The position numbers and the translations under genes are program-made. The notes under the pieces are model-generated. The model was not told the DNA's origin. It did no database searches and saw only the letters and a list, made by a program, of their open reading frames with translations. DNA of 64,000 bases from Herbaspirillum sp. SJZ107 (GTDB lineage Bacteria; Pseudomonadota; Gammaproteobacteria; Burkholderiales; Burkholderiaceae_D), in assembly GCF_006715485.1 (NCBI RefSeq), contig NZ_VFNH01000001.1:1054001-1118000 (forward strand), written 5' to 3'. Shown piece after piece: positions 1 to 64,000 of this stretch (positions are counted from its first letter, which is position 1; every line of letters begins with the position of its first letter).

Positions 1-1895
1 CGGTTCATCCAGTCGGCGCTGGCCAGGTAGATGTCGTGCTTGAGGTTGTTGCGGAAGTAAAAGATCCGGGTGTGTTCCAGGAAGCGGCCGACGATCGAGC
101 GTACCTTGATGTTCTCGGACAGCCCGCGCACGCCGGGGCGCAGGGCGCAGGCGCCGCGCACGATCAGGTCGATGCGCACGCCGTCGGCGGAGGCGTCGTA
201 CAGCGCGCGGATCACCGATTCGTCGGTCAGCGAGTTCATCTTGGCGATGATGCGCGCCGGCTTGCCCTCCTTGGCGATCGCAGCCTCGTGGCGGATCGCG
301 CGCACGATCTCCTTTTGCAGCGAGAACGGCGCCAGCCAGATGCTGTTCAATTGCGTGGGCCGGGTCAGGCTGGTCAGGTGGATGAAGACTTCGTTGACGT
401 CGGCGGTCAGGGCCTCGTTCGAGGTCAGCAGGCCGAAGTCGCTGTAGTGCTTGGCCGTGGTCGGGTTGTAGTTGCCGGTGCCGAGGTGGGCGTAGCGGCG
501 CAGGCCGCCCGCTTCGCGGCGCAGGATCAGGGCCATCTTGGCGTGGATCTTGAGGCCGACCACGCCGTACACGACCTGGGCCCCGGCTTCTTCCAGGCGC
601 TCGGCCCAGTTGATGTTGGCTTCCTCGTCGAAGCGCGCCATCAGTTCGACGATGACGGTGACTTCCTTGCCGCGCAGGGCGGCGTTGATCAGCGCTTCCA
701 TCAGTTCGGAGTTGGCGCCGGCGCGGTAGATGGTCTGCTTGATCGCGACCACGTTGGGGTCGCTCGCCGCGCAGCGAATGAAGTCGATGACAGGCTGAAA
801 GGACTGGAACGGGTGGTGCAGCAGCACGTCCTGCTTGTCCAGCACGTTGAAGATGTCGTGATGGGTGGCCAGCCGGGGCGGGAAGCCCGGCGCGAACGGC
901 GGGAATTTCAAATCCGCGCGCGTGCTGGTGTTGGCGATCTCGAGCAGGCGCCCCATGTTGACCGGGCCGTCCACCGAGAACAGGCGCGAGCGGTCGATCG
1001 AGAACTGCTCGAGCAGGAAGTCGGACAGGTGGCGCGGGCAGCCGCGCGCCACTTCCAGGCGCACGCCGAAGCCGTAGTTACGGCTGTGCAGTTCGCTCTG
1101 CAGCGCCTGGCGCAGGTTCTTCACTTCTTCCTCGTCGACCCACAGGTCGCTGTTGCGGGTGACGCGGAACTGCGAGTACGACACCACGTCGCGGCCGGTG
1201 AACAGGTCGGCCATATGGGCCTGGATCACCGAGGACAGCAGGCAGTAGGACGCACCCGGCTTGTCGGACAGCTCGTCGGGCAGGCGGATCACGCGCGGCA
1301 GCACGCGCGGCGCCTTCATGATCGCGATGCCGGTGCCGCGCCCGAAGGCGTCCTTGCCGGCCAGTTCGACGATGAAATTCAGGCTCTTGTTGATCACACG
1401 CGGGAAGGGGTGGGCCGGATCCAGGCCGACCGGGGTCAGCAGCGGCCGCACTTCCTTGTCGAAGTATTGCTTGACCCAGGCTTTCTGGGCCGCGTTGCGG
1501 GCCGAGCGGCGCAGCAGGTGGATGCCCTGCTCGGACAGCTTGGGCAGGATCTCGTCGTTCAGCAGCGCGTACTGGCGCGCGATGATCTGGCGGCATTCTT
1601 CGCTGGTGCCGTCCAGGTTGAGGCTGGCGACGTCGTCGACGCCGCTGTTGTGCTGGTACTGTGCCAGCAGGCTGGCCACACGCACTTCGAAGAATTCATC
1701 GAGGTTGCTGCTGACGATGCACAGGAAGCGCAGCCGTTCCAGCAGCGGCACCGACGGGTCTTCCGCCTGTTCCAGCACGCGGCGGTTGAACTCCAGCAGG
1801 GACAGCTCGCGGTTGAGGAACAGATGGCTGTGCGGGTCCGTCGGCACCGCAATGGGCGGTACCGGCGCTTCGTCGGTTTTCAACTTCAAATCCAT
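1..1895 (-). CDS. ppk1: Polyphosphate kinase 1, 3' end outside the window
   Basis: Makes inorganic polyphosphate reversibly from the gamma-phosphate of ATP. About 631 codons are present and the stop lies beyond the left edge; the E. coli enzyme has about 690 residues, so roughly the last 55-60 are missing. The N-terminus starts MDLKLKTDE; the typical LNRELSLLEFN block follows near residue 28. The catalytic histidine motif HLGTGNYN is at about residue 470 and a second conserved region (IIAKMNSLTD) follows. The start ATG at 1895 is preceded by a Pho-box promoter (separate entry), so induction by phosphate starvation is expected. It is divergent from the oxidoreductase at 2103. Confidence 0.95.
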   Translation of the reverse strand, partial: MDLKLKTDEAPVPPIAVPTDPHSHLFLNRELSLLEFNRRVLEQAEDPSVPLLERLRFLCIVSSNLDEFFEVRVASLLAQYQHNSGVDDVASLNLDGTSEECRQIIARQYALLNDEILPKLSEQGIHLLRRSARNAAQKAWVKQYFDKEVRPLLTPVGLDPAHPFPRVINKSLNFIVELAGKDAFGRGTGIAIMKAPRVLPRVIRLPDELSDKPGASYCLLSSVIQAHMADLFTGRDVVSYSQFRVTRNSDLWVDEEEVKNLRQALQSELHSRNYGFGVRLEVARGCPRHLSDFLLEQFSIDRSRLFSVDGPVNMGRLLEIANTSTRADLKFPPFAPGFPPRLATHHDIFNVLDKQDVLLHHPFQSFQPVIDFIRCAASDPNVVAIKQTIYRAGANSELMEALINAALRGKEVTVIVELMARFDEEANINWAERLEEAGAQVVYGVVGLKIHAKMALILRREAGGLRRYAHLGTGNYNPTTAKHYSDFGLLTSNEALTADVNEVFIHLTSLTRPTQLNSIWLAPFSLQKEIVRAIRHEAAIAKEGKPARIIAKMNSLTDESVIRALYDASADGVRIDLIVRGACALRPGVRGLSENIKVRSIVGRFLEHTRIFYFRNNLKHDIYLASADWMN

Positions 1896-1923
1896 GTTTG
1901 GAATATTTCAATCAAGACAAGAG

Positions 1924-1957
1924 AGTGTAGAAGCCCTAGATGACAGGATTGTGACAG
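1924..1957 (-). promoter_or_regulatory. Pho box and -10 element upstream of ppk1
   Basis: On the minus strand, 1957-1940 reads CTGTCAC-AATC-CTGTCAT, two 7-base PhoB half-sites separated by 4 bases, matching the classical Pho box almost perfectly. Exactly 10 bases downstream is a -10-like TACACT (1929-1924), the spacing known for PhoB-dependent promoters where the box replaces the -35. The ppk1 start codon is 28 bases beyond the -10. PhoB control is inferred from this arrangement. Confidence 0.75.
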
Positions 1958-2102
1958 AGCGGTTCGGCACATGGCGCCGCACACCCGGCGCGCTGGCCTG
2001 CGGGCATGAATTCTTGCACGGAATCTACTGAAAAACGCCTTGGCGGACAGCGCCGTAGAATGACCCGCATTGCATAACTGCTGACGTTCAAAGGAATTTT
2101 GT

Positions 2103-4469
2103 ATGGCCAAGAAAGATGTACCGGGAATCGGCGAGTACGGCGGCCCGGCCGGCGGCTGGGGCGCATTGCAGGCGGTGGCCAAGGCGATCCGCGGCCAGAT
2201 GTCGGCAAAGGGGACGCCGATCATGATGAAGGTCAACCAGCCGGAGGGTTTCGATTGCCCCGGCTGCGCCTGGCCCGATCCGCGCGAGCATTCGTCCTTC
2301 GAGTTCTGCGAAAACGGCGCCAAGGCCGTGTCCTGGGAAGCGACCAACAAGCGCACCACACCCGAATTCTTTGCCCGCCATACCGTCAGCGAGCTGTGGG
2401 ACTGGGAAGATTTCGCGCTCGAGTGGGAGGGCCGGCTGACCCATCCGATGGTGTACGACGCCGCCACCGATAAATACCTGCCGGTGTCGTGGGAACAGGC
2501 CTTCCGCGACATCGGCGCGATCCTGCGCAGCCTGCCGGACCCGAACATGGCCGAGTTCTATGCCTCCGGCCGCGCCTCCAACGAAGCCGCCTTTTTATAC
2601 CAGCTGTTCGTGCGCGAGTACGGCACCAACAATTTCCCGGATTGCTCGAACATGTGCCACGAGGCCACCAGCGTCGGCCTGCCGGAATCGATCGGGGTCG
2701 GCAAGGGCACCGTGACGCTGGAAGATTTCCATGCCTGCGACGCCATCTTTTCGTTCGGCCACAACCCGGGCACCAACCACCCACGCATGCTGGCCACGCT
2801 GCGCGCCGCCTCGCTGAGGAACGCGCCGATCGTGGTGTTCAATCCGCTCAAGGAACGCAGCCTGGAGCGCTTCAAGTCGCCCCAGCATCCGCTCGAAATG
2901 ACGGTCGGCAAGGCGGTGCCGATCGCATCCTCGTATTACCAGGTCAAGGTCGGCGGCGACTGCGCCGTCATCAAGGGCATGATGAAAGCTCTGTTCGCCA
3001 AGGATGCGGCCGACCTGGAAAAGGGTGGCGAAGGCGTGCTCGACCGCGACTTCATCCGCGACCACACCAGCGGCTTCGAGACCCTGGTGGCCGACATCGA
3101 GGCCACGGGCTGGGACGAGATCGAATCCGTGTCCGGCCTGCCGCGCTCGGACATCGAAGCGGCGGCCGACGTGTATGCGAAAGCCAAGCGCGTCATCATC
3201 TGCTACGGCATGGGCATCACCCAGCACAAGCACGGCACTGCCAACGTGCAGCAGCTGGCCAACTTGCTGATGCTGCGCGGTAACCTCGGACGCGAAGGCG
3301 CCGGCATCTGCCCGCTGCGCGGCCACTCCAACGTGCAGGGCGACCGCACGGTCGGCATCACCGAGATCCCGAGCCAGTCCTTCCTCGACAGCCTGGAACG
3401 CGTGTTCGGCTTCCAGCCGCCGCGCGAGCACGGCCATGGTGCCGTGGAAGCGCTGAAGGCGATGGGCGATGGCCGCGCCAAGGCCCTGATCTGCCTCGGC
3501 GGCAACCTGCCGGTGGCGATGCCCGACCCGCAAGCCTGCTTCGCCGCGATCCGCAAGCTCGACTTGTGCGTCAACATCGCCACCAAGCTCAACCGCTCGC
3601 ACCTGCTGGTCGGCAAGCATACCTACATCCTGCCTTGCCTCGGCCGCACCGAACTCGACGTGCAGGCCACCGGCCCGCAATCGGTGACGGTCGAGGATTC
3701 GATGTCGGTGGTGCACGCCTCGCGCGGCAGCCTGACGCCGGCCTCGCCCGAGCTGAAATCGGAACCGGCGATCGTGGCCGGCATCGCCAAGGCGACGCTG
3801 CTTCATTCCAGAATCGACTGGGATGCGATGATCGCCGACTACAGCCGCATCCGCGATTGCATCGAAGCCGTGCTCCCGGACTTCGGCAACTACAACGAGC
3901 GCGTCAAGACCCCGCATGGCTTCCGCCTCGACATCCCGGCCGGCCGCCGCGAATGGCGCACGAAGACCGGCCGCGCCAATTTCATCGTGTTCGACAGCAA
4001 GAACCAGCGCCCGCTGGCGCGCCCCGGCGTGAAGGATGTGCTGGTGCTGGCCACGGTGCGCAGCCACGACCAGTACAACACCACGATCTACGGCAAGAAC
4101 GACCGCTACCGCGGCGTGACCGGACGCCGCGACGTCGTCTTCGTCAACGCGGCCGACCTTGCCGAGCGCGGCCTCGAGCATGGCGACATGGTCGACATCG
4201 AGTCGGTCGCCGATGGCGAGCAGGGCGGCGAGGCGCGCATCGTGCGCAACTTCGTGGCGGTGGCCTACGATATCGCGCGCGGGGCGGCGGCGGCCTACTA
4301 CCCGGAAGCCAACAGCCTGGTGGCGCTCAGCAACTTCGACGAGCGCAGCGGGACGCCTTCCTACAAGTCGGTGCCGATCGTGATCCGCAAGGCGGCGCAG
4401 CCGGGGCCGTCGACCGAGGCGAACAAGTCGATGCGCGGGGTGTCGCCGGGGAGCCGGGCGGAAGTCTAG
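2103..4469 (+). CDS. FdhF/YdeP family molybdopterin oxidoreductase
   Basis: 788 residues, close to the usual length of the YdeP branch of the formate-dehydrogenase-H-like superfamily. Visible: an N-terminal CPGC pair (C52, C55), the molybdopterin oxidoreductase core with SNMCHEA at about residue 183 (a cysteine where FdhF has selenocysteine), and a C-terminal molybdopterin-dinucleotide-binding domain with the RSHDQYNTTIYG block at about 653-664. E. coli YdeP is linked to acid resistance; the substrate of the family is not settled and I would not call it a formate dehydrogenase. No fdhD accessory gene is adjacent. RBS AAGGAA lies just before the ATG. Divergent from ppk1. Confidence 0.9.
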   Translation: MAKKDVPGIGEYGGPAGGWGALQAVAKAIRGQMSAKGTPIMMKVNQPEGFDCPGCAWPDPREHSSFEFCENGAKAVSWEATNKRTTPEFFARHTVSELWDWEDFALEWEGRLTHPMVYDAATDKYLPVSWEQAFRDIGAILRSLPDPNMAEFYASGRASNEAAFLYQLFVREYGTNNFPDCSNMCHEATSVGLPESIGVGKGTVTLEDFHACDAIFSFGHNPGTNHPRMLATLRAASLRNAPIVVFNPLKERSLERFKSPQHPLEMTVGKAVPIASSYYQVKVGGDCAVIKGMMKALFAKDAADLEKGGEGVLDRDFIRDHTSGFETLVADIEATGWDEIESVSGLPRSDIEAAADVYAKAKRVIICYGMGITQHKHGTANVQQLANLLMLRGNLGREGAGICPLRGHSNVQGDRTVGITEIPSQSFLDSLERVFGFQPPREHGHGAVEALKAMGDGRAKALICLGGNLPVAMPDPQACFAAIRKLDLCVNIATKLNRSHLLVGKHTYILPCLGRTELDVQATGPQSVTVEDSMSVVHASRGSLTPASPELKSEPAIVAGIAKATLLHSRIDWDAMIADYSRIRDCIEAVLPDFGNYNERVKTPHGFRLDIPAGRREWRTKTGRANFIVFDSKNQRPLARPGVKDVLVLATVRSHDQYNTTIYGKNDRYRGVTGRRDVVFVNAADLAERGLEHGDMVDIESVADGEQGGEARIVRNFVAVAYDIARGAAAAYYPEANSLVALSNFDERSGTPSYKSVPIVIRKAAQPGPSTEANKSMRGVSPGSRAEV

Positions 4470-4487
4470 CCGCCCGACTGCGTCGTA

Positions 4488-4501
4488 CCCGCCTGCGCGG
4501 G
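4488..4501. terminator. Short GC hairpin between convergent genes
   Basis: CCCGC-CTGC-GCGGG, a 5-bp GC stem in the 45-base gap between the convergent YdeP-like and hydrolase genes. No clear T tract, so it is only a weak terminator candidate. Confidence 0.3.
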
Positions 4502-4514
4502 CACGGCGTTGGCA

Positions 4515-5354
4515 CTAACTCTGGATAAACGCCAGAATATCCGCATTGATCTGCTCCGCATGCGTGGTCGGCATCCCATGCGGGAATCCCGGGTACGTGA
4601 TCAGCGTCCCGTTCGGCAACAGCTCGGCCGTGCGCGGTGCGGAGTTGGCGTAGGGTACGACTTGGTCGTCGTCGCCATGCTGCACCAGCACCGGGATCGC
4701 GATCCGCTTGAGGTCTTCAGTGAAGTCGGTCTGGGAAAACGCGACCACGCCGTCGTAATGCGCCTTGACCGACCCCTGCATGCCCTGGCGCCACCAGTTG
4801 GCGATGATGCCGTCCTTGGGCTGGGCGCCCGGGCGGTTGTAGCCGTAGAACGGCCCCTTGGCGATGTCCAGGTAGAACTGGGCGCGGTCGGTGGCGGTGT
4901 TGCGCTGGAAGTCGTCGAAGACTTCCTTCGGCAGGCCGCCGGGATTGGCGTCGGTGCGCACCATCAGCGGCGGCACCGCGGCGATGAGTACGGCTTTCGC
5001 CGCGCGGCCCTGGCCGTGGCGCGCCAGGTAGCGCACCACTTCGCCGCCGCCGGTGGAGTGGCCGATGTGGATCGCATCCAGCAGGCCGAGGTGGTCGACC
5101 ACGGCCGCCAGGTCGTCGGCATAGTGGTCCATGTCGTGGCCGTCGGATACCTGGCTCGACCTGCCGTGGCCGCGCCGGTCGTGGGCGATGACGCGGTAGC
5201 CCTGGGCCAGGAAAAACATCATCTGGGCGTCCCAGTCGTCGGCACTGAGCGGCCAGCCGTGCGAAAACACGATGGGGGTGCCGTGGCCCCAGTCCTTGTA
5301 GAAAATGCGGACGCCGTCCGCGGTCGTCACGTAGTTGGTCGTCATGGTCGTCAT
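4515..5354 (-). CDS. Alpha/beta hydrolase, non-heme chloroperoxidase/arylesterase type
   Basis: 279 residues, the usual length of the cofactor-free haloperoxidase family, which are serine hydrolases with side perhydrolase activity. The nucleophile elbow GHSTGGGE places the serine at S100, the acid is at D230 (HGDDDQVVP) and the histidine at H259 (FPHG); the oxyanion region [12 protein letters not shown] is at 31-42. No signal peptide, so cytoplasmic. Start chosen at the first ATG (MTTMTTN) with GGGAG upstream; the ATG nine bases further in is an alternative. The natural substrate cannot be read from sequence. Confidence 0.93.
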
Positions 5355-5543
5355 GCGAAGGCTCCCGAAGCTTGAGTAGGTGGGCCTGCACCGGCGCGGT
5401 GCGGGCGCGGATCCTGCCGTGCTACCGATCCTGCATATTCCGCTGCCACGATAAGGGTTGCCGCCATCGCCGGTTTGCGCTGGCGCATGCGCGCGCGCTG
5501 GCTACAATGGCTTGTCCATGCCATGTCACCTTGCCGAGAACCA

Positions 5544-6527
5544 ATGCCGCCCGAACCGATCGCTACCATGCCCTTCAATCAAGCCTATGCCCGCGTGCTG
5601 GGTGCCGGCCACCTGACCCTGGGCCTGATGACGCCACTCGAGCGTATACCCGGGCAGGAAGCCGATGTCGCGCGCGAGACGGCGCTGGCGGCCCGCGCCG
5701 GCGCCCTCGGCATCGCCGCCCTGTGGACGCGCGACGTGCCGCTGGCGATTCCGCAAGGCAGCAGCGGCGAGGCAGCGCTGCTCGACGATCCCTTCGTCTG
5801 GCTGGCCGCACTGGCGCTGGCCGCGCCGGGCGTTGCCATCGGCACCGCCGCGGCCGTGCTGCCGCTGCGCCATCCGCTGCACCTGGCCAAGGCGGCGCTG
5901 TCGCTCGACCGTCTCAGCGGCGGCCGCTTCATCCTGGGGCTGGGTTCGGGGGACCGGCCGGAAGAGCTGGCCGCGTTCGGCGTCGACCGACCGCCGGACG
6001 TCCTGTACCGCGAACGCTGGGAACTGCTGCGCAGTGCGCTGGCGCCCCTGGAGGCCGAACGCGCGGCGATGCTGGCGGCCAGCGGCGGTTTCGTGCCCGG
6101 CCTGGCGCCGGTGGCACGCATCCCGATGCTGGCGGTCGGCAGCGCGCGCCAGTCGCTGCAGTGGATCGCGGCGCACGCCGACGGCTGGGCCACCTACCAC
6201 CGCGAGGAAGCGCGCCAGCAGGGCCGCATCGCGCTGTGGCAGCGCGCGCTGGAGGAGCGCGCCGGCGGCCGGCGCAAACCCTTCGTGCAATCGCTGCAGC
6301 TGGAATTGCTGGACGATGCGGATGCGCCGGCGGCGCCGCTGGAACTGGGCCTGCGCGCCGGGCGCCATGCGCTGCTGGCCTATTTCGGGCGCATGGCGCG
6401 GCTTGGCGTCGACCACATGCTGGTCAACCTGCAGGGACCGCGGCCGGTGGCCGAGCAATTGGAGGAACTCGGTGCCGAGATCGTGCCACACCTTCAAGGG
6501 CTGCGCGTTGGCGCGGATGCGCCTTGA
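5544..6527 (+). CDS. LLM-class (luciferase-like) flavin oxidoreductase, TIGR03571-like
   Basis: About 327 residues with the (beta-alpha)8 luciferase-like pattern: LTLGLMTPLE near the N-terminus, GALGIAALWTRDVPL, the LSGGRFILGLGSGDRPEE block typical of F420/FMN-dependent LLM enzymes at about 128-146, and a C-terminal GVDHMLVNLQGPRP strand. Expected to be a flavin-dependent monooxygenase or reductase; substrate unknown. The open frame extends upstream to 5475 but that part is not family-like. I chose ATG 5544 (GAG upstream); ATG 5568 (MPFNQAY) is equally possible. Confidence 0.85.
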   Translation: MPPEPIATMPFNQAYARVLGAGHLTLGLMTPLERIPGQEADVARETALAARAGALGIAALWTRDVPLAIPQGSSGEAALLDDPFVWLAALALAAPGVAIGTAAAVLPLRHPLHLAKAALSLDRLSGGRFILGLGSGDRPEELAAFGVDRPPDVLYRERWELLRSALAPLEAERAAMLAASGGFVPGLAPVARIPMLAVGSARQSLQWIAAHADGWATYHREEARQQGRIALWQRALEERAGGRRKPFVQSLQLELLDDADAPAAPLELGLRAGRHALLAYFGRMARLGVDHMLVNLQGPRPVAEQLEELGAEIVPHLQGLRVGADAP

Positions 6528-6591
6528 AACCCTGACAAACTCGTCCAGTTGCTTTGGGTGTAACAGATGCGTACACTGGGCTTTTGCGACT

Positions 6592-6616
6592 GTCTGCAAT
6601 CGGCCCGAAGCGGACG
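6592..6616 (-). repeat. Dispersed palindromic repeat, single left arm
   Basis: One arm of a repeat family seen about ten times here. On the minus strand it has the form GTCCGC-N13-CAGAC with a central GGCCGAT. A complete element is two related arms separated by about 10 bases and forms an imperfect ~59-bp palindrome (see 29716-29774). Confidence 0.7.
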
Positions 6617-6633
6617 GTCGTTGTGCACCACAT

Positions 6634-6954
6634 TCAGGCATCCCCAGACCAGTCCATATGATCATTGACCATGCCAGTCGCGGCCCATTCGGAAAGGCTG
6701 GAGTAAATTGTCGTGATAGGCCAGGGCAAGCGTTCTTTGCTTTTACTCCAAGTCAAATGGACATCGGCTATCCGACCTGTTCCGTCAAGGATCTCGAAAA
6801 GAGCGTCATCGCCGTTACCACGAGCGATTAGCTTAACGGGCAACCCGAACATAAAATGTCCGCTCGGAACCTCAACAGCCAATTGCTGCGCGATCCTGTC
6901 ACCAAACTCACGAGGAAGGCTCTCGGTGGAGCACCAAGGTTCAAGCCATTCCAT
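6634..6954 (-). CDS. Conserved hypothetical protein, 106 aa
   Basis: Begins MEWLEPWC and has the regions SGHFMFGLPVKLIARGNGDD and FEILDGTGRIADVHLTW, which I recognise as a widespread small family of proteins of unknown function (often annotated only as hypothetical). No signal peptide or membrane segment, so presumably cytoplasmic. It lies at the left edge of an AT-richer island with dispersed repeats on both sides and has no functional neighbours. Function unknown. Confidence 0.75.
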   Translation of the reverse strand: MEWLEPWCSTESLPREFGDRIAQQLAVEVPSGHFMFGLPVKLIARGNGDDALFEILDGTGRIADVHLTWSKSKERLPWPITTIYSSLSEWAATGMVNDHMDWSGDA

Positions 6955-7074
6955 GTCCTACTCCCATATTTTTCGATGATGTCGAATGGCCGGTTCTTGC
7001 CTATTGTGTTGAAAAACTCGGCGACGTTGACGTTTGGACAGAAATGCTAGCGGCCTAAAAAAGTGACGTGATGA

Positions 7075-7404
7075 ATGAAAAACAGCAAAACGACTACCAC
7101 CGTCGGCATTGGAATGATCTGTGGCAGCATTCCATGCACACTCGCTGGCGTTATGATCATATACCTAATGGGTTCACTTGAAGAAGGCCGGGCTGCCGGT
7201 CGGGATGTTGGATTTGACGTCATCGGCGTCCTGATGATGACGCTCTTTACCTACCTGATTGCACTAGGAAGTTGTCTTGCAGGGCTTCTCTACTTCGTTC
7301 TTGGAGTACGAAGCGGCAGCGTGACTCTGAAGGCCTGGCACTGGTTTTGCCTCGTATATCCTTTGGGTCAAATTACGGCTGCGACAATTTACATAGCGGC
7401 ATGA
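7075..7404 (+). CDS. Small membrane protein of unknown function, 109 aa
   Basis: Three hydrophobic stretches: residues ~9-32 (VGIGMICGSIPCTLAGVM), ~48-78 (VIGVLMMTLFTYLIALGSCL and on) and ~88-107 (WFCLVYPLGQITAATIYIA). Predicted inner-membrane protein with three spans. AT-rich relative to flanking genes, consistent with recent acquisition. A second ATG four bases upstream is out of frame. No family recognised and no operon partner. Confidence 0.55.
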   Translation: MKNSKTTTTVGIGMICGSIPCTLAGVMIIYLMGSLEEGRAAGRDVGFDVIGVLMMTLFTYLIALGSCLAGLLYFVLGVRSGSVTLKAWHWFCLVYPLGQITAATIYIAA

Positions 7405-7421
7405 TAGGTAATTGCCTGGCC

Positions 7422-7529
7422 GTCCGCTTCGGGTCGGAAGCAGACGATCGTGAAAGTTCGAGAGTTTGTCGATTCGGCAACCTGCTATCCTGGCTCGACC
7501 GTCCGCTACCGGCCAAGAGCGGACGACCG
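7422..7529. repeat. Dispersed palindromic repeat, two arms with enlarged spacer
   Basis: Arms at 7422-7450 and 7501-7529. Both have the GTCCGC start and the GCAGACGATCG or GCGGACGACCG end seen in other copies, but they are separated by about 50 bases instead of the usual 10. Lies between two orphan genes. Confidence 0.65.
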
Positions 7530-7623
7530 TAGTGGTCTGCTCTTGCGTAGGTTCGGCGTCTTCGGTTAGTGGACAGATCGCATACAGTGCCATTGATAAA
7601 TAGTCAAGCAATTTTAATTACTC

Positions 7624-7977
7624 ATGTTTCGAACACTCATACTTATCGCTCTTCTCTCAACCCTCGGTGGTTGCATATCTATGCCAATCCAGCAGCAAGC
7701 GGGCATGAGAGGAAGGGTAATCGACGCGACTACTTACATACCGATCGCAAACGCACAAATTTGTATTCGTGAGGCCGAGCAGAGATGCGTTTTCTCTAAC
7801 ATAGAAGGCAAGTTCGACCTTAAGCCGGTCTTTAAGGATGTGTGGCAATTTTTCATGATCGAACCATTGGTTTTCCCTAAAGGAGAATTTACTGTTCAAG
7901 CCGATGGATATAGAAAACAAATGATTAACGCTAGTCACAGCGAATTGGTCAACGTCGAGTTGACTCCTTCCAGATAG
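7624..7977 (+). CDS. Putative lipoprotein with carboxypeptidase-regulatory-like fold, 117 aa
   Basis: An N-terminal lipoprotein signal ends in the lipobox LGGC (cysteine at residue 17), so it should be membrane-anchored on the periplasmic side. The rest (RGRVIDATTYIPIANAQICI, then SNIEGKFDLKP and FTVQADGYRKQ) has the rhythm of a carboxypeptidase regulatory-like/transthyretin-like beta domain: variable modification, ornamented strand, then 'adg-y' motif. Domain call is by pattern only. AT-rich; flanked by repeats. Function unknown. Confidence 0.6.
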   Translation: MFRTLILIALLSTLGGCISMPIQQQAGMRGRVIDATTYIPIANAQICIREAEQRCVFSNIEGKFDLKPVFKDVWQFFMIEPLVFPKGEFTVQADGYRKQMINASHSELVNVELTPSR

Positions 7978-8063
7978 CTATTCTCGGCCAACTCTACCAT
8001 CTATGCGCAAGCCTAAAGCGGCCAAGGTATCGATCGGCTTTTCCTTGTTTCAACTGCCTTTTA

Positions 8064-8113
8064 TGGCCGACATCAGAAGGTTATGTTAGTCTGCTGTCGG
8101 CCACGAGCAGTCG
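8064..8113. repeat. Degenerate copy of the palindromic repeat / hairpin
   Basis: TGGCCGACA at 8064-8072 pairs with TGTCGGCCA at 8095-8103, and 8089-8113 resembles a decayed right arm (GTCTGC start, GCAGTCG end). Probably a worn copy of the same repeat family. Confidence 0.4.
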
Positions 8114-8195
8114 TTTGCTAGCGTACATGATTAATGAGCAAAGGTTCTACGCAGGAAACTCTTTTGGCCAAAGACGCGGCTTTGAAAGAAAGGGT

Positions 8196-8220
8196 AAAAA
8201 GCCCTAATCCGTATTAGGGC
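8196..8220 (-). terminator. Orphan intrinsic-terminator-like hairpin
   Basis: GCCCTAAT (8201-8208) pairs with ATTAGGGC (8213-8220) across CCGT; on the minus strand the stem is followed by TTTTT. No minus-strand gene lies upstream of it, so it either ends an unannotated minus-strand transcript or is a relic. Confidence 0.45.
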
Positions 8221-8254
8221 ACAACGATCACCGGCGAGAAATAAGCAACCGTTC

Positions 8255-8782
8255 ATGAAAAATCGGTCGAAGCATGCCCAATACTACAGGCCACCAATTG
8301 GCAAACAGCGTAGCCATTGGGTTGGGATGACATTGAGCATAGTCTCGCTCATCTTTTCTGGAGCGATGATCTATATGGCTGAAATTAGTCCGCCAGACCG
8401 GCTGTTGTCCGTCAGGGGAGTGGTCGAGGACCACACGCCAATCTATTCGCGGGGCAAGCGCCTGAATGGATTCCGGTTCTGCATCGGCGAACCTCGCATC
8501 ACCTTCACCTATTTGCAGCCAGATCCACGCGTGGACGAAACCTTAGCGGCGATCAGTCGTGCGGGTTGGGTAACGGTCTTATATGCGATTCATGCTGATC
8601 GAAATCCGACCCTGTGGGGGCTTGCTGCTGACGGACGTACGCTGACCACCACCGATGAGCTACGCGAAGCGCGTAGCTTGAGATTGATAGCTTGGGTGTT
8701 CGGATTCGTCTTATCGGGCGCGGTCGCGCTGCACTTCCTCACTCGTGCTATTAGCGAGCGCAGACAAAATCGGCGAAGGTAG
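8255..8782 (+). CDS. Membrane protein of unknown function, 175 aa
   Basis: Two predicted membrane spans, at ~24-41 (VGMTLSIVSLIFSGAMIYM) and ~143-162 (LIAWVFGFVLSGAVALHFL), bracket a soluble domain of about 100 residues that begins VRGVVEDHTPIY and contains the motif LNGFRFCIGE. This arrangement resembles small membrane proteins with a periplasmic beta domain, but I recognise no named family. Alone in its orientation, with repeats downstream. Confidence 0.55.
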   Translation: MKNRSKHAQYYRPPIGKQRSHWVGMTLSIVSLIFSGAMIYMAEISPPDRLLSVRGVVEDHTPIYSRGKRLNGFRFCIGEPRITFTYLQPDPRVDETLAAISRAGWVTVLYAIHADRNPTLWGLAADGRTLTTTDELREARSLRLIAWVFGFVLSGAVALHFLTRAISERRQNRRR

Positions 8783-8824
8783 ACATATGAACTATCAATA
8801 TGAATTTCATTAGATCTTTGGTGA

Positions 8825-8883
8825 GTCCGCTTTGGGTCGATAGCGGACGCTACAATACGTCTTCAATCGGCCAGGAGCGGACC
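8825..8883 (-). repeat. Dispersed palindromic repeat, complete two-arm copy (inverted orientation)
   Basis: On the minus strand: left arm with GTCCGC and TGGCCGATT, spacer TATTGTAGC, right arm with GACCCA ending GCGGAC. Same design and spacer as copies at 27654-27712 and 29716-29774, in the opposite orientation. Confidence 0.75.
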
Positions 8884-8936
8884 TTAACCGGCGTTTAAAT
8901 TACCGAACCCAATCCTGTAATGTAAGTCTCAAAACT

Positions 8937-9542
8937 ATGTCAGTACCTGTATGTCAATCTCTACCATTTAGCCCTTTGCCGAGTGCTCGAGCTAGCCTAA
9001 AGCCAGGTGCACTCTACGCGATCGATGGTAATGACCGGTTCATCTACTACGGTCAAGTGGCGCCAGAGAAAAGCATTGGCTTCTTCCGTATAAGAAGCGA
9101 AATCGTCTCAATTCCTGCTGCGCTTTCTGCCGAAGTCATGTCTCGTTTCTTAGTTGGATATCCTTCCATAGGACAGGCTGTTAGATCAGGAAAGTGGTTG
9201 AGCCTTGGAACGCATCCTGTTCATACAGCGCTTCGCGACCAGGCAGCCACGGTGCAATGGCCCGTGGGTACTACGGAGGTGACTATCTGGAAGGGTGGAG
9301 TAATCATTGGAACAACCCAAGTACACGATGCAAATATCCAAGATTACGAAATTATCGCTGCGTACGACGCTGAGTTCCATGTGCCCGACCGATTGAAAAT
9401 GGACTACAACGGCAGCGCGGATGCATGGTCAGTCGGCGGAAGCATCAGACGTGAGCGTCTAAAAAAGCAAGCACTGGCTAAAAAATTTCCGGACGCACCA
9501 TGGCATCAGCTCCCACCAGACTGGGTGCCTATTGAGGAGTGA
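8937..9542 (+). CDS. Hypothetical protein, 201 aa
   Basis: No signal peptide or membrane segment. The N-terminal part (LKPGALYAIDGNDRFIYYGQV, residues 21-41) looks like the opening of barrel-like immunity families such as Imm26, in which a 'GDvfaI...grfgyGqV' strand pair is typical; this is a weak resemblance only. The C-terminus is basic then acidic and ends VPIEE. No toxin gene is next to it. It sits between two copies of the dispersed repeat. Confidence 0.55.
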   Translation: MSVPVCQSLPFSPLPSARASLKPGALYAIDGNDRFIYYGQVAPEKSIGFFRIRSEIVSIPAALSAEVMSRFLVGYPSIGQAVRSGKWLSLGTHPVHTALRDQAATVQWPVGTTEVTIWKGGVIIGTTQVHDANIQDYEIIAAYDAEFHVPDRLKMDYNGSADAWSVGGSIRRERLKKQALAKKFPDAPWHQLPPDWVPIEE

Positions 9543-9543
9543 C

Positions 9544-9568
9544 TTCCGCTTTGGGTCGACAGCGGACG
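9544..9568 (-). repeat. Dispersed palindromic repeat, single right arm
   Basis: Minus strand has GTCCGC, a central GTCGACCCA and ends AGCGGA. Begins two bases after the stop codon of the 201-aa gene and could act as its transcription-end hairpin. Confidence 0.6.
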
Positions 9569-9653
9569 TACACGGCCTTGGTTAGGCACCCAGCAGTTAA
9601 GGGACGAGCAGACAGCGATCCACATTCCTTTCGCTCGCCTGCTTCAGACGCTC

Positions 9654-10595
9654 TTAGCTCACGCCGGCAGCGCGCTCGACCGGACAATTCATCGTCAGCA
9701 TGCGCGCCAGCGGCGGATGGCTGCGCATCCGCTCGCGCCACCAGCGCAGTGCGGCGCCATCCTCGCCGGTGCGCCAGGCCAGGTACAAAGTCTCGTCCGG
9801 CTTGGGTTCCTCGACCGCCTTGGCCACCAGGCGGCCGGCGGCGATATCCGCACGGGCCCAGGCTTCGGGCAGGAAGCCGAACCCGAGGCCGGCCAGCTGG
9901 AATTCGTATTTGGTCTGCATGTCGGGCACCGTGATGGTGTCCTGGCCGAACAGCAGGCCGACGGTGCGCGCCTGCAGCGTGCGCACCGAATCGGCGACGG
10001 ACACGGCGCGGTAGGGCGCCAGGTCGGCCTTGCCGAGGCGGTGCGGCACCCGTGCCAGCGAATGGCTAGGGGCCACCACGAACACGAAGCTCATGTGGGC
10101 CAGCGGCTCGGCCGTGTAGCCGCCGCCGGACGGGCCTTCGCCGGCGGCGCCCACCAGCAGGTCGACGCGCCGGTCCAGCAGGCTTTCCCAGGTGCCGGAC
10201 AGCGCTTCCTTGACGATGCGCAGGCGGGTCTGATCGGCCGCTTCGTAAAAGGCGCGGATGTCGTCCTGCAGCCCGAGCGGCGACAGCGCCGAATCGACCC
10301 CGATCGCGAATTCGGTCTCCCAGCCGGACGCGACGCGCCGCACCCGGCTCTCGAGGTCGCTCGCCGCTTTCAACAGGTAGCGTCCTTCCTTCAGCAGCTC
10401 CTCGCCGGCCGCGGTGAGCACCACGCGCGGACCGAAACGTTCGAACAATTGCACGCCAAGGTCTTCCTCGAGCTTGGACACGGTGTACGAAATCGTCGAT
10501 GGCACCCGGAACAATTCTTTCGCAGCACTGGAAAAGCTGCCGCGGCGGGCGATGGTGTCGACGGTGAGGAGGGCATCGAGACTGAGTTTGAGCAT
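9654..10595 (-). CDS. LysR-family transcriptional regulator
   Basis: 313 residues, normal LTTR length. The winged helix-turn-helix is at residues 1-65 (LDALLTVDTIARRGSFSSAA, then LEEDLGVQLFER), followed by a LysR substrate-binding domain to ~300. It is transcribed divergently from osmC and pirin-type genes, the arrangement of an LTTR that controls its divergent neighbours; a dyad that could be its operator lies in the gap (separate entry). The effector cannot be read from sequence. The first Met with MLKLSLDAL is the natural start. Confidence 0.93.
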   Translation of the reverse strand: MLKLSLDALLTVDTIARRGSFSSAAKELFRVPSTISYTVSKLEEDLGVQLFERFGPRVVLTAAGEELLKEGRYLLKAASDLESRVRRVASGWETEFAIGVDSALSPLGLQDDIRAFYEAADQTRLRIVKEALSGTWESLLDRRVDLLVGAAGEGPSGGGYTAEPLAHMSFVFVVAPSHSLARVPHRLGKADLAPYRAVSVADSVRTLQARTVGLLFGQDTITVPDMQTKYEFQLAGLGFGFLPEAWARADIAAGRLVAKAVEEPKPDETLYLAWRTGEDGAALRWWRERMRSHPPLARMLTMNCPVERAAGVS

Positions 10596-10603
10596 GGCGG
10601 CAA

Positions 10604-10627
10604 TCTATCGAAAAAATCGATGATAGA
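10604..10627. promoter_or_regulatory. Candidate LysR operator
   Basis: TCTATC (10604-10609) and GATAGA (10622-10627) form an interrupted dyad with an AT-rich centre, just upstream of the lysR start and in the divergent lysR/osmC gap. It fits the T-N11-A-type dyad bound by LTTRs. Binding is inferred. Confidence 0.45.
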
Positions 10628-10704
10628 CAAGAAAATAACTCGTTTTCTTTAGGATGGCGGCTTGTCCATAATGAGGTCCATCACATCGAGAACGGGAGGG
10701 CACC

Positions 10705-11088
10705 ATGGAAGTGACGACGCACCGCGGCACCGGGCCGCTGCAGCAGGTGATCGAGATCGGACCGCATCGCATCCTGACCGACGTCGCTCCGCAGTTCGGC
10801 GGCGAGGCCAGCGGTCCCGAACCGCATGATATCCTGGCCGCGGCGCTGGCGGCCTGCACCACGCTGACCGTCAACCTGTATGCCAAGCGCAAGGGCTACG
10901 CACTGGACGAGGTCCGGGTCGGCATCCGCCACGGCCAGGAAGGCGCGGCCTATGCCCTGCACCGTACGATTCACTACATCGGCCAGTTGTCCGACGACGA
11001 AAAAGCGCGCCTGACCGAGGTCGCCAACAAATGCCCGGTCCACAAGACCCTGTCCGGGCAGATCAATATCACCACGGAGGCAAATTAA
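10705..11088 (+). CDS. OsmC family protein (peroxiredoxin-like)
   Basis: 127 residues, normal for the short OsmC/YhfA-type family. The two redox cysteines are in AACTTLTV (about residue 52) and NKCPVHKTL (about residue 112), and the [12 protein letters not shown] helix is intact. OsmC proteins reduce organic hydroperoxides with thiols, so this is expected to be a cytoplasmic peroxide-detoxifying protein. It is the first gene of a bicistron with the pirin gene (2-base gap) and is divergent from the LysR gene, which probably regulates both. Confidence 0.92.
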
Positions 11089-11090
11089 TC

Positions 11091-12029
11091 ATGAGCACCC
11101 TCGATCCGCACCATCTCGACGACGACAGCATGCTCGAGACCATCGTTGTCCCGCGCACCCACGACCTCGGCGACGGTTTCGAAGTGCGGCGCGCGCTGCC
11201 GCACAAGGACCGCCGCATGGTCGGTCCCTTCGTCTTCCTCGACCAGATGGGACCGCACGTGTTCCAGCCGGGGCGCGGCATCGACGTGCGCCCGCATCCG
11301 CACATCGGACTGGCTACCGTCACCTATCTGCTGTCTGGCGAGATCTCGCACCGCGACAGCCTGGGCACCGTGCAGGACATCAAGCCGGGCGAAGTCAACT
11401 GGATGACGGCCGGGAAGGGCATCGTCCACTCCGAGCGCACCGGCCCGGGCCCGCGCGCGGCCGGCTCGATCCTGTCGGGGCTGCAGTGCTGGGTGGCGCT
11501 GCCCAAGGCGAAGGAAGAGATCGATCCGGGCTTCGTCCACCTCGGCACCGAGGCGCTGCCGACGATCGAGGGCGACGGCGCGCATGCCCGCATCATCGCC
11601 GGCGACTATTTCGGGAAGCGCTCGCCGGTGCCGGTGGCATCGCCGATGTTCTACGTCGATCTGGTCCTGCAGCCGGGCGCGCGCCTGGCCATGCCGGCCG
11701 AGTATCCGGAGCAGGCGCTGTACGTGGTCGAGGGTTCGCTCGACCTGGGCCGGGACGGGATGTTCGGCGCCGGCCAGCTGGTGGTGCTGAAACCCGGCGC
11801 CAGCCTGACGCTGGCGGCGGCCGGCGGTGCGGGCGCGCGCGTGATGCTGCTGGGCGGCGAGCCGATGGACGGTCCGCGCTACCTGACCTGGAACTTCGTG
11901 TCGAGTTCGGAAGACCGGATCGAGCAGGCCAAGGAAGACTGGCGCGCGCGCCGTTTTGCGGATGTGCCGGGCGAGACCGAGTTCATTCCGCTGCCGGACC
12001 TGCCGGGACGGCCGGTGCGTTATCCCTGA
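11091..12029 (+). CDS. Pirin family protein
   Basis: 312 residues with an N-terminal cupin holding the metal-binding HPHIGL motif at about residues 65-70 and HSERTG near 112, and a C-terminal pirin domain ending in the [11 protein letters not shown] tail typical of the family. Bacterial pirins are iron cupins; some have quercetinase activity and others modulate metabolic enzymes. I chose ATG 11091, preceded by GGAGG, rather than the longer frame starting inside osmC. The 3' end overlaps the convergent TetR gene by 47 bases. Confidence 0.92.
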
Positions 12030-12579
12030 CCCCGTCCGATACCGACAGCGCCGCGTTCACGGCCTCCAGGATGCGTTGCGAGGTCGGCTTGTCAATGACG
12101 CTGCGTGCCAGCGTCAGCGCCCCGACCATGGCGGCCAGCGCCACCAGGCCCTGATGGGGGCCGGCTTCCAGCGTGCAGGCGTCGAGCCGGCGCGCGTAGC
12201 GGGCCACCAGCACGTCGGTATTCGCGTTCGGCGTGCCGCGCAGGCCCAGTTCGGCCGCCAGCGAGGACAGCGGGCAGCCGTGGCCCGGATCGTCGCGGTG
12301 CTGCGGCGACAGGTACTCGTCGATGAAGGCGCGCAGCTGGGCCGTGTTCTCCGGCTTGGGCCAGCGCTCGAGCGACTGCTCGACGGCGGTGTCGAGGGCC
12401 GCGTCGACCAGCGCCTGCTTGGTAGGGAAATGGGCGTAGAAGGCGCCGTGGGTCAGGCCCACGCCCTGCATCAGGGGCGCCAGCCCGGTGCCGCAGATGC
12501 CGTCGCGGCGCATGCGTTGCGCCGCCTCGTCGAGGATGCGCTCGCGTGTTTCTGCCTTGTGTTCTTCGGTGTATCGCAT
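11983..12579 (-). CDS. TetR/AcrR-family transcriptional regulator
   Basis: 198 residues. The DNA-binding domain occupies residues ~8-55, with the [21 protein letters not shown] recognition-helix region characteristic of the family (regulators of this group often control oxidoreductase or efflux genes). A TetR_C-like ligand domain follows, with [11 protein letters not shown]. The 3' end overlaps the pirin gene on the opposite strand by 47 bases. The target is not evident; no divergent gene shares its promoter. Confidence 0.92.
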
Positions 12580-12659
12580 GTGCTACTGCCGTCCGTTGCC
12601 GACTGGTAATAATAGAATGCCGGCCGGGAGGGGCTGCGGGGGACGGGCAGCGGGCTGGC

Positions 12660-12677
12660 GCGGACCGGAAGGTCCGC
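12660..12677. terminator. GC hairpin downstream of the GGDEF/EAL gene
   Basis: GCGGACC-GGAA-GGTCCGC: a 7-bp stem capped by a GNRA-type tetraloop, about 100 bases past the stop of the minus-strand GGDEF/EAL gene. No T tract, so termination is uncertain. Confidence 0.35.
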
Positions 12678-12775
12678 AGCTTTGTGCGTGGCGGTGCTTC
12701 GGACACGCTGGAAACAGTCTAGCAGAGAAGCCGGAATTCGCTTGCACAATTGACAACTGATGCTGCCGGCCTGCC

Positions 12776-14668
12776 TCAAGCCACCGGCTCGGCTGCCCGC
12801 GCCGCGTGGCGGCGCAGGTAGGCGGCGCATTCGGCCGCCGGCAGCGGCTTGCTGAATACATAGCCCTGGATGTGGTCGCACCCCGCGGCGCGCAGCGCAT
12901 CCAGCTGGGCGATGTTCTCGACGCCTTCGGCGATCACTTCCAGGCGCAGGCTGTGGGCCATGGCGATGATGGCGCGCACCATGGCCAGCGATTCGGCGCT
13001 CTGGTGCATGTCGAGCACGAAGGAACGGTCGATCTTGAGCTTGTCGACCGGCAGCCGCTTGAGGTAGCTGAGGCTGGAGTAGCCGGTGCCGAAATCGTCG
13101 ATGCTGAGCGTGACGCCGAGCTCGCGCAGGCGCGTCATCAGGGCGGCGCTGCGTGCCGGGTCGTCGATCGAGATGCTTTCGGTCAGCTCGAGTTCGAGCA
13201 TGCCCGGCGGCAGCTGGGCATCGCGCATCGCGGCGTCGACGGTGGCGACGATGTCGGTGGCGAGGAACTGGCGCGCCGACAGGTTGACGGCGAAGTTGAC
13301 GTCGGGGACGCCTTCTGCATGCCAGGCGCGGCTCTGGGCGATCGCGCTTTTCAGCACCCACTCGCCGATCGAGACGATCAGCCCGGATTCCTCGGCGATC
13401 GGGATGAATTCCACCGGCGACACGGTGCCGTGCTCCGGATGGTGCCAGCGCAGCAGCACCTCGATGCCGGCCACGGCGCCGCTGCGCAGGTCGATCTTGG
13501 GCTGGTACACCAGGAATAGCTCGTCCTGGTCGAGCGCGCGGCGCAGCTGGCTTTCCAGCGTCAGCTTGCGGTTGACGGCCCGCTTCAGCTCTTCGGAAAA
13601 ACGCTGGATCTGGCCGCCGCCGAGCGCCTTGGCGCGGCGCATGGCCATCGCCGCATTGTTCAGCAGCAGGTCGCCGTTCTCGCCGTCGTCGGGGCAGATT
13701 GCGTAGCCGATGCTGCAGGTGAGGGGGATCGGGCCGCCGGGCGTCATGTATTCGTGGTGCACTGCCTGCATCAGCTGGCGCAGGCGGTCGCGCGCGGCGC
13801 TGTCGTCGCCCAGGCCCGGCAGCAGCAGCACGAATTCGTCGTTGCCGGCGCGCGCCAGCATGTCGCCGGGGCGCAGCAGCGCCTGCAGGCTGCGCGTGAT
13901 CGTCACCAGCGCCTTGTCGCCGCCGTGGTGGCCGAGCAGCTCGTTGAGGCGCTTGAACTTGTCGACGTTGATCGAGGCAACCAGGGTTTTCCCCTGCGCC
14001 CCGTTGTCGCCCATGGCCGCCAGGTGCTTTTCCACGGCGCGCACCAGCGACTGGCGGTTGGCCAGGCCGGTCAGTACGTCGTGGTTGAGCAGGAATTCGA
14101 CCTGGCCGGCCGCCGAGGACAGTTCGGCATTCGACGGGTCGAGTTCCATGTGGGCGTACAGCGAGCGCGCGGCGCTGGCCAGCTGGCGGTGCTGGATCAG
14201 GCCCTCGACCATGCGTGCCAGGTCGCGCAGGATGTCGAGTTCGTCCTGGCCGAGCGTGCGCGGGACGCGGTCCAGCACGCACAGGGTGCTGATCGCCATG
14301 CGGTCGATCGAGAACAGCTGCACGCCGGCGTAGAAGCGCACGTGCTGCTCGCCGGTGACCAGCGGGTTGTCGGCGAAGCGCGGGTCGAGCAGGGCGTCGG
14401 GCACCACCAGCGGTTCGTGTTCGAGGATGGCGTGGCCGCAGAACGAGACCGTGCGCGGCGACTCGGTAGGTGTGAACCCGCAGCGCGACTTGAACCACTG
14501 GATATCCTTGTCGACCAGCGACACCAGCGAAATCGGCATCTTCAGCAGGCGCGCCGCCATGCGCGTGATGCGGTCGAAGGCGTCTTCCGGCGCGCTGCCG
14601 AGCAGGCGGGTGGCATACAGCGCGGCCAGGCGGCGCGCTTCGTCGAGAGGGATGTCCGGAGCTTGCAT
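12776..14668 (-). CDS. GAF-GGDEF-EAL protein, probable c-di-GMP phosphodiesterase
   Basis: 630 residues from ATG 14668 (GGAAAG upstream). A GAF domain covers about 15-165 (SFCGHAIL, then FYAGVQLFS), a GGDEF domain about 205-355 and an EAL domain about 370-620. The cyclase signature is degenerate (RAGNDEF instead of GGDEF), so that domain is probably a regulatory GTP-binding module. The EAL domain reads EVL but keeps the catalytic landmarks NLSARQF, ELTES, DDFGTGYSSL, DKLKID and AEGVE, plus QGYVFSKPL. No membrane segment. Hydrolysis of c-di-GMP controlled by a GAF-sensed ligand is the likely role. Confidence 0.92.
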   Translation of the reverse strand: MQAPDIPLDEARRLAALYATRLLGSAPEDAFDRITRMAARLLKMPISLVSLVDKDIQWFKSRCGFTPTESPRTVSFCGHAILEHEPLVVPDALLDPRFADNPLVTGEQHVRFYAGVQLFSIDRMAISTLCVLDRVPRTLGQDELDILRDLARMVEGLIQHRQLASAARSLYAHMELDPSNAELSSAAGQVEFLLNHDVLTGLANRQSLVRAVEKHLAAMGDNGAQGKTLVASINVDKFKRLNELLGHHGGDKALVTITRSLQALLRPGDMLARAGNDEFVLLLPGLGDDSAARDRLRQLMQAVHHEYMTPGGPIPLTCSIGYAICPDDGENGDLLLNNAAMAMRRAKALGGGQIQRFSEELKRAVNRKLTLESQLRRALDQDELFLVYQPKIDLRSGAVAGIEVLLRWHHPEHGTVSPVEFIPIAEESGLIVSIGEWVLKSAIAQSRAWHAEGVPDVNFAVNLSARQFLATDIVATVDAAMRDAQLPPGMLELELTESISIDDPARSAALMTRLRELGVTLSIDDFGTGYSSLSYLKRLPVDKLKIDRSFVLDMHQSAESLAMVRAIIAMAHSLRLEVIAEGVENIAQLDALRAAGCDHIQGYVFSKPLPAAECAAYLRRHAARAAEPVA

Positions 14669-14877
14669 GGTGCGCTTTCCAGGTCGAGACGAGTCAGACG
14701 GATTCTGCCATGCGACAAGAGTTTGTGCCACACCGTTCAGCTCCCGGACACAATTGCCGGTGCGTATCGAATTCTGCCCCCGAATGGTGCACGCAAAGCT
14801 TGCGCTTTGTCGTGCGCGCGTCTTGCTTTAACATGCCGCGAGCCGTGTCGTCGCGCGGCACGGATCTGGAGACCATC

Positions 14878-15606
14878 ATGAAAGCCATCGTAACCGGCCA
14901 TACCAAGGGCCTCGGCGCCTCGCTGGCGTATAACCTGCTGGCGCGCGGCGTGCCGGTGCTCGGCGTGGCGCGCACGCGCGCGCCCAAGCTGGCGGCCGAA
15001 TTCCCCGAGCTGTTCGACGAGGTCGAGCTCGACCTGGCCGACGGCACTGCGCTGGCACAGTGGCTGGACGGCCACGCGCTGGCGGATTACCTGGACGGCA
15101 CCGGCGCCGTCCTGTTGCTGAACAATGCCGGCATGGTCAGCCCGGTCGGACCGCTGGAACAGCAGGACCCGCAGGCGGTGCTGCGCGCGGTGGCGCTGAA
15201 CGTGGCGGCGCCGCTGGCGCTGTCGGCGGCGGTGGCGCGCGCCAGCAGCGGGGCGCAGCGGCGCATCCTGCATATTTCCAGCGGCGCCGGACGGAATGCC
15301 TATCCCGGCTGGAGCGTGTATTGCGGCACCAAGGCGGCGCTCGACCACCACGCGCGCGCGGTGGCCATGGACGAGCAGCACGGCGTCAGGATCTGCAGCC
15401 TGGCGCCGGGCGTGATCGACACCGGCATGCAGGCCGAGATCCGCGCGACGCCCACCGCCAGCTTCCCGATGCGCCAGCGCTTCGTCGACCTGAAGGAAAC
15501 CGGCAGCCTGGCCGATGCCGACGAGTGCGCCGAGCGCCTGGTCGATTACCTGCTGGGCGCCGGCTACGGCGACGAGGTGGTGGCCGACCTGCGTTCGCTG
15601 GGCTGA
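14878..15606 (+). CDS. SDR-family NAD(P)-dependent oxidoreductase
   Basis: 242 residues with the classical short-chain dehydrogenase layout: a nucleotide-binding TGHTKGLG at residues 5-12, NNAG at ~81-84, the catalytic serine in HISSGAG and YCGTK carrying the Tyr/Lys pair. Similar proteins are annotated as benzil reductase- or sepiapterin reductase-like, but the substrate is not determinable. ATG 14878 has GGAG upstream and starts directly at the Rossmann strand; the longer open frame to 14710 is non-coding in character. Convergent with the GST gene. Confidence 0.9.
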   Translation: MKAIVTGHTKGLGASLAYNLLARGVPVLGVARTRAPKLAAEFPELFDEVELDLADGTALAQWLDGHALADYLDGTGAVLLLNNAGMVSPVGPLEQQDPQAVLRAVALNVAAPLALSAAVARASSGAQRRILHISSGAGRNAYPGWSVYCGTKAALDHHARAVAMDEQHGVRICSLAPGVIDTGMQAEIRATPTASFPMRQRFVDLKETGSLADADECAERLVDYLLGAGYGDEVVADLRSLG

Positions 15607-15613
15607 TACCCCG

Positions 15614-16324
15614 TCACTTGGCAGGCACCGCGGGTATCTTGAGGCCCTTGGCCACCGCCGGCCGCGCCAGGAAGGCCTGCAGCACGCGCTGCACGTTCGG
15701 CAGCCGGTCGGCCCCGACCAGGTCGCCGGCGCCATAGAAGTTCAGCAGACCGTTTATCCAGGGGAAGGTGCTGATGTCGGCGATCGTGTAGGCGTCGCCC
15801 ATGATCCAGCTGCGCCCGTCGAGGCGCCGTTCCAGCACGCCGAGCAGGCGCTTGCTTTCGTCGAGGAAGCGCTGCTGCGGGCGCTTGTCTTCCCAGTCCT
15901 TGCCGGCGAATTTCAGGAAGAAGCCGAGCTGGCCGAACATCGGGCCGATGCCGCCGTTCTGGAACATCACCCACTGCAGGGTCTCGTAGCGGCCCGCCGC
16001 ATCGCCCGGGATGCACTGGCCGGTCTTCTCCGCCAGGTACATCAGGATCGCACCCGATTCCCACAGCGCCAGCGGCGCGCCGCCGGGGCCGTTCGGATCG
16101 ATGATGGCCGGGATCTTGTTGTTCGGGTTCAGCGACAGGTACTCGGGCGAGTTCTGGTCGCCCTTCTCGAACGCGACCCGGTGCACCTCGTAGGGCAGGC
16201 CGGTTTCTTCCAGCATGATCGCGGCCTTGACGCCGTTCGGCGTCGGCATCGAATACAGCTGCAGGCGGTCGGGGTGCTGCGCCGGCCACTTGCGCGTGAC
16301 CTCGAAACGGTTCAGGTCTGTCAT
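15614..16324 (-). CDS. Glutathione S-transferase, YghU/YfcG-like
   Basis: 236 residues. A thioredoxin-fold GST N-domain with TPNGVKAAIMLEE, NPNNKIPAI and the glutathione-binding ESGAILMYLAEK, then an all-helical C-domain containing IADISTFPW. The TPNG motif in place of a catalytic Tyr/Ser/Cys is typical of the Nu-class (YfcG/YghU) enzymes, which act as disulfide-bond reductases and peroxidases on glutathione. ATG 16324 is chosen because GAGGA precedes it; the frame is open further upstream without family similarity. Confidence 0.9.
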   Translation of the reverse strand: MTDLNRFEVTRKWPAQHPDRLQLYSMPTPNGVKAAIMLEETGLPYEVHRVAFEKGDQNSPEYLSLNPNNKIPAIIDPNGPGGAPLALWESGAILMYLAEKTGQCIPGDAAGRYETLQWVMFQNGGIGPMFGQLGFFLKFAGKDWEDKRPQQRFLDESKRLLGVLERRLDGRSWIMGDAYTIADISTFPWINGLLNFYGAGDLVGADRLPNVQRVLQAFLARPAVAKGLKIPAVPAK

Positions 16325-16475
16325 GGCATCCTCGTCACGATTGATTGTGGACCCCATGGTAACAAAGGGCGCGTAACCATGGTGCGCGAGCTCGGCATTG
16401 ATCGGCCGCAAGGTCTGAAAAAGCATTGAATGGGAGCATGGATATTGGTCCCGGACAATCAGCCCTGAGGTCTCA

Positions 16476-18344
16476 ATGGACGAGCTGTTGCGCTATTACG
16501 AAGAAGAGCTGGGCCTGTTCGGCCAGTTCGCGCGCGAATTCCGCGCCCGCTACCCGAAGCCGGCCGGCGAATTGCACCTGTCCGGCGAGACCTACGAAGA
16601 CCCGGCGGTGGCGCGCCTGATCCAGTCGGTGGCCCTGATGAGCGCGCGCATCAAGAAGCGCCTCGACGACGATTACCCGAAATTCACCGAAGCGCTGCTG
16701 GAAAGCCTGTATCCGCACTACCTGCGGCCGCTGCCCTCGTACTCGGTGGTCCAGGTCGGCTACCGCGGCGAGGGCGAGACGCCGCAGGCCCAGGCCGTGC
16801 TGGCGCGCGGCACCATGCTGCGCACCGGCGCCGGCCACGACACCCCGTGCCAGTTCCGTACCGTGTACGACGTCGCGCTGGCGCCGCTCGCCGTCAGCGG
16901 CGTCGCATTTTCGCCGATGATGACGGCCCCGCGCGCCACGCGCCTGCCGCGCGGGGTCGGCGCCGGCATCGCCATCACCCTGTCCGTTAGCGCAGGCCGC
17001 GCCGACCTGCGCACCGTGCTGCCGTCCAGCCTGCGCCTGTTCGCCGACGGCGAAGCCTCGCTGCGCGCGGCGCTGCTCGATACCCTGTTCCTGCGCTGCG
17101 CCGGCGCCTGGCTGCAGGCCGGCGACGAGCCGGGCTGGCTGCCTTTGGCGCAAGTCCCGCTGCGCCTGGCCGGCTTCGACGAGGCCGACGCCATGCTGCC
17201 GTTCCCGGCGCGCACGCACCCCGCGTTGCGCCTGCTGACCGAGTATTTCTGCTACCCGGAGAAATTCAACTTCATCGACCTCGACCTGGACGCACTGCGG
17301 ACACTGCTGCCGCCGCGCTGCACGCGTTTCACGCTGCACCTGGGCGTGAGCGGCATCGCGCCCGATTCGGACACCGCCCACCTGCTGTCGAACCTGTCGC
17401 CGCGCAACCTGCTGGCGGGCTGCACCCCGGTGATCAATCTGTTCCCGAAGGCCGGTGCGCCGCTGCAGCTGTCGTATACCAGCGCCGATTACCCGCTGCT
17501 GGCCGACACCGCGCACGCGGCCGACTATGAAATCCACAGCGTCGATGCGGTGCGCCTGGTGCGCGACAGCGCCGGCGCCGCAGCCGTCACCCATTTCACG
17601 CCGCTGTACGCCCCGGCCGAGACGGGCACCGGGCCGGATGCGCCGCCGGAGCGCGGCAAGGGGCGCATGCATTACTGGATCTTGCGGCGCGACCATGCCA
17701 CCGCCGCCGTCAGCCCCGGCCACGAGATGCGCATCGCGCTGGTCGACGCCGACTTCCGCAGCACCGAGACCGCCGGCGCCACCCTGTCGACCGATCTCAC
17801 CTGCAGCAACCGGGATGCGCCGGCGCGGCTGCGCTACGGCAACCCGCAGGGCGACCTGCGCACCGACGAGCTGTCCGGCGTTGCGCCGATCCGGCTGCTG
17901 CGCAAGCCGACCCCGACCTGGCGCTTCGACAGCGCCCGCGGCGCCCACTGGCGCCTGATCGCCCACCTGTCGCCCAACTTGGCCGGGGTGACGATGGCGG
18001 GGCTGGCCGATTTCCAGAAGATGCTGTCGCTGTACGACCTGCCGCGCTCGCCGGTGGCCGAGCGCCAGATCGCCGGCATCGTCGGCCTCGAGCACGGCGC
18101 GGTGCGGGCCTGGGTCAGGACGGCGCCGGTAGCGACCCTGATGCCCGGCATCGGTATCCGCGTCACGGTCGACGAAGACGCCTTTACGGGTACCGGGCTG
18201 GCGGTGTTCGTGCGCGTGCTCGACCATTATTTTGCGCTGAACGCCCAGCTGAATTGTTTTACCCGCCTGCAGGTGGTGGCGCAGGGCAGCGGCCGCGAGA
18301 TCGTCACCTGCGCGGCGCGCACCAGCGTGCGGGAATGCCCGTGA
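16476..18344 (+). CDS. tssF: Type VI secretion baseplate subunit TssF
   Basis: 622 residues, typical TssF (ImpG/VasA) length. The N-terminus LLRYYEEELGLFGQFAREF, DDDYPKFTEALLESLYPHYLRP and the C-terminal LNCFTRLQV strand are signatures of the family. TssF, with TssG and TssK, forms the wedge of the phage-like T6SS baseplate in the cytoplasm. The gene overlaps tssG by 10 bases, so the two are translated together, matching the TssF2-TssG wedge. No other T6SS gene is found in this window, upstream or downstream. Confidence 0.95.
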   Translation: MDELLRYYEEELGLFGQFAREFRARYPKPAGELHLSGETYEDPAVARLIQSVALMSARIKKRLDDDYPKFTEALLESLYPHYLRPLPSYSVVQVGYRGEGETPQAQAVLARGTMLRTGAGHDTPCQFRTVYDVALAPLAVSGVAFSPMMTAPRATRLPRGVGAGIAITLSVSAGRADLRTVLPSSLRLFADGEASLRAALLDTLFLRCAGAWLQAGDEPGWLPLAQVPLRLAGFDEADAMLPFPARTHPALRLLTEYFCYPEKFNFIDLDLDALRTLLPPRCTRFTLHLGVSGIAPDSDTAHLLSNLSPRNLLAGCTPVINLFPKAGAPLQLSYTSADYPLLADTAHAADYEIHSVDAVRLVRDSAGAAAVTHFTPLYAPAETGTGPDAPPERGKGRMHYWILRRDHATAAVSPGHEMRIALVDADFRSTETAGATLSTDLTCSNRDAPARLRYGNPQGDLRTDELSGVAPIRLLRKPTPTWRFDSARGAHWRLIAHLSPNLAGVTMAGLADFQKMLSLYDLPRSPVAERQIAGIVGLEHGAVRAWVRTAPVATLMPGIGIRVTVDEDAFTGTGLAVFVRVLDHYFALNAQLNCFTRLQVVAQGSGREIVTCAARTSVRECP

Positions 18345-19441
18345 TCGAGCGCCTGCTGGCCGAACCGCAGCGCTTCGAATTCTTCCAGGCCGTGCGCCTG
18401 CTGCTGCTGTGGCTGGAAGAGCGCGGGGTACCGCCACAACAGGCGCTTGATGGCCACCTGCGTTTCGCCAACAGCCTGTCGCTGCGCTTTCCAGCCAGCC
18501 AGGTCGAGGCGCTGGCGCTGGTCCACGACAAGCCGGCCCACCCGGCCATCGCACGCCCGCAATTCCGCCTGACCCCGAGCTTCATGGGCCTGCTCGGCGC
18601 GCACGGCACGCTGCCTGCCCACTACACCGAGCGCATCCAGGCCTGGATCGCGAGCGAACAGGACGAAGCGCCGCGCGCCTTTCTCGACCTGCTGTCGAAC
18701 CGGATGCTGGCGCTGTTCTACGGTGCCTGGAAGAAATACCGGGTCGAGCACATGGTGGCCGGGCCGAGCGACCGTTTTCTGCCGCTGCTGCTGGCGCTGG
18801 CCGGGTTTCCGTCGGGAGCGCTGGCGGGTGCCTTGCCGGGCAGCCTGGCCGGCGCAGCGGCAGGCCCTACTTCGGGTGGGGCGGCCGCTGCCGGCGCGCC
18901 GGCCGGCATCGGCAACGAGGTGCTGGCGCTGTACGCCGGGGTGCTGCGCCAGCGGCCGGCGTCGGCGGCGGTGCTGGGACAGGTGCTGTCCGACCTGTTG
19001 CGGGTGCCGGTCGCGCTGCAGGAATGGATCGGGCACTGGGACCGGCTCGACATCAGCGAGTGCACCGCGCTGGGCGGCGCCAATGCGGTGCTGGGCCAGG
19101 CCGCGCTGCTGGGCGCGCGCTGCTGGCGGCCGGACCTGCGCGTGCGCGTGCGCATCGGTCCGGTGGACAGCGCCCAGTTCGAGCGTTTCTTGCCGCACGG
19201 CAGCGGCGCCGCGACGCTGGCCTCGCTGCTGGGCCTGTTTGCCGCACCGACCCTGTCCTATGAAGTCGTGCTGGTGCTGCGCCGCACCGAATTGCGGGCG
19301 CTGCGCCTGGGCGAACGCAGCCGCCGCCTGGGACTGGACAGCTACGTCGTGACCGCGCCCGCCACCGCCGACCGCGACGACATGCGCTACACATTGCGGC
19401 CGCTGGCGGCACTGGAGCCGGTGCGGCCGTCGACGCCCTGA
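18335..19441 (+). CDS. tssG: Type VI secretion baseplate subunit TssG
   Basis: 368 residues with the family features ERLLAEPQRFEFFQAVRLL at the N-terminus, PSFMGLLGAHGTLPAHYTE at about 79-97 and FYGAWKKYR near 128. An Ala/Gly/Pro-rich insertion lies at about 155-190. TssG clamps the TssF dimer in the baseplate wedge. ATG 18335 starts inside the last codons of tssF, implying translational coupling; the alternative upstream start at 18254 would duplicate 90 bases of tssF. It is followed by copper-resistance genes, not further tss genes. Confidence 0.93.
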   Translation: MPVIERLLAEPQRFEFFQAVRLLLLWLEERGVPPQQALDGHLRFANSLSLRFPASQVEALALVHDKPAHPAIARPQFRLTPSFMGLLGAHGTLPAHYTERIQAWIASEQDEAPRAFLDLLSNRMLALFYGAWKKYRVEHMVAGPSDRFLPLLLALAGFPSGALAGALPGSLAGAAAGPTSGGAAAAGAPAGIGNEVLALYAGVLRQRPASAAVLGQVLSDLLRVPVALQEWIGHWDRLDISECTALGGANAVLGQAALLGARCWRPDLRVRVRIGPVDSAQFERFLPHGSGAATLASLLGLFAAPTLSYEVVLVLRRTELRALRLGERSRRLGLDSYVVTAPATADRDDMRYTLRPLAALEPVRPSTP

Positions 19442-19463
19442 CGCCTTTCCGCACACGCCACCC

Positions 19464-19494
19464 TTGACCTTCCCACGATGGGAAGCTATATCCT
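19464..19494 (+). promoter_or_regulatory. CueR/MerR-type copper promoter of copA
   Basis: -35 TTGACC (19464-19469) and -10 TATCCT (19489-19494) are separated by 19 bases, the overlong spacer of MerR-family promoters. The spacer carries the CueR-like dyad ACCTTCCCA-CGA-TGGGAAGCT (19468-19488). Known CueR operators have this same ACCTTCC...GGNAAGGT form, so copper or silver induction is expected. No cueR gene is in the window. Confidence 0.8.
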
Positions 19495-19516
19495 GTCTGG
19501 ATACGATGGAGGCGGG

Positions 19517-22171
19517 ATGAGTCAGACAGCAAATCAGGTGGGCACGGTATCGCCTGGCGCGGCGCACACAAACACGGCATTGCAATTCGACATCCGCGGG
19601 ATGACCTGCGCGTCCTGCGTCGCGCGTGTGGAAAAGGCGCTGCGCGGGGTGCCTGGCGTGGACGACGCCAGCGTCAACCTGGCCACCGAGAAGGCCAGGG
19701 TGCAGGGCGCCGCCATCGACGTGCAGGCGGTGCTGGCGGCGATCGACCGCGCCGGCTACGAAGCGCTGGTGATCGATCCGGCGCACCAGGCGGAGTCCGC
19801 CGGCGCCGGTACCGGGCCGGGCGCACGCGGGCAGGCGGCATCGCGCTGGCCTGCGTGGTGGCCGGTGGCCCTCGCTGCGCTGCTCAGCCTGCCGCTGGTG
19901 GCGCCGATGCTGGCTGCGCCGTTCGGCCTGCACCCCATGCTGCCGGGCTGGCTGCAGCTGGCGCTGGCGACGCCGGTGCAGTTCTGGCTGGGCGCGCGTT
20001 TCTACCGCGCCGGCTGGAAGGCCGTGCGCGCCGGAGCCGGCAACATGGACCTGCTGGTGGCGCTCGGCACCTCGGCGGCCTATGCGCTGTCGGTCTGGAC
20101 GCTGCTGCGCGGCGGGGATGGCGCGGCGCACCTGTATTTCGAATCGTCGGCGGTGGTGATCACGCTGGTCCTGCTCGGCAAATGGCTGGAAGGGCGCGCC
20201 AAGGGCCAGGCCGTGGCCGCGATCCGCGCGCTGCAATCGCTGCAGGCCACGCACGCGCTGGTGCGCCGCGGCGGGGCCGACGTGCAGGTGGCGCTGGCTG
20301 CGCTGCGCGTGGGCGACACGCTCGTAGTGCGCCCGGGCGAACGGGTGCCGGCCGATGGCCGCGTGCTCGACGGCAGCAGCCACGTCGACGCCTCGCTGCT
20401 CACCGGCGAGAGCCTGCCGGTGGCGGTGGCGCCGGGCGACCGTGTCGGCGCCGGCGCCGTCAACGGCGAAGGCTCCCTGCTGCTGGAAGCGAGCGCGGTC
20501 GGCGCCGACTCCATGCTGAGCCGGATCATCCGCATGGTCGAGGATGCGCAGGCGGCCAAGGCGCCGATCCAGCGCCTGGTCGACCGTGTCAGCGCCGTGT
20601 TCGTGCCGGTGGTGCTGCTGATTTCGCTGCTGACCCTGCTCGGCTGGGGCCTGGCCACCGGCGACTGGCAGGGCGCGCTGCTGAACGCGGTGGCGGTGCA
20701 GGTGATCGCCTGCCCGTGCGCATTGGGCCTGGCGACGCCGACCGGGATCATGGTCGGCACCGGCAGCGCGGCGCGCCACGGCATCCTGATCAAGGATGCG
20801 GCGGCGCTCGAGACCGCGCATGCGCTGCGCGTGGTTGCCTTCGACAAGACCGGCACCCTGACCGAGGGCCGGCCGCAGGTACTGGCGGTGGAAGGCGCCG
20901 ACCCGCGCCGGGTGCTGGCGCTGGCGTGGGCGGTGCAGCAGTACAGCGAACACCCGCTGGCCCAAGCGGTAGCTGGGGCCGCGCGCGACGCCGGCCTGGC
21001 GCTGCCGGCCGCTACCGACGCGCGGGCGCTGCCCGGCCGCGGCGTGCAGGCGCGCGTCGATGGCGAACCGGTGTATCTTGGCAACCTGCGCCTGATGCGC
21101 GAGCTGGGCGCCGACGTGGACGCCGGGCAGGGCAGGTCCGCCACAGCTGTCGCATTGCTGCGCGAGGCGGCGGCACGCCACGAAGCCGACGGCCGCACCG
21201 TTTCCTGGCTGGCCAGCGGCGCAGAAGGTGCGCTCGCGCTGCGCGGCCTGCTGGTCTTCGGCGACCGTATCAAGCCGACCAGCCGCGCTGCCGTGGCCGG
21301 CCTGCAGGCGCTCGGCATCGAGGTAGTGATGCTGACCGGCGACAATGCCGGCAGCGCCGCGGCGGTGGCGCGCGAGCTGGGCCTGTCGCGTTATCTGGCC
21401 GAACTGCTGCCGGGCGACAAGGCCGACGCCCTGCGCGCGCTGGGCGCGGACGGGCGCAAGGTGGCGATGGTCGGCGACGGCATCAACGATGCGCCGGCGC
21501 TGGCAGCGGCCGACGTCGGTATCGCCATGGCGGGCGGCACCGACGTGGCGATGCATACGGCCGGCATCACCCTCATGCGCGGCGACCCGCTGCTGGTGCA
21601 GGATGCGATCGCGATTTCGCGCCGTACCTACCGCAAGATCCGCCAGAACCTGGCCTGGGCCTTTGTCTACAACGTGGTCGGCATTCCGGTCGCGGCCTTC
21701 GGACTGCTGAACCCGGTGCTGGCCGGCGCGGCGATGGCGCTCAGTTCGGTGAGCGTGGTGACGAACGCGCTGCTGCTGCGGCGCTGGGTGCCGGTACGCG
21801 ATCCCGCTGCCGCTGCCGCTGCCGCTTACGTGCAGGCGCTGCCGGCGCTGCAACTGCCGCCCGCGGCAGCGGCAGATCCTGTCGCAGCGCCGGCGCCGGC
21901 CGTCGCTGCGCAACAAATCAACCATCAGGCGGCCGGTGTGCCACCAACCCAAGGAGAGCAAGCGATGTATGAATTGACCGTTGAAGACATGACCTGCAAG
22001 CACTGCGTAGGCCGCGTGACCAAAGCCGTGCAGGGCATCGACCCGGCCGCCACCGTGGATATCGACCTGCCGACCAAGAAGGTCAGGATCGACAGCAGCG
22101 CCGACCTGGACCGCATCGCCGGCGCCATCGACGAGGCCGGCTATCCGGTGAGCGCGCGTGCGCCGGCCTAG
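19517..22171 (+). CDS. copA: Copper-exporting P1B-type ATPase with C-terminal CopZ-like domain
   Basis: 884 residues; exports Cu(I) from the cytoplasm at the cost of ATP. N-terminal HMA domain with GMTCASC (28-34), TGES actuator loop (296-299), CPC in the metal-binding membrane helix (399-401), phosphorylation site DKTGT (D443), SEHP of the N-domain and GDGINDAP (653-660). After the last membrane segments comes an Ala/Pro linker (~755-815), then a complete second HMA domain (MTCKHC, ~825-830) where normal CopA proteins end. Start ATG 19517 (GGAGG upstream) is downstream of the CueR promoter; the ATG at 19478 lies within it and is rejected. The stop overlaps the convergent fkbM gene by 3 bases. 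Confidence 0.95.
21965..22171 (+). CDS. copZ: Nested CopZ-like copper chaperone reading frame, possible internal start
   Basis: The last 68 codons of copA are, by length and sequence, a free-standing copper chaperone ([14 protein letters not shown]..., ending [12 protein letters not shown]). An ideal Shine-Dalgarno AAGGAG (21951-21956) sits 8 bases before its ATG, in the same frame as copA. This looks like a copZ gene that was joined to copA by loss of the copA stop codon while keeping its own ribosome binding site. Separate translation as a soluble chaperone is inferred. Confidence 0.5.
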
Positions 22172-23244
22172 CGTTTGTTGGCCGGCATGCATACGAGGCT
22201 GATCGGCTCGGCAATGTCGTCGAAGCGGCAGGCATTGGCGGGCGTGACTTTTTCCCCGCCGCGGCCGGCCGCGAACACGGACATCCGGTAGCCCAGCTTT
22301 TCCAGCATGGCGACGTAGTCCGGCCCCGTGATGCCGCCGATGGCGCGCAGCGAGCGCGGGAAGAATTCGGTGAGGATGACGGGCGCGTGTTCGGTCAGTG
22401 TCCTGGCCGCGCCGCGGATGACGTGCGGCTCGAAGCCTTCGACGTCGATCTTGATGAAGCGGATGCGGTGTGCATGAGCGATCGAGTCGATCGGCCGGAT
22501 GCGGATGCGCTCGCCGGCAGCCACGGCGCTGGGCTGGCCGGCGCTGTCCATCGCACCGTCCATCGTGATGTAGGAGCTGCCAGGGTTGGTCAGGTGCATG
22601 CTCATGTGGAAGGCGCCGTCGCCCTCGGCGGCGCCGAGGCCTTCGTTGTACAGCACGCAGCGCGCGCCGAAATCGTTGGCCTCGACGCTGCGCGCCAGCA
22701 TGCCGAAAGTGGTCTTCATCGGTTCGAAGGCGTGCACCTTGCCGCTTGGTCCGACCGCGCGCGCCGCCTGCAGCGTGAACACGCCGATGTTGGCACCGGC
22801 ATCGATGACGCCGTCGCCGGGCTTCAGCCAGGACAGCATGAAATCGGCTTCCGGATTTTCCCAGTTGCCGTACAGGACGCCGAACGAAACGAAGCCGTCG
22901 AACAAATTGACCCAGACCTTCAGGCCGCGGAACTCCGTCATCACCCATTTGTTCTCGGGCCAGAGTCCGATCTTGTCGCGGATGTCCCACCGGAAGCGGC
23001 GCGAATCCAGCATTTTCAAGCCGACCTGGTGGATGTTGTCGCAGGCGAGATAGTCGTCGATCGGGGTGAGCTGGTCGCAGGGCCAGCCGAACAGGGCGGT
23101 GTGAACGATGTTGATCTGGTCGACGAAGGACATCGCAGGTGGCGCCTGGCGCGGCGCCGCCGGTGCTGCCGAAGGGCCGCCGTCCTCGTCGCGCGGTTTC
23201 CTGGGCAGTTGCAGGTTCTCGAGTAGGCGCGTGGTCAGGCTCAT
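22168..23244 (-). CDS. FkbM-family methyltransferase
   Basis: 358 residues. The SAM-binding domain starts at [18 protein letters not shown] (about residues 144-161), followed by [13 protein letters not shown] and the family signature [16 protein letters not shown] near 265-280. FkbM enzymes are O-methyltransferases; relatives act on glycans or secondary metabolites. The ~130 residues before the domain are unusual and have no recognised fold. Start ATG 23244 has GGGGAC upstream. Its 3' end overlaps convergent copA by 4 bases; no sugar or polyketide genes are nearby to indicate the substrate. Confidence 0.88.
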
Positions 23245-23370
23245 GGCAGGTCCCCTGGTTGTCATGCGAGGGGAGTTTATGCCTGAGGAATGGGCGGCGC
23301 TTAGCCGGAATCAGAAGTGTGCGAGAACTTATTTGCTTGCGTTCGCTCTGCGCTGGCACTGCTTGAACGC

Positions 23371-23391
23371 GTGGACGGCGGAGCCGTCCAC
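23371..23391 (-). terminator. Strong hairpin after the multicopper oxidase operon
   Basis: GTGGACGGC and GCCGTCCAC form a perfect 9-bp stem across a 3-base loop, 14 bases past the stop of the multicopper oxidase gene. No T tract; it may be one copy of a dispersed GC-rich hairpin repeat, although only one copy is seen here. Confidence 0.5.
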
Positions 23392-23404
23392 CCTACGCCG
23401 GCCT

Positions 23405-24775
23405 CTAGTGACCGCCGTGCCCGCCGCCGCGCTTGACCGTCCCCACCGTTTCGCCCGGCGCTGCCGCCGTGGCCGGGGCGCGCACCGGTTCCGGCGCGGC
23501 GCCGGTCCACTCGCGTGCCACGGTCCCGGCCGGATGCTTGTACCAGCCCGGATCGCGGTAATCGCCGCGCGCCAGGCCCTCGCGCACTTTGATCATGGTG
23601 AACATGCCGCCCATCTCGATCGGGCCGAACGGGCCGGTGCCATCCATCATCGGCAGCGTGTTCTCGGGCAACGGCATCTTCATGGTGCCCATCGAACCGC
23701 CCTTGTCGCCCATGACCATGTAGCCCGGCACCAGGTCGTTGATCTGCCTGGCCACGCCGCGGTGGTCGACGCCGATCAGGTTCGGCACGTCGTGGCCCAT
23801 CGCATTCATCGTGTGGTGCGACTTGTGGCAATGGAAGGCCCAGTCGCCGGGGGCGTCGGCCACGAACTCGATGGCGCGCATCTGGCCGACGCCGATGTCG
23901 ACCGTGACTTCCGGCCAGCGCGCCGCCGGGGGGATCCAGCCGCCGTCGGTGCCGGTGACCTCGAAGCGGTGGCCGTGGATGTGGAAGGGGTGGTTGGTCA
24001 TCGACAGGTTGCCCATGCGGATGCGCACCCGGTCGTCCTTTCTCACCACCATCGGGTCGGTGCCGGGAAACACGCGGCTGTTGATGGTCCAGATATTAAA
24101 GTCGAGCATTTCGTTGACGTTGGGCGTATAGGCGCCGGGGTCGATGTCGTAGGCGTTCAGCAGGAACACGAAGTCGCGGTCGACCGCATGCTGGCGCGGG
24201 TCTTTCGGGTGCGTCACCCAGAAGCCCATCATGCCCATGCCGATCTGCGCCATCTCGTCGGCGTGCGGGTGGTACATGAAGGTGCCGGCGTAGCGCGCCA
24301 CGAATTCGTAGACGTAGGTCTTGCCGGGCGCGATCGCGGGCTGGTTCAGGCCGGCAACGCCATCCATGCCGTTCGGCAGGAACTGGCCGTGCCAGTGGAT
24401 GCTGGTCACTTCCGGCAGTTTGTTGGTGACGAAGATGCGCACCCGGTCGCCTTCGACCACTTCGATGGTCGGCCCCGGACTCTGGCCGTTGTAGCCCCAC
24501 AGGTTGGCCTTCATGCCGGGCGCGATCTCGCGCACCACCGGCTCGGCGACCAGGTGGAATTCCTTGACGCCGTCCTTCATGCGCCAGGGCAGGCTCCAGC
24601 CGTTCAAGGTGACGACCGGGTTGTAGGGCCGGCCGTTGGGCGGCGGCGGCGGCGGGACGGTGGCCGCCGACGGTGCCGCTGGCGCCTCGGGAATACCGGC
24701 GGCGCCGGCCTTGGTGACGGCGGCTGCGCCGACCATGGCCGCCGCGCCGGTGATGAAATGCCTGCGTGATGTCAT
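23405..24775 (-). CDS. Multicopper oxidase, copper-resistance type
   Basis: 456 residues. A Tat-like signal (SRRHFITGAAA) indicates folded export to the periplasm. The copper ligands are all visible: HWHG (127-130), HPH (169-171), HPFHIHGH (262-269) and HCHKSHHTMNAM (315-326), the last giving the type-1 set C316, H321, M326. The C-terminal tail is rich in Gly and His. Expected to oxidise Cu(I) to less toxic Cu(II). Last gene of a four-gene minus-strand operon; its ATG overlaps the stop of the outer-membrane factor gene by 4 bases. Confidence 0.92.
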   Translation of the reverse strand: MTSRRHFITGAAAMVGAAAVTKAGAAGIPEAPAAPSAATVPPPPPPNGRPYNPVVTLNGWSLPWRMKDGVKEFHLVAEPVVREIAPGMKANLWGYNGQSPGPTIEVVEGDRVRIFVTNKLPEVTSIHWHGQFLPNGMDGVAGLNQPAIAPGKTYVYEFVARYAGTFMYHPHADEMAQIGMGMMGFWVTHPKDPRQHAVDRDFVFLLNAYDIDPGAYTPNVNEMLDFNIWTINSRVFPGTDPMVVRKDDRVRIRMGNLSMTNHPFHIHGHRFEVTGTDGGWIPPAARWPEVTVDIGVGQMRAIEFVADAPGDWAFHCHKSHHTMNAMGHDVPNLIGVDHRGVARQINDLVPGYMVMGDKGGSMGTMKMPLPENTLPMMDGTGPFGPIEMGGMFTMIKVREGLARGDYRDPGWYKHPAGTVAREWTGAAPEPVRAPATAAAPGETVGTVKRGGGHGGH

Positions 24776-26196
24776 TCTGCGTGTTCCTTGTGCGTGTCTG
24801 TGCTGTGCGTCACTGCGCTTTGCGCGTTCGCGGCGCCGGTGCGGGCGCCGAGCGCGGCCTCGAGATCGGCGTGCGCCAGCCAGAAGTCCTTCAATGCGTC
24901 GATATAGCTGGAGACCGCGTTCGCTTGCTCGCGCGAATCGGCCAGCAGGTCCAGCGAACTGGCCAGCATGCCGTTGTAGCGCAGCAGCACTTCCTGCGAG
25001 ATGCGCTTGCGCAGCGGGATGATGGTGTCGCGGTAGTGCGCCGCCACCTCCCAGGCATTGCGATAGCCGAGATAGCCGGCGCGCGCCTCGCTGCGCGCGG
25101 TCACCGCGGCCTGGGCCACGCGGTTGACGGCCTGCATATAGATGGCTTCGGCCTTGGCGCTACGGGCGCCGCCCCAGTCGAACAGCGGCAGTTCGATGCG
25201 CAGTTCATAACCGTGTTCATGCGGTTGGCCGCTTTCGCTCTTGCTGGCGGCGCCGATCTCGAGCGCGTTGATGAAGCGGGTGGCGCGGGTCAGGCCGAGG
25301 TTGGCCGCGGTGGCCTCGGCATCCAGCCGGGCGGCGCGCACGTCGAGCCGTTGTTCGAGCGCGATGCGTTCGACCGCAGGCAGCTCGGCCGGCGCTGCCG
25401 GCAGCTCGGGCAGGTGGGCCGGCAGCGTGTATTGGGCGTCCTGGCCCCACAGGCCCAGCAGCCGGGTCAGGTGTTCGCGCGCGGCGACCGTCTGCTTGCT
25501 GCTACGCGCCAGCGTGGCTGCGGTCTCGGCCTGGAACAGCTGCTGGCGCGCCAGCTCCAGCCCGTTCATGTTGCCGGCCCTGGTCATGCGGCCGGCCAGC
25601 TCGGCGCTGGCCCGGGCCGCGGCATCGACCCGGCGCGCATAGTCGAGCGCCTGGCTGGCCGCCACCGCCTCGACCCAGGCGCGGCGCGTCTGCGCCGCAT
25701 GCTGTTCGATGGCGTAGCCGACGTCCAGCTTGACCTGCTCGAAGCGGCGCGCTTCCAGGCGCGACGCCAGCGGCAGGGTCAGGATGCCAGCCAGGTCGAC
25801 CGTCAGGCTGCGTTCGATCTCGATGTCGCCACCGCCGCCGACGCGCCTGAACCCCAGCCCGGGATTGCGCAGGCGCGATGCCTGCACCAGGTCGGCCTGG
25901 GCGATGCCGACCTGCCAGTAGCTGGCCTGCAGGCCCGGGTTGTTCAGCAGGGCGATGCGCACGGCGCCGTCCATGTCGAGCGGGGCGGCGAGCATCGTGC
26001 GTACTTCCTGCTGCAGGGCGCGCGCGGCGGGTTCATCGCGGACAATGCGCGGCTCGGCGCCGATGCGTGCGCGGGTGCTGGCGGCCACCGTGCCGAAGCC
26101 GCCGTCCGGTGCGACCGTGGCGCAGCCGGCCAGCAGCAGTGCCGCCGCCGTTGCGACTGCGGCGCCGGCGGCGCTGCGTTGCCGACCCGTCCTCAT
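24772..26196 (-). CDS. TolC-family outer-membrane efflux lipoprotein
   Basis: 474 residues. The signal peptide ends in a lipobox (LLLAGC, cysteine at about residue 25), as in many RND outer-membrane factors. The paired OEP repeats follow, with LLNNPGLQASYWQVGIAQADL in the first and LRIELPLFDWGGARSAKAEA in the second, both characteristic. It should form a trimeric channel with a periplasmic tunnel. No RND or membrane-fusion gene is encoded nearby; it is coupled by 4-base overlaps to the His/Met-rich protein upstream and the multicopper oxidase downstream, so a role in copper export is likely. Confidence 0.92.
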   Translation of the reverse strand: MRTGRQRSAAGAAVATAAALLLAGCATVAPDGGFGTVAASTRARIGAEPRIVRDEPAARALQQEVRTMLAAPLDMDGAVRIALLNNPGLQASYWQVGIAQADLVQASRLRNPGLGFRRVGGGGDIEIERSLTVDLAGILTLPLASRLEARRFEQVKLDVGYAIEQHAAQTRRAWVEAVAASQALDYARRVDAAARASAELAGRMTRAGNMNGLELARQQLFQAETAATLARSSKQTVAAREHLTRLLGLWGQDAQYTLPAHLPELPAAPAELPAVERIALEQRLDVRAARLDAEATAANLGLTRATRFINALEIGAASKSESGQPHEHGYELRIELPLFDWGGARSAKAEAIYMQAVNRVAQAAVTARSEARAGYLGYRNAWEVAAHYRDTIIPLRKRISQEVLLRYNGMLASSLDLLADSREQANAVSSYIDALKDFWLAHADLEAALGARTGAANAQSAVTHSTDTHKEHAE

Positions 26197-26609
26197 GGCG
26201 ACTCCGCGGGCGGGGCCGCCGGCCGGGCGGCGGCATCGGCGTGGTGAGCGGGAGCGCCGTGCATGGCGTGACCGGCATGTTCAGCAGGTGCAGTAGTTGC
26301 AGCAGGCGCGGCATGCCCGGCATGCGGATCGGCCGGCGCCTGCATGCCTTTCATTTTCATGGTGAGGGACATCGAGTTGTAGGCGGCAACGGTGGCATTG
26401 CTCGCGACCCAGTTGCGGTCGGGCGGCGTGCCGGCTCCCGCTTCCGGCCGGTAGCCGATAGAGGGTTGGTAAGTGGTGGCGGGCACCTTGGCCCCGGGAT
26501 CAGCAGCCCCGGTCAGGACAGGGGCCGCGGATTGGGCCAGCGAGTCGGCTGCCGGCAGCAGCCACGCGCAGGCACAGGCGGCCAGCGCGATACGGTATGC
26601 GGTATGCAT
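26193..26609 (-). CDS. Exported His/Met-rich protein of the copper operon, 138 aa
   Basis: A signal peptide (residues 1-26, ending DSLAQ) is followed by a region with YQPSIGYRPEAGAG and then a short MSLTMKMKGM segment and a tail full of HAGH, HAMHGAPAHH motifs that could bind copper. Likely periplasmic metal-binding protein. Start ATG 26609 is chosen because it begins a good signal peptide; the frame is open for another 300 bases without one. Overlaps the outer-membrane factor start by 4 bases. No named family recognised. Confidence 0.8.
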   Translation of the reverse strand: MHTAYRIALAACACAWLLPAADSLAQSAAPVLTGAADPGAKVPATTYQPSIGYRPEAGAGTPPDRNWVASNATVAAYNSMSLTMKMKGMQAPADPHAGHAAPAATTAPAEHAGHAMHGAPAHHADAAARPAAPPAESP

Positions 26610-26668
26610 GAAAACCTCGTTCGACGATGCGGGGAAAAGCCGCCGGCCAAAGGCGGCGGCGCGCGGAG

Positions 26669-27091
26669 TCAGGCGAGGGCGGTCCGGGGCGGGCGCTCGG
26701 GCAGCGCGGGGTCGACGCTCGGCACGTGGCCGGCGCGGAAGGGAATCGAGATGAAATGAGGCGGCGCGAGTACCAGCGCCGGCAGCACTGCCGGCGCCAT
26801 CGTTGCACCGGCGCAGCAATCGGCACAGGCGCTGGCCTTGCCGACGTGGTGTCCGTCCTGCTGGGGCGGTGCGTCGTGCTGCTGGCCGGCCTGCAGTGCA
26901 TGGCCGGCGCAATGGCCGCCATGCTCTTCCGTGCCTTTGGCCATCGGCGTGGTCGCGTGCGCATTGGCCAGCTCGTGCATCGGCATCGACATCGATGGCC
27001 CACGCGCCAGCATGCCTGCCGCGGCGAAGCCCTGGAAGGGCACCGCCAGCAACAGCAGCCAGACGAGCAATGAGCGATGGATAAAATTCAC
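26669..27091 (-). CDS. CopL-like Cys/His-rich exported protein, first gene of copper operon
   Basis: 140 residues, GTG start (MNFIHRSLLVWLLLL). Signal peptide or anchor at 1-25, then MSMPMHELANAHATTPM, a His/Gln-rich middle and ACADCCAGA, ending in a hydrophobic stretch and a PALPERPPRTALA tail. The layout (signal, Met/His region, paired Cys, proline-rich end) is like the CopL family of copper-responsive proteins found at the head of copLAB operons. Identification is by style, so moderate. Downstream lie the His/Met-rich, outer-membrane factor and oxidase genes. Confidence 0.7.
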   Translation of the reverse strand: MNFIHRSLLVWLLLLAVPFQGFAAAGMLARGPSMSMPMHELANAHATTPMAKGTEEHGGHCAGHALQAGQQHDAPPQQDGHHVGKASACADCCAGATMAPAVLPALVLAPPHFISIPFRAGHVPSVDPALPERPPRTALA

Positions 27092-27206
27092 GCGATTATT
27101 CTAACACGGCCCAGTCACCGCTTTCCGCCGCCAGGCACGAGCATGTCTGGTTGGGACGACTGATGAAAAGTCAGCCACAGCCTTGGAGTACGTAAGCTTC
27201 AGTAAT

Positions 27207-27231
27207 GTCGGCTTTCGACCCATTGCGGACG
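27207..27231 (+). repeat. Dispersed palindromic repeat, single right arm
   Basis: Arm with TCGACCCATTGCGGACG at its 3' end, like the right arms at 27688 and 29750. Lies 9 bases beyond the stop of the 130-aa gene. Confidence 0.6.
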
Positions 27232-27240
27232 AAGCGCGAA

Positions 27241-27633
27241 TTAGCGATGCCACACCAGATCAAGATCGCCGTCGACGAACCCAACAGCAACTCCTTCCCT
27301 GGTCTTGAATACTTCGCCTGCGTCATCCTCGTCAATAGCGGCAACCACCAGTTGCTTCACCCTAGCTAAACACAACTCCCATGAGTGAGAGGAGAACGCG
27401 ACCGGAATCTCGAGCATACGAGGGGCCGCTGCCCAGACTTCGTCGCAGGCCCAGTCGAGGTCCTCGATGTCAAACTCGGAAGAGCCAATCAGCTCAACGC
27501 CGAAAGGCGAGCCGTCATCGTCTAGCTCACATAAATTGAATGAGAAGGCGCGAACTGATGCGGGAACTGCTGTGCTGGCGGAACCGATCAACCAGGCCTT
27601 GAAGTCGTATTCAAAGGTCATCTTGCTTCTCAT
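27241..27633 (-). CDS. Hypothetical acidic protein, 130 aa
   Basis: Starts MRSKMTFEYDF and is rich in Asp/Glu and Trp, with FDIEDLDWACDEVWAAAPR near the middle and the C-terminal GVAVGFVDGDLDLVWHR. No signal peptide or membrane segment. The composition and solitary setting between repeats, near an SMI1/KNR4 gene, are like orphan immunity-type proteins, but I recognise no family. Either of the first two methionines could be the start. Confidence 0.6.
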   Translation of the reverse strand: MRSKMTFEYDFKAWLIGSASTAVPASVRAFSFNLCELDDDGSPFGVELIGSSEFDIEDLDWACDEVWAAAPRMLEIPVAFSSHSWELCLARVKQLVVAAIDEDDAGEVFKTREGVAVGFVDGDLDLVWHR

Positions 27634-27653
27634 TTCTGCCGTTTCTGTGGAAG

Positions 27654-27712
27654 GTCCGCTCTTGGCCGGTTACAGACGTATTGTAGCGTCTGCTTAAGAC
27701 CCATTGCGGGCA
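27654..27712 (+). repeat. Dispersed palindromic repeat, complete two-arm copy
   Basis: Left arm 27654-27678 (GTCCGC, TTGGCCGGTT, CAGACG), spacer TATTGTAGC, right arm 27688-27712 (GTCTGC, AGACCCATTGCGGG). Near-identical design to 29716-29774. Lies directly upstream of the 130-aa minus-strand gene. Confidence 0.75.
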
Positions 27713-27744
27713 TCTGCCTGACTTTTTTCCCCTGAGCATATCTG

Positions 27745-28899
27745 TCAACGCTTCGTCAACATCGCAACTACGCTTTGCGGCGCTTCGTCACTGAAGAAGC
27801 GTAGCTGATTTTGCGCGCTCTCCATGGCGACGGCCGCGCTTCGTGAGAATAGCGCTAGTTCGTAAGTCGTCAATGCGGCCTCGATGTCATCGGGATAATT
27901 GCAAAGCGCGTGCGCGAGTTCTGCACCGTCGAACAGTGCAAGGTTTGCGCCTTCGCCTGCAAATGGCGACATCAAATGTGCAGCATCACCAACCAGCGTG
28001 ACGCCAGGGATTCGTTTCCACTGATGGTGTACCGGCAACGTATATATGGGCCATACGATTGGCGCAGTATCGCTTGCAGTTACCAGCGCGAGAAGCCGTG
28101 CGTCCCACCCAGCAAACTCCATTGCGATACTGTTGAGCGCGTTTGTTCTACGATTGAAATCAATGGCGGCGAACCATGATTCAGGCTTATTCAAAGCAAT
28201 ATAGGTATGCAGCATGCCGTTCGCGTGGTGATGCGCCAGGATCGCTCTGTCTGGCGCCACCGCTATCAACGTACCCGGGCCAATGGCCGCCGTGCTTTCG
28301 GGATGATTGACTGGACCATCAAAGAGGCGGTTCTCGACAAAGGACGTGCCGCTATATTGTGGCGTGGCGGATGAGACCAGGGACCGTACTCTCGACCATG
28401 CGCCGTCGGCCCCAACGAGCAAGTCCGTCTCAACCGTAGAGCCATCTGCAAACAATAATTGATGCCGCCCGTTAGCAAGTTGAATAGCCTGTGTGAGCTT
28501 GCTTCCCCACCGGATGGCACCGGCTGGCAGGGAAGCGATTAAAAGGTTTCGCAAAGCACCTCGCTCAACTTCGGGCCTTGTACTAGAGTCCGAGCCCGGC
28601 TTGTCAAGCAACACGGTGCCGTGTTTGTCAACGATACGCTTGGCATCTTCGCCAGGTAATGCAAGCGCAAGAAACGCATCATAAAGGCCCGCTGCTTTCA
28701 GCCCTGACTGGCCGTTGTACTCGTGAATATCGAGTAAGCCACCTTGAGCTCGTGCTGTGGACGACGCTTCGCCTTCGTAAATGATGGATGGTATGCCGTT
28801 GAGGTGCAAAACACGCGCAAGCGTCAAACCGGCCAGGCCGGCGCCGATAATGGCGATAGGTGAGGGTGTGGAATATAGAGGGCGTGCAGGGTGGGCCAT
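27745..28899 (-). CDS. FAD-dependent monooxygenase, Tet(X)-like
   Basis: 384 residues. The FAD-binding Rossmann motif [21 protein letters not shown] is at about 15-35, [13 protein letters not shown] (the DG motif) near 155-167 and [30 protein letters not shown] (the GD motif) near 298-327. [12 protein letters not shown] matches the group of flavin monooxygenases that includes Tet(X), which hydroxylates tetracyclines, but many relatives have other substrates. I chose ATG 28899 (MAHPARP). Lower GC than neighbours outside the island; repeats lie on both sides. Confidence 0.85.
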
Positions 28900-29217
28900 T
28901 CGTGTGCGTTCCGATCTGAGCCCACGCGACAAAAGCGCGCGAACTCAAAAAAATTCCGACAAAGTCGGGGGAAACGCTGGCCTGCCTTGCAGAAGTACAA
29001 AGCGGCGTATATGCGATTGGCTAGCTGCGTGACGAGGCAGTCACTCGAAGTAAAACCATCGTTTTTCGCGGTGTTCGAGGCTGAAGTTTGTCGTAGGCAT
29101 GGCACTTCTGTCAAGGACCGCTTTGGGCTGATTTCGGTGGTCCTGCAGAGTCCGTTTGCGACCCGAAGCGGGCGGTCAGCGTATAGCTTTATCGCGCGTA
29201 CTTGACGCCACCGAGCT
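28900..29217. other. Intergenic stretch, repeat remnant only
   Basis: Between the Tet(X)-like and DUF4844 genes. It contains a diverged repeat at about 29116-29178 and otherwise nothing I can support. A plus-strand frame of about 104 codons (28891-29205) overlaps the flavoenzyme start and has no protein-like features. Confidence 0.5.
29150..29178. repeat. Dispersed palindromic repeat, diverged arm
   Basis: GTCCG then GCGACCCGAAGCGGGCGGTC, a mixed left/right-arm relic; a second weak arm-like segment precedes it from 29116. Confidence 0.45.
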
Positions 29218-29625
29218 TTACCAGAAAATCATGTATTTTCGAAATGCGCCGCCATCGTCAGGGACCCCCAAAATGTCAAAAATGCGTCCAATGTAAGCTA
29301 AGCAGCTTTCTCGAAGTTCGGTGTCTTCCAAGTGGAATTCGTCAACGAACGGGTCCATTTGATCCAGTACCCAGTCCCGGCTGGGATGCAGTTCCACCCC
29401 ATCAATAAGACGGTCCAGAAGGGAATCCAGTAACGGCTCGAAGTGTTTGCGCTCCTGCTCGGCCGGAGTGCCTGGGAGGTCTACAAACTTCGGTTCGTCT
29501 CGCAATTTGCGGAGCTGCTCAAGCCTTTCGCTAGTGATGGAAAGAGGCATGTCTGATTCTCTACCTAAGACTGCTGTGGTCACAGCTACGGCTGCTATTG
29601 AGAAAATGAAAAATCTACGTCGCAT
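29218..29625 (-). CDS. DUF4844-like protein with N-terminal signal, 135 aa
   Basis: An N-terminal hydrophobic signal (MRRRFFIFSIAAVAVTTAVLG) precedes a helical domain with LRKLRDEPKFVDLPGTPAEQ, LLDSLLDRLIDGVELHPSRDW and YIGRIFDILGVPDDGG, the pattern I associate with DUF4844, a small family often found as orphan genes. Function unknown. ATG 29625 is preferred to the upstream TTG. AT-rich; isolated within the second repeat island. Confidence 0.7.
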   Translation of the reverse strand: MRRRFFIFSIAAVAVTTAVLGRESDMPLSITSERLEQLRKLRDEPKFVDLPGTPAEQERKHFEPLLDSLLDRLIDGVELHPSRDWVLDQMDPFVDEFHLEDTELRESCLAYIGRIFDILGVPDDGGAFRKYMIFW

Positions 29626-29715
29626 AGCAGCTACCAAAATTCATATCTATACCACTCCGATGAGTGTACTTTTTCATGTGAGCTTTAAAACTCGCAGGTT
29701 GCCCAACTCACGACC

Positions 29716-29774
29716 GTCCGCTTCTGGCCGATTGCAGACGTATTGTAGGGTCTGCTTCCGACCCATCGCGGACG
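29716..29774 (+). repeat. Dispersed palindromic repeat, best complete copy
   Basis: Left arm 29716-29740 and right arm 29750-29774. The left arm ends GCAGACG and the right begins GTCTGC, which can pair across a TATTGTAGG loop; the outer ends GTCCGC and GCGGAC also pair, giving an imperfect 59-bp palindrome. It would fold as a long stem-loop in RNA or single-stranded DNA. Confidence 0.8.
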
Positions 29775-29849
29775 TTTGCATGAAGTCTAAACCTGAACTG
29801 TCAGAGCACATCGAAGGGTTAGCTAATCTCAGCTTGGCAATTAGGCTTC

Positions 29850-30479
29850 CTAACGGGATCGCTGCTTTGATACCAACCTAACCCCACCAGACGCCGCTTC
29901 CGCCGAGCAGTGTATCGTCAAGCCATCTTTCGTACAATCCAGAAACCCCACCCCCCGAGGATGAAATCCACCATCAGAAACGCGCGCATCGAGCCAGATG
30001 GTTCCTTTCGCTGCTCCGCTTACGATCAGCAGATGTTCGTATCCGCATCCCTCGTCGCATAAAGCAATCGTGCCCGTTGCTTCAAACGCTTCATGCTTTT
30101 CGACCTGATCGTTTGGCAATTCGTCCAAATCCGCTTCGCCGATATCTGCCGAATTGTACGCAACCACATGCGGAAAGGGAGTGCTCAGAAATTGATCCGC
30201 AATGTACGCGCGTGCAAGAACACTTGCTTTCCGCAGTGAGTGCATGCCATACGCCGGCCCTGCACCGCCATCACCAATGCAGGTGATAAAGGCTCGGTAT
30301 TCCGCTGGCAACGTCACTTGATGAAGCTCTTCTATTTTCCTCACTTCATGAACACTTAACGGAGCGCGGCAAATCATGCCATGACTTTCACTACCAAATG
30401 GCGTACAACGCCGGTCACGGGCTGCCTGGAGCTTGGATGCAATGTGTGCAAGCCGTTCAGTTACGGTAGAAATCGTCAT
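29850..30479 (-). CDS. SMI1/KNR4 (SUKH) family protein
   Basis: 209 residues. The SUKH-fold signature is clear: LSVHEVRKIEELHQVTLPAEYRAFITCIGDGGAGP at about 41-75, then IALCDEGCGYEHLLIVSG near 140-157. SUKH proteins in bacteria commonly act as immunity proteins against contact-dependent or polymorphic toxins, though some have other roles. No toxin gene lies beside it, so it is an orphan immunity candidate or a relic of a lost toxin locus. No signal peptide; cytoplasmic. Confidence 0.85.
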   Translation of the reverse strand: MTISTVTERLAHIASKLQAARDRRCTPFGSESHGMICRAPLSVHEVRKIEELHQVTLPAEYRAFITCIGDGGAGPAYGMHSLRKASVLARAYIADQFLSTPFPHVVAYNSADIGEADLDELPNDQVEKHEAFEATGTIALCDEGCGYEHLLIVSGAAKGTIWLDARVSDGGFHPRGVGFLDCTKDGLTIHCSAEAASGGVRLVSKQRSR

Positions 30480-30674
30480 ATTACGAATCCAGGGTTTTGC
30501 CTATGGATTGAATGGAAATGCCCGGAGAGCGGGCGCACTGCGGTGCGGAGGTATGGCTCAGTGTAAGAGCTTGTTGCTCACAGGACAAGTCGCAGTGCCG
30601 GTCGCCCTTGGTTGTTGTGGCAGGCAATATTTTTGTGGCGAATTTTGTTGGCGCGCGACATTCGGGTTGGCGTA

Positions 30675-31607
30675 CTATCGCCAGTCCACGGGATCAAGCG
30701 GCATCCACGTATCCGGAAGCTGGTCCGCTTTGCCACGGTTCCAGCTGCCGACCGACACGCCCGCCCCGTTGTTCGTCGTGATCCTGAGCCAGACCTCCCT
30801 CGAGCGATCGTACAGGTATACCGCTTCGGGATCGCGCGCACCTTCCGTGAACGTGAAGGCGCTCCTTCCGTGCTGGTACTCGACCCATGCTGCGCCCTCG
30901 TTGACGAATTCCGAGACGACACGGGCATACGTTCCGTTTGGCCTGCCGTTGTGTGTGATCAGGTTGAACTGCTCCTTGTTGGATTGCCGCACGCGCGCCG
31001 CGCGCTGCCAACCGGCGGTAATGGCCGCGATCCGCTCGTGCCGTGGCGGGTGTCTGGCCGATCCCGCTTCGGAAGCGCTCCGGAATGCCGCGGTGGCGTC
31101 GGGCAGCCGGCCGCCGAGCGAGCCGACGACAAACCCGGCGAAATTGTCGGCTTCCAGCTCGCGCGGCGGCCGGGAGCCGATGTTGTCGAGGGTATGGCCG
31201 CACAGGTGGTGGCCGACTTCGTGTGCCATCACGGTCAGGCCCGACCAGTTCTTCCCATGCCGGTCGGCTACGGATTCCATAAAAGCCTGGTTGTAGAAGA
31301 TGTAGCGCTGGTGTTCGATCACCGTTGCGTACGCGTTCACGTGCGATTCGGCCGTGACGGCAATCTCGAAGTTAGCGGGCAGCGCGACACAATTGCAGAT
31401 GTCCGCCACCACGTTCTTCGCTTCGGAACTTGAGGCAAAGGCCGTGATGGTCCTGGCCTGGACGTCGTCATTCATGGCACAGGCGGGTCCCGAAAGACGA
31501 AACGTCCTTGCCTGCGCCGGCGTGGGCGCGAACGATTGTGCCGCCCATAAGAACAGTCCCAGGCGGCGCATGAATTTGCGGCGCTCTGCGCGATGGAAGG
31601 TATGCAT
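30675..31607 (-). CDS. Secreted M48-like metallopeptidase, 310 aa
   Basis: A signal peptide (residues 1-33, ending PAQA) is followed by a protease-like domain: HEVGH zinc motif at 129-133 and the third ligand in ELEAD (E152), the gluzincin arrangement of M48 peptidases. The C-terminal ~90 residues (FNLITHNGRPNGTYARVVSEF, then AVYLYDRSREVWLRI) form a separate domain of unknown type. ATG 31607 has AAGGG upstream; an in-frame GTG nine codons earlier is less likely. Divergent from the Tat-exported peptidoglycan-binding gene at 31776. Confidence 0.75.
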   Translation of the reverse strand: MHTFHRAERRKFMRRLGLFLWAAQSFAPTPAQARTFRLSGPACAMNDDVQARTITAFASSSEAKNVVADICNCVALPANFEIAVTAESHVNAYATVIEHQRYIFYNQAFMESVADRHGKNWSGLTVMAHEVGHHLCGHTLDNIGSRPPRELEADNFAGFVVGSLGGRLPDATAAFRSASEAGSARHPPRHERIAAITAGWQRAARVRQSNKEQFNLITHNGRPNGTYARVVSEFVNEGAAWVEYQHGRSAFTFTEGARDPEAVYLYDRSREVWLRITTNNGAGVSVGSWNRGKADQLPDTWMPLDPVDWR

Positions 31608-31775
31608 GGGCTTGCCCTTTTGTTTTGTCGGCACGCATCAACTTAGGCGGATAAACGGGCTTCGCCTTACGCTGCGTCAAACCTCAGGTGTCCGACGCTG
31701 CAGGAGAGGCAGCCGGGGTCTAGACTTTTCGTAGCCGCGCATTGGCGTACGGCGTCCAGCATGAGGAGCATCGAC

Positions 31776-33008
31776 ATGACGACGAAGCGTCGGGAGTTCC
31801 TCCTGGGCGTCGCGGCAGCCGGCCTTGCCGGCCCGTTGCGGGCCGCTTTCCAGGCCGATCCGGCCACGGACGATCTCGACGCCCTGTTTGAAGCGGACGC
31901 CGAGGAGACGCCGCCCGGGTTCGAGGAACCGGCGCCCGTGGCGCGCTGGTCGACGCTGGTGTCGCGTCCGCAGCCGGCATGGCCGGAGCGTTCACGCAGT
32001 GTCGACTATCGCCACATCGTCGAACAGGCGCCGGTGCAATCGACAGGGTCGTTTCGCATCACCAGCGCGGTGCTGCACAAGCTCGCGGCGCTGAATTCCT
32101 TCGACGTGGGCCGGTCGCGCGAGCGCATCCTGTTCGGGCTGCGCGGCTGTTCTCCCGCGGGACGCACGCCCGAGGGCTTCGTGCCGTGGGTGCATCTGGT
32201 CGAAACGGCGCCGGACCATCTTCACAGCCGGTGCGTAATCGGCGTGTGGCGCCCCGACCAGGACGATCTGTGGCTTGCCGGTGCTTCGACCGTGCCCAAC
32301 GTCGAATACATGTACCAGATGGTCCAGGGCGGACTGCCGTGCAACTTGCTGCCGACAGGACTGCACAGGTACGAAGTGGGAACGCACCGCGCCGGCTCCA
32401 GGTATCCGCAGAGCGGTGCGTTCCGGCAGCTCGATCCGGTACCGGTCCTGCGCAATCGCAACAATCTGATCTTCGAATTGCCGCCGGTCGACAGGTACGA
32501 TACCTCCATCAACCTGATCGTCGCCGACAATATCCATGCGGGGATCCTGGAAAACGCGGCGCACCCGCCGTTTTTTTCATCGGCCGGCTGCCAGGTGATC
32601 CCGGGTGGCTATCTCCGCAATGCGACGCGCGCGCCTTATGGCCGCTGGGCTGCGTTTCGGGAGCGCGCTGGGCTGGGGCCTGCCGCGCCCCTGGCGCTCG
32701 CATCCGGAGCGACGCCGGACGACGGCAGGATTTTCCTGTACATGCTGCTGACGGGTGCGGAAGCAAGGCTAGCGGCCGACGAAACGTCGCCGCCCATGGC
32801 ACCGACAATACGGTTCGGTTCGTCCGGCGAACACGTCAGGGAGCTGCGCCGCAGTCTTGGCATCGCGGCGCCAGCGAACCGCATGGATCAGCAGACGATG
32901 CTGGCTGCGCTGAAGTGGCAATTGGCGCATGTCGGGTATGCGGACGGGATCATCGACGCCGCCACGGCGACGGCGATGCTGTCGCCGTCCACCGCCGCGG
33001 ATGCCTAG
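31776..33008 (+). CDS. Tat-exported peptidoglycan-binding protein with possible L,D-transpeptidase-like core
   Basis: 410 residues. The N-terminus KRREFLLGVAAAGLAG is a twin-arginine signal. The central part ends in NIHAG (H254) and SAGCQV (S269-C272), reminiscent of the His and Ser-x-Gly-Cys pair of YkuD-type L,D-transpeptidases, though spacing and context differ and catalysis is uncertain. The last ~65 residues (IRFGSSGEHVRELRRSL, then WQLAHVGYADGIIDAATATAML) are a peptidoglycan-binding_1 domain. Expected in the periplasm at the cell wall. ATG 31776 has GAGGAG upstream. Confidence 0.7.
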   Translation: MTTKRREFLLGVAAAGLAGPLRAAFQADPATDDLDALFEADAEETPPGFEEPAPVARWSTLVSRPQPAWPERSRSVDYRHIVEQAPVQSTGSFRITSAVLHKLAALNSFDVGRSRERILFGLRGCSPAGRTPEGFVPWVHLVETAPDHLHSRCVIGVWRPDQDDLWLAGASTVPNVEYMYQMVQGGLPCNLLPTGLHRYEVGTHRAGSRYPQSGAFRQLDPVPVLRNRNNLIFELPPVDRYDTSINLIVADNIHAGILENAAHPPFFSSAGCQVIPGGYLRNATRAPYGRWAAFRERAGLGPAAPLALASGATPDDGRIFLYMLLTGAEARLAADETSPPMAPTIRFGSSGEHVRELRRSLGIAAPANRMDQQTMLAALKWQLAHVGYADGIIDAATATAMLSPSTAADA

Positions 33009-33108
33009 GGTCACTGCGCTATCAAAGGCCAGCTTTCATTAGCGAACACGCGCGCCGACGAAAGCGATGTATCGATCCTGGACGATCCGATGCTTGGATC
33101 CAGCGACC

Positions 33109-34065
33109 CTAGTGCATCGCCGAACGCAACGCCCCCGATTCGAAGTAGATGTGCTGGATCTGCGGATACACGTCCGACACCGCCTTTTCCAGGCGCGCGA
33201 TCGCCCCCTCGACCTCGTCGATGCGCATGCCGCGCTTGAATTGCACGGCCGCGGTCAGCAGCACCTCGTCGGGGCCGAGCTGCATCGACATCAGCTTGCT
33301 GACGGTCTGGATGTCGGGATCGTTGTCGAAGATGGCGCGCACGCGGCGCGTGGCCTCGGGGCCGATGCTTTCGCCGACCAGCAGGCCGCCGGTCTCGCGC
33401 GCCAGCGTGAAGGCGGCGCCCACCAGCAGCAGGCCGATCAGCACCGACGCGGCCGGGTCGAAATAGGGGTTGTCGAACAGGTGGCCGAGGAAGATGCCGA
33501 GCGCCGCGATGGCAAGGCCGATCAGCGCCGCCGAATCCTCGATGAACACGGTGAACACGGATGCATCCTTGCTGGCGTGGACCGCCTGCCACAGCGAGGT
33601 GCCGGGTTTGCGCACCTTGTTCAGTTCGCGCCGCGACACGTTCCAGCTGTAGCCTTCGAACAGCGCCGAGACGCCCAGCACGACGTAGTTCCACATCGGG
33701 TCCTGCAGCGGCTCCGGGTGGCGCAGCGCCTCGATGCCGTGGTAGATGGAGAGGCCGCCGCCCAGCGAGAACACGCTCAGCGCCACGATCAGCGCCCAGA
33801 AATACAAGGTCTTGCCATAGCCGAAGGGATGCTTGGCGTCGGCCGGCTTGGCGCTGGTGTGCTCGCCGATCAGCAGCAGGAATTCGTTGCCGGTGTCGAC
33901 CGCCGAGTGGATGCCTTCGGCGGCCATCGCGGCGCTGCCGGTGATGGCGGCCACCACGAACTTGGCGGCGGCGATGCCGAGGTTGGAGGCGATCGCCGCG
34001 TAAATCACTGTCTTCGAGCCGCTCTTTTCGCCGGTCTCTTCGTCCTTGCTTTCCGTCATTTTCAT
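33109..34065 (-). CDS. Cation diffusion facilitator (CDF) transporter
   Basis: 318 residues with six predicted membrane helices from about residue 20 and a C-terminal cytoplasmic domain (VSDVYPQIQHIYFESG). Helix II carries EGIHSAVDTGNE (HxxxD metal-site pattern) and helix V FIEDSAALIG; the typical KHPFGYGKTLYFWAL loop is present. CDF proteins exchange Zn2+, Fe2+, Co2+ or Mn2+ for protons across the inner membrane; this variant resembles the FieF-like/uncharacterised branch, and its metal cannot be assigned. Start ATG 34065 has AAGG upstream. Divergent from the pat-like gene. Confidence 0.9.
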   Translation of the reverse strand: MKMTESKDEETGEKSGSKTVIYAAIASNLGIAAAKFVVAAITGSAAMAAEGIHSAVDTGNEFLLLIGEHTSAKPADAKHPFGYGKTLYFWALIVALSVFSLGGGLSIYHGIEALRHPEPLQDPMWNYVVLGVSALFEGYSWNVSRRELNKVRKPGTSLWQAVHASKDASVFTVFIEDSAALIGLAIAALGIFLGHLFDNPYFDPAASVLIGLLLVGAAFTLARETGGLLVGESIGPEATRRVRAIFDNDPDIQTVSKLMSMQLGPDEVLLTAAVQFKRGMRIDEVEGAIARLEKAVSDVYPQIQHIYFESGALRSAMH

Positions 34066-34154
34066 GCCTTGTGCTTGATATATGTGGCGGCCAGTGTAGC
34101 CAATTTGCTACGATAGCCCCTGCACGGCTGGGTGCGGCCCTAAGGAGTCTCTGG

Positions 34155-36845
34155 ATGAGCGTACGGAACCTGCGACAACTGCTTGCGCCGAAATCGGTGG
34201 CCCTGGTCGGCGCCTCCGAGCGTCCCGGCAGCGTCGGCGCCACGGTCTGGCGCAACCTGCTGGAGGGCGGCTTCAAGGGCACGCTGTACCCGGTCAATCC
34301 GAAATACGAGACCCTCGGCGGCCACCGCGTCTGGGCCGACGTCGCTGATCTGCCGCAGGCGCCGGAGCTGGCCATTATTTGCACCCCGCCGGCCACGGTG
34401 CCCGCCATCGTGCGCGCGCTGGGCGAACTCGGCACCCGCGCCGCGGTCGTGATGACGGCCGGCCTGTCCAGCGCGCGCGACCTGCGCGGCCGCTCGCTCA
34501 AGCAGGCGATGCTGGACGCCGCCAATCCTTATCTGTTGCGCATCCTCGGTCCCAACAGCTCCGGCCTGCTGGCGCCCGGCATCGGCCTGAACGCCAGCAT
34601 CGCGGCCGGCGGCGCGGCCTCCGGGCGGATCGCCTTTGTCTCCGAATCCGGCGCCATGATGACCGGGGTGCTGGACTGGGCGCGCACCCGCGGCATCGGC
34701 TTTTCCAGCTTCATGTCGCTGGGCGAGTCGGCCGACGTCGACTTCGGCGACGTGCTCGATTACCTGGCCAGCGATCCCGGCACCGGCGCCATCCTGCTGC
34801 ACGTGGAGAGCCTGCGCTATGCGCGCAAGTTCATGTCGGCGGCGCGGGCGGCGGCGCGCAGCAAGCCGACGCTGATGCTGAAGGCCGGCCGCTCGATCGA
34901 ATCCGCGACCGCCGCGGCCTGCCTGTCGGGCGTGCTGGCGCGCCCGGACGATGTCTACGACGCCGCGATCCGCCGCGCCGGCATGCTGCGCGCCTACACC
35001 ACCGGCCAATTGTTCGCCGCGGTCGAGACGCTGGCGCGCGCCAAGCCGCTGTACGGCGAGCGCCTGGCCATCCTCGGCAATGGCGCCGGCCCGGTGCTGC
35101 TGGCCCAGGACGCGCTGCAGTACGGCGGCGGCCTGGCGGCGAGGCTGAGCGAAGACACCGTGCGCCGCCTGCGCGAGCTGGTGCCCGAATGGAGCGGCAG
35201 CGGTGAGCTCAACCTGCGCGGCGACGCCCCGCCCGAGCGCTACCGCGACGCGGTCGAGGTGCTGCTGAAGGACCCGGAAGCCAACGCCGTGCTGATCGTG
35301 CACGCGCCGAATGCCGTGGTCGATCCGGCCGACGTGGCGCGCGCGCTGGCGCCGCTGGCCAAGTCCTCGTCGCGCAACCTGCTGGCCTGCTGGCTGGGCG
35401 GGCAATCGGTGGTGGCGGCGCGCACCATCGCGGCCGAGGCCGGGATGCCGGCCTACCGCACGCCCGAGGAAGCGGTGAACGGCTTCCTGCAGATCGTCGA
35501 CTACCGGCGCAACCAGACCCTGCTGATGCAAGTGCCGGTATCAAGCGGCGACGGCGAGCCGGACCGCGAACGCGCGCGCGCCCTGGTGCGCACGGCGCTT
35601 GCGCGCGGCCACTACTTGCTGTCCGACCCCGAGACCAAGGCGATCCTGGACGCCTACGGCATCCCGACCGTGCCGACGCTGTCCGCCGCCACGCCCGAGG
35701 AGGCGGTGCGGGCAGCCTCGGTGCTCGGCTTTCCGGTGGCGGTCAAGATCCTGTCGCCGGACATCGCCCAGAAATCCGACGTCGGCGGCGTCACGCTCGA
35801 CCTCGACTCGCCGGAAGCGGTGCGCGCCGCTACCGAGCGCATGCGGCGCCGGCTGGCGGAGCTGCGGCCGGATGCGCGCCTGGACGGCTTCATCGTGCAG
35901 GAGATGGCCAGGAATCCCGAGGCCCACGAGCTGATCGCCGGCGCCGCCACCGACCCGGTGTTCGGGCCGGTGATCCTGTTCGGCCAGGGTGGCCTGGCGG
36001 TCGAGGTCGCGGGCGACCACGCGGTGGCGCTGCCGCCGCTGAACACGGTGCTGGCGCGCGACCTGATCGACCGCACCCGGGTGGCGCGCCAGCTGGCCGG
36101 CTACCGGAATCACCCGGCGGCCGACATGGACGCGATTGCCGCGGTGCTGGTGCAGGTGGCGCGGCTGGTGGCCGAAGTGCCGGAAATCGTCGAACTCGAC
36201 ATCAACCCGCTGCTGGCCGACAGCCGCGGGGCCGTGGTGCTGGATGCGCGCATGCGCATCGCCATGGCCGACCGCGCGGGCAACCCGGCCCGCAGCACGC
36301 TCGACCGCCTGGCGATCCGCCCCTATCCGGCCGAGCTGGAGGAGACCGTGGACTGGGACGGCGGGCAGATCCTGCTGCGTCCGATCCGTCCCGAGGATGG
36401 CCAGGCCCACATCGCTTTTTTCAATGCGCTGACGCCCGACGACGTGCGCTACCGCATGTTCGTGCGCGTGCGCGAGCTGCAGCCGGCCCAGCTGGCGCGC
36501 TTCACCCAGATCGACTACGACCGCGAGATGGCCTTCATCGCCACCCGTCCCAACGCCGAGGGCATCGACGAGACCCTGGCCGTGGGCCGGGTGGTGGCGG
36601 ATCCGGACAACCTCAGCGCCGAATTCGCGGTCACGGTGCGCTCCGACCTGAAGGGCAAGGGGCTGGGCGTGATGCTGATGAACAAGCTGATTGCGTACTG
36701 CCGCGCACGCGGTACGCGCGAGATCGTGGGCGAGGCGTTGCCGCAGAATGCGCCGGTGATCGGGCTGGTCAAGAAGCTTGGATTCACGGTCGGGCCGGTA
36801 GACGAGGAAGAGGGCGTGCGCAAGTTCTGGCTGCACCTGCGATGA
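34155..36845 (+). CDS. pat: Pat/PatZ-type GNAT protein lysine acetyltransferase
   Basis: 896 residues, close to E. coli PatZ (YfiQ, 886). Order: CoA-binding domain (~8-130, LVGASERPGSVGATVWRNLL), succinyl-CoA-ligase-like (~150-460, GPNSSGLLAPG and VSESGAMMTG), ATP-grasp (~490-700, TLSAATPEEAVRAA to LDINPLLAD) and GNAT (~730-896, FTQIDYDREMAFIAT, AEFAVTVRSDLKGKGLG). As in Pat, the catalytic histidine of true ADP-forming acetyl-CoA synthetases is absent, so the ligase half is probably regulatory. Role: acetylation of enzymes such as acetyl-CoA synthetase. Start ATG 34155 has AAGGAG upstream. Confidence 0.9.
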   Translation: MSVRNLRQLLAPKSVALVGASERPGSVGATVWRNLLEGGFKGTLYPVNPKYETLGGHRVWADVADLPQAPELAIICTPPATVPAIVRALGELGTRAAVVMTAGLSSARDLRGRSLKQAMLDAANPYLLRILGPNSSGLLAPGIGLNASIAAGGAASGRIAFVSESGAMMTGVLDWARTRGIGFSSFMSLGESADVDFGDVLDYLASDPGTGAILLHVESLRYARKFMSAARAAARSKPTLMLKAGRSIESATAAACLSGVLARPDDVYDAAIRRAGMLRAYTTGQLFAAVETLARAKPLYGERLAILGNGAGPVLLAQDALQYGGGLAARLSEDTVRRLRELVPEWSGSGELNLRGDAPPERYRDAVEVLLKDPEANAVLIVHAPNAVVDPADVARALAPLAKSSSRNLLACWLGGQSVVAARTIAAEAGMPAYRTPEEAVNGFLQIVDYRRNQTLLMQVPVSSGDGEPDRERARALVRTALARGHYLLSDPETKAILDAYGIPTVPTLSAATPEEAVRAASVLGFPVAVKILSPDIAQKSDVGGVTLDLDSPEAVRAATERMRRRLAELRPDARLDGFIVQEMARNPEAHELIAGAATDPVFGPVILFGQGGLAVEVAGDHAVALPPLNTVLARDLIDRTRVARQLAGYRNHPAADMDAIAAVLVQVARLVAEVPEIVELDINPLLADSRGAVVLDARMRIAMADRAGNPARSTLDRLAIRPYPAELEETVDWDGGQILLRPIRPEDGQAHIAFFNALTPDDVRYRMFVRVRELQPAQLARFTQIDYDREMAFIATRPNAEGIDETLAVGRVVADPDNLSAEFAVTVRSDLKGKGLGVMLMNKLIAYCRARGTREIVGEALPQNAPVIGLVKKLGFTVGPVDEEEGVRKFWLHLR

Positions 36846-36974
36846 TGCCCTGGAGTAACGCGTGGCCGTCGGCGAGATATTGCCAGTAAAATAACAACAT
36901 TTAACCCAATTGACTTTGACTGGCATGCCCGACGCTTTCAACCCATCGCGACCGCCAGGACCGGCCCCGTCTTG

Positions 36975-39893
36975 ATGTCGACGCTTCCGTTCATCCCCAT
37001 CCTGGCCTTTTGCGGCGCCTTCCTCGCCGTGTGCATGCCGTCCGGCTCGCGCCTGCGGCCGGCGGCGGTGGCGGGCGCCGCCACGCTGGCGGCGCTGGCG
37101 CTGGCCATCGCCGAGTTCGGCCATATCCGCGCCGGCGAGGTCGTGAGCGAGCGCTTCGCCTGGCTGCCCCAATTCGGCCTCGAGATCGTCTGGCGCATGG
37201 ACGGACTGGCCTGGCTGTTCACGGTCATGGTGCTCGGCATCGGCCTGCTGGTGCTGCTGTACGCGCGCTACTACATGTCGCGGCGCGACCCGGTGGCGCG
37301 CTTCTTCGCCTACATGCTGGCCTTCATGGGGGCGATGCTGGGCGTGGTCCTGTCCGGGAACCTGATCCAGCTGGTGGTGTTCTGGGAGCTGACCAGCCTG
37401 GCCTCGTTCCTGCTGATCGGTTACTGGCAGGAGCGCAACGATGCGCGCCGCGGCGCCCGCATGGCCTTCACGGTGACCACGGCCGGCGGCCTGTGCCTGC
37501 TGGCCGGGATGCTGATCCTCGGTCACATCGCCGGCAGCTACGACCTCGACGTGGTGCTGGCGGCGGCCGGGCGGATCCAGCAGGACCCGCTGTACCTGCC
37601 GGCGCTGATCCTGATCGCCCTGGGCGCGCTGACCAAGAGCGCGCAGTTCCCGTTCCACTTCTGGCTGCCGCATGCGATGGCGGCGCCGACCCCGGTCTCG
37701 AGCTACCTGCACTCGGCAACCATGGTCAAGGCCGGCATCTTCCTGCTGATGCGCCTGTGGCCGGTGCTGTCCGGGACCCCGGAATGGACCTGGATCATCG
37801 GCGGCGCCGGCGTCTGCACCATGCTGATCGGTTCCTTCTTCGCCATCTTCCAGTACGACATGAAGGGCTTGCTGGCGTATTCGACTATCAGCCACCTCGG
37901 CCTGATCACGGTGCTGCTCGGCATCGGCACGCCGCTGTCGGTGGTCGCGGCCGTGTTCCACACCATGAACCACGCGGTGTTCAAGGCCTCGCTGTTCATG
38001 GCGGTCGGCATCGTCGACCACGAGACCGGCACCCGCGACATGCGCGTCCTGCGCGGCCTGCGCCGGGCGATGCCGCGCACGGCGGCGCTGGCCATCGTCG
38101 CCAGCGCCGCCATGGCCGGGGTGCCGCTGCTGAACGGCTTCCTGTCGAAGGAGATGTTCTTTGCCGAGGCGGCGCTGGTGGGCGGCACCGAAGACTGGTC
38201 GATGGCGGTGGCGGCGACCCTGATGGGCATCTTCAGCGTGGCCTATTCGCTGCGCTTCATCAGCGTGTTCTTCGGACCGCTGGCGGCGGACATCGACCAC
38301 CCGGTGCACGAGCCGCCGCGCTGGATGCGCTTCCCGGTCGAATGCCTGGTGGTGCTGTGCATCGCAGTCGGCGTGCTGCCGCAGCGCACGGTGGGCGACG
38401 TGCTGGCGGTAGCGGCCCACGCCATCCTCGGCGTGCGCATGCCCGAGTACGACCTGGCGATCTGGCACGGCCTCAACCTGCCGCTGGCGATGAGCGCCGG
38501 GGCGCTGGCCGGCGGCCTGGTCTTCTATATCTTCCTGCGCCGCCGTGCCAACCTGCGCGACCGCAGCAAGGTCCCGGTGCTGCACCGCCTGAAGGGTGCG
38601 CAAGCCTACGAGACCTGCATGCTGGCGCTGGGCGTGGCGGCCGACACCCTGATGCGCTGGACCGGCACCCGCCGCCTGCAGCCGCAGTTCCGCGCCATCG
38701 TCGCCCTGCTGGTGCTGGCGCCGCTGCTGCTGGCGGCGCCGCTGCCCGGCCTGCCGGCCTTCGTCCCGGGCGGCGTCGACCTGCCGTTCGCGGCGCTGTG
38801 GCTGATCGGCGCCGGCAGTGCGGTGGCGGCGGCGGTCAAGGCCAAATATCACCGGCTGGCCGCGCTGGCGCTGGTCGGCGGCACCGGCGTCGTTACCAGC
38901 ATCACCTTCCTGTGGCTGTCGGCGCCGGACCTGGCGCTGACCCAGCTGATGGTAGAAACCGTCACCACGGTACTGATCCTGCTCGGGCTGCGCTGGCTGC
39001 CGCCGCGCGCGCGGCCGCGGGCGCTGTCGGGCCCGGCGCCCGCGAGCACCCGGTGGCGCCGCACGCGCGACCTGCTGCTGGCGGCGGCCGGCGGCCTCGG
39101 GCTGGCCGCCGTCAGCTATACCGTGCTGACCCGGCCGGCGGTCGACACCATCAGCGATTTCTATAGCCTGCGCGCGCTGCCGGAAGGCGGCGGCGCCAAC
39201 GTCGTCAACGTGCTGCTGGTCGACTTCCGCGGCTTCGACACGATGGGCGAGATCACCGTGCTGGGCGCGGTCGCGCTGACCGTGTACGCGCTGCTGCGGC
39301 GCTTCCGCCCGGCGCGCGAGAGCGTCCCGATTCCTTTGCAGCAGGCCAGCGACGTCGATCCGGCCGTCCGTCAGTCGCCGGCGGGGCAGGCGAACGGAGG
39401 CTACCTGCTGGTAGCCGGCGTGTACATGCGCTTCCTGCTGCCGGTGATGGGCGTCATCGCCGTCTATTTCTTCATGCGCGGACATAACATGCCGGGCGGC
39501 GGCTTCGTCGCCGGCCTGATCTTCGCCACCGCGCTGATCGTGCAGTACATGGTGGCCGGCACCGACTGGGTCGAAGACCACCTGCGCCTGCGCCCGCACC
39601 GCTGGATCGCCTGGGGCCTCGCCACGGCGTGCGGCACCGGCCTCGGTGCCTGGCTGCTCGGCTATCCCTTCCTGACCAGCCACACGGCGCACCTGGCGCT
39701 GCCGCTGCTGGGCGAGATCCACGTGCCGAGCGCCTTCGTGTTCGACCTCGGCGTGTTCCTGGTGGTGGTCGGCGCCACCATGCTGATCCTGGTGGCGCTG
39801 GCGCACCAGTCGCTGCGCAGCCACCGGATGCCGGTCGCCGCCGCACGCGCGGCGTTGCCGTCGGCGCTGCCGCCGACCAAGGAGATCCTGTAA
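36975..39893 (+). CDS. mrpA: Mrp/Pha Na+(K+)/H+ antiporter subunit A (AB fusion)
   Basis: 972 residues, the length of proteobacterial fused A+B subunits. The N-terminal ~500 residues are a proton-translocating NuoL-like module (SLASFLLIGYW, TKSAQFPFHFWLPHAMAAPTPVS, LAYSTISHLG), followed by A-specific helices and a MrpB domain (from about 800, GHNMPGGGFVAGLI). First gene of the seven-function Mrp operon, encoded as six genes here; subunits act together in the inner membrane for Na+ or K+ extrusion and pH homeostasis. ATG 36975 is used; the TTG just before is an unlikely start. The stop overlaps mrpC by one base. Confidence 0.95.
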   Translation: MSTLPFIPILAFCGAFLAVCMPSGSRLRPAAVAGAATLAALALAIAEFGHIRAGEVVSERFAWLPQFGLEIVWRMDGLAWLFTVMVLGIGLLVLLYARYYMSRRDPVARFFAYMLAFMGAMLGVVLSGNLIQLVVFWELTSLASFLLIGYWQERNDARRGARMAFTVTTAGGLCLLAGMLILGHIAGSYDLDVVLAAAGRIQQDPLYLPALILIALGALTKSAQFPFHFWLPHAMAAPTPVSSYLHSATMVKAGIFLLMRLWPVLSGTPEWTWIIGGAGVCTMLIGSFFAIFQYDMKGLLAYSTISHLGLITVLLGIGTPLSVVAAVFHTMNHAVFKASLFMAVGIVDHETGTRDMRVLRGLRRAMPRTAALAIVASAAMAGVPLLNGFLSKEMFFAEAALVGGTEDWSMAVAATLMGIFSVAYSLRFISVFFGPLAADIDHPVHEPPRWMRFPVECLVVLCIAVGVLPQRTVGDVLAVAAHAILGVRMPEYDLAIWHGLNLPLAMSAGALAGGLVFYIFLRRRANLRDRSKVPVLHRLKGAQAYETCMLALGVAADTLMRWTGTRRLQPQFRAIVALLVLAPLLLAAPLPGLPAFVPGGVDLPFAALWLIGAGSAVAAAVKAKYHRLAALALVGGTGVVTSITFLWLSAPDLALTQLMVETVTTVLILLGLRWLPPRARPRALSGPAPASTRWRRTRDLLLAAAGGLGLAAVSYTVLTRPAVDTISDFYSLRALPEGGGANVVNVLLVDFRGFDTMGEITVLGAVALTVYALLRRFRPARESVPIPLQQASDVDPAVRQSPAGQANGGYLLVAGVYMRFLLPVMGVIAVYFFMRGHNMPGGGFVAGLIFATALIVQYMVAGTDWVEDHLRLRPHRWIAWGLATACGTGLGAWLLGYPFLTSHTAHLALPLLGEIHVPSAFVFDLGVFLVVVGATMLILVALAHQSLRSHRMPVAAARAALPSALPPTKEIL

Positions 39894-40237
39894 TGGAAGC
39901 CGTCCTTTCCCTCGCGATCGGGATCGTGTTCGCCGCCGGCATCTGGCTGGTGCTGCGCCCGCGCAGCTTCCAGGTGCTGGCCGGGCTGATGCTGATGTCT
40001 TATGCCGTCAACCTGTTCATCTTCGCCATGGGCCGGCTGTGGGTCGACAAGCCGCCGTTGACACCTGCTGGTACACCGGTCGATCCGGCCGCGCTGGCCG
40101 ATCCGCTGCCGCAGGCGCTGGTGCTGACCGCCATCGTGATCGGCTTCGCCACCACCGCGCTGTACCTGGTGGTAATGATCGGCGCGCGCGGCCTGACTGG
40201 TACCGACCACGTCGACGGCCGGGAGCCCGAAGCATGA
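39893..40237 (+). CDS. mrpC: Mrp/Pha antiporter subunit C (NuoK-like)
   Basis: 114 residues, three helices, NuoK-like: MEAVLSLAIGIVFAAGIWLVL, LAGLMLMSYAVNLFIFAMG with the conserved N in YAVNL, and LVLTAIVIGFATTALYLVV. Its ATG shares a base with the mrpA stop TAATG and its own stop overlaps mrpD by 4 bases, so the operon is translationally coupled. Confidence 0.95.
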   Translation: MEAVLSLAIGIVFAAGIWLVLRPRSFQVLAGLMLMSYAVNLFIFAMGRLWVDKPPLTPAGTPVDPAALADPLPQALVLTAIVIGFATTALYLVVMIGARGLTGTDHVDGREPEA

Positions 40238-41838
40238 GGGCGCTCGACCAGCTGATATTGGTGCCGGTGCTGCTGCCGCTGCTGTGCGGTGCCGCCCTGG
40301 CGCCGCTGACCCAGGGCTGGCACCGCCTCAAGCTGGCGCTCGGCTACCTGTCCGTGCTGGGCATGCTGGCCACCGCGCTGGTGCTGGTGGCAATGACCGA
40401 CGGCGGCTACTGGCAGGGCGGCATCGGCGTCTACCTGGCGGCCAATTGGGCGGCGCCGTTCGGCATCGCGCTGGTGGCCGACCGCCTGGCGGCGATGATG
40501 CTGCTCCTGACCGCGCTGCTGGCGCTGGCCGCGCTGCTGTTCGCGCAGCAGCGCTGGGGCCGCATCGGGGTCCACTTCCACACGCTGTTCCAGTTCCTGC
40601 TGATGGGCATCAACGGCGCTTTCCTGACGCACGACCTGTTCAACCTGTTCGTGTTCTTCGAGGTGATGCTGGCTTCGTCCTACGGCTTGCTGCTGCACGG
40701 GTACAACGCCGAACGCCTGCGCGCCGGCATGCAGTACATCGCCGTCAACCTGGCGGCTTCGCTGCTGTTCCTGCTCGGGGCGGCGTTGATCTACGCCGCC
40801 ACCGGCACCCTCAACATGGCCGACCTGGCGGCGCGGATCGCCCGGCTGGCCGCGCCCGAACTCGGCCTGGTGCAGATCGGCGCCAGCGTGCTGGCGCTGG
40901 CCTTCCTGATCAAGAGCGCGATGTGGCCGCTCGGCTTCTGGCTGCCGACCACCTATGCCGCCGCCTCGCCCCCGGTGGCGGCGATGCTGGTGCTGATGAC
41001 CAAGGTCGGCACCTACGCCATCCTGCGCCTGTGGCTGCTGTGGTTTCCGGGCGGCTGGAGCTACGATGCGCTGCTGTGGGGTGGGGCGGCCACCATTCTG
41101 TTCGGCGCCGCCGGCATGCTCTCCACCGGCAGCGCCGGCCGCATGGCGGGCTACGGCGCGATCGTGTCCTCGGGCACGCTGCTGGCGGTGATCGGCTACG
41201 GCCAGGCTTCGCTGGTCACGGCCGGGCTGTACTACCTGGTCGGCTCGACGCTGGCGATCGCCGCCTTCCTGCTGCTGGTCGAACTGATCGAGCGTATCCG
41301 CACCCCGGGGGCGGCGATCCTGGCGGTGACGATGGAAGCCTACGCGGTCGAGGACAAGCCGGAAGAGCCGCTCGGGCAGGGTGTGCCGGCGGCGCTGGCC
41401 TTCCTGGCGCTGGCCTTCGCCGCCTGTACGCTGATGATTGCCGGCCTGCCGCCGCTGTCCGGCTTCGTCGCCAAGTTCGGCATGTTCCATGCGCTGCTGA
41501 ATCCCTCCGGGGGCAACATCCCCGGCACCGCCTGGGCGCTGATGGCGCTGGTGCTGGGCTCGGGCCTGGTGGCGGTGATGGCGATGCTGCGCTTCGGCGT
41601 GCGCACCTTCTGGGCTACCAGGGCGGCGCCGCCCAGGCTGCACCGTTCCGAGGTGGTGCCGGTGGTGTTCCTGCTGGCGCTGTCCGGCTTCATGACGGTC
41701 GAGGCGGGACCGATCTTCGGCTACCTGGGCCGCGCCAGCGAAGGCATCCACCGGCCCGCCGACTACATCGAGCGCGTGCTGGGGCATCCCGCGGTGCCTT
41801 CGCCTGTTTCGGCTTCCGCCGCCGTGGAGCTGCCATGA
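40234..41838 (+). CDS. mrpD: Mrp/Pha antiporter subunit D (NuoN/M-like)
   Basis: 534 residues with about fourteen helices, homologous to NuoM/N antiporter-like subunits. Visible: VFFEVMLASSYGLLLHG with the conserved Glu, LAFLIKSAMWPLGFWLPTTYA with the Lys, and IAGLPPLSGFVAKFG near the C-terminal part. Carries the second proton channel of the complex. Coupled by 4-base overlaps (ATGA) on both sides. Confidence 0.95.
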   Translation: MRALDQLILVPVLLPLLCGAALAPLTQGWHRLKLALGYLSVLGMLATALVLVAMTDGGYWQGGIGVYLAANWAAPFGIALVADRLAAMMLLLTALLALAALLFAQQRWGRIGVHFHTLFQFLLMGINGAFLTHDLFNLFVFFEVMLASSYGLLLHGYNAERLRAGMQYIAVNLAASLLFLLGAALIYAATGTLNMADLAARIARLAAPELGLVQIGASVLALAFLIKSAMWPLGFWLPTTYAAASPPVAAMLVLMTKVGTYAILRLWLLWFPGGWSYDALLWGGAATILFGAAGMLSTGSAGRMAGYGAIVSSGTLLAVIGYGQASLVTAGLYYLVGSTLAIAAFLLLVELIERIRTPGAAILAVTMEAYAVEDKPEEPLGQGVPAALAFLALAFAACTLMIAGLPPLSGFVAKFGMFHALLNPSGGNIPGTAWALMALVLGSGLVAVMAMLRFGVRTFWATRAAPPRLHRSEVVPVVFLLALSGFMTVEAGPIFGYLGRASEGIHRPADYIERVLGHPAVPSPVSASAAVELP

Positions 41839-42356
41839 TGACACGCTGGCTGCCGTTCCCGCTGGTCTCGCTCGGCCTGTGCATCCTGTGGCTGCTGCTG
41901 AACCAGAGCATCGAGCCGGCGCACGTGCTGCTCGGCGCGCTGGTCGGCATTGCGGCGCCGCTGCTGGGCCGCAGGCTGCAACCGCTCGGCTACCCGCGCC
42001 TGCGCGCGCCGCTGCAGCTGGCGCGGCTGCTGGCGATGGCATCCGTGGAAGTGGTGCGCTCCTGCTTCAACGTCAGCCGCATCATCCTGTTTGCCGACTA
42101 CGCGAAGGTGAATTCGCAGTTCATCCGGGTGCCCCTGACCATCCGCGACCCCTACGGCCTGGCGGTGCTGTCCTGCCTGATCAACATGACGCCCGGCACG
42201 GTCTGGGTCGAGATCCTGCCCGAGGGGCACGAACTGGTGCTGCACGTGTTCGACCTGCAGGACGCGCAGTGGTGGATCGACACCATCCAGACCCGCTACG
42301 AGCGGCCCCTGATCAACATTTTCGAAACGGAGGCCGCGCGTGGCGACCCTGCTTGA
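41835..42356 (+). CDS. mrpE: Mrp/Pha antiporter subunit E
   Basis: 173 residues. Two or three N-terminal helices, then the conserved MrpE cytoplasmic part: VVRSCFNVSRIIL, VLSCLINMTPGTVWVEI (the T-P-G-T motif) and LVLHVFDLQD. Starts ATGATG within the mrpD stop and ends inside mrpF, overlapping it by 17 bases. Confidence 0.93.
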   Translation: MMTRWLPFPLVSLGLCILWLLLNQSIEPAHVLLGALVGIAAPLLGRRLQPLGYPRLRAPLQLARLLAMASVEVVRSCFNVSRIILFADYAKVNSQFIRVPLTIRDPYGLAVLSCLINMTPGTVWVEILPEGHELVLHVFDLQDAQWWIDTIQTRYERPLINIFETEAARGDPA

Positions 42357-42618
42357 GCTCTCGATCAACTATGCGCTGGCCTGCGTGCTGGGTGCCATGC
42401 TGCTGTGCACCGTGCGCCTGCTGGTGGGGCCGTCGGCCCACGACCGCGTGCTGGCGCTGGATACCCTGTGGATGTGCGGCATGGTGCTGGCGCTGGTGCT
42501 CGGCATCCGCTCCGGCTCGCAGATCTTCTTCGAAGCGGCGATGCTGATCGCGCTGGTCGGCTTCGTCTCGACGGTCGCCATGACCAAGTTCCTGATGCGC
42601 GGGGAGATCATCGAATGA
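42340..42618 (+). CDS. mrpF: Mrp/Pha antiporter subunit F
   Basis: 92 residues, three helices, with the MrpF signature VRLLVGPSAHDRVLALDTL and a conserved Asp. Starts at GTG 42340 (GGAGG sequence 5-10 bases upstream inside mrpE), and overlaps mrpG by 4 bases. Confidence 0.93.
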   Translation: MATLLELSINYALACVLGAMLLCTVRLLVGPSAHDRVLALDTLWMCGMVLALVLGIRSGSQIFFEAAMLIALVGFVSTVAMTKFLMRGEIIE

Positions 42619-42992
42619 CGACCGCTGCCGACCTGCCATCGTGGGCGGCGCTGGCCGCCGCATTGCTGCTGGCGCTCGGCGCCACCGTCGTCCTGATCGG
42701 CGCCCTCGGCCTGCTGCGCCTGCGCACCTTTTACCAGCGCATCCACGGCCCGGCGATCACGATCACGCTCGGTGCCGGCGGCGTGCTGCTGGCGTCGATG
42801 GTGGTGTTCACGGCGGCGCAATCGCGGCCGGTAGTGCACGAGGTGATCATCGGCGCCTTCCTGCTGGCGACGGCGCCGGTGGTGTCGATGCTGATCATGC
42901 GGGCGGCGGTGTACCGCGACCTGCGGGCACGCAAGGGGGAGAGCGGGGCGACCGCGGGGGAGGTGTACCGCATCGGTGGCGAGGAGTCATAA
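42615..42992 (+). CDS. mrpG: Mrp/Pha antiporter subunit G
   Basis: 125 residues, three helices, with the MrpG pattern LIGALGLLRLRTFYQRIHGPAITITLG and a polar C-terminus. Completes the (AB)CDEFG order of the group 2 (Pha-type) operon. No further gene follows in the same direction for 800 bases. Confidence 0.93.
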   Translation: MTTAADLPSWAALAAALLLALGATVVLIGALGLLRLRTFYQRIHGPAITITLGAGGVLLASMVVFTAAQSRPVVHEVIIGAFLLATAPVVSMLIMRAAVYRDLRARKGESGATAGEVYRIGGEES

Positions 42993-43030
42993 CGCCTGCC
43001 CCGCCTGCATCCTGGCCGTATGCCGGTACG

Positions 43031-43432
43031 TTAACCGGCCGGGTTTGCGGAACCGGGTCGTGCATCGACCTTCTCGCCAGGCCTTTCTTCAAGGTCGACC
43101 CTGGTGATCGTCCCATTGTCGTGCTGCTCGAAGGTCAGGGTAAAACTTTGGTCTGCCGCCTGTAGCGTCGATGCGCCGACGCGCACCATCGCCACTTCGG
43201 GACGCCCGTCGAGCTGGGCGCGGATCTTGTACGCGCCTCCCGTTATCGTCAGCAAGCGTCCACCCGCGAATTCATACTGTCCTCGCATATCGGCAAACTG
43301 TGCGCTGGGCGTCGCTACGTCTGTTACTGGTCTCGCTTCATCGGCACTCGCCGTGATCAAAGCGCCGTACGAGGCGACAACGGCAATGCAGCACTTATAC
43401 AAGTGTTCACGGTTCAAGACCTGGAACGTCAT
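43031..43432 (-). CDS. Exported hypothetical protein, 133 aa
   Basis: N-terminal segment with KCCIAVVASYGALITASADEA is a probable signal peptide (cleavage after ASA). The mature part (MRGQYEFAGGRLLTITGG, LDGRPEVAMVRVG, FTLTFEQHDNGTITRVDLEE) looks like a small beta-rich domain. ATG 43432 is preferred to GTG 43438 because the AGGAGG ribosome site is 8 bases before the ATG but only 2 before the GTG. No family recognised. Confidence 0.6.
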   Translation of the reverse strand: MTFQVLNREHLYKCCIAVVASYGALITASADEARPVTDVATPSAQFADMRGQYEFAGGRLLTITGGAYKIRAQLDGRPEVAMVRVGASTLQAADQSFTLTFEQHDNGTITRVDLEERPGEKVDARPGSANPAG

Positions 43433-43801
43433 GCTCACATCCTCCTGCGTGAATTGTTGGAACGGGTTTCGACGACAATGTATCGTTAACTACTACTATG
43501 TAGCAATATAAAATTCCATCTAAGGGAAAAATATTTGCGCTGCATTGGGAGTGCCTTCTTAAGGAGGTTCCGGCAGGCGAGATCGTGCAAATGTGACGCT
43601 GCGTGGAGCGTGTCGGCCGAGCAACCGGCAACATATCGTCTTGTTTCACGTTGGTAACATGCTATGCTGAGCAGGATCGCCGGTCTTGGCCACAACAAGG
43701 CAAGTTGCCTCGGACCTGCATGTGGTGCACCTTGGAAGGCTGGCGCTGGTGTGGCGCAACGCCGCGCTTGCGTTGAATAGACCAATGGAGGACAGCTGAC
43801 G
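43433..43801. other. Intergenic stretch with possible promoters
   Basis: Divergent gap. AT-rich 43480-43540 on the minus strand offers TTGCTA and ATACAT 17 bases apart for the exported gene; on the plus strand TTGTTT (43641-43646) and TATGCT (43663-43668) could serve the gene at 43802. Both are weak matches. No coding sequence I can support. Confidence 0.35.
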
Positions 43802-44629
43802 ATGAACCGGCAACCCTCGAGCACCTCTGCTCGCGAAACGCAATCGGCAACGGGTCCGCGTGTCCGCCGGCGCCGCCTCACGCGCGCCGTGGCCGTGCAG
43901 CGCATGCGTGCCCGGCTGCTGCGCGAAGGTTTTCCGCGCGTGCAGATGTTCATCCTGGTGTCGCTGACCGGCCTGGCAGGCTTCGGTGCCTCGGCCGGCA
44001 TGCTGGCGGCCGGGATCGAAACGATGGCCTTGCGCTACCTGCTGGCGATGGGCCTTGCGTATATCGTCTTCCTGTCGCTGTTATGGCTGTGGTTGCGCAC
44101 CAGCGCAGCGGACTACGTCGACCGCCTGTCGGCGGATGGATTCGAAAGCGATGGGGTTGGCGCCGGCGGCTCGGGCGGCAACGCGTCCGGCGGTCACGCT
44201 GAGCCGGTCGCAGGCGGTGGCGGCACCTTCGACGGCGGCGGCGCCAGCGCCAATGTCGACTTCGGATCGGAAGAGGGCGGCGGTTTCGAGGCGATCGTGG
44301 AAAAGCCGCTCGACGCCATCGGCCAGGCCGACGAAGGGGCGATTCCGCTCGCCGTGATCCTGCTGGCCCTGGGCATCGTCCTGTCGTCCCTGTTCGTGGT
44401 CTGGTCGGCGCCCGTGCTGTTTGCCGAGATCCTGGTGGATGCGCTGCTGGCGGCCGGCCTGTACCGGCGGCTGCGGGTGCTCGATGTGCGGCACTGGATG
44501 CGCTCGGCCGTGAGGCGCACCATCATCCCGTTCGTGCTGACGACGCTGGTTGTGACCGGCGCCGGATGGGCGATGCAGCATCACGCGCCGGAGGCGAAGT
44601 CGCTGGGCGAGGTCATCGCCCGGCGCTGA
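43802..44629 (+). CDS. Membrane protein with Gly-rich linker, unknown function, 275 aa
   Basis: An Arg-rich N-terminus (RVRRRRLTRAVAVQRMRARL) is followed by two helices (~49-98), a soluble Gly/Ala-rich linker (VGAGGSGGNASGG... to ~155), two more helices (~182-216) and a final one (~237-255). Four or five spans with a large cytoplasmic or periplasmic insert. Related proteins are common in this family of bacteria but uncharacterised. Convergent with rhlE at a 16-base distance. Confidence 0.75.
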   Translation: MNRQPSSTSARETQSATGPRVRRRRLTRAVAVQRMRARLLREGFPRVQMFILVSLTGLAGFGASAGMLAAGIETMALRYLLAMGLAYIVFLSLLWLWLRTSAADYVDRLSADGFESDGVGAGGSGGNASGGHAEPVAGGGGTFDGGGASANVDFGSEEGGGFEAIVEKPLDAIGQADEGAIPLAVILLALGIVLSSLFVVWSAPVLFAEILVDALLAAGLYRRLRVLDVRHWMRSAVRRTIIPFVLTTLVVTGAGWAMQHHAPEAKSLGEVIARR

Positions 44630-44645
44630 ACCGATCCGGAACCGG

Positions 44646-45899
<1,254 letters not shown>

Positions 45900-46009
45900 G
45901 GGCATCGGGTCTTGCGACAGGTGGAAAAGGCGACAGTGTAACCGGTCGCGCCGGGCAACAGGCATCCGGCCCGCTCACCCGGCGGGAAATATGACGGCCT
46001 GCGCGCGCC

Positions 46010-46138
46010 TCAAGCGGATGCGGCGGCAGGGTTGGCGACCGGTGCGGCCGTGGTCGGCTTGACCGGGTCGCGCCGGTCCTGGCAGGCACCGAGCAGCAGG
46101 CACGCCATGGCGAGCACACTCCAGCGTAGTGTCTTCAT
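46010..46138 (-). CDS. Small lipoprotein, 42 aa
   Basis: MKTLRWSVLAMACLLLGAC is a lipoprotein signal with the lipobox LGAC; only about 23 residues of mature peptide follow (QDRRDPVKPTTAAPV...), mostly Pro/Ala. A very good ribosome site (GGAGGTGA) lies 5-12 bases before the ATG, which argues for a real gene despite its size. Such tiny lipoproteins resemble entericidin- or LptM-like peptides in design, but no homology is claimed. It is divergent from the His/Gly-repeat gene. Confidence 0.6.
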   Translation of the reverse strand: MKTLRWSVLAMACLLLGACQDRRDPVKPTTAAPVANPAAASA

Positions 46139-46306
46139 GTTCACCTCCATGGCGCCTATCCTAGCCCTGGCGGTGAAACCCCGGCGCACGGCGGACGGCG
46201 GAATAGTTGTTGCTCTGTAGCCAGAACAGTGTGTAAGTATGTGTTGCAAGGTATGGAATGCAATATTTCATTTGCTAAACTTCACACATTCTTGACGAGG
46301 TGACCC

Positions 46307-46885
46307 ATGAAATCATTCATCTTCGGCGCGGCGCTGTGCGCCGCCGCTTTCCCGGCCCTGGCCCAGACCAATGTCAGCATCAGCGTCGGCCAGCCCGGTT
46401 TCTATGGCCAGGTGGTGATGGGCGACTTTGTGCCGCAGCCGATGCTGTACGCGCCGCAGCCGGTGATCATCGCCCCGCGTCCGCATTACGCCGCAGCGCC
46501 GATCTACCTGCGCGTGCCCCCCGGCCACCGCCACAACTGGCGCCGCTTCTGCGGGCGCTACGATGCCTGCGGCCGTCCGGTGCTGTTCGTGCGCGACGAG
46601 TGGTATACCAACACCTATGTGCCGCGCTACCGCGACTACCATCACGGCCCTCGTCACGGCTATTACGGCGGCCCGGGTCCGCGCGTGGTCGAGTATCGCG
46701 GCCATGGCGGCGGCCATGGCGGCCACTGGGAAGACCGCGGGCGCGGCTGGGACCATGACCGCGGCCACGGCGGCGGACACGGTGGTGGCCGTGGCGGTGA
46801 TCACGGCGGCGGCCATGGCGGCGGTCATGGTGGTGGGCATGGCGGCGACCATGGTGGTGGCCACGGTGGCGGTCACGGCCGCTGA
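46307..46885 (+). CDS. Exported protein with His-Gly-Gly repeat tail, 192 aa
   Basis: Signal peptide at 1-19 (cleavage after PALA). The conserved part (SVGQPGFYGQV, PPGHRHNWRRFCGRYDACGRPV with a Cys pair, DEWYTNTYVPRYRDYH) is a known uncharacterised family in Burkholderiales. From about residue 130 the protein becomes an HGGGHGG-type repeat, about 15 His-Gly units, encoded by imperfect triplet-rich DNA (46695-46880). Could bind metals such as Ni, Zn or Cu in the periplasm; that is inference from composition only. Confidence 0.75.
   Translation: MKSFIFGAALCAAAFPALAQTNVSISVGQPGFYGQVVMGDFVPQPMLYAPQPVIIAPRPHYAAAPIYLRVPPGHRHNWRRFCGRYDACGRPVLFVRDEWYTNTYVPRYRDYHHGPRHGYYGGPGPRVVEYRGHGGGHGGHWEDRGRGWDHDRGHGGGHGGGRGGDHGGGHGGGHGGGHGGDHGGGHGGGHGR
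46695..46880. repeat. Coding tandem repeat (Gly/His units)
   Basis: Imperfect repeats of GGCGGCCATGG/GGCGGTCATGG-like 9-12 base units, reading HGG(G) and DHGGG. Such arrays are likely to vary in length between strains. Confidence 0.65.
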
Positions 46886-46992
46886 TGCAAGGACAGCGGT
46901 GCCAACCGGTTTTCCGCACGGCGTAGTAAACTGACCCTGTCCGGCCCGGCCATCCTCGTTGTGGATGGTGGGCGTTATTTTGGGAGGTTGGT

Positions 46993-48300
46993 TTGCGAAG
47001 TGAAATTGTGATCGTGGGTGGTGGTGCGGGCGGGCTGGAGCTGGCCTGCAAACTGGGACGGAAACTGGGGCCGGAGAAGGTGATTCTGGTGGACAGCCGC
47101 CTATACCATGTCTGGAAACCGTCGCTGCACGAAGTGGCGGCGGGCACGCTGGACATCCACCAGGAGGGCCTGTCCTACCAGATGCTGGCCCATGACCGCG
47201 GTTTCACCTTCGTGTATGGCGAAATGACCGCGCTCGATGCGGGCGCCAAGCGCCTCACCGTGGCCCCGGTGACCTCGCCCAGCGACGGCGAGGAAGTGCT
47301 GCCCGAGCGTTCCATCGAATACGGTTCGCTGGTGATGTCGGTCGGCAGCACCTCGAATTATTTCGGCGTCCCCGGCGCCCGCGAAAACACCATTTCCCTG
47401 AATGCCACCGAGGATGCCGAGCGCTTCCGCCTGCGCCTGCTGCGCCTGCTGGCCCAGGCCGAGCGCAGCAAGGAACCGGGAGGCGACGGCCGCAGCGGGC
47501 TGGACATCGTCATCATCGGCGGCGGTGCCACCGGCGTCGAGCTGGCGGCCGAGCTGCGCGAAGCGTCCAGCGTCTATGCGGCCTACGGTTTCAAGAACCT
47601 GCAGGTTCGGCGCGACGTCCGCATCACGCTGCTGGAAGGGGCGCCGCGCATCCTGGCGCCGCTGCCGGAAAAAGTCTCGGGCGCAGCCCTGCGCCTGCTC
47701 GAGCAGCGCGCGATCCGGGTGGTGACCGATTGCCGCGTCACCGCGATCGAGAAATACCAGGTCAGCGACAGCGCCGGCCACGTGTATCCGGCCGACATGT
47801 GCGTGTGGGCGGCCGGCATCCGCGCACCCGAATTCCTCTCCGCGCTCGGCCTGCCGACCAACAAGGGCGGGCAGATCGAAGTCGACGGTCACTTGCAGGT
47901 GAAGGGTGTGCCCGGCGTGTATGCGCTGGGCGATTGCGCCGCCTGCATCGACGGCAAGGGCAAGCCGGTCCCGCCGCGCGCCCAGGCCGCGCACCAGCAG
48001 GCCGATTTCCTGGTCAAGACCTTCATGAACATGGCCAGCGGTTATCCGCCGCAAAAGAACCCCTACGTCTACCGCGACTATGGCTCGCTGGTGTCGATCG
48101 GCCACCAGACTACCGTCGGCAGCCTGATGGGTTCGCTGCACGGCTTGAGCTGGTTCGTCGAGGGCTTCATGGCGCGCATGATGTACCTGAGCCTGCACCT
48201 GCTGCACCACAAGGCGATCCTGGGCTCGGTACGGACCGGGACGATGGCACTGGCGCGCTTCCTGATTCGCAGGACGACGCCCCTGGTCAAGCTGCACTGA
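46993..48300 (+). CDS. ndh: Type II NADH dehydrogenase (NDH-2)-like flavoprotein
   Basis: 435 residues. Two Rossmann nucleotide-binding folds are visible: FAD (IVIVGGGAGGLELACKLG, 5-22) and NADH (IVIIGGGATGVELAAEL, near 170-187), plus VYALGDCAA and a C-terminal hydrophobic amphipathic stretch (WFVEGFMARMMYLSLHLLHHKA), consistent with peripheral attachment to the inner membrane. NDH-2 passes electrons from NADH to quinone without pumping protons. Starts at TTG 46993, 5 bases after GGGAGG. A terminator follows. Confidence 0.88.
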   Translation: MRSEIVIVGGGAGGLELACKLGRKLGPEKVILVDSRLYHVWKPSLHEVAAGTLDIHQEGLSYQMLAHDRGFTFVYGEMTALDAGAKRLTVAPVTSPSDGEEVLPERSIEYGSLVMSVGSTSNYFGVPGARENTISLNATEDAERFRLRLLRLLAQAERSKEPGGDGRSGLDIVIIGGGATGVELAAELREASSVYAAYGFKNLQVRRDVRITLLEGAPRILAPLPEKVSGAALRLLEQRAIRVVTDCRVTAIEKYQVSDSAGHVYPADMCVWAAGIRAPEFLSALGLPTNKGGQIEVDGHLQVKGVPGVYALGDCAACIDGKGKPVPPRAQAAHQQADFLVKTFMNMASGYPPQKNPYVYRDYGSLVSIGHQTTVGSLMGSLHGLSWFVEGFMARMMYLSLHLLHHKAILGSVRTGTMALARFLIRRTTPLVKLH

Positions 48301-48328
48301 CCGTACCCACGCTCACCGGCAGGTGAGC

Positions 48329-48360
48329 GTCGCCCCTGCCTTCGCAGGGGCGCGTGTTTT
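48329..48360. terminator. Rho-independent terminator after ndh
   Basis: CGCCCCTGC and GCAGGGGCG form a 9-bp GC stem over CTTC, followed by CGTGTTTT. The same stem appears at 49774-49803, so it is a reused terminator module. Confidence 0.75.
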
Positions 48361-49090
48361 ACGCTGTATGGGGCAGCACCAGCGTCAACGCCGTCCCACC
48401 CTCCGGCCCCGGCCGGATCGTCAGCGTCCCGCCCAGCTGGCGCGCCCGTTCGCGCAGCAGGCGCAGGCCATGGCAGTGCATCGACGCGGCGGCTGCATCG
48501 CCCGGCCCGATGCCGTTGTCGCGCACCGTCAGCATCGCCTGGTCGCCATCGTCGTCCAGGATCACGTCGACTTCGCTCGCCTGGGCATGGGCCAGCACGT
48601 TGCGCAAGCCTTCCTCGGCGGCGCGCAGCAGGGCCACGCCCTGGGGACGTGAATACTCGGGGTCTTCGTCGGGCAGGCTGGCGCGTGCCTTGATGTTGTG
48701 CGCGAGGCCCCATTCCGACACCAGTTCCGCGATCGCCGCCTTCGGCCCCAGGAACTCGAGCTTGTCGTTCCAGAGCGTGAGCTGCATCTTGCGGTTGGTT
48801 TCGATGATGTTGTTGAGCAGGGTCTTCATCTGCGTGGCGCGGTCGCGCTGCGTCTCCGGCAGATGCTGGGACAGCAGGGCCAGGTGCATGGTCAGCGCCG
48901 TCATCGAGGAACCCAGGCTGTCGTGCAGGCGGCGCGCCAGCAAGCGCCTTTCCTCATCCCAGCAAGTGGTCATGTGGCCGAGCAATTCGGCCAGTTCGGC
49001 AGCGCGGCCGGTATCGGCGCCGCCGGCGCTATCCTGGGCCGGAACGTGCGCGACGTCCTGCTCATCCTGTTGTTGTGCTGGAACTTTCAT
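48359..49090 (-). CDS. Sensor histidine kinase, NarL-type (HisKA_3), soluble
   Basis: About 243 residues. The phospho-acceptor helix RRLLARRLHDSLGSSMTALTMHL (HisKA_3 type) is at about 52-74 and the HATPase ends with GLRLLRERARQLGGTLTIRPG. No membrane or PAS domain is seen, so it should be a cytosolic kinase for a LuxR/NarL-type response regulator, none of which is encoded in the window. Start uncertain: ATG 49090 (MKVPAQQ) or an in-frame GTG at 49138. Confidence 0.85.
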   Translation of the reverse strand: MKVPAQQQDEQDVAHVPAQDSAGGADTGRAAELAELLGHMTTCWDEERRLLARRLHDSLGSSMTALTMHLALLSQHLPETQRDRATQMKTLLNNIIETNRKMQLTLWNDKLEFLGPKAAIAELVSEWGLAHNIKARASLPDEDPEYSRPQGVALLRAAEEGLRNVLAHAQASEVDVILDDDGDQAMLTVRDNGIGPGDAAAASMHCHGLRLLRERARQLGGTLTIRPGPEGGTALTLVLPHTA

Positions 49091-49250
49091 AAATGCAATC
49101 AATTTATGTTTCCATGGATGATACAACAGCTTGGCCACCGATGGCGCGCATGAAGTTGACAGTGTGTGTTGCCGTACAGTCTAGCGGGGCGTTTGGGGCG
49201 ATGCTGGAGGCTCAGGCTGCTCAGCAGCCATCCAACTGAAAGGGAATATC

Positions 49251-49745
49251 ATGACCGCGAAATCGACCCAATCCGTCAGCACCCAGGGCGGCATGCCCGG
49301 CGCCCAGGACGCCATCGCCCTGCTGACCGCCGACCACCGCGAAGTGTCGGACATGTTCGAGCAGTTCGAGAACCTGAGCGACCGCGCCAAGGCCACCAAG
49401 GCCAAGCTGACCGAAAAAATCTGTAACGCCCTGATCGCCCACACCACGATCGAAGAAGAAATCTTCTACCCGGCCGTGCGCGAAGCGGTCAAGGACGAAG
49501 ACATGGTCGACGAAGCAGTGGTCGAGCACGCTTCGGCCAAGGACCTGATCCAGCAGCTGCAGGAAATGAATCCGGACGACGACCTGTACGACGCCAAGGT
49601 GAAAGTGCTGAGCGAGCAGATCGAGCACCACGTCAAGGAAGAGGAAGAGGAAATGTTCGAGAAGGCCAGGAAATCGGGCCTGGACATGATCCAGCTGGGC
49701 CAGGAGATGGCGCAGCGCAAGCAGGAGATTCTGGCTACGCTGTAA
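49251..49745 (+). CDS. Hemerythrin HHE cation-binding domain protein
   Basis: 164 residues, four-helix bundle with the iron-binding pattern: H29 in LLTADHREVSDMFEQF, HTTIEEEIFYP, VEHASAKDLIQQL and EQIEHHVKEEEEEMF. Binds a di-iron centre; members of this group sense or scavenge O2, NO or iron, and relatives such as YtfE repair iron-sulfur clusters. GGGA RBS just before the ATG. A strong terminator follows, so the gene is monocistronic. Confidence 0.9.
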   Translation: MTAKSTQSVSTQGGMPGAQDAIALLTADHREVSDMFEQFENLSDRAKATKAKLTEKICNALIAHTTIEEEIFYPAVREAVKDEDMVDEAVVEHASAKDLIQQLQEMNPDDDLYDAKVKVLSEQIEHHVKEEEEEMFEKARKSGLDMIQLGQEMAQRKQEILATL

Positions 49746-49773
49746 GCCTGGAATACGGGCTGAACTTATAGCC

Positions 49774-49808
49774 ACGTCGCCCCTGCCTTCGCAGGGGCGA
49801 CGTCTTTA
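49774..49808. terminator. Rho-independent terminator between convergent genes
   Basis: ACGTCGCCCCTGC and GCAGGGGCGACGT make a 13-bp stem around CTTC, followed by CTTTAT. Works for the hemerythrin gene and possibly the hybrid kinase converging from the other side. Confidence 0.85.
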
Positions 49809-49817
49809 TGGGGTCGA

Positions 49818-51434
49818 CTAACTGGCCGCGTGACCTGCCGGCTCCGCCAGCTGCTCCAGCAGCGCCTCCAGCTCCACCGGCTTCACCAGATGCAGGTCGA
49901 AGCCCGCATCCAGCACCCGCTGCTGGTCTTCGGCCAGTCCGTAGCCGGTGAGGGCGATCAGCCTGATCTCGCGCGTCTGCGGCTCGGCGCGCAGGCGGCG
50001 CGCCACTTCATAGCCGTCGATCCCGGGCAGGCCGATGTCGACCAGTGCCACGTCGGGCATCTTGTCGCCGGCGATGCGCACGCCTTCAAGGCCGTCGCGC
50101 GCCTGGAATACCGGGTAGCCGAAGGATTCGAGCATGGTTGCCATCATCTCGCGGCCATCGTCATTGTCTTCGATCAGCAGGATGGTTTGCTGGCCGCCGG
50201 TAGTGGCGCTGCCTGCAGGTTCCTCATGCATCGCCTCCGCATCCGCGCGTGGCAGGCGGATCTGGAAGGTACTGCCGCTGCTGTTGCCTTCGCTGCTGGC
50301 GCTGACCGCGCCGCCGTGCAGCTCGACCAGGCGCCGTACCAGCGATAGGCCGATCCCGAGGCCGCCCTGCGAGCGGTCGATCGAGATCGCGCCCTGGACG
50401 AACACGTCGAACACGTGCGGCAGCAGGTCGGGAGCGATGCCGACGCCCGAATCGCGCACCGTCAGCACGATGTCGCCACCCTCGGCGCCGATGCCGATGT
50501 CGATCTTGCCGCCGCTCGGCGTGTATTTCAGGGCGTTGTCGATCAGGTTGGTGGCGATCTGTTCCAGGCGCGTGGAGTCGCCATCGACCCAGCCCGGCTG
50601 CAGGTCGGTGCTGATGGTGTAGCCGGCGGTGCGCCCGGTGGCGCGGAAGGTGTCCAGGCAGGCCGCGACCAGGGTTGCCAGGTCGAGCCGCTTGCGCGAC
50701 AGCAGGATCTTGCCGGACATCGCGCGCGACAAATCGAGCAGGTCGTCGACGATGCGCGACAGGTGCTGGGTCTGGCGCTGGATGATCATGCGCGCCCGGC
50801 CGCTCGATTCGGCGCCGACGCCGGGCATGCCCAGCAGCGACGAGGCGCTGCTGATGGCCGACAGCGGATTGCGCAGCTCGTGGCCCAGCATTGCCAGGAA
50901 TTCGTCCTTGGCGCTGCTCTTGGCTTCGGCGGCGCGCCGTTCTTCCATCTCGCGCACCAGGCGTTTATTGGTGGCGGTCAGCTCGGTGGTGCGCTGTGAC
51001 AGTTTTTCGGCCTGTCGCTTGAGCTGCTCGTTCTTCATGGCCAGCGCCACGAACACCTGCACCTTGGCGCGCAGCACCTGCGGTATGACCGGGGTGAACA
51101 TGAAGTCGGCGGCGCCGCGCTGGTACGCCTTGAGGCGGTCGATTTCATCGGCCAGGAAGGCGGTGACGAAGATGATCGGAATGTCGGCCGAGCGCGGCCG
51201 CTGGTGGATCGCTTCGGCGGTCTCGAAGCCGTCCATGCCGGGCATGTTGACGTCCAGCAGGATCACTGCGAAATCGTTCCGCAGGACCTGGCGCAAGGCG
51301 TCCTGGCCCGACCTCGCCGACAACACTTCGTAATTGCTTTCGTCCGCCCATTGTTCGAGCAGGCTGGTCAGTGCCAACAAGCTGGCGGGATCGTCGTTGA
51401 CGACGAGAATCTTCGGTTTGTCGGAGTGAGACAC
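49818..51434 (-). CDS. Hybrid REC-HisKA-HATPase-REC sensor kinase
   Basis: 538 residues, no membrane segment. REC1 (residues ~8-125: VVNDDPASLLALTSLL, phospho-Asp in LLDVNMPGMDGF), coiled coil ~130-175, HisKA with AMLGHELRNPLSAI near 190, HATPase (NLIDNALKYTP, GGLGIGLSLVRRL), REC2 (~415-530: IEDNDDGREMMAT, LVDIGLPGIDGYE). REC1 may receive phosphate from another kinase and control this one; REC2 could pass it on. GTG start. No output domain or DNA-binding partner is adjacent. Confidence 0.92.
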   Translation of the reverse strand: MSHSDKPKILVVNDDPASLLALTSLLEQWADESNYEVLSARSGQDALRQVLRNDFAVILLDVNMPGMDGFETAEAIHQRPRSADIPIIFVTAFLADEIDRLKAYQRGAADFMFTPVIPQVLRAKVQVFVALAMKNEQLKRQAEKLSQRTTELTATNKRLVREMEERRAAEAKSSAKDEFLAMLGHELRNPLSAISSASSLLGMPGVGAESSGRARMIIQRQTQHLSRIVDDLLDLSRAMSGKILLSRKRLDLATLVAACLDTFRATGRTAGYTISTDLQPGWVDGDSTRLEQIATNLIDNALKYTPSGGKIDIGIGAEGGDIVLTVRDSGVGIAPDLLPHVFDVFVQGAISIDRSQGGLGIGLSLVRRLVELHGGAVSASSEGNSSGSTFQIRLPRADAEAMHEEPAGSATTGGQQTILLIEDNDDGREMMATMLESFGYPVFQARDGLEGVRIAGDKMPDVALVDIGLPGIDGYEVARRLRAEPQTREIRLIALTGYGLAEDQQRVLDAGFDLHLVKPVELEALLEQLAEPAGHAAS

Positions 51435-51483
51435 GGCTTATGTACTGGGCTACAGGACAGGTTTCGCAAACCCCGGAGAATAA

Positions 51484-52143
<660 letters not shown>

Positions 52144-52162
52144 TTCCGCGCGTTGCATCCCG

Positions 52163-52197
52163 ACGGGCGCAGCCCGCATTGGCTGCGCCCGTTTTGC
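52163..52197 (+). terminator. Rho-independent terminator after the 148-aa gene
   Basis: ACGGGCGCAGCC and GGCTGCGCCCGT form a 12-bp stem over CGCATT, followed by TTTGCTT. Confidence 0.85.
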
Positions 52198-52280
52198 TTG
52201 CCGCTGTCAAGCAGGCTTATCTTAATATAGCCCGTTTCCGGCGCTGCCTGGCAAAACATTTCCTTACATTGCTCCCATAA

Positions 52281-52308
52281 AAATGCCCACTCAAAGTGGG
52301 CATTTTTG
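52281..52308. terminator. Bidirectional terminator
   Basis: AAATGCCCACT and AGTGGGCATTT pair over CAA, with an A-run on one side and a T-run on the other, so it can end transcripts in both directions; ends the REC-GGDEF gene on the minus strand. Confidence 0.85.
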
Positions 52309-52334
52309 CATAGTCGGGCCGAACGCCAACCGGG

Positions 52335-53348
52335 TCAGCGATGCTGGGCCAGCTCCGCCGGCGCCACCGTCGACGGCGTCGGCAGGGGCGGCTTGACTGC
52401 CTGGGCGGCCTGGCGCGCAGCGCTGCCGTTGGCGCAGAAGCGGTTCTTGCCGGCGCGCTTGGCTTCGTACAGTGCGTAATCCGCAATGCTGATCAGCTCG
52501 GATACCGTTTCGGCATCGTCCGGGTACATGCTGATGCCGATACTGGTCGACAGCTGCAGCGTCAGGTCGTTGATGAAGTAGGGCTCGGACAAGGCCTCGA
52601 CCAGCTTGGCGGCCGGTCCCTGCGCATCGGCCAGGCTGTGCACATCGCCGAGCACGACCATGAATTCATCGCCGCCCAGACGCGATACCGTGTCTTCCTT
52701 GCGCGAATTGGCCAGCAGGCGCTGCGACACCAGTTTCAGGATCTCGTCGCCATAAGCGTGGCCATAGGTATCGTTGATGGCCTTGAACCCGTCCAGGTCC
52801 AGGTACATCACCGCTGCCTTGTGGTGGTTGCGGTTGGCGTGCTGCAGCGCGGTTTCGATGCGGTCTTCCAGCAGGCGGCGGTTCGGCAGGCCGGTGAGGG
52901 CGTCATGCAGTGCCAGTTCCTGCTGGGCGCGGCTGTACTGGGCGAGCTCTTTATACAGCAGGCGCACTTCGAGCATGTTATGGATGCGCTTGTGCACTTC
53001 CAGCAAGTCAAACGGCTTGCTGATGAAATCGCGCGCACCGGCTTCGAGTGCGGCGATCTTGAAACTGGGCTGGGCGGTCAGGGCCAGAACGGGCAGGTAA
53101 CCACCCTGTTCAATTTCCTTCAGACCCTTCATGACCTGGAACCCGTTCAGGCCCGGCATCTGCAGGTCCAGCAGGATCAGGTCGTAATTATGCTCCCGGT
53201 GCAGCGGACAGACCTGTTCCGGCAGCATCGTGGAACTTACGTCGGCGTAGCCTTCCTCCCGCAATATCTCTTCCATCAATTCGATATTGTCCGGCGAATC
53301 GTCCACCACCAGGATTTTGGCGTTTAAAATGTCTTGTCGGCTCGGCAT
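52335..53348 (-). CDS. REC-GGDEF response regulator, diguanylate cyclase
   Basis: 337 residues. REC (~10-125) with VVDDSPDNIELM, phospho-Asp in ILLDLQMPG, LTA and SKPF (Lys). GGDEF domain (~150-305) has intact RLGGDEF, plus the inhibitory I-site RKED five residues upstream of it, so product inhibition by c-di-GMP is likely. A Pro/Ala-rich tail follows. PleD/WspR-like: phosphorylation should activate c-di-GMP synthesis. ATG 53348 is chosen because the open frame upstream starts only at a TTG. The cognate kinase may be one of the hybrid kinases nearby. Confidence 0.94.
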   Translation of the reverse strand: MPSRQDILNAKILVVDDSPDNIELMEEILREEGYADVSSTMLPEQVCPLHREHNYDLILLDLQMPGLNGFQVMKGLKEIEQGGYLPVLALTAQPSFKIAALEAGARDFISKPFDLLEVHKRIHNMLEVRLLYKELAQYSRAQQELALHDALTGLPNRRLLEDRIETALQHANRNHHKAAVMYLDLDGFKAINDTYGHAYGDEILKLVSQRLLANSRKEDTVSRLGGDEFMVVLGDVHSLADAQGPAAKLVEALSEPYFINDLTLQLSTSIGISMYPDDAETVSELISIADYALYEAKRAGKNRFCANGSAARQAAQAVKPPLPTPSTVAPAELAQHR

Positions 53349-53490
53349 GCGTACTCTCGTGAAATCAAGGTCGGCATCGTTCAATATCTTACATCGATGC
53401 CAACTCAGCGCAACATAAGTAGTCTAGCAAATCACCAAGAATTTCTTGTAGGACAGCATCTCGTGCGGGGGTAGGAGCAGCAGGCTAGCT

Positions 53491-56472
53491 TCAGCGCATG
53501 CTGTTCCGTCCCATCGCCGGCGAGGCCGGACGGTTGACCATCGGCGCTGCCGGACCCACGACCGACGCCACCGTCGCAATCAGTTCGCTCGGTTCCACCG
53601 GTTTCGAAATATGCGCCGAGAACCCCGACTCCAGCGCGCGCAGCCGGTCTTCCGAACGCGCAAAGGCCGTCAGCGCGATCGCCGGCACCTGGCTGCCCTG
53701 GGCGCGCGGCAGCTGCCGCACCCAGTCCAGCAATTCGAAACCGTCGACTTCGGGCATGCCGAGGTCGCTGATCAGCAATTGCGGCGGCGCTTCGGTGAAC
53801 AGGGCGATGGCATCGCGCGCACTGGCGGCAATGCGCACGGTGGCGCCGCAATCGTTCAGGATCCGCTTGATCAGTTCGCGTGCATCGCGGTCGTCGTCGA
53901 CCACCAGCGCATCGACGCCGCTCAGGTCGAGCACCGTCATTTCCGGCGTGCTCGGCGTCGGCAGGATCATCGCGGCGCGCGCCGAGCGCGGGGCAGGGGC
54001 CTGCTGCTTGGCCAGCGGCAGTTCGATGGTGAAGCTGGCGCCCTGGCCTTCGCCGCCGCTCTCCGCGCGTACGGTGCCGCCATGTTGCTCGATCAATTGC
54101 TTGACGATGGCCAGGCCGAGGCCGAGGCCGCCGTGGCGGCGCGTCATCGAGGCATCCGCCTGGCGGAAGCGCTCGAACACGTGGGTGATGAATTCGGGCT
54201 TGATGCCGGCACCGTTGTCGCGCACGGTGATCAGGACGCTGGTGTCGCTGCGGCTGAGGTCGATGTCGACCTGGCCGTCGCGCGGCGTGAACTTGATCGC
54301 GTTGGACAGCAGGTTCCATACCACCTGCTGCAGGCGCGCCGGGTCGCCGGCCACCATGCCGGGTTCCATGGCGTAGTGCTTCTCGATGCGGATGTTCTTG
54401 GCATCGGCAGCCGGGCGCACGGTTTCCACGGCGGCGTCGATGAAGCCGGCCGGTGCCACCGTCTGCATGTCGAGCAGCACCTTGCCGGAGGTAATGCGGC
54501 TCATGTCGAGCAGGTCTTCGATCAGCTGGGCCTGGGAACGCGCATTGCGCTCGATGGTCTGGAGGCCGCGCTGCAGGTCGTTCTGGTCGCGGCTGCCACG
54601 GCGCAGCACCTGGGCCCAGCCCAGGATCGCCGACAGCGGCGTGCGCAGCTCGTGCGACAGCGTGGCCAGGAATTCATCCTTCATGTTGCTGACGCGTTCG
54701 GCCTCGGCGCGTGCCAGGCGTTCGTTTTCCAGCAGTACCTTGCGCTCTTCGGCGGCGCGCTGGGCCGCTTCGTACAGGCGCGCATTGTCGATCGCGACGG
54801 CGGCCTGGGCCGCGATGCCGCGCACGATGCGTTCGGTGCGCTCGCTGAACACGCCCGGCTCGGGGTGGCCGAAGAACATGGTGCCGAGCGCTTCGCCGGA
54901 ATGGGCGACGACCGGCACCGCCAGGTAGCTGCGCAGCGGCGGATGGGCGTTCGGCAACGACTGGAAGCGGGCGTCGAACAGGATGTCGTCGGACCGGACT
55001 ACACCCTGGCCGGCGATGCCGGGCGTGAACAGGCCGCTGGTGCCGGGTTCGCCGAAGGCCTCGAATTCGGCCGGGCTGGCGCTGGACACCGTGAACAGCG
55101 AGAACAGGTTGCCGCTGCTGCCATGTTCCTGGGGGTGGTACAGGAAGGCGCCGTGGCGCGCGCCGGCAATGTGGGTGGCGGCATCGGTGACCGCCTGCAG
55201 CAGCGAGCGCAGGTCGCGCGTCGAGGCCAGCGTGGTGCCGGTGCTGTTGAGCAGCTCGAGCACGTGCGATTCGTCGCGCAGCGCCTGCTCGGCGCGCTTG
55301 ACCTGGTCGACGTCGGTGTTGGTGCCGAACCAGCGCACCACGTGGCCGTCGCGGTCGCGCACCGCGTTGCCGCGGGTCAGGAACCAGCGGTACTTGCCGT
55401 CGACGCCGCGGATCGGGAATTCCATCTCGAACGGCTCGCCGGACTTCAGTGAGGCGCTCCAGCGCTCCATCACGGCCGGCAGCACGCTCGGCTCGCAGGT
55501 CTCTTGCCAGCCCCAGCCGACTACCTGGTCGGGCGTGGTGCCGGTGTAGTCGAACCAGCGCTCGTTGAACCAGACCATGGCGCCGTCGGCCTGCGCCATC
55601 CAGGCCAGCTGCGGAATCGTGTTGGCCAGTGCGCGCAGCACTTCCTCGCTCTGGCGCAGCGTGTCTTCGGCGCCGCGGCGGGCGCTGATGTCCTGCACCA
55701 CGCCGGTCATGCCGAGCAGGCCCTGGCGCCGGGCCGGGTCGGCATAGTGGGCGCGTCCGACCAGCGCCACCCAGCGCGCCTGGCCGGCGGCATCGAGCAG
55801 GCGGCATTCGAGTTCGAGGTCGCCGCCGCTGGCGAAGGCATGCGAGACCGCGCGGCGCACGCCTTCGCGTTCCTGCGGTTCGAGGCGGGCTCGCAGCTCG
55901 CTCCACAGCAGCGGCGTGTCCGCCGTCAGGCCGAGGATGGCGGCGGCGCGCTCGCCCAGCAGCACGCGGTCGCTGGCGGCGTCCCAGCGCCAGTCGCCCA
56001 GGCCGCCGGCGGCCAGTGCCACCTGCAGGCGGTTATTGCCCAGCTGCAGGGCTTGCTGGTCGGCCTTGCGCCGGTTGATGTCCTGGAAGTACAGGGTCAG
56101 GCCGTCGGGCGTCGGATGGGCGCGCACTTCGAACCAGCGCTTCAGCGCCGGGTAGAAGAATTCCTGGATCGCACTCGCGCGCGTGGCCATCGCCTGGCGG
56201 TAGACGCCTTCGAGCTGGCTGCCGCGCAATTCGGGGAAGGCATCCCAGAGCGAACTGCCGACCAAACTGGTGCGGGTTCTCTGCAGCGGTGCCAGCATTT
56301 CCAGTGCACGCCCGTTGATATAAGTGATGCGCCACTCGTGGTCGACTGCACAGAAGCCGTCGCTCAGGCTCTCGAGCATGTTTTCCATGCGCTCGGTGGC
56401 GCGGTGCAGCGCCGCGCGCGTGGCAAGCAATTCCTGCGCCGCGCCGTCGAGGTCCTCGTGCTCCTTGCTCAC
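53491..56472 (-). CDS. Multi-PAS hybrid histidine kinase (PAS-PAS-PAS-GAF-HisKA-HATPase-REC)
   Basis: 993 residues, no predicted membrane helices. Three PAS domains (~25-130, 140-270, 285-400; the third contains MVWFNERWFDYTGTTPDQV), GAF (~405-575, ending AQAAVAIDNARLYEAAQRAAEER), HisKA with TLSHELRTPLSAILGW near 620, HATPase (NLLSNAIKFTP, GGLGLGLAIVKQLIEQHG) and C-terminal REC (~855-970, VVDDDRDARELI, LISDLGMPEVDGFEL). Soluble sensor, probably for redox or small ligands. GTG start preceded by AAGGGGG. Confidence 0.92.
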   Translation of the reverse strand: MSKEHEDLDGAAQELLATRAALHRATERMENMLESLSDGFCAVDHEWRITYINGRALEMLAPLQRTRTSLVGSSLWDAFPELRGSQLEGVYRQAMATRASAIQEFFYPALKRWFEVRAHPTPDGLTLYFQDINRRKADQQALQLGNNRLQVALAAGGLGDWRWDAASDRVLLGERAAAILGLTADTPLLWSELRARLEPQEREGVRRAVSHAFASGGDLELECRLLDAAGQARWVALVGRAHYADPARRQGLLGMTGVVQDISARRGAEDTLRQSEEVLRALANTIPQLAWMAQADGAMVWFNERWFDYTGTTPDQVVGWGWQETCEPSVLPAVMERWSASLKSGEPFEMEFPIRGVDGKYRWFLTRGNAVRDRDGHVVRWFGTNTDVDQVKRAEQALRDESHVLELLNSTGTTLASTRDLRSLLQAVTDAATHIAGARHGAFLYHPQEHGSSGNLFSLFTVSSASPAEFEAFGEPGTSGLFTPGIAGQGVVRSDDILFDARFQSLPNAHPPLRSYLAVPVVAHSGEALGTMFFGHPEPGVFSERTERIVRGIAAQAAVAIDNARLYEAAQRAAEERKVLLENERLARAEAERVSNMKDEFLATLSHELRTPLSAILGWAQVLRRGSRDQNDLQRGLQTIERNARSQAQLIEDLLDMSRITSGKVLLDMQTVAPAGFIDAAVETVRPAADAKNIRIEKHYAMEPGMVAGDPARLQQVVWNLLSNAIKFTPRDGQVDIDLSRSDTSVLITVRDNGAGIKPEFITHVFERFRQADASMTRRHGGLGLGLAIVKQLIEQHGGTVRAESGGEGQGASFTIELPLAKQQAPAPRSARAAMILPTPSTPEMTVLDLSGVDALVVDDDRDARELIKRILNDCGATVRIAASARDAIALFTEAPPQLLISDLGMPEVDGFELLDWVRQLPRAQGSQVPAIALTAFARSEDRLRALESGFSAHISKPVEPSELIATVASVVGPAAPMVNRPASPAMGRNSMR

Positions 56473-56714
56473 GGCGCCCCCTTCAGCAAGTGAAAGGTGC
56501 GAGCCGGTGCGCCGGGCGGGCAGACGCGGCCGACGGGCTCGGAGGGAAGGGAGGTAATACCGGTAAGCTCAGTCTGGATCATTGTTAGTGGCCCTGCGCA
56601 CAGGACGGTCCGCCGCGCGGGGTGCGCAGGCAGTCCCGGCCTGTGCACTTGGCAAGCCGTAGGCCGATTCTAGCCCAGCCCGGGCGCTGGGCTGCACACC
56701 GTTGCCGCATGGAT

Positions 56715-57551
56715 TCAAGCGCGGCCCGGCAGTGCGCTGGCGACCTGGTCCAGTGCCTGTTGCAACTGGTCGAGTTCGTACGGTTTCTGCAGCGAGAGAT
56801 ACGGGAATTCGACGTGGCGCAGCAGCGTGTCGCCGTAGCCGGAAGCGAAGATCACGCGGATGCCCGGCGCATCGGCGACCGCGCGCCGGGCCAGGTCGAC
56901 GCCGGACATGCCGGGCAGGCTGACGTCGGTGAACAGCACGTCGTAGCGGTTGGCGGCAAGGCGGTCGAGCGCATCGTTCGGATGGCCGACGCCGTCGGCT
57001 TCGTGGCCGAAGGCGCGCAGCATCTCGCACACCAGGTATTGCGAGTCGAGGTTGTCTTCGACTACCAGGATGTTCAGCGGACCGGCCGCGGCGCTGTCCT
57101 GCGGCATCGACAGCGCGGGCTCGGCCGCAGCCACGGCGCACAGCACGCCATCGACCGCGCCGCTGGCGCCGCGCACCGGGGTGAAATGCAGATCGTAGAC
57201 GCCACCGGCATCGGCGCTGCCGAAACCGAGGTTGCGCTCGGCAGCCAGCGCCGCTTCGCCCTGCCAGGCCCGTCCGAGTTCGGCAGATGCGGCGGCCAGC
57301 GGCGGCGGCATCACCGGCGGCACGCTGCCGCCAGGCAGTTTGCCGTACGCCGGTCCGGCCAGGTCGGCATAGGCCTGATTGAACAGCACCGTCATGTCGC
57401 GGCCCCAGACCAGCAGCATCGGCAGCGGCGTATTGAACAGCAGGTCGGCTGCGAGGCGCAGCGCGGGCGGCCAGGCATCGGGCGTGCCCAGCCGGGACGC
57501 GGACCAGTCGAACGAACTCGAGGAAATGGCGGACTTACCGGAAGCTGACAT
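56715..57551 (-). CDS. PAS-REC response regulator
   Basis: 278 residues. The N-terminal half (~1-140) is a PAS-like domain that starts like the input of hybrid kinases (FDWSASRLGTPDAWPPALR, then MLLVWGRDMTVLFNQAY). The C-terminal REC (~160-270) has VVEDNLDSQYLVCEM, phospho-Asp in LFTDVSLPGMSGVD and SLQKPYEL. No kinase or output domain, so it looks like a kinase from which the catalytic core has been lost, or a stand-alone sensor/sink regulator. It precedes the large hybrid kinase in the same orientation (242-base gap). Confidence 0.88.
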   Translation of the reverse strand: MSASGKSAISSSSFDWSASRLGTPDAWPPALRLAADLLFNTPLPMLLVWGRDMTVLFNQAYADLAGPAYGKLPGGSVPPVMPPPLAAASAELGRAWQGEAALAAERNLGFGSADAGGVYDLHFTPVRGASGAVDGVLCAVAAAEPALSMPQDSAAAGPLNILVVEDNLDSQYLVCEMLRAFGHEADGVGHPNDALDRLAANRYDVLFTDVSLPGMSGVDLARRAVADAPGIRVIFASGYGDTLLRHVEFPYLSLQKPYELDQLQQALDQVASALPGRA

Positions 57552-57939
57552 GGCGGGTTATAAATATTGTTATCGTTACAAAAAGAGGATGCATCGTACA
57601 CTAAAAGCGATGACGAGGGCGGCACGTATGGACTGTGTGGCAGGCAGTCGACACCCATGCGTGGTTGCAAATTTGCAACGAGGTATGTCACAGATTTTGC
57701 GGCACAGCATGCGTGTTGCACAGCACACGCGTCAGAAGGGCAAGCAGAACCGCAGCGCAAAAAAAAGCCCGCTACGGGAGCGGGCTGAATCTATCCTTGG
57801 AGGAGAATAGAGGAGACAGGTTCATAATGCTGCATCGCAAAAAACAAATCCAATTTAGATTTCCAATGACCGTTATTGGTTTCTTAAATGGCACGACTGC
57901 AGCCTAGTATCGTGGAGCACCCTTGGTGCACTGAAGAAA
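57552..57939. other. Intergenic stretch holding a candidate sRNA
   Basis: 388 bases between the PAS-REC gene and the YfiR gene. Holds the small-RNA candidate listed separately (57760-57823) and a dyad GCACC-CTTG-GTGC-like at 57916-57929. The plus-strand frame of ~26 codons at 57827 (MLHRKKQIQF) has a GGAG-rich upstream sequence but looks more like the complement of the sRNA. Confidence 0.45.
57760..57823 (-). ncRNA. Candidate small RNA with anti-Shine-Dalgarno motifs
   Basis: Reading minus strand: possible promoter -35 TTGGAT (57853-57848), 18-base spacer, -10 CATTAT (57829-57824); then a single-stranded stretch with CTCCTC twice (CTGTCTCCTCTATTCTCCTC), then a terminator stem GCCCGCT/AGCGGGC at 57785-57767 followed by eight Ts. 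About 58 nt in all. The repeated CUCCUC could pair with ribosome binding sites. The short promoter match is modest; no homologue checked. Confidence 0.4.
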
Positions 57940-58632
57940 ATGTTCTACGATAGCAAAATGTCTAAAAATGTTACGCGCCCCTGCGCGTTCCCTGCCATTG
58001 TGTCTGTGCTGCGGCGGCGAGCCGGTGGCCAGGCATGGGCGTGGTGCGCTGCGCTGTACGCCATCCTGGGCGCCGCCGCCATTGCCGCGCCGCCCGCGCA
58101 TGCGCAACATGCCGCTGTCGGTAATGGCGCGACGATCAATAGCAACACCAATGGCAACGGCAGCGCGCTCGAGCGCCGCGTCAAGGCCGCTTTCCTGTAT
58201 AAGTTTCTCGGCTATGCCGAGTTTCCGCCCGGCGCCTTCTTCGATGGCAGCAGTCCAGTCGTCATCGGCGTGGTCGGTGCCGACGATCTGGCGGGGGAAC
58301 TGGTGCGCCTGGTGGCCGGACGCACCGTCAACAGCCGTCCGGTAGTCGTGCGCGTGCTGCGCGACACCGACGTGCAAGTCCCCCTGCACCTGCTGTTTGT
58401 CGGTGGCGCCGATCCGCTCCGCGTCGGCCGCATGGTGCGCCAGGCCAGCGCCGCCATGCTGGTCGTCACCGAGTGCGAGGATGGGTTGCGGCAAGGCAGT
58501 GTGATTAATTTCCGTATCATTGATGAGCGCGTGCGTTTCGATGTCTCGCTCGATGCTGCGGAGCGCAATGGTATCAAGCTCAGTTCGCGCCTGTTGACGG
58601 TCGCGAACCGGGTGCAGAAAGGAGTGCAGTGA
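57940..58632 (+). CDS. yfiR: YfiR family periplasmic protein (DUF4154)
   Basis: 230 residues. A signal sequence lies within the first ~58 residues (AILGAAAIAAPPAHAQ). The mature domain matches YfiR: LERRVKAAFLYKFLGYAEFPPGAF, VIGVVGADDLAGELVRLV, HLLFVGGADPLRVGRMVRQ and the terminal RFDVSLDAAERNGIKLSSRLLTVA. YfiR in Pseudomonas binds the periplasmic CHASE8 of the YfiN cyclase and holds it off. Here the stop overlaps the start of a CHASE8-HAMP histidine kinase by 4 bases (ATGA), implying a paired partner of a different output class. Start could be ATG 57940 or 57958. Confidence 0.88.
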   Translation: MFYDSKMSKNVTRPCAFPAIVSVLRRRAGGQAWAWCAALYAILGAAAIAAPPAHAQHAAVGNGATINSNTNGNGSALERRVKAAFLYKFLGYAEFPPGAFFDGSSPVVIGVVGADDLAGELVRLVAGRTVNSRPVVVRVLRDTDVQVPLHLLFVGGADPLRVGRMVRQASAAMLVVTECEDGLRQGSVINFRIIDERVRFDVSLDAAERNGIKLSSRLLTVANRVQKGVQ

Positions 58633-60596
58633 TGAGGGCGCCCAAGGAAGCGGACAAGGCAGACAGCGTGAACGAGGCAGGCGTGGGCGAAGACGCGATC
58701 ATGCAGGGCAATGCGCGCGACAGCGGCACCGTCCGCAGCAAGCTGATCCTGATGGCGGTGTCGACCACCTTCGTGGCCCTGCTGGCGGCGGCACTGGCGA
58801 TGCTGGTGGTCGACCTGCGCGCCTTCCAGCGCTACTGGACCGATGATCTGGTCACCCAGGCCGACATCGTGGCGCGCGTGACCGCGCCGGCACTGGCCTT
58901 CAACGACAGCGAAACCGCACGCCAGAACCTGGCCGTGCTGAGAGTCCGTCCGCAGATCCTGGCCGCCGCCATCTATAACAATGCAGGCGTGCGCTTTGCC
59001 AGCTACGAAGCGGTCCCCGGCCAGCATTTCCCGGCGCGCGCCGAAAACGCCGGCTACCGCATCGAAGGCGGCGAAGTGGTGGTATTCCGCAATATCGTCG
59101 AAAACGGCGAGCTGGTCGGCAGCGTGTACGTGCGTTCGCGCTACGGCCTGGTCGAGCGCCTGCTCAGCTATGGTGCGATTTTGGGCGCGGTGATGCTGGG
59201 CGCACTCGTCATTGCCGGGCTGGTGGCGTCGCGCCTGCAGGCCGCGATCACCCGTCCGCTCGAGGCGGTGACCAACGTGGCGCGCCAGGTGATGCAGCGG
59301 CGCGACTTCACCCTGCGCGTGCCGGGCAACGAGCGCGGCGAGATCGGCGTGCTGATCGAAGCCTTCAACGACATGCTGGCCGAGATCGGGCGCCGTTCGC
59401 ACGCGCTGCAGGAATCCAACGCCACGCTGGAACACGAGATGCAGGTGCGCCAGCGCGCCGAAGGGGCCTTGCTGGTGGCCGACCGCCGCAAGGACGAATT
59501 CCTGGCCACGCTGGCGCACGAGCTGCGCAACCCGCTGGCGCCGATCCGCACCGGTCTCGACATCCTGCGCTTGCGCAGCGGCGACGCCCAGGCCACCCAG
59601 CGCGCCACCGACATCATGGAACGCCAGCTGCGCCAGATGGTGCGCCTGGTCGACGATCTGCTCGACGTATCGCGCATCAATACCGGCAAGTTCACGATCA
59701 AGACCGGCCGCGTGGAGCTGAAGGCGGTCGTCAACGACGCCCTGGAAGTGGTGCGGCCCTATATCGAGCTGCACGGCCACGAACTGGTGATCGACCTGCC
59801 GGACCGCCCGGTGTTCCTGCACGGTGACGCCACCCGCCTGGCGCAGATCCTGTCGAACCTGTTGAACAACGCCGCCAAGTACACCAACCGCGGCGGCCGT
59901 GTCAGCCTGAAGGCGACGGTCGAGGAACGCACCCTGGTGCTGGTCGTGGCCGACACCGGCATCGGCATCGCGCCCGACATGCTGGACACCGTGTTCGACA
60001 TGTTCGTGCAAGTCGATTCGACGCTGGAGCGCTCGAATGCCGGCCTGGGCGTCGGCCTGTCGCTGGCGCGCAAGCTGGTCGAGCTGCATGGCGGCGCTAT
60101 CGAAGCCCACAGCGCCGGCCTCGGCCACGGCAGCCAGTTCGTGGTGCGCCTGCCGATCGTGGTCGATCCGGAATTGCCGGCAAAACCGACCCCGGCCGCC
60201 TTCATCAGCGCCGAGACCTACCGCATCCTGCTGGCCGACGACAACGTCGACTTCGTCAACAGCATCGGCGCGCTGCTCACGGCGATGGGCCACAGCGTGG
60301 TGATCACGCACAATGGTCCGGACGCGCTGGCCGCCGCCAAGCGCTTCTACCCGGACTACGCCTTCCTGGACATCGGCCTGCCGAAGATGTCGGGCTACGA
60401 CCTGGCGCGCGCGATCCGGGCGCTGCCGACGGGGGCGATGACGGTGATGATCGCCGTGACCGGCTGGGGCCAGGAAAAGGATCGCCAGCTGGCCTTCGAA
60501 GCCGGCTTCGACCACCACATGGTGAAACCGGTGCGCTTCGAGCAGATCGAGGAAATCCTCGGCAACCGCAGCATCATCAAGAAGCTGCGCACGTAA
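58629..60596 (+). CDS. CHASE8-HAMP hybrid histidine kinase
   Basis: 655 residues. TM1 ~38-62; periplasmic CHASE8 (~63-175) with the family pattern LVTQADIVARVTAPALAF and FASYEAVPG; TM2 ~179-200; HAMP ~201-255; HisKA with TLAHELRNPLAPI (H297); HATPase (LSNLLNNAAKYT, GLGVGLSLARKL); REC (~535-650, LLADDNVDFVNSIGALL, FLDIGLPKMSGYD). In YfiN the same CHASE8-HAMP is joined to a GGDEF domain; here it drives a histidine kinase. The gene is coupled to yfiR by ATGA. Expected to transmit envelope or redox stress through phosphotransfer. Confidence 0.93.
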   Translation: MMRAPKEADKADSVNEAGVGEDAIMQGNARDSGTVRSKLILMAVSTTFVALLAAALAMLVVDLRAFQRYWTDDLVTQADIVARVTAPALAFNDSETARQNLAVLRVRPQILAAAIYNNAGVRFASYEAVPGQHFPARAENAGYRIEGGEVVVFRNIVENGELVGSVYVRSRYGLVERLLSYGAILGAVMLGALVIAGLVASRLQAAITRPLEAVTNVARQVMQRRDFTLRVPGNERGEIGVLIEAFNDMLAEIGRRSHALQESNATLEHEMQVRQRAEGALLVADRRKDEFLATLAHELRNPLAPIRTGLDILRLRSGDAQATQRATDIMERQLRQMVRLVDDLLDVSRINTGKFTIKTGRVELKAVVNDALEVVRPYIELHGHELVIDLPDRPVFLHGDATRLAQILSNLLNNAAKYTNRGGRVSLKATVEERTLVLVVADTGIGIAPDMLDTVFDMFVQVDSTLERSNAGLGVGLSLARKLVELHGGAIEAHSAGLGHGSQFVVRLPIVVDPELPAKPTPAAFISAETYRILLADDNVDFVNSIGALLTAMGHSVVITHNGPDALAAAKRFYPDYAFLDIGLPKMSGYDLARAIRALPTGAMTVMIAVTGWGQEKDRQLAFEAGFDHHMVKPVRFEQIEEILGNRSIIKKLRT

Positions 60597-60622
60597 AAAA
60601 GCGGAAGCGCGCACGCTTCCGC
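60594..60622 (-). terminator. Rho-independent terminator between convergent genes
   Basis: GCGGAAGCG (60601-60609) and CGCTTCCGC (60614-60622) form a 9-bp stem; on the minus strand it is followed by TTTTTT, ending the PEP-CTERM transcript. Confidence 0.8.
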
Positions 60623-60643
60623 CGGACCTCAGGGCAGGCAGGC

Positions 60644-61204
60644 TCAGGCCTGTTTGCCCCCCTTGCGGCGCCGCGCCAGGAAGCCCAGCACGCCCAGGCC
60701 GCCCAGCATCAAGCCGTAGGTTTCCGGCTCCGGCACCGGTGTCGTCAACGCCACCGCGCCGCCGAAGGCCGCGGACCCGGATGAGTTCAGGTTACCGCTG
60801 ACCTGCAGGTAATAATTGCCGGCGTCGAGGCCCGTGCTGGTGAGGGTCCAGACGTCGATCGCGCCGGACTGCAGCGCGGTGCCCGTCGTCACCAGGGTAT
60901 TGCCGGTAGCGCTGTAGAGCGACAGGGCGGTGATGTCGAGGCCGGTCTCGGTTGCGCCGGTGATCGACGAGACGATGGCGTTCACCGTGGTGCCGGGCGA
61001 ACCTTCCTGCGCGGTCGGCACGGCAAAGGTGAAGCGGTCGGCAAAGCTGGCGCCGCCGTTGTTTTGGGCAAATGCATCGCCAAAGAAGCCGCTGGTGCCG
61101 ACCAGGTCCAATGCCTGTGAGCCGCTCCCGATGTTCTGGGCCATGGCGGAAGAACCGAACGACGCAACAGCAACTACGGCAGCAGCAATCAGGGATCTCT
61201 TCAT
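60644..61204 (-). CDS. FxDxF PEP-CTERM protein
   Basis: 186 residues. Signal peptide 1-22 (cleavage after SAMA), a beta-rich middle with ASFADRFTFAV (the FxDxF motif), and a C-terminal sorting tail VPEPETYGLMLGGLGVLGFLARRRK: the VPEP motif, a hydrophobic span and Arg cluster. Such proteins are recognised by exosortase and released to the exopolysaccharide; no exosortase gene is in the window. Function of the mature domain unknown. Confidence 0.9.
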   Translation of the reverse strand: MKRSLIAAAVVAVASFGSSAMAQNIGSGSQALDLVGTSGFFGDAFAQNNGGASFADRFTFAVPTAQEGSPGTTVNAIVSSITGATETGLDITALSLYSATGNTLVTTGTALQSGAIDVWTLTSTGLDAGNYYLQVSGNLNSSGSAAFGGAVALTTPVPEPETYGLMLGGLGVLGFLARRRKGGKQA

Positions 61205-61598
61205 AGCTTACCTCGCAAAGACACAGCTGCGTCCTGCAGCTTGGGTTTCAGGGAATCGGGGAATTTAATGCTATCAAAGAGGCGGGAAAAGGCACGAAGA
61301 ATTAAGCCTGGGCCTGCTACTTGGAAGAATATGCCTGTGTGTATGGATTTTTTAGGCAGCGCTGGCGGATCGCCGTCGCCATAGGGGATCGTCGCGGGAT
61401 TTGTCTCCGCAAGTGCTGCCTTGCTTGAAGGCTCTACTATATGTAGGTTTAGTCCTACGCGCCTGCAAGACCTTGTCCTCTGCTCGGGCTGCCTGACTTT
61501 ATTGAACAGGCGGCATTTATCTCAAGCATTCGGAATAGGGCAGAGGCAAAGAAAAATGGCCCAGAGCTTTCACTCTGAGCCATTTGTCCTGAAGAAGT
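61205..61598. other. Intergenic stretch
   Basis: From the PEP-CTERM gene promoter to the terminator of the first tRNA. The plus-strand frame 61421-61924 runs through the tRNA and is not a gene. I see only the tRNA terminator and no other feature. Confidence 0.5.
61552..61584 (-). terminator. tRNA-Arg terminator 1
   Basis: Minus strand: AATGGCTCAGAG loop CTCTGGGCCATT then TTTTTC. Stem of 12 bp with one G-T pair. Confidence 0.9.
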
Positions 61599-61675
61599 TG
61601 GTGCGGCTGGCAGGAATCGAACCCACGACCCCTTGGTTCGTAGCCAAGTACTCTATCCAGCTGAGCTACAGCCGC
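61599..61675 (-). tRNA. tRNA-Arg(ACG), copy 1
   Basis: 77 nt with encoded CCA. Acceptor GCGGCTG/CAGCCGC, anticodon stem CTTGG/CCAAG enclosing loop CTACGAA, so anticodon ACG (arginine, reads CGN after A-to-I editing); T arm GTGGG-TTCGAAT-CCTGC. Confidence 0.97.
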
Positions 61676-61741
61676 CCGAGGCCAGCATTATACGCAGGTT
61701 TTGCCATTTGGCAAAGCCTGAATGCCAGTGGCTTACAAAAA

Positions 61742-61957
61742 CTACTCTGCTTTATATCGCAGCCTGTCTCGTGCCGCCGCCAGCTGGTCCGTATAGTCGC
61801 TCTGGAACGGCGACACCAGCTGCTCTTCAAATCGAGCAAGCAAACTCGAAAGCGCGCTCTCTTCAGCTTGGTCAGCAATCGTCAACTCGCCTGCATGTAT
61901 AAAGCGAAACAAAAGTCGAGGTAAGCGGTGAAATGAGCTGGGCCTTGGTGAGTGCAT
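61742..61957 (-). CDS. Doubtful small ORF between tRNA-Arg copies, 71 aa
   Basis: Starts MHSPRPSSFHRLPRLLFRF and ends DQLAAARDRLRYKAE, amphipathic and helix-prone near the C-terminus. No clear ribosome site. AT-richer than the chromosome and located between identical tRNA genes, so it could be a remnant of an integrated element. No family recognised. Confidence 0.25.
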   Translation of the reverse strand: MHSPRPSSFHRLPRLLFRFIHAGELTIADQAEESALSSLLARFEEQLVSPFQSDYTDQLAAARDRLRYKAE

Positions 61958-61976
61958 GTAGTGAGCATGCTGAAAA

Positions 61977-62010
61977 GAAAAATGGCCCAGAGCTTTCACT
62001 CTGAGCCATT
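61977..62010 (-). terminator. tRNA-Arg terminator 2
   Basis: Same hairpin as terminator 1 (ATGGCTCAGAG with CTCTGGGCCAT) followed by TTTTTC. Confidence 0.9.
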
Positions 62011-62024
62011 CGTCCTGAAGAAGT

Positions 62025-62101
62025 TGGTGCGGCTGGCAGGAATCGAACCCACGACCCCTTGGTTCGTAGCCAAGTACTCTATCCAGCTGAGCTACAGCCG
62101 C
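62025..62101 (-). tRNA. tRNA-Arg(ACG), copy 2
   Basis: Identical over all 77 bases to copy 1, with encoded CCA. Confidence 0.97.
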
Positions 62102-62177
62102 CCGAGGCCAGCATTATACGCAGTTTTTGCCATTTGGCAAAGGTTAATTCTTGCGCATCATCCGGGGCCTTCGCAAA

Positions 62178-62212
62178 AGAAAAATGGCCCAGAAATCACT
62201 TTCTGAGCCATT
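62178..62212 (-). terminator. tRNA-Arg terminator 3
   Basis: Stem AATGGCTCAGAAA/TTTCTGGGCCATT, covarying from copy 1 in the inner pairs; T-run after it. Confidence 0.9.
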
Positions 62213-62226
62213 CGTCCTGAAGAAGT

Positions 62227-62303
62227 TGGTGCGGCTGGCAGGAATCGAACCCACGACCCCTTGGTTCGTAGCCAAGTACTCTATCCAGCTGAGCTACAGC
62301 CGC
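62227..62303 (-). tRNA. tRNA-Arg(ACG), copy 3
   Basis: Identical to copy 1 over 77 bases. Confidence 0.97.
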
Positions 62304-62494
62304 CCGAGGCACGCATTATAGCAGCGGACACCGTGATCGCAAAGTCTATGTTGTGTGGCAATGAGCAGGGTGCCCATGCGGATCGGCTGGCGCTTGCGTT
62401 GCCGCAGTGACCATCGCGCGCCCCTATGTCGAAATGAAGCTTGCGCCCTCAGCAGTGTGGGCACATCGAATATTTCCTTTGGACAGGTGATCGC

Positions 62495-63514
62495 ATGATC
62501 TGGCTCGATGCCGCACGCGTGGTTTCCATTCTCGCCGTCGTGTTCCTGCATGTCGCGGCCACGGTCGTCACCGGCCGCGACATCGGCAGCCCGGACTGGT
62601 GGTACGGTAACGTCTACGATTCGCTGGTGCGCTGGTGCGTGCCCGTATTCATCATGATCAGCGGAGCGCTGCTGCTCGGCAGCGGCAAGCGCGAGAGCGT
62701 CGGCGCCTTCTACCGCAAGCGCATGACGCGCATCTTCGTGCCGCTCGTGGTCTGGACCATCGTCTTCCTGTTCTGGCAGGGCGAGCAGGCGACGTTTTCG
62801 CTGGCCGATCTCAGCCTGGGGGCGGTGGCGCGCCGCATCGCCAGCGGCAAGCCGCACTACCACATGTGGTTCTTGTTCATGATCGTCAGCCTGTACCTGT
62901 TCACGCCCTTCATCCGCATCCTGGTGCGCCATGCCACGCGCGCCGAGTTGTGGCTGCTGGTGGCACTGCTGTTCGGCGTCGCCGCGCTGCACGAGGTGTT
63001 CGACATGTTCTTCGGGCGCGGCGTCAGCCTGTTCGTGTTCTGGTTCCTGTCCTACCTGCCGTATTTCCTGTGCGGCCACCTGATCGCCACCAGCGACCGG
63101 GCGATGTCGACACGCCTGCTGCTGACGGTGTTCGGCGCGTCGGTACTGCTCACCGCGCTCGGCTGCTACCTGCTGGCCGGCGCGCGCGGCATCGAGGATG
63201 GGCTGTATTTCTATGGTTACCTGAGCATCACCGTGATTCCGATGTCGGTCAGCCTGATGTGGATGTTCCGGATGCGCAGTTTCGATGCCGTCCCGGATGC
63301 GGTCGGCACCACCTTCCGGCGCCTGTCCGAGCTGACCCTCGGGGTCTACCTGATCCATCCGGTGATCCTGGAATCGTTCCGGCGCTTTGCCTTCCGCCAG
63401 GAAGAGGTGTATCCGCTGCTGTCGGTGCCGCTGGTGGCACTGCTGGTATTCGGCGCGTCGCTGCTGTGCGCCTTCGTGCTGTACCGGATCCCGTATCTGA
63501 AACGGGCGATCTGA
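62495..63514 (+). CDS. Acyltransferase family 3 membrane protein
   Basis: 339 residues with about ten membrane helices. The acyltransferase-3 hallmark IWLDAARVVSILAVVFLHVA (Arg in D-x-x-R, His in FLHV) is at residues 2-21 and RKRMTRIFVPLVVW at 73-86; LTLGVYLIHPVILE is typical of the C-terminal part. Such proteins, e.g. E. coli WecH, O-acetylate surface polysaccharides at the inner membrane. ATG 62495 (AGGTGA upstream) chosen. It lies on the strand opposite to the tRNA array, between copies 3 and 4. Confidence 0.88.
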   Translation: MIWLDAARVVSILAVVFLHVAATVVTGRDIGSPDWWYGNVYDSLVRWCVPVFIMISGALLLGSGKRESVGAFYRKRMTRIFVPLVVWTIVFLFWQGEQATFSLADLSLGAVARRIASGKPHYHMWFLFMIVSLYLFTPFIRILVRHATRAELWLLVALLFGVAALHEVFDMFFGRGVSLFVFWFLSYLPYFLCGHLIATSDRAMSTRLLLTVFGASVLLTALGCYLLAGARGIEDGLYFYGYLSITVIPMSVSLMWMFRMRSFDAVPDAVGTTFRRLSELTLGVYLIHPVILESFRRFAFRQEEVYPLLSVPLVALLVFGASLLCAFVLYRIPYLKRAI

Positions 63515-63531
63515 AGAGGGTAGGGCGGAAA

Positions 63532-63566
63532 AGAAAAATGGCCCAGAGCTTTCGCTCTGAGCCATT
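63532..63566 (-). terminator. tRNA-Arg terminator 4
   Basis: Stem ATGGCTCAGAG/CTCTGGGCCAT with a T-run; its loop reads CGAAAG. Confidence 0.9.
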
Positions 63567-63580
63567 CATCCTGAAGAAGT

Positions 63581-63657
63581 TGGTGCGGCTGGCAGGAATC
63601 GAACCCACGACCCCTTGGTTCGTAGCCAAGTACTCTATCCAGCTGAGCTACAGCCGC
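63581..63657 (-). tRNA. tRNA-Arg(ACG), copy 4
   Basis: Identical to copy 1 over 77 bases. Confidence 0.97.
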
Positions 63658-63728
63658 CCGAGGCACGCATTATAGCAGCGGTTTCCGGATTGGCAAAGTG
63701 CACATCGAAGCGCTCCCCAGCGCGCCAA

Positions 63729-63763
63729 AGAAAAATGGCCCAAAGATTTCTCTTTGAGCCATT
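63729..63763 (-). terminator. tRNA-Arg terminator 5
   Basis: Stem ATGGCTCAAAGA/TCTTTGGGCCAT: the inner base pairs differ from the other copies but pairing is kept; T-run follows. Confidence 0.9.
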
Positions 63764-63776
63764 CTTCATGAAGAAG

Positions 63777-63853
63777 TGGTGCGGCTGGCAGGAATCGAAC
63801 CCACGACCCCTTGGTTCGTAGCCAAGTACTCTATCCAGCTGAGCTACAGCCGC
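63777..63853 (-). tRNA. tRNA-Arg(ACG), copy 5
   Basis: Identical to copy 1 over 77 bases. The flank just upstream differs from the other copies, which share CCGAGG there. Confidence 0.97.
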
Positions 63854-64000
63854 CCGAAAAGAATTATAGCAGTGGCATCCGGAATGCGAAAGTCTTAATT
63901 TTACTCAACAATTTCGAGGGTTCTGCTAGATTAGTGCCTGGTCCTCCGCAGCCCTCATTTATGCTCCGCCCGAATCCCCGTATCGTCAGGCGCCTCGTGG

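Follow-up and report, generated by a model that had tools for sequence, protein, structure and literature searches.

What does a YfiR-like protein regulate when its gene overlaps that of a histidine kinase, and which signal does the pair then serve? This question is raised by one operon of the Massilia-like genome of Herbaspirillum sp. SJZ107, within a window of 64,000 nucleotides (the whole stretch of DNA that was analysed). We conclude that the pair belongs to a known envelope signalling system of three parts, of which it is a derived form. The pairing of YfiR with a kinase is already known and widespread, and what is new here is a lineage in which the receptor has apparently gone from the operon. 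Judging from sequence comparisons, YfiR probably sets kinase activity through the CHASE8 domain, formerly under an outer-membrane receptor. The features of the locus are:

52335..53384, minus strand: REC-GGDEF response regulator, a candidate output.
53491..56472, minus strand: second hybrid histidine kinase (PAS-GAF-HisKA-HATPase-REC), a syntenic neighbour.
56715..57551, minus strand: divergent PAS-REC gene, a syntenic neighbour and possible partner.
57917..57967, plus strand: block conserved before the TonB-receptor start in receptor-bearing relatives, now directly before yfiR; promoter-like by eye only.
57958..58632, plus strand: gene for the YfiR-like periplasmic protein (TOL_0243 family), with the mature DUF4154 domain from about 58165.
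57967..58165, plus strand: junction at which receptor-bearing relatives carry a TonB-receptor gene of about 2 kb; the flanking blastn blocks align.
58629..58634, plus strand: stop/start overlap GTGATG joining yfiR and the kinase gene, read from the sequence.
58632..60596, plus strand: hybrid sensor histidine kinase (CHASE8-HAMP-HisKA-HATPase-REC), with GTG 58629 as the other possible start.
58887..58901, plus strand: kinase residues 86-90 (PALAF), counterpart of the YfiN AAVVF motif and proposed YfiR-binding stretch.

The YfiR reading frame, called as 57940-58632, matches Pfam DUF4154 (PF13689, E 6.8e-32), and its 111 bits against that profile (cut-off 24.9) place it in the YfiR/HmsC family. 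NCBIfam holds models for a TOL_0244 TonB-dependent receptor (NF053590), a TOL_0243 YfiR-like protein (NF053591) and a YfiR-associated kinase (NF053592). The window YfiR exceeds the cut-off of NF053591 (190.6 bits, cut-off 125) and stays below that of the canonical-YfiR model NF053586 (22.1 bits, cut-off 85). The top 15 PDB matches to its AF2 model (pLDDT 93.4) all show YfiR, either by itself or complexed with YfiB.

The kinase reading frame matches CHASE8 (1.4e-15), HAMP (3.5e-9), HisKA (1.7e-16), HATPase_c (9.8e-26) and Response_reg (5.5e-18), with 57.8 bits for CHASE8 (PF17152, cut-off 27) and 298.2 bits for NF053592 (cut-off 194). It has two hydrophobic stretches (residues about 36-66 and 176-202) and looks intact at H296 within AHELRNP and D580 within the receiver, which we take to be the catalytic residues of kinase and receiver. 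Its CHASE8-HAMP region aligns with that of 16 YfiN-type cyclases at an hhalign probability of 99.6. The model of its periplasmic domain resembles the CitA-type PAS (VIA Z 12.8, rmsd 2.1, 95 residues to 2v9a_B), described in PMC3375315 as the template taken for YfiN. The highest-ranking structural match is to an integrative model of WalK-YycH (Z 14.9), and no solved YfiN periplasmic domain is among the structure matches listed. Pfam matches and sequence thus bear out the sequence-only reading that a YfiR-like gene overlaps a CHASE8-HAMP-HisKA-HATPase-REC gene, and the structural matches, the hhalign result and the PAS likeness support its proposal that each part has its homologue in the YfiR/YfiN sensory pair.

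The start first assigned to yfiR, ATG 57940, lies inside a block that is also conserved before the receptor gene in relatives; the true start is therefore probably further downstream, and ATG 57958 (224 aa) or GTG 58000, chosen by eye, is more likely. The four-base overlap originally described holds for a kinase start at GTG 58629, and the in-frame ATG 58632, 7 nt behind AGGAG, gives an overlap of one base. A start codon at the GTG position, the ATG position or both occurs in 78 of 78 loci with both genes found among the best 80 of 168 named relatives, a set found with the closer YfiR alignment and biased to Oxalobacteraceae. Across 145 genomes of the GTDB family, yfiR lies directly upstream of 56 of the 66 over-cut-off kinases. 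A survey of the phylum (398 genomes) gave 116 YfiR-like places, 61 paired with a CHASE8 kinase and 28 with a GGDEF partner; profiling of these loci covered outputs other than EAL, HD-GYP and DNA-binding domains, and regulators behind the kinases in part. The check that had been suggested, a survey of the pair's output domains in other genomes, bore out both the kinase pairing and the coupling. In-frame YfiR-CHASE8 fusions were found neither in the 116 phylum loci nor in the best 80 of 168 named relatives. Six natural YfiR-kinase fusions were found, all without CHASE8, and so another geometry is possible for a YfiR serving a kinase. Six loci of the family have YfiR beside a receptor with no CHASE8 gene found.

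In the phylum survey, 61/61 kinase partners and 28/28 GGDEF partners retain the Phe of the PALAF/AAVVF-type motif at the proposed interface. This Phe is likewise present in 9/9 sister kinases that have no yfiR beside them; the motif is thus undiscriminating and fails as a marker of YfiR-dependence. The counterpart of YfiR F162 is present in the window, in 78/78 named relatives (from the best 80 of 168) and in 49/61 kinase-type YfiR proteins of the phylum survey. All four disulfide cysteines of YfiR (C71-C110, C145-C152) are missing from the window protein, where their counterparts are G, L, L and N. Thus, whatever in the YfiR mechanism depends on redox state cannot apply here, and we set redox sensing by YfiR aside for this lineage.

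The absence of a YfiB gene after the kinase, reported earlier, is confirmed: the following reading frame (60644-61204) is convergent, and no window reading frame matches an OmpA/YfiB profile at E 0.01. With a local profile derived from a single Pseudomonas-like YfiB, YfiB was detected within 4 kb of 0/61 kinase loci, compared with 15/28 GGDEF loci. However, that observation missed the usual third component, a TonB-dependent receptor, which is absent from this lineage's operon. A same-strand TonB-receptor gene lies within 3.5 kb at 47/61 kinase loci (on the opposite strand at 4/116 places), often directly upstream of yfiR in Massilia relatives; the Plug domain is present in 70/70 receptors scanned (72 places), and TonB receptor and YfiB occur together at 0/116 places. 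In the window, the interval 57967..58165 contains what by eye is the signal peptide of YfiR, plus a linker, and tblastn with 50 receptor reading frames returned matches to the leader/start region only, with no receptor relic. A consensus scan of 57500-58200 called no promoter-like site, and a promoter in the conserved block is not retained. A stand-alone receptor of the TOL_0244 family is encoded at C2:99878 (848.9 bits against the NF053590 cut-off of 645), and the operon receptor of one relative also exceeds that cut-off.

The receptor was apparently lost from this operon, loss seeming likelier than gain. Its presence changes ten times on the tree of the pair, nine of these changes being forced by well-supported branches. 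In the window clade (15 rows) the receptor is present in 0/13 judgeable rows and the pair is kept, and in 3/41 genus genomes the best receptor match, presumably of the operon type, contains an in-frame stop. The pair stays under purifying selection in the receptor-less lineage: median dN/dS without and with receptor is 0.354 and 0.348 for YfiR, 0.424 and 0.476 for CHASE8, 0.165 and 0.312 for the kinase domain, and 0.101 and 0.245 for the receiver.

We infer a mechanism in which the YfiR-like protein would bind the PAS-like CHASE8 domain of the overlapping kinase and set its activity, acting on the kinase as YfiR does on the cyclase YfiN. The control may go either way, and YfiR could be an activator of the kinase. 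With the receptor gene gone from the operon and the pair retained, the pair would answer a signal sensed by YfiR or CHASE8 themselves, or by a receptor encoded elsewhere. Phosphate would exit via the kinase's own receiver and reach a response regulator, probably by way of a separate HPt, and the regulator at the end of the relay may be a c-di-GMP enzyme. The original suggestion of a phosphorelay instead of c-di-GMP synthesis finds partial support, but its "instead" is too sharp, because nine sister kinases in the family survey directly precede REC-GGDEF-EAL-REC genes. The nearest diguanylate cyclase found within 52-64 kb is the REC-GGDEF gene at 52335..53384. Such a minus-strand gene is seen at 22 of the best 80 of 168 named loci; at the remainder the 7-kb flank ends too early or no such gene shows. 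Many Massilia loci among the same 80 carry a REC gene on the minus strand at the side where the PAS-REC gene 56715..57551 lies in the window.

By analogy with LuxP, the ligand-binding co-sensor for LuxQ, YfiR might sit permanently on CHASE8 and report a small molecule that the receptor imported or presented, the receptor not sequestering YfiR; we consider this unlikely. Two reports on P. aeruginosa YfiR describe a surface pocket that binds vitamin B6 or L-Trp and closest structural homologues that bind small molecules (PMC4887326, PMC4655355), and the substrate-binding proteins 5z6v and 3lft are among the matches to the window model, ranking below YfiR. A self-sensing YfiR would also fit the absence of the receptor without relaxed selection on YfiR, and the direct YfiR-kinase fusions would fit a sensor domain. 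However, the published affinities are weak, in the ten-millimolar range, and the pocket is only partly kept in the window, where the alignments show A in place of I169 and S in place of P178.

It is distinctly improbable that the window YfiR serves other CHASE8 proteins in trans, chiefly the C2 kinase, with c-di-GMP turnover as the output. That kinase exceeds the NF053592 cut-off (289.5 bits), keeps the Phe motif, has no yfiR of its own and is directly followed by a REC-PAS-GGDEF-EAL-REC regulator, and one relative (L268) retains YfiR, kinase and regulator in a row; but in the 78 relatives with both genes (among the best 80 of 168) yfiR and the gene of its own kinase overlap or adjoin, which argues for a partner in cis. 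That the pair is a relic decaying after receptor loss can nearly be dismissed: the repeated changes in receptor presence and the in-frame stops would suit decay, but the dN/dS medians are not raised without the receptor, the reading frames, the overlap and the kinase residues show no damage, and the window clade keeps the pair.

The preferred reading, in which YfiR acts on CHASE8 of the overlapping kinase, is favoured by the co-variation of the components. Distances of YfiR, CHASE8 and receptor correlate slightly better with one another than with the kinase domain; the Mantel and Fisher tests used here ignore shared ancestry. The partial Mantel correlation of YfiR with CHASE8 given HATPase is 0.51 (n=59), above that of CHASE8 with HATPase, which share one chain, given YfiR (0.24). 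Receptor and HATPase correlate at 0.08 given YfiR and 0.05 given CHASE8, neither significant (n=44). Against that reading, YfiR given CHASE8 correlates about equally with the receptor (0.19, p 0.006) and with HATPase (0.19, p 0.001; 0.22 at n=44).

These data permit a broader, tentative proposal that we hold at somewhat less than even chances. A route from TonB receptor to YfiR-like protein to CHASE8 kinase or GGDEF protein may be widespread, giving TonB receptors a means of signalling distinct from the anti-sigma route of FecR/FpvR; receptor, YfiR and CHASE8 would make up the sensory half of this route and may evolve as a unit while outputs are exchanged, and Massilia may have dropped the receptor repeatedly, the pair persisting unaided or helped in trans by a stand-alone receptor. 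Should the receptor-YfiR-kinase reading hold, one small periplasmic protein links a TonB receptor to a cytoplasmic phosphorelay in many bacteria, and YfiR has a second upstream partner besides YfiB. The patchy receptor in Massilia would then be a natural test, as strains with and without it keep the same pair and its contribution is directly comparable.

Among known systems, YfiBNR of Pseudomonas aeruginosa likewise sets a YfiR-fold DUF4154 protein beside a CHASE8-HAMP membrane protein, with the AAVVF-type Phe and the F162 counterpart kept. In contrast, the output in the window is HisKA-HATPase-REC and not GGDEF, YfiB is absent, and the window YfiR lacks the four disulfide cysteines and falls below the NF053586 cut-off. 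CitA-type extracytoplasmic PAS sensor kinases appear, from the model, to share the periplasmic fold with the window kinase, and the fold only. The receptor family is named after TOL_0244 of Thalassolituus oleivorans, for which PMC6304351 reports sevenfold upregulation on n-C28 alkane relative to Tween 80 and 40.3% similarity to OmpS of Alcanivorax dieselolei, cited there as essential for alkane detection; alkane sensing is not extended here to the Massilia system. Judged by titles and abstract openings, the open-access literature searched yielded no report of a TonB receptor that acts together with YfiR and a kinase, and the main text of Malone et al. 2012 makes no mention of TonB (PMC3375315). 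The NCBIfam trio NF053590-NF053592 resembles the window in that YfiR and kinase are adjacent and both over their cut-offs, and differs in that the receptor gene is not in the window operon. Section 12 of Malone et al. 2012 describes, as a general pattern, histidine-kinase outputs on YfiN-type proteins, for the most part in the absence of YfiB, and the paper gives Thauera sp. MZ1T as an example of a divergent YfiN-YfiR system of this kind (PMC3375315). These systems, like the window, combine a YfiR homologue with a (hybrid) sensor kinase that carries a YfiN-like sensor, and the window differs from them as a lineage whose operon misses the receptor.

We found that the window encodes a YfiR-like protein and, overlapping it, a hybrid kinase; ORF calling and domain profiles bear out both genes and the domains that the sequence-only reading had assigned to them.

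Genes of the pair and nearest candidate output (window positions)
52335-53384, divergent from the pair: REC-GGDEF gene, the nearest candidate c-di-GMP output in the window
57940-58632, plus strand: YfiR-like ORF, DUF4154-type domain confirmed
58629/58632-60596, plus strand: kinase ORF, CHASE8-HAMP-HisKA-HATPase-REC domains confirmed

The 4-base overlap described for the pair is true from GTG 58629 and shrinks to 1 base from the alternative ATG 58632; a start codon occupies one or both positions in all 78 loci with both genes found among the best 80 of 168 relatives. For neither gene is the best curated model a canonical one. For the YfiR-like gene it is NF053591 ('TOL_0243 family YfiR-like periplasmic protein'), at 190.6 bits over a cut-off of 125, with only 22.1 bits for canonical YfiR (NF053586, cut-off 85); for the kinase it is NF053592 ('sensor histidine kinase, YfiR-like protein-associated'), at 298.2 bits over a cut-off of 194. 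Among the best 80 relatives, the nearest YfiR comes from a Burkholderiaceae MAG (98%), followed by Massilia and Telluria (74-80%), and the host, judged by its relatives, is a Massilia. Between the PAS-REC gene and yfiR, Rfam RF02278 (Betaproteobacteria_toxic_sRNA) matches the minus strand at 57759-57818 (67.4 bits, gathering 50), a stretch kept in 20/20 aligned loci, with or without the TonB-dependent receptor gene that lies beside yfiR in many relatives.

All of the top 15 PDB matches to the YfiR model (pLDDT 93.4) are YfiR chains of P. aeruginosa, either on their own or complexed with YfiB. The CHASE8-HAMP model (pLDDT 85.3) resembles the extracytoplasmic PAS domains of CitA and WalK (CitA 2v9a_B: Z 12.8, rmsd 2.1, 95 residues), and CitA was the template for the YfiN PAS domain in Malone et al. 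2012 (PMC3375315). A YfiN-like fold of the CHASE8 region, on which the sequence-only reading depended, is supported by this CitA-type PAS and by hhalign (99.6% against the CHASE8-HAMP of 16 YfiN-type GGDEF proteins), a comparison of sequence profiles and a shared template, with no solved YfiN periplasmic domain among the matches listed.

A survey of the pair's output domains in other genomes, proposed in that reading, was run. In the GTDB family, kinases above the NF053592 cut-off occur in 46 of 145 genomes (66 places), with yfiR directly upstream of 55 by coordinates, and of 56 once locus L268 is read, from a genome (G144) outside the 141 of the coordinate comparison. The remaining 10 comprise nine followed directly by a REC-GGDEF-EAL-REC gene (L038 and L269-L276) and one with neither (L267). 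Across the phylum, the YfiR model is matched at E 1e-5 in 93 of 398 genomes (over cut-off in 24), at 118 places; local profiles annotated the 116 outside the window's own genome, where the partner is a CHASE8 kinase at 61, a CHASE8-GGDEF protein at 28 and other or not determinable at 27. The last group includes six single-chain YfiR-kinase fusions, Pfam-confirmed, as well as two loci in which the CHASE8 kinase precedes yfiR, others truncated at a contig end, and receptor-only loci. The fusions (L150, L160, L164, L166, L168 and L179) start with a YfiR domain and contain a histidine kinase but give no CHASE8 match; by eye they also show an extended coiled-coil-like stretch and one membrane segment. 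In the family, receptor-YfiR pairs with no CHASE8 gene found stand at L277, L278, L279, L281, L282 (two of each) and L283, and L280 reads receptor-YfiR-REC-GGDEF-EAL-REC, without a kinase.

Receptor and YfiB were mutually exclusive in this sample, occurring together at 0 of 116 places. A same-strand TonB-dependent receptor gene lies within 3.5 kb at 47/61 kinase loci, and 0/61 have an OmpA gene resembling YfiB up to 4 kb away; GGDEF loci have the receptor at 9/28 and YfiB at 15/28, by a local YfiB profile grown from one Pseudomonas-like YfiB that may miss distant ones. Because the places were found with the TOL_0243 model in related genomes, these counts describe this sample only. An opposite-strand receptor lies within the same distance at 4/116 places. 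Among the 72 receptor places, the 70 with an ORF >500 aa were scanned, giving a Plug domain in 70/70 and a barrel in 59/70 (E 0.001); NCBIfam names the family TOL_0244 (NF053590), and 3/6 receptors tested exceed its cut-off. At 12/61 kinase loci (for example L106, L108, L109 and L111) the receptor gene comes next after the kinase, with none directly before yfiR.

In the mechanism proposed by Malone et al. (PMC3375315), YfiR covers the Phe of an AAVVF stretch in the YfiN PAS domain. The counterpart of this stretch in the window kinase is PALAF (residues 86-90). Every partner in the phylum set retains the Phe (61/61 kinases, 28/28 GGDEF proteins), as do 78/78 kinases from the best 80 of 168 relatives. 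As 9/9 kinases without yfiR keep it too, the Phe favours a common fold and is no proof of YfiR binding. The YfiR F162 counterpart is present in the window, in 78/78 YfiR of those relatives and in 49/61 kinase-type and 22/28 GGDEF-type phylum YfiR. The C145-C152 pair occurs in 0/61 kinase-type YfiR, and in GGDEF-type loci in 16/19 without an upstream receptor and 0/9 with one; C71-C110 occurs in 37/61 kinase-type and 28/28 GGDEF-type YfiR, and is absent from the window and all 78 relatives.

Co-variation suggests that receptor, YfiR and CHASE8 may form one sensory unit set on exchangeable outputs. With HATPase removed, YfiR-CHASE8 distances give a partial Mantel of 0.51 (n=59, two of 61 kinase loci having no HATPase match), above the 0.24 between CHASE8 and its own-chain HATPase with YfiR removed. 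At 44 receptor loci, the raw values are 0.45-0.62 between any two of YfiR, CHASE8 and receptor and 0.24-0.41 when HATPase is one of the two; the receptor-HATPase partial correlation (0.05-0.08) is not significant. A contrary result is that YfiR-HATPase given CHASE8 (0.19-0.22) equals YfiR-receptor given CHASE8 (0.19) in size, and joint gene transfer would yield an identical pattern.

The receptor is patchy among Massilia relatives. We built a YfiR + kinase tree from the window and 78 loci of the best 80 of 168 relatives (79 rows), leaving out L248 and L258 (receptor present, kinase gene not found). Of 77 judgeable rows, 47 have the receptor gene immediately upstream of yfiR and 30, window included, lack it; two are undecidable. 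Its presence changes 10 times, nine forced by well-supported branches, on a quick tree with a warning on five long rows that does not give the direction of change; loss is the simpler reading than gain because the receptor occurs in outlying rows and most phylum kinase loci. In the window, 57757-57967 aligns with the receptor gene's leader and start region in relatives, and ~58165 onward with yfiR; the ATG 57940 chosen in the sequence-only reading falls within the former block. By eye this block could be a putative promoter; a consensus scan called none there.

Median Nei-Gojobori dN/dS (overlapping pairs; six rows excluded; both undecidable rows placed in the receptor-less group) is 0.354 for receptor-less (430 pairs) versus 0.348 for receptor-bearing (898 pairs) YfiR, 0.424 versus 0.476 for CHASE8, 0.165 versus 0.312 for HisKA-HATPase and 0.101 versus 0.245 for REC. 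As these values are not raised without the receptor, the pair is therefore still maintained. In three of 41 genus genomes (G541, G556 and G573) the best receptor match, presumably operon-type, has one in-frame stop, which looks as if receptor loss were going on.

As for output, no regulator gene lies 3' of the window kinase on its strand. REC-GGDEF-EAL genes follow nine sister kinases as well as those at L268 and L285 (L268-L276 and L285 being among 20 unpaired places picked on purpose). After the 61 phylum kinases, a count made without an EAL profile finds REC-GGDEF or GGDEF next at 5, a REC gene (output class left aside) at 8 and none recognised at 28. Because c-di-GMP enzymes close some of the related loci and the window has a REC-GGDEF candidate, c-di-GMP is a plausible candidate output.

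The window's own genome (contigs C1 and C2) holds related parts. For one stand-alone TOL_0244 receptor (C2:99878-101749; 45% to a relative's operon receptor, 848.9 bits), no yfiR was found in the 14 kb around it. A second yfiR (C1:244429) sits between a TonB receptor and a CHASE8-GGDEF-EAL gene (C1:242.5-247 kb; L037:3553-7953, minus). A sister CHASE8 hybrid kinase without yfiR (C2:285.5-290.3 kb; L038:4509-9262) overlaps a REC-PAS-GGDEF-EAL-REC regulator, an arrangement similar in eight other genomes (L269-L276). The CHASE8 kinase profile also finds, as a split match, a 978-aa protein at C1:703.3-704.0 kb (L039:3120-6056, minus), near which the genome search found no yfiR.

Three NCBIfam models exist for receptor, YfiR-like protein and kinase, so the trio is familiar to curators, as names. 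Titles and abstract openings in the open-access literature yielded no experimental paper on it; the sole functional hint (PMC6304351) is that TOL_0244 rises sevenfold on a long alkane and resembles OmpS. The main text of Malone et al. 2012 (PMC3375315) leaves TonB unmentioned. That paper describes divergent yfi operons, nearly all lacking yfiB, in which GGDEF-EAL, HPT or a sensor histidine kinase often takes the place of GGDEF, cites a Thauera example with a hybrid kinase and proposes a modular YfiR-YfiN[PAS] core. Thus, the kinase in place of a cyclase is real and was correctly described, and as an idea it was already covered there; the YfiR-kinase coupling is largely anticipated. New here are the exclusivity of receptor and YfiB in this sample and a patchy, apparently repeated receptor loss with the YfiR-kinase pair kept.
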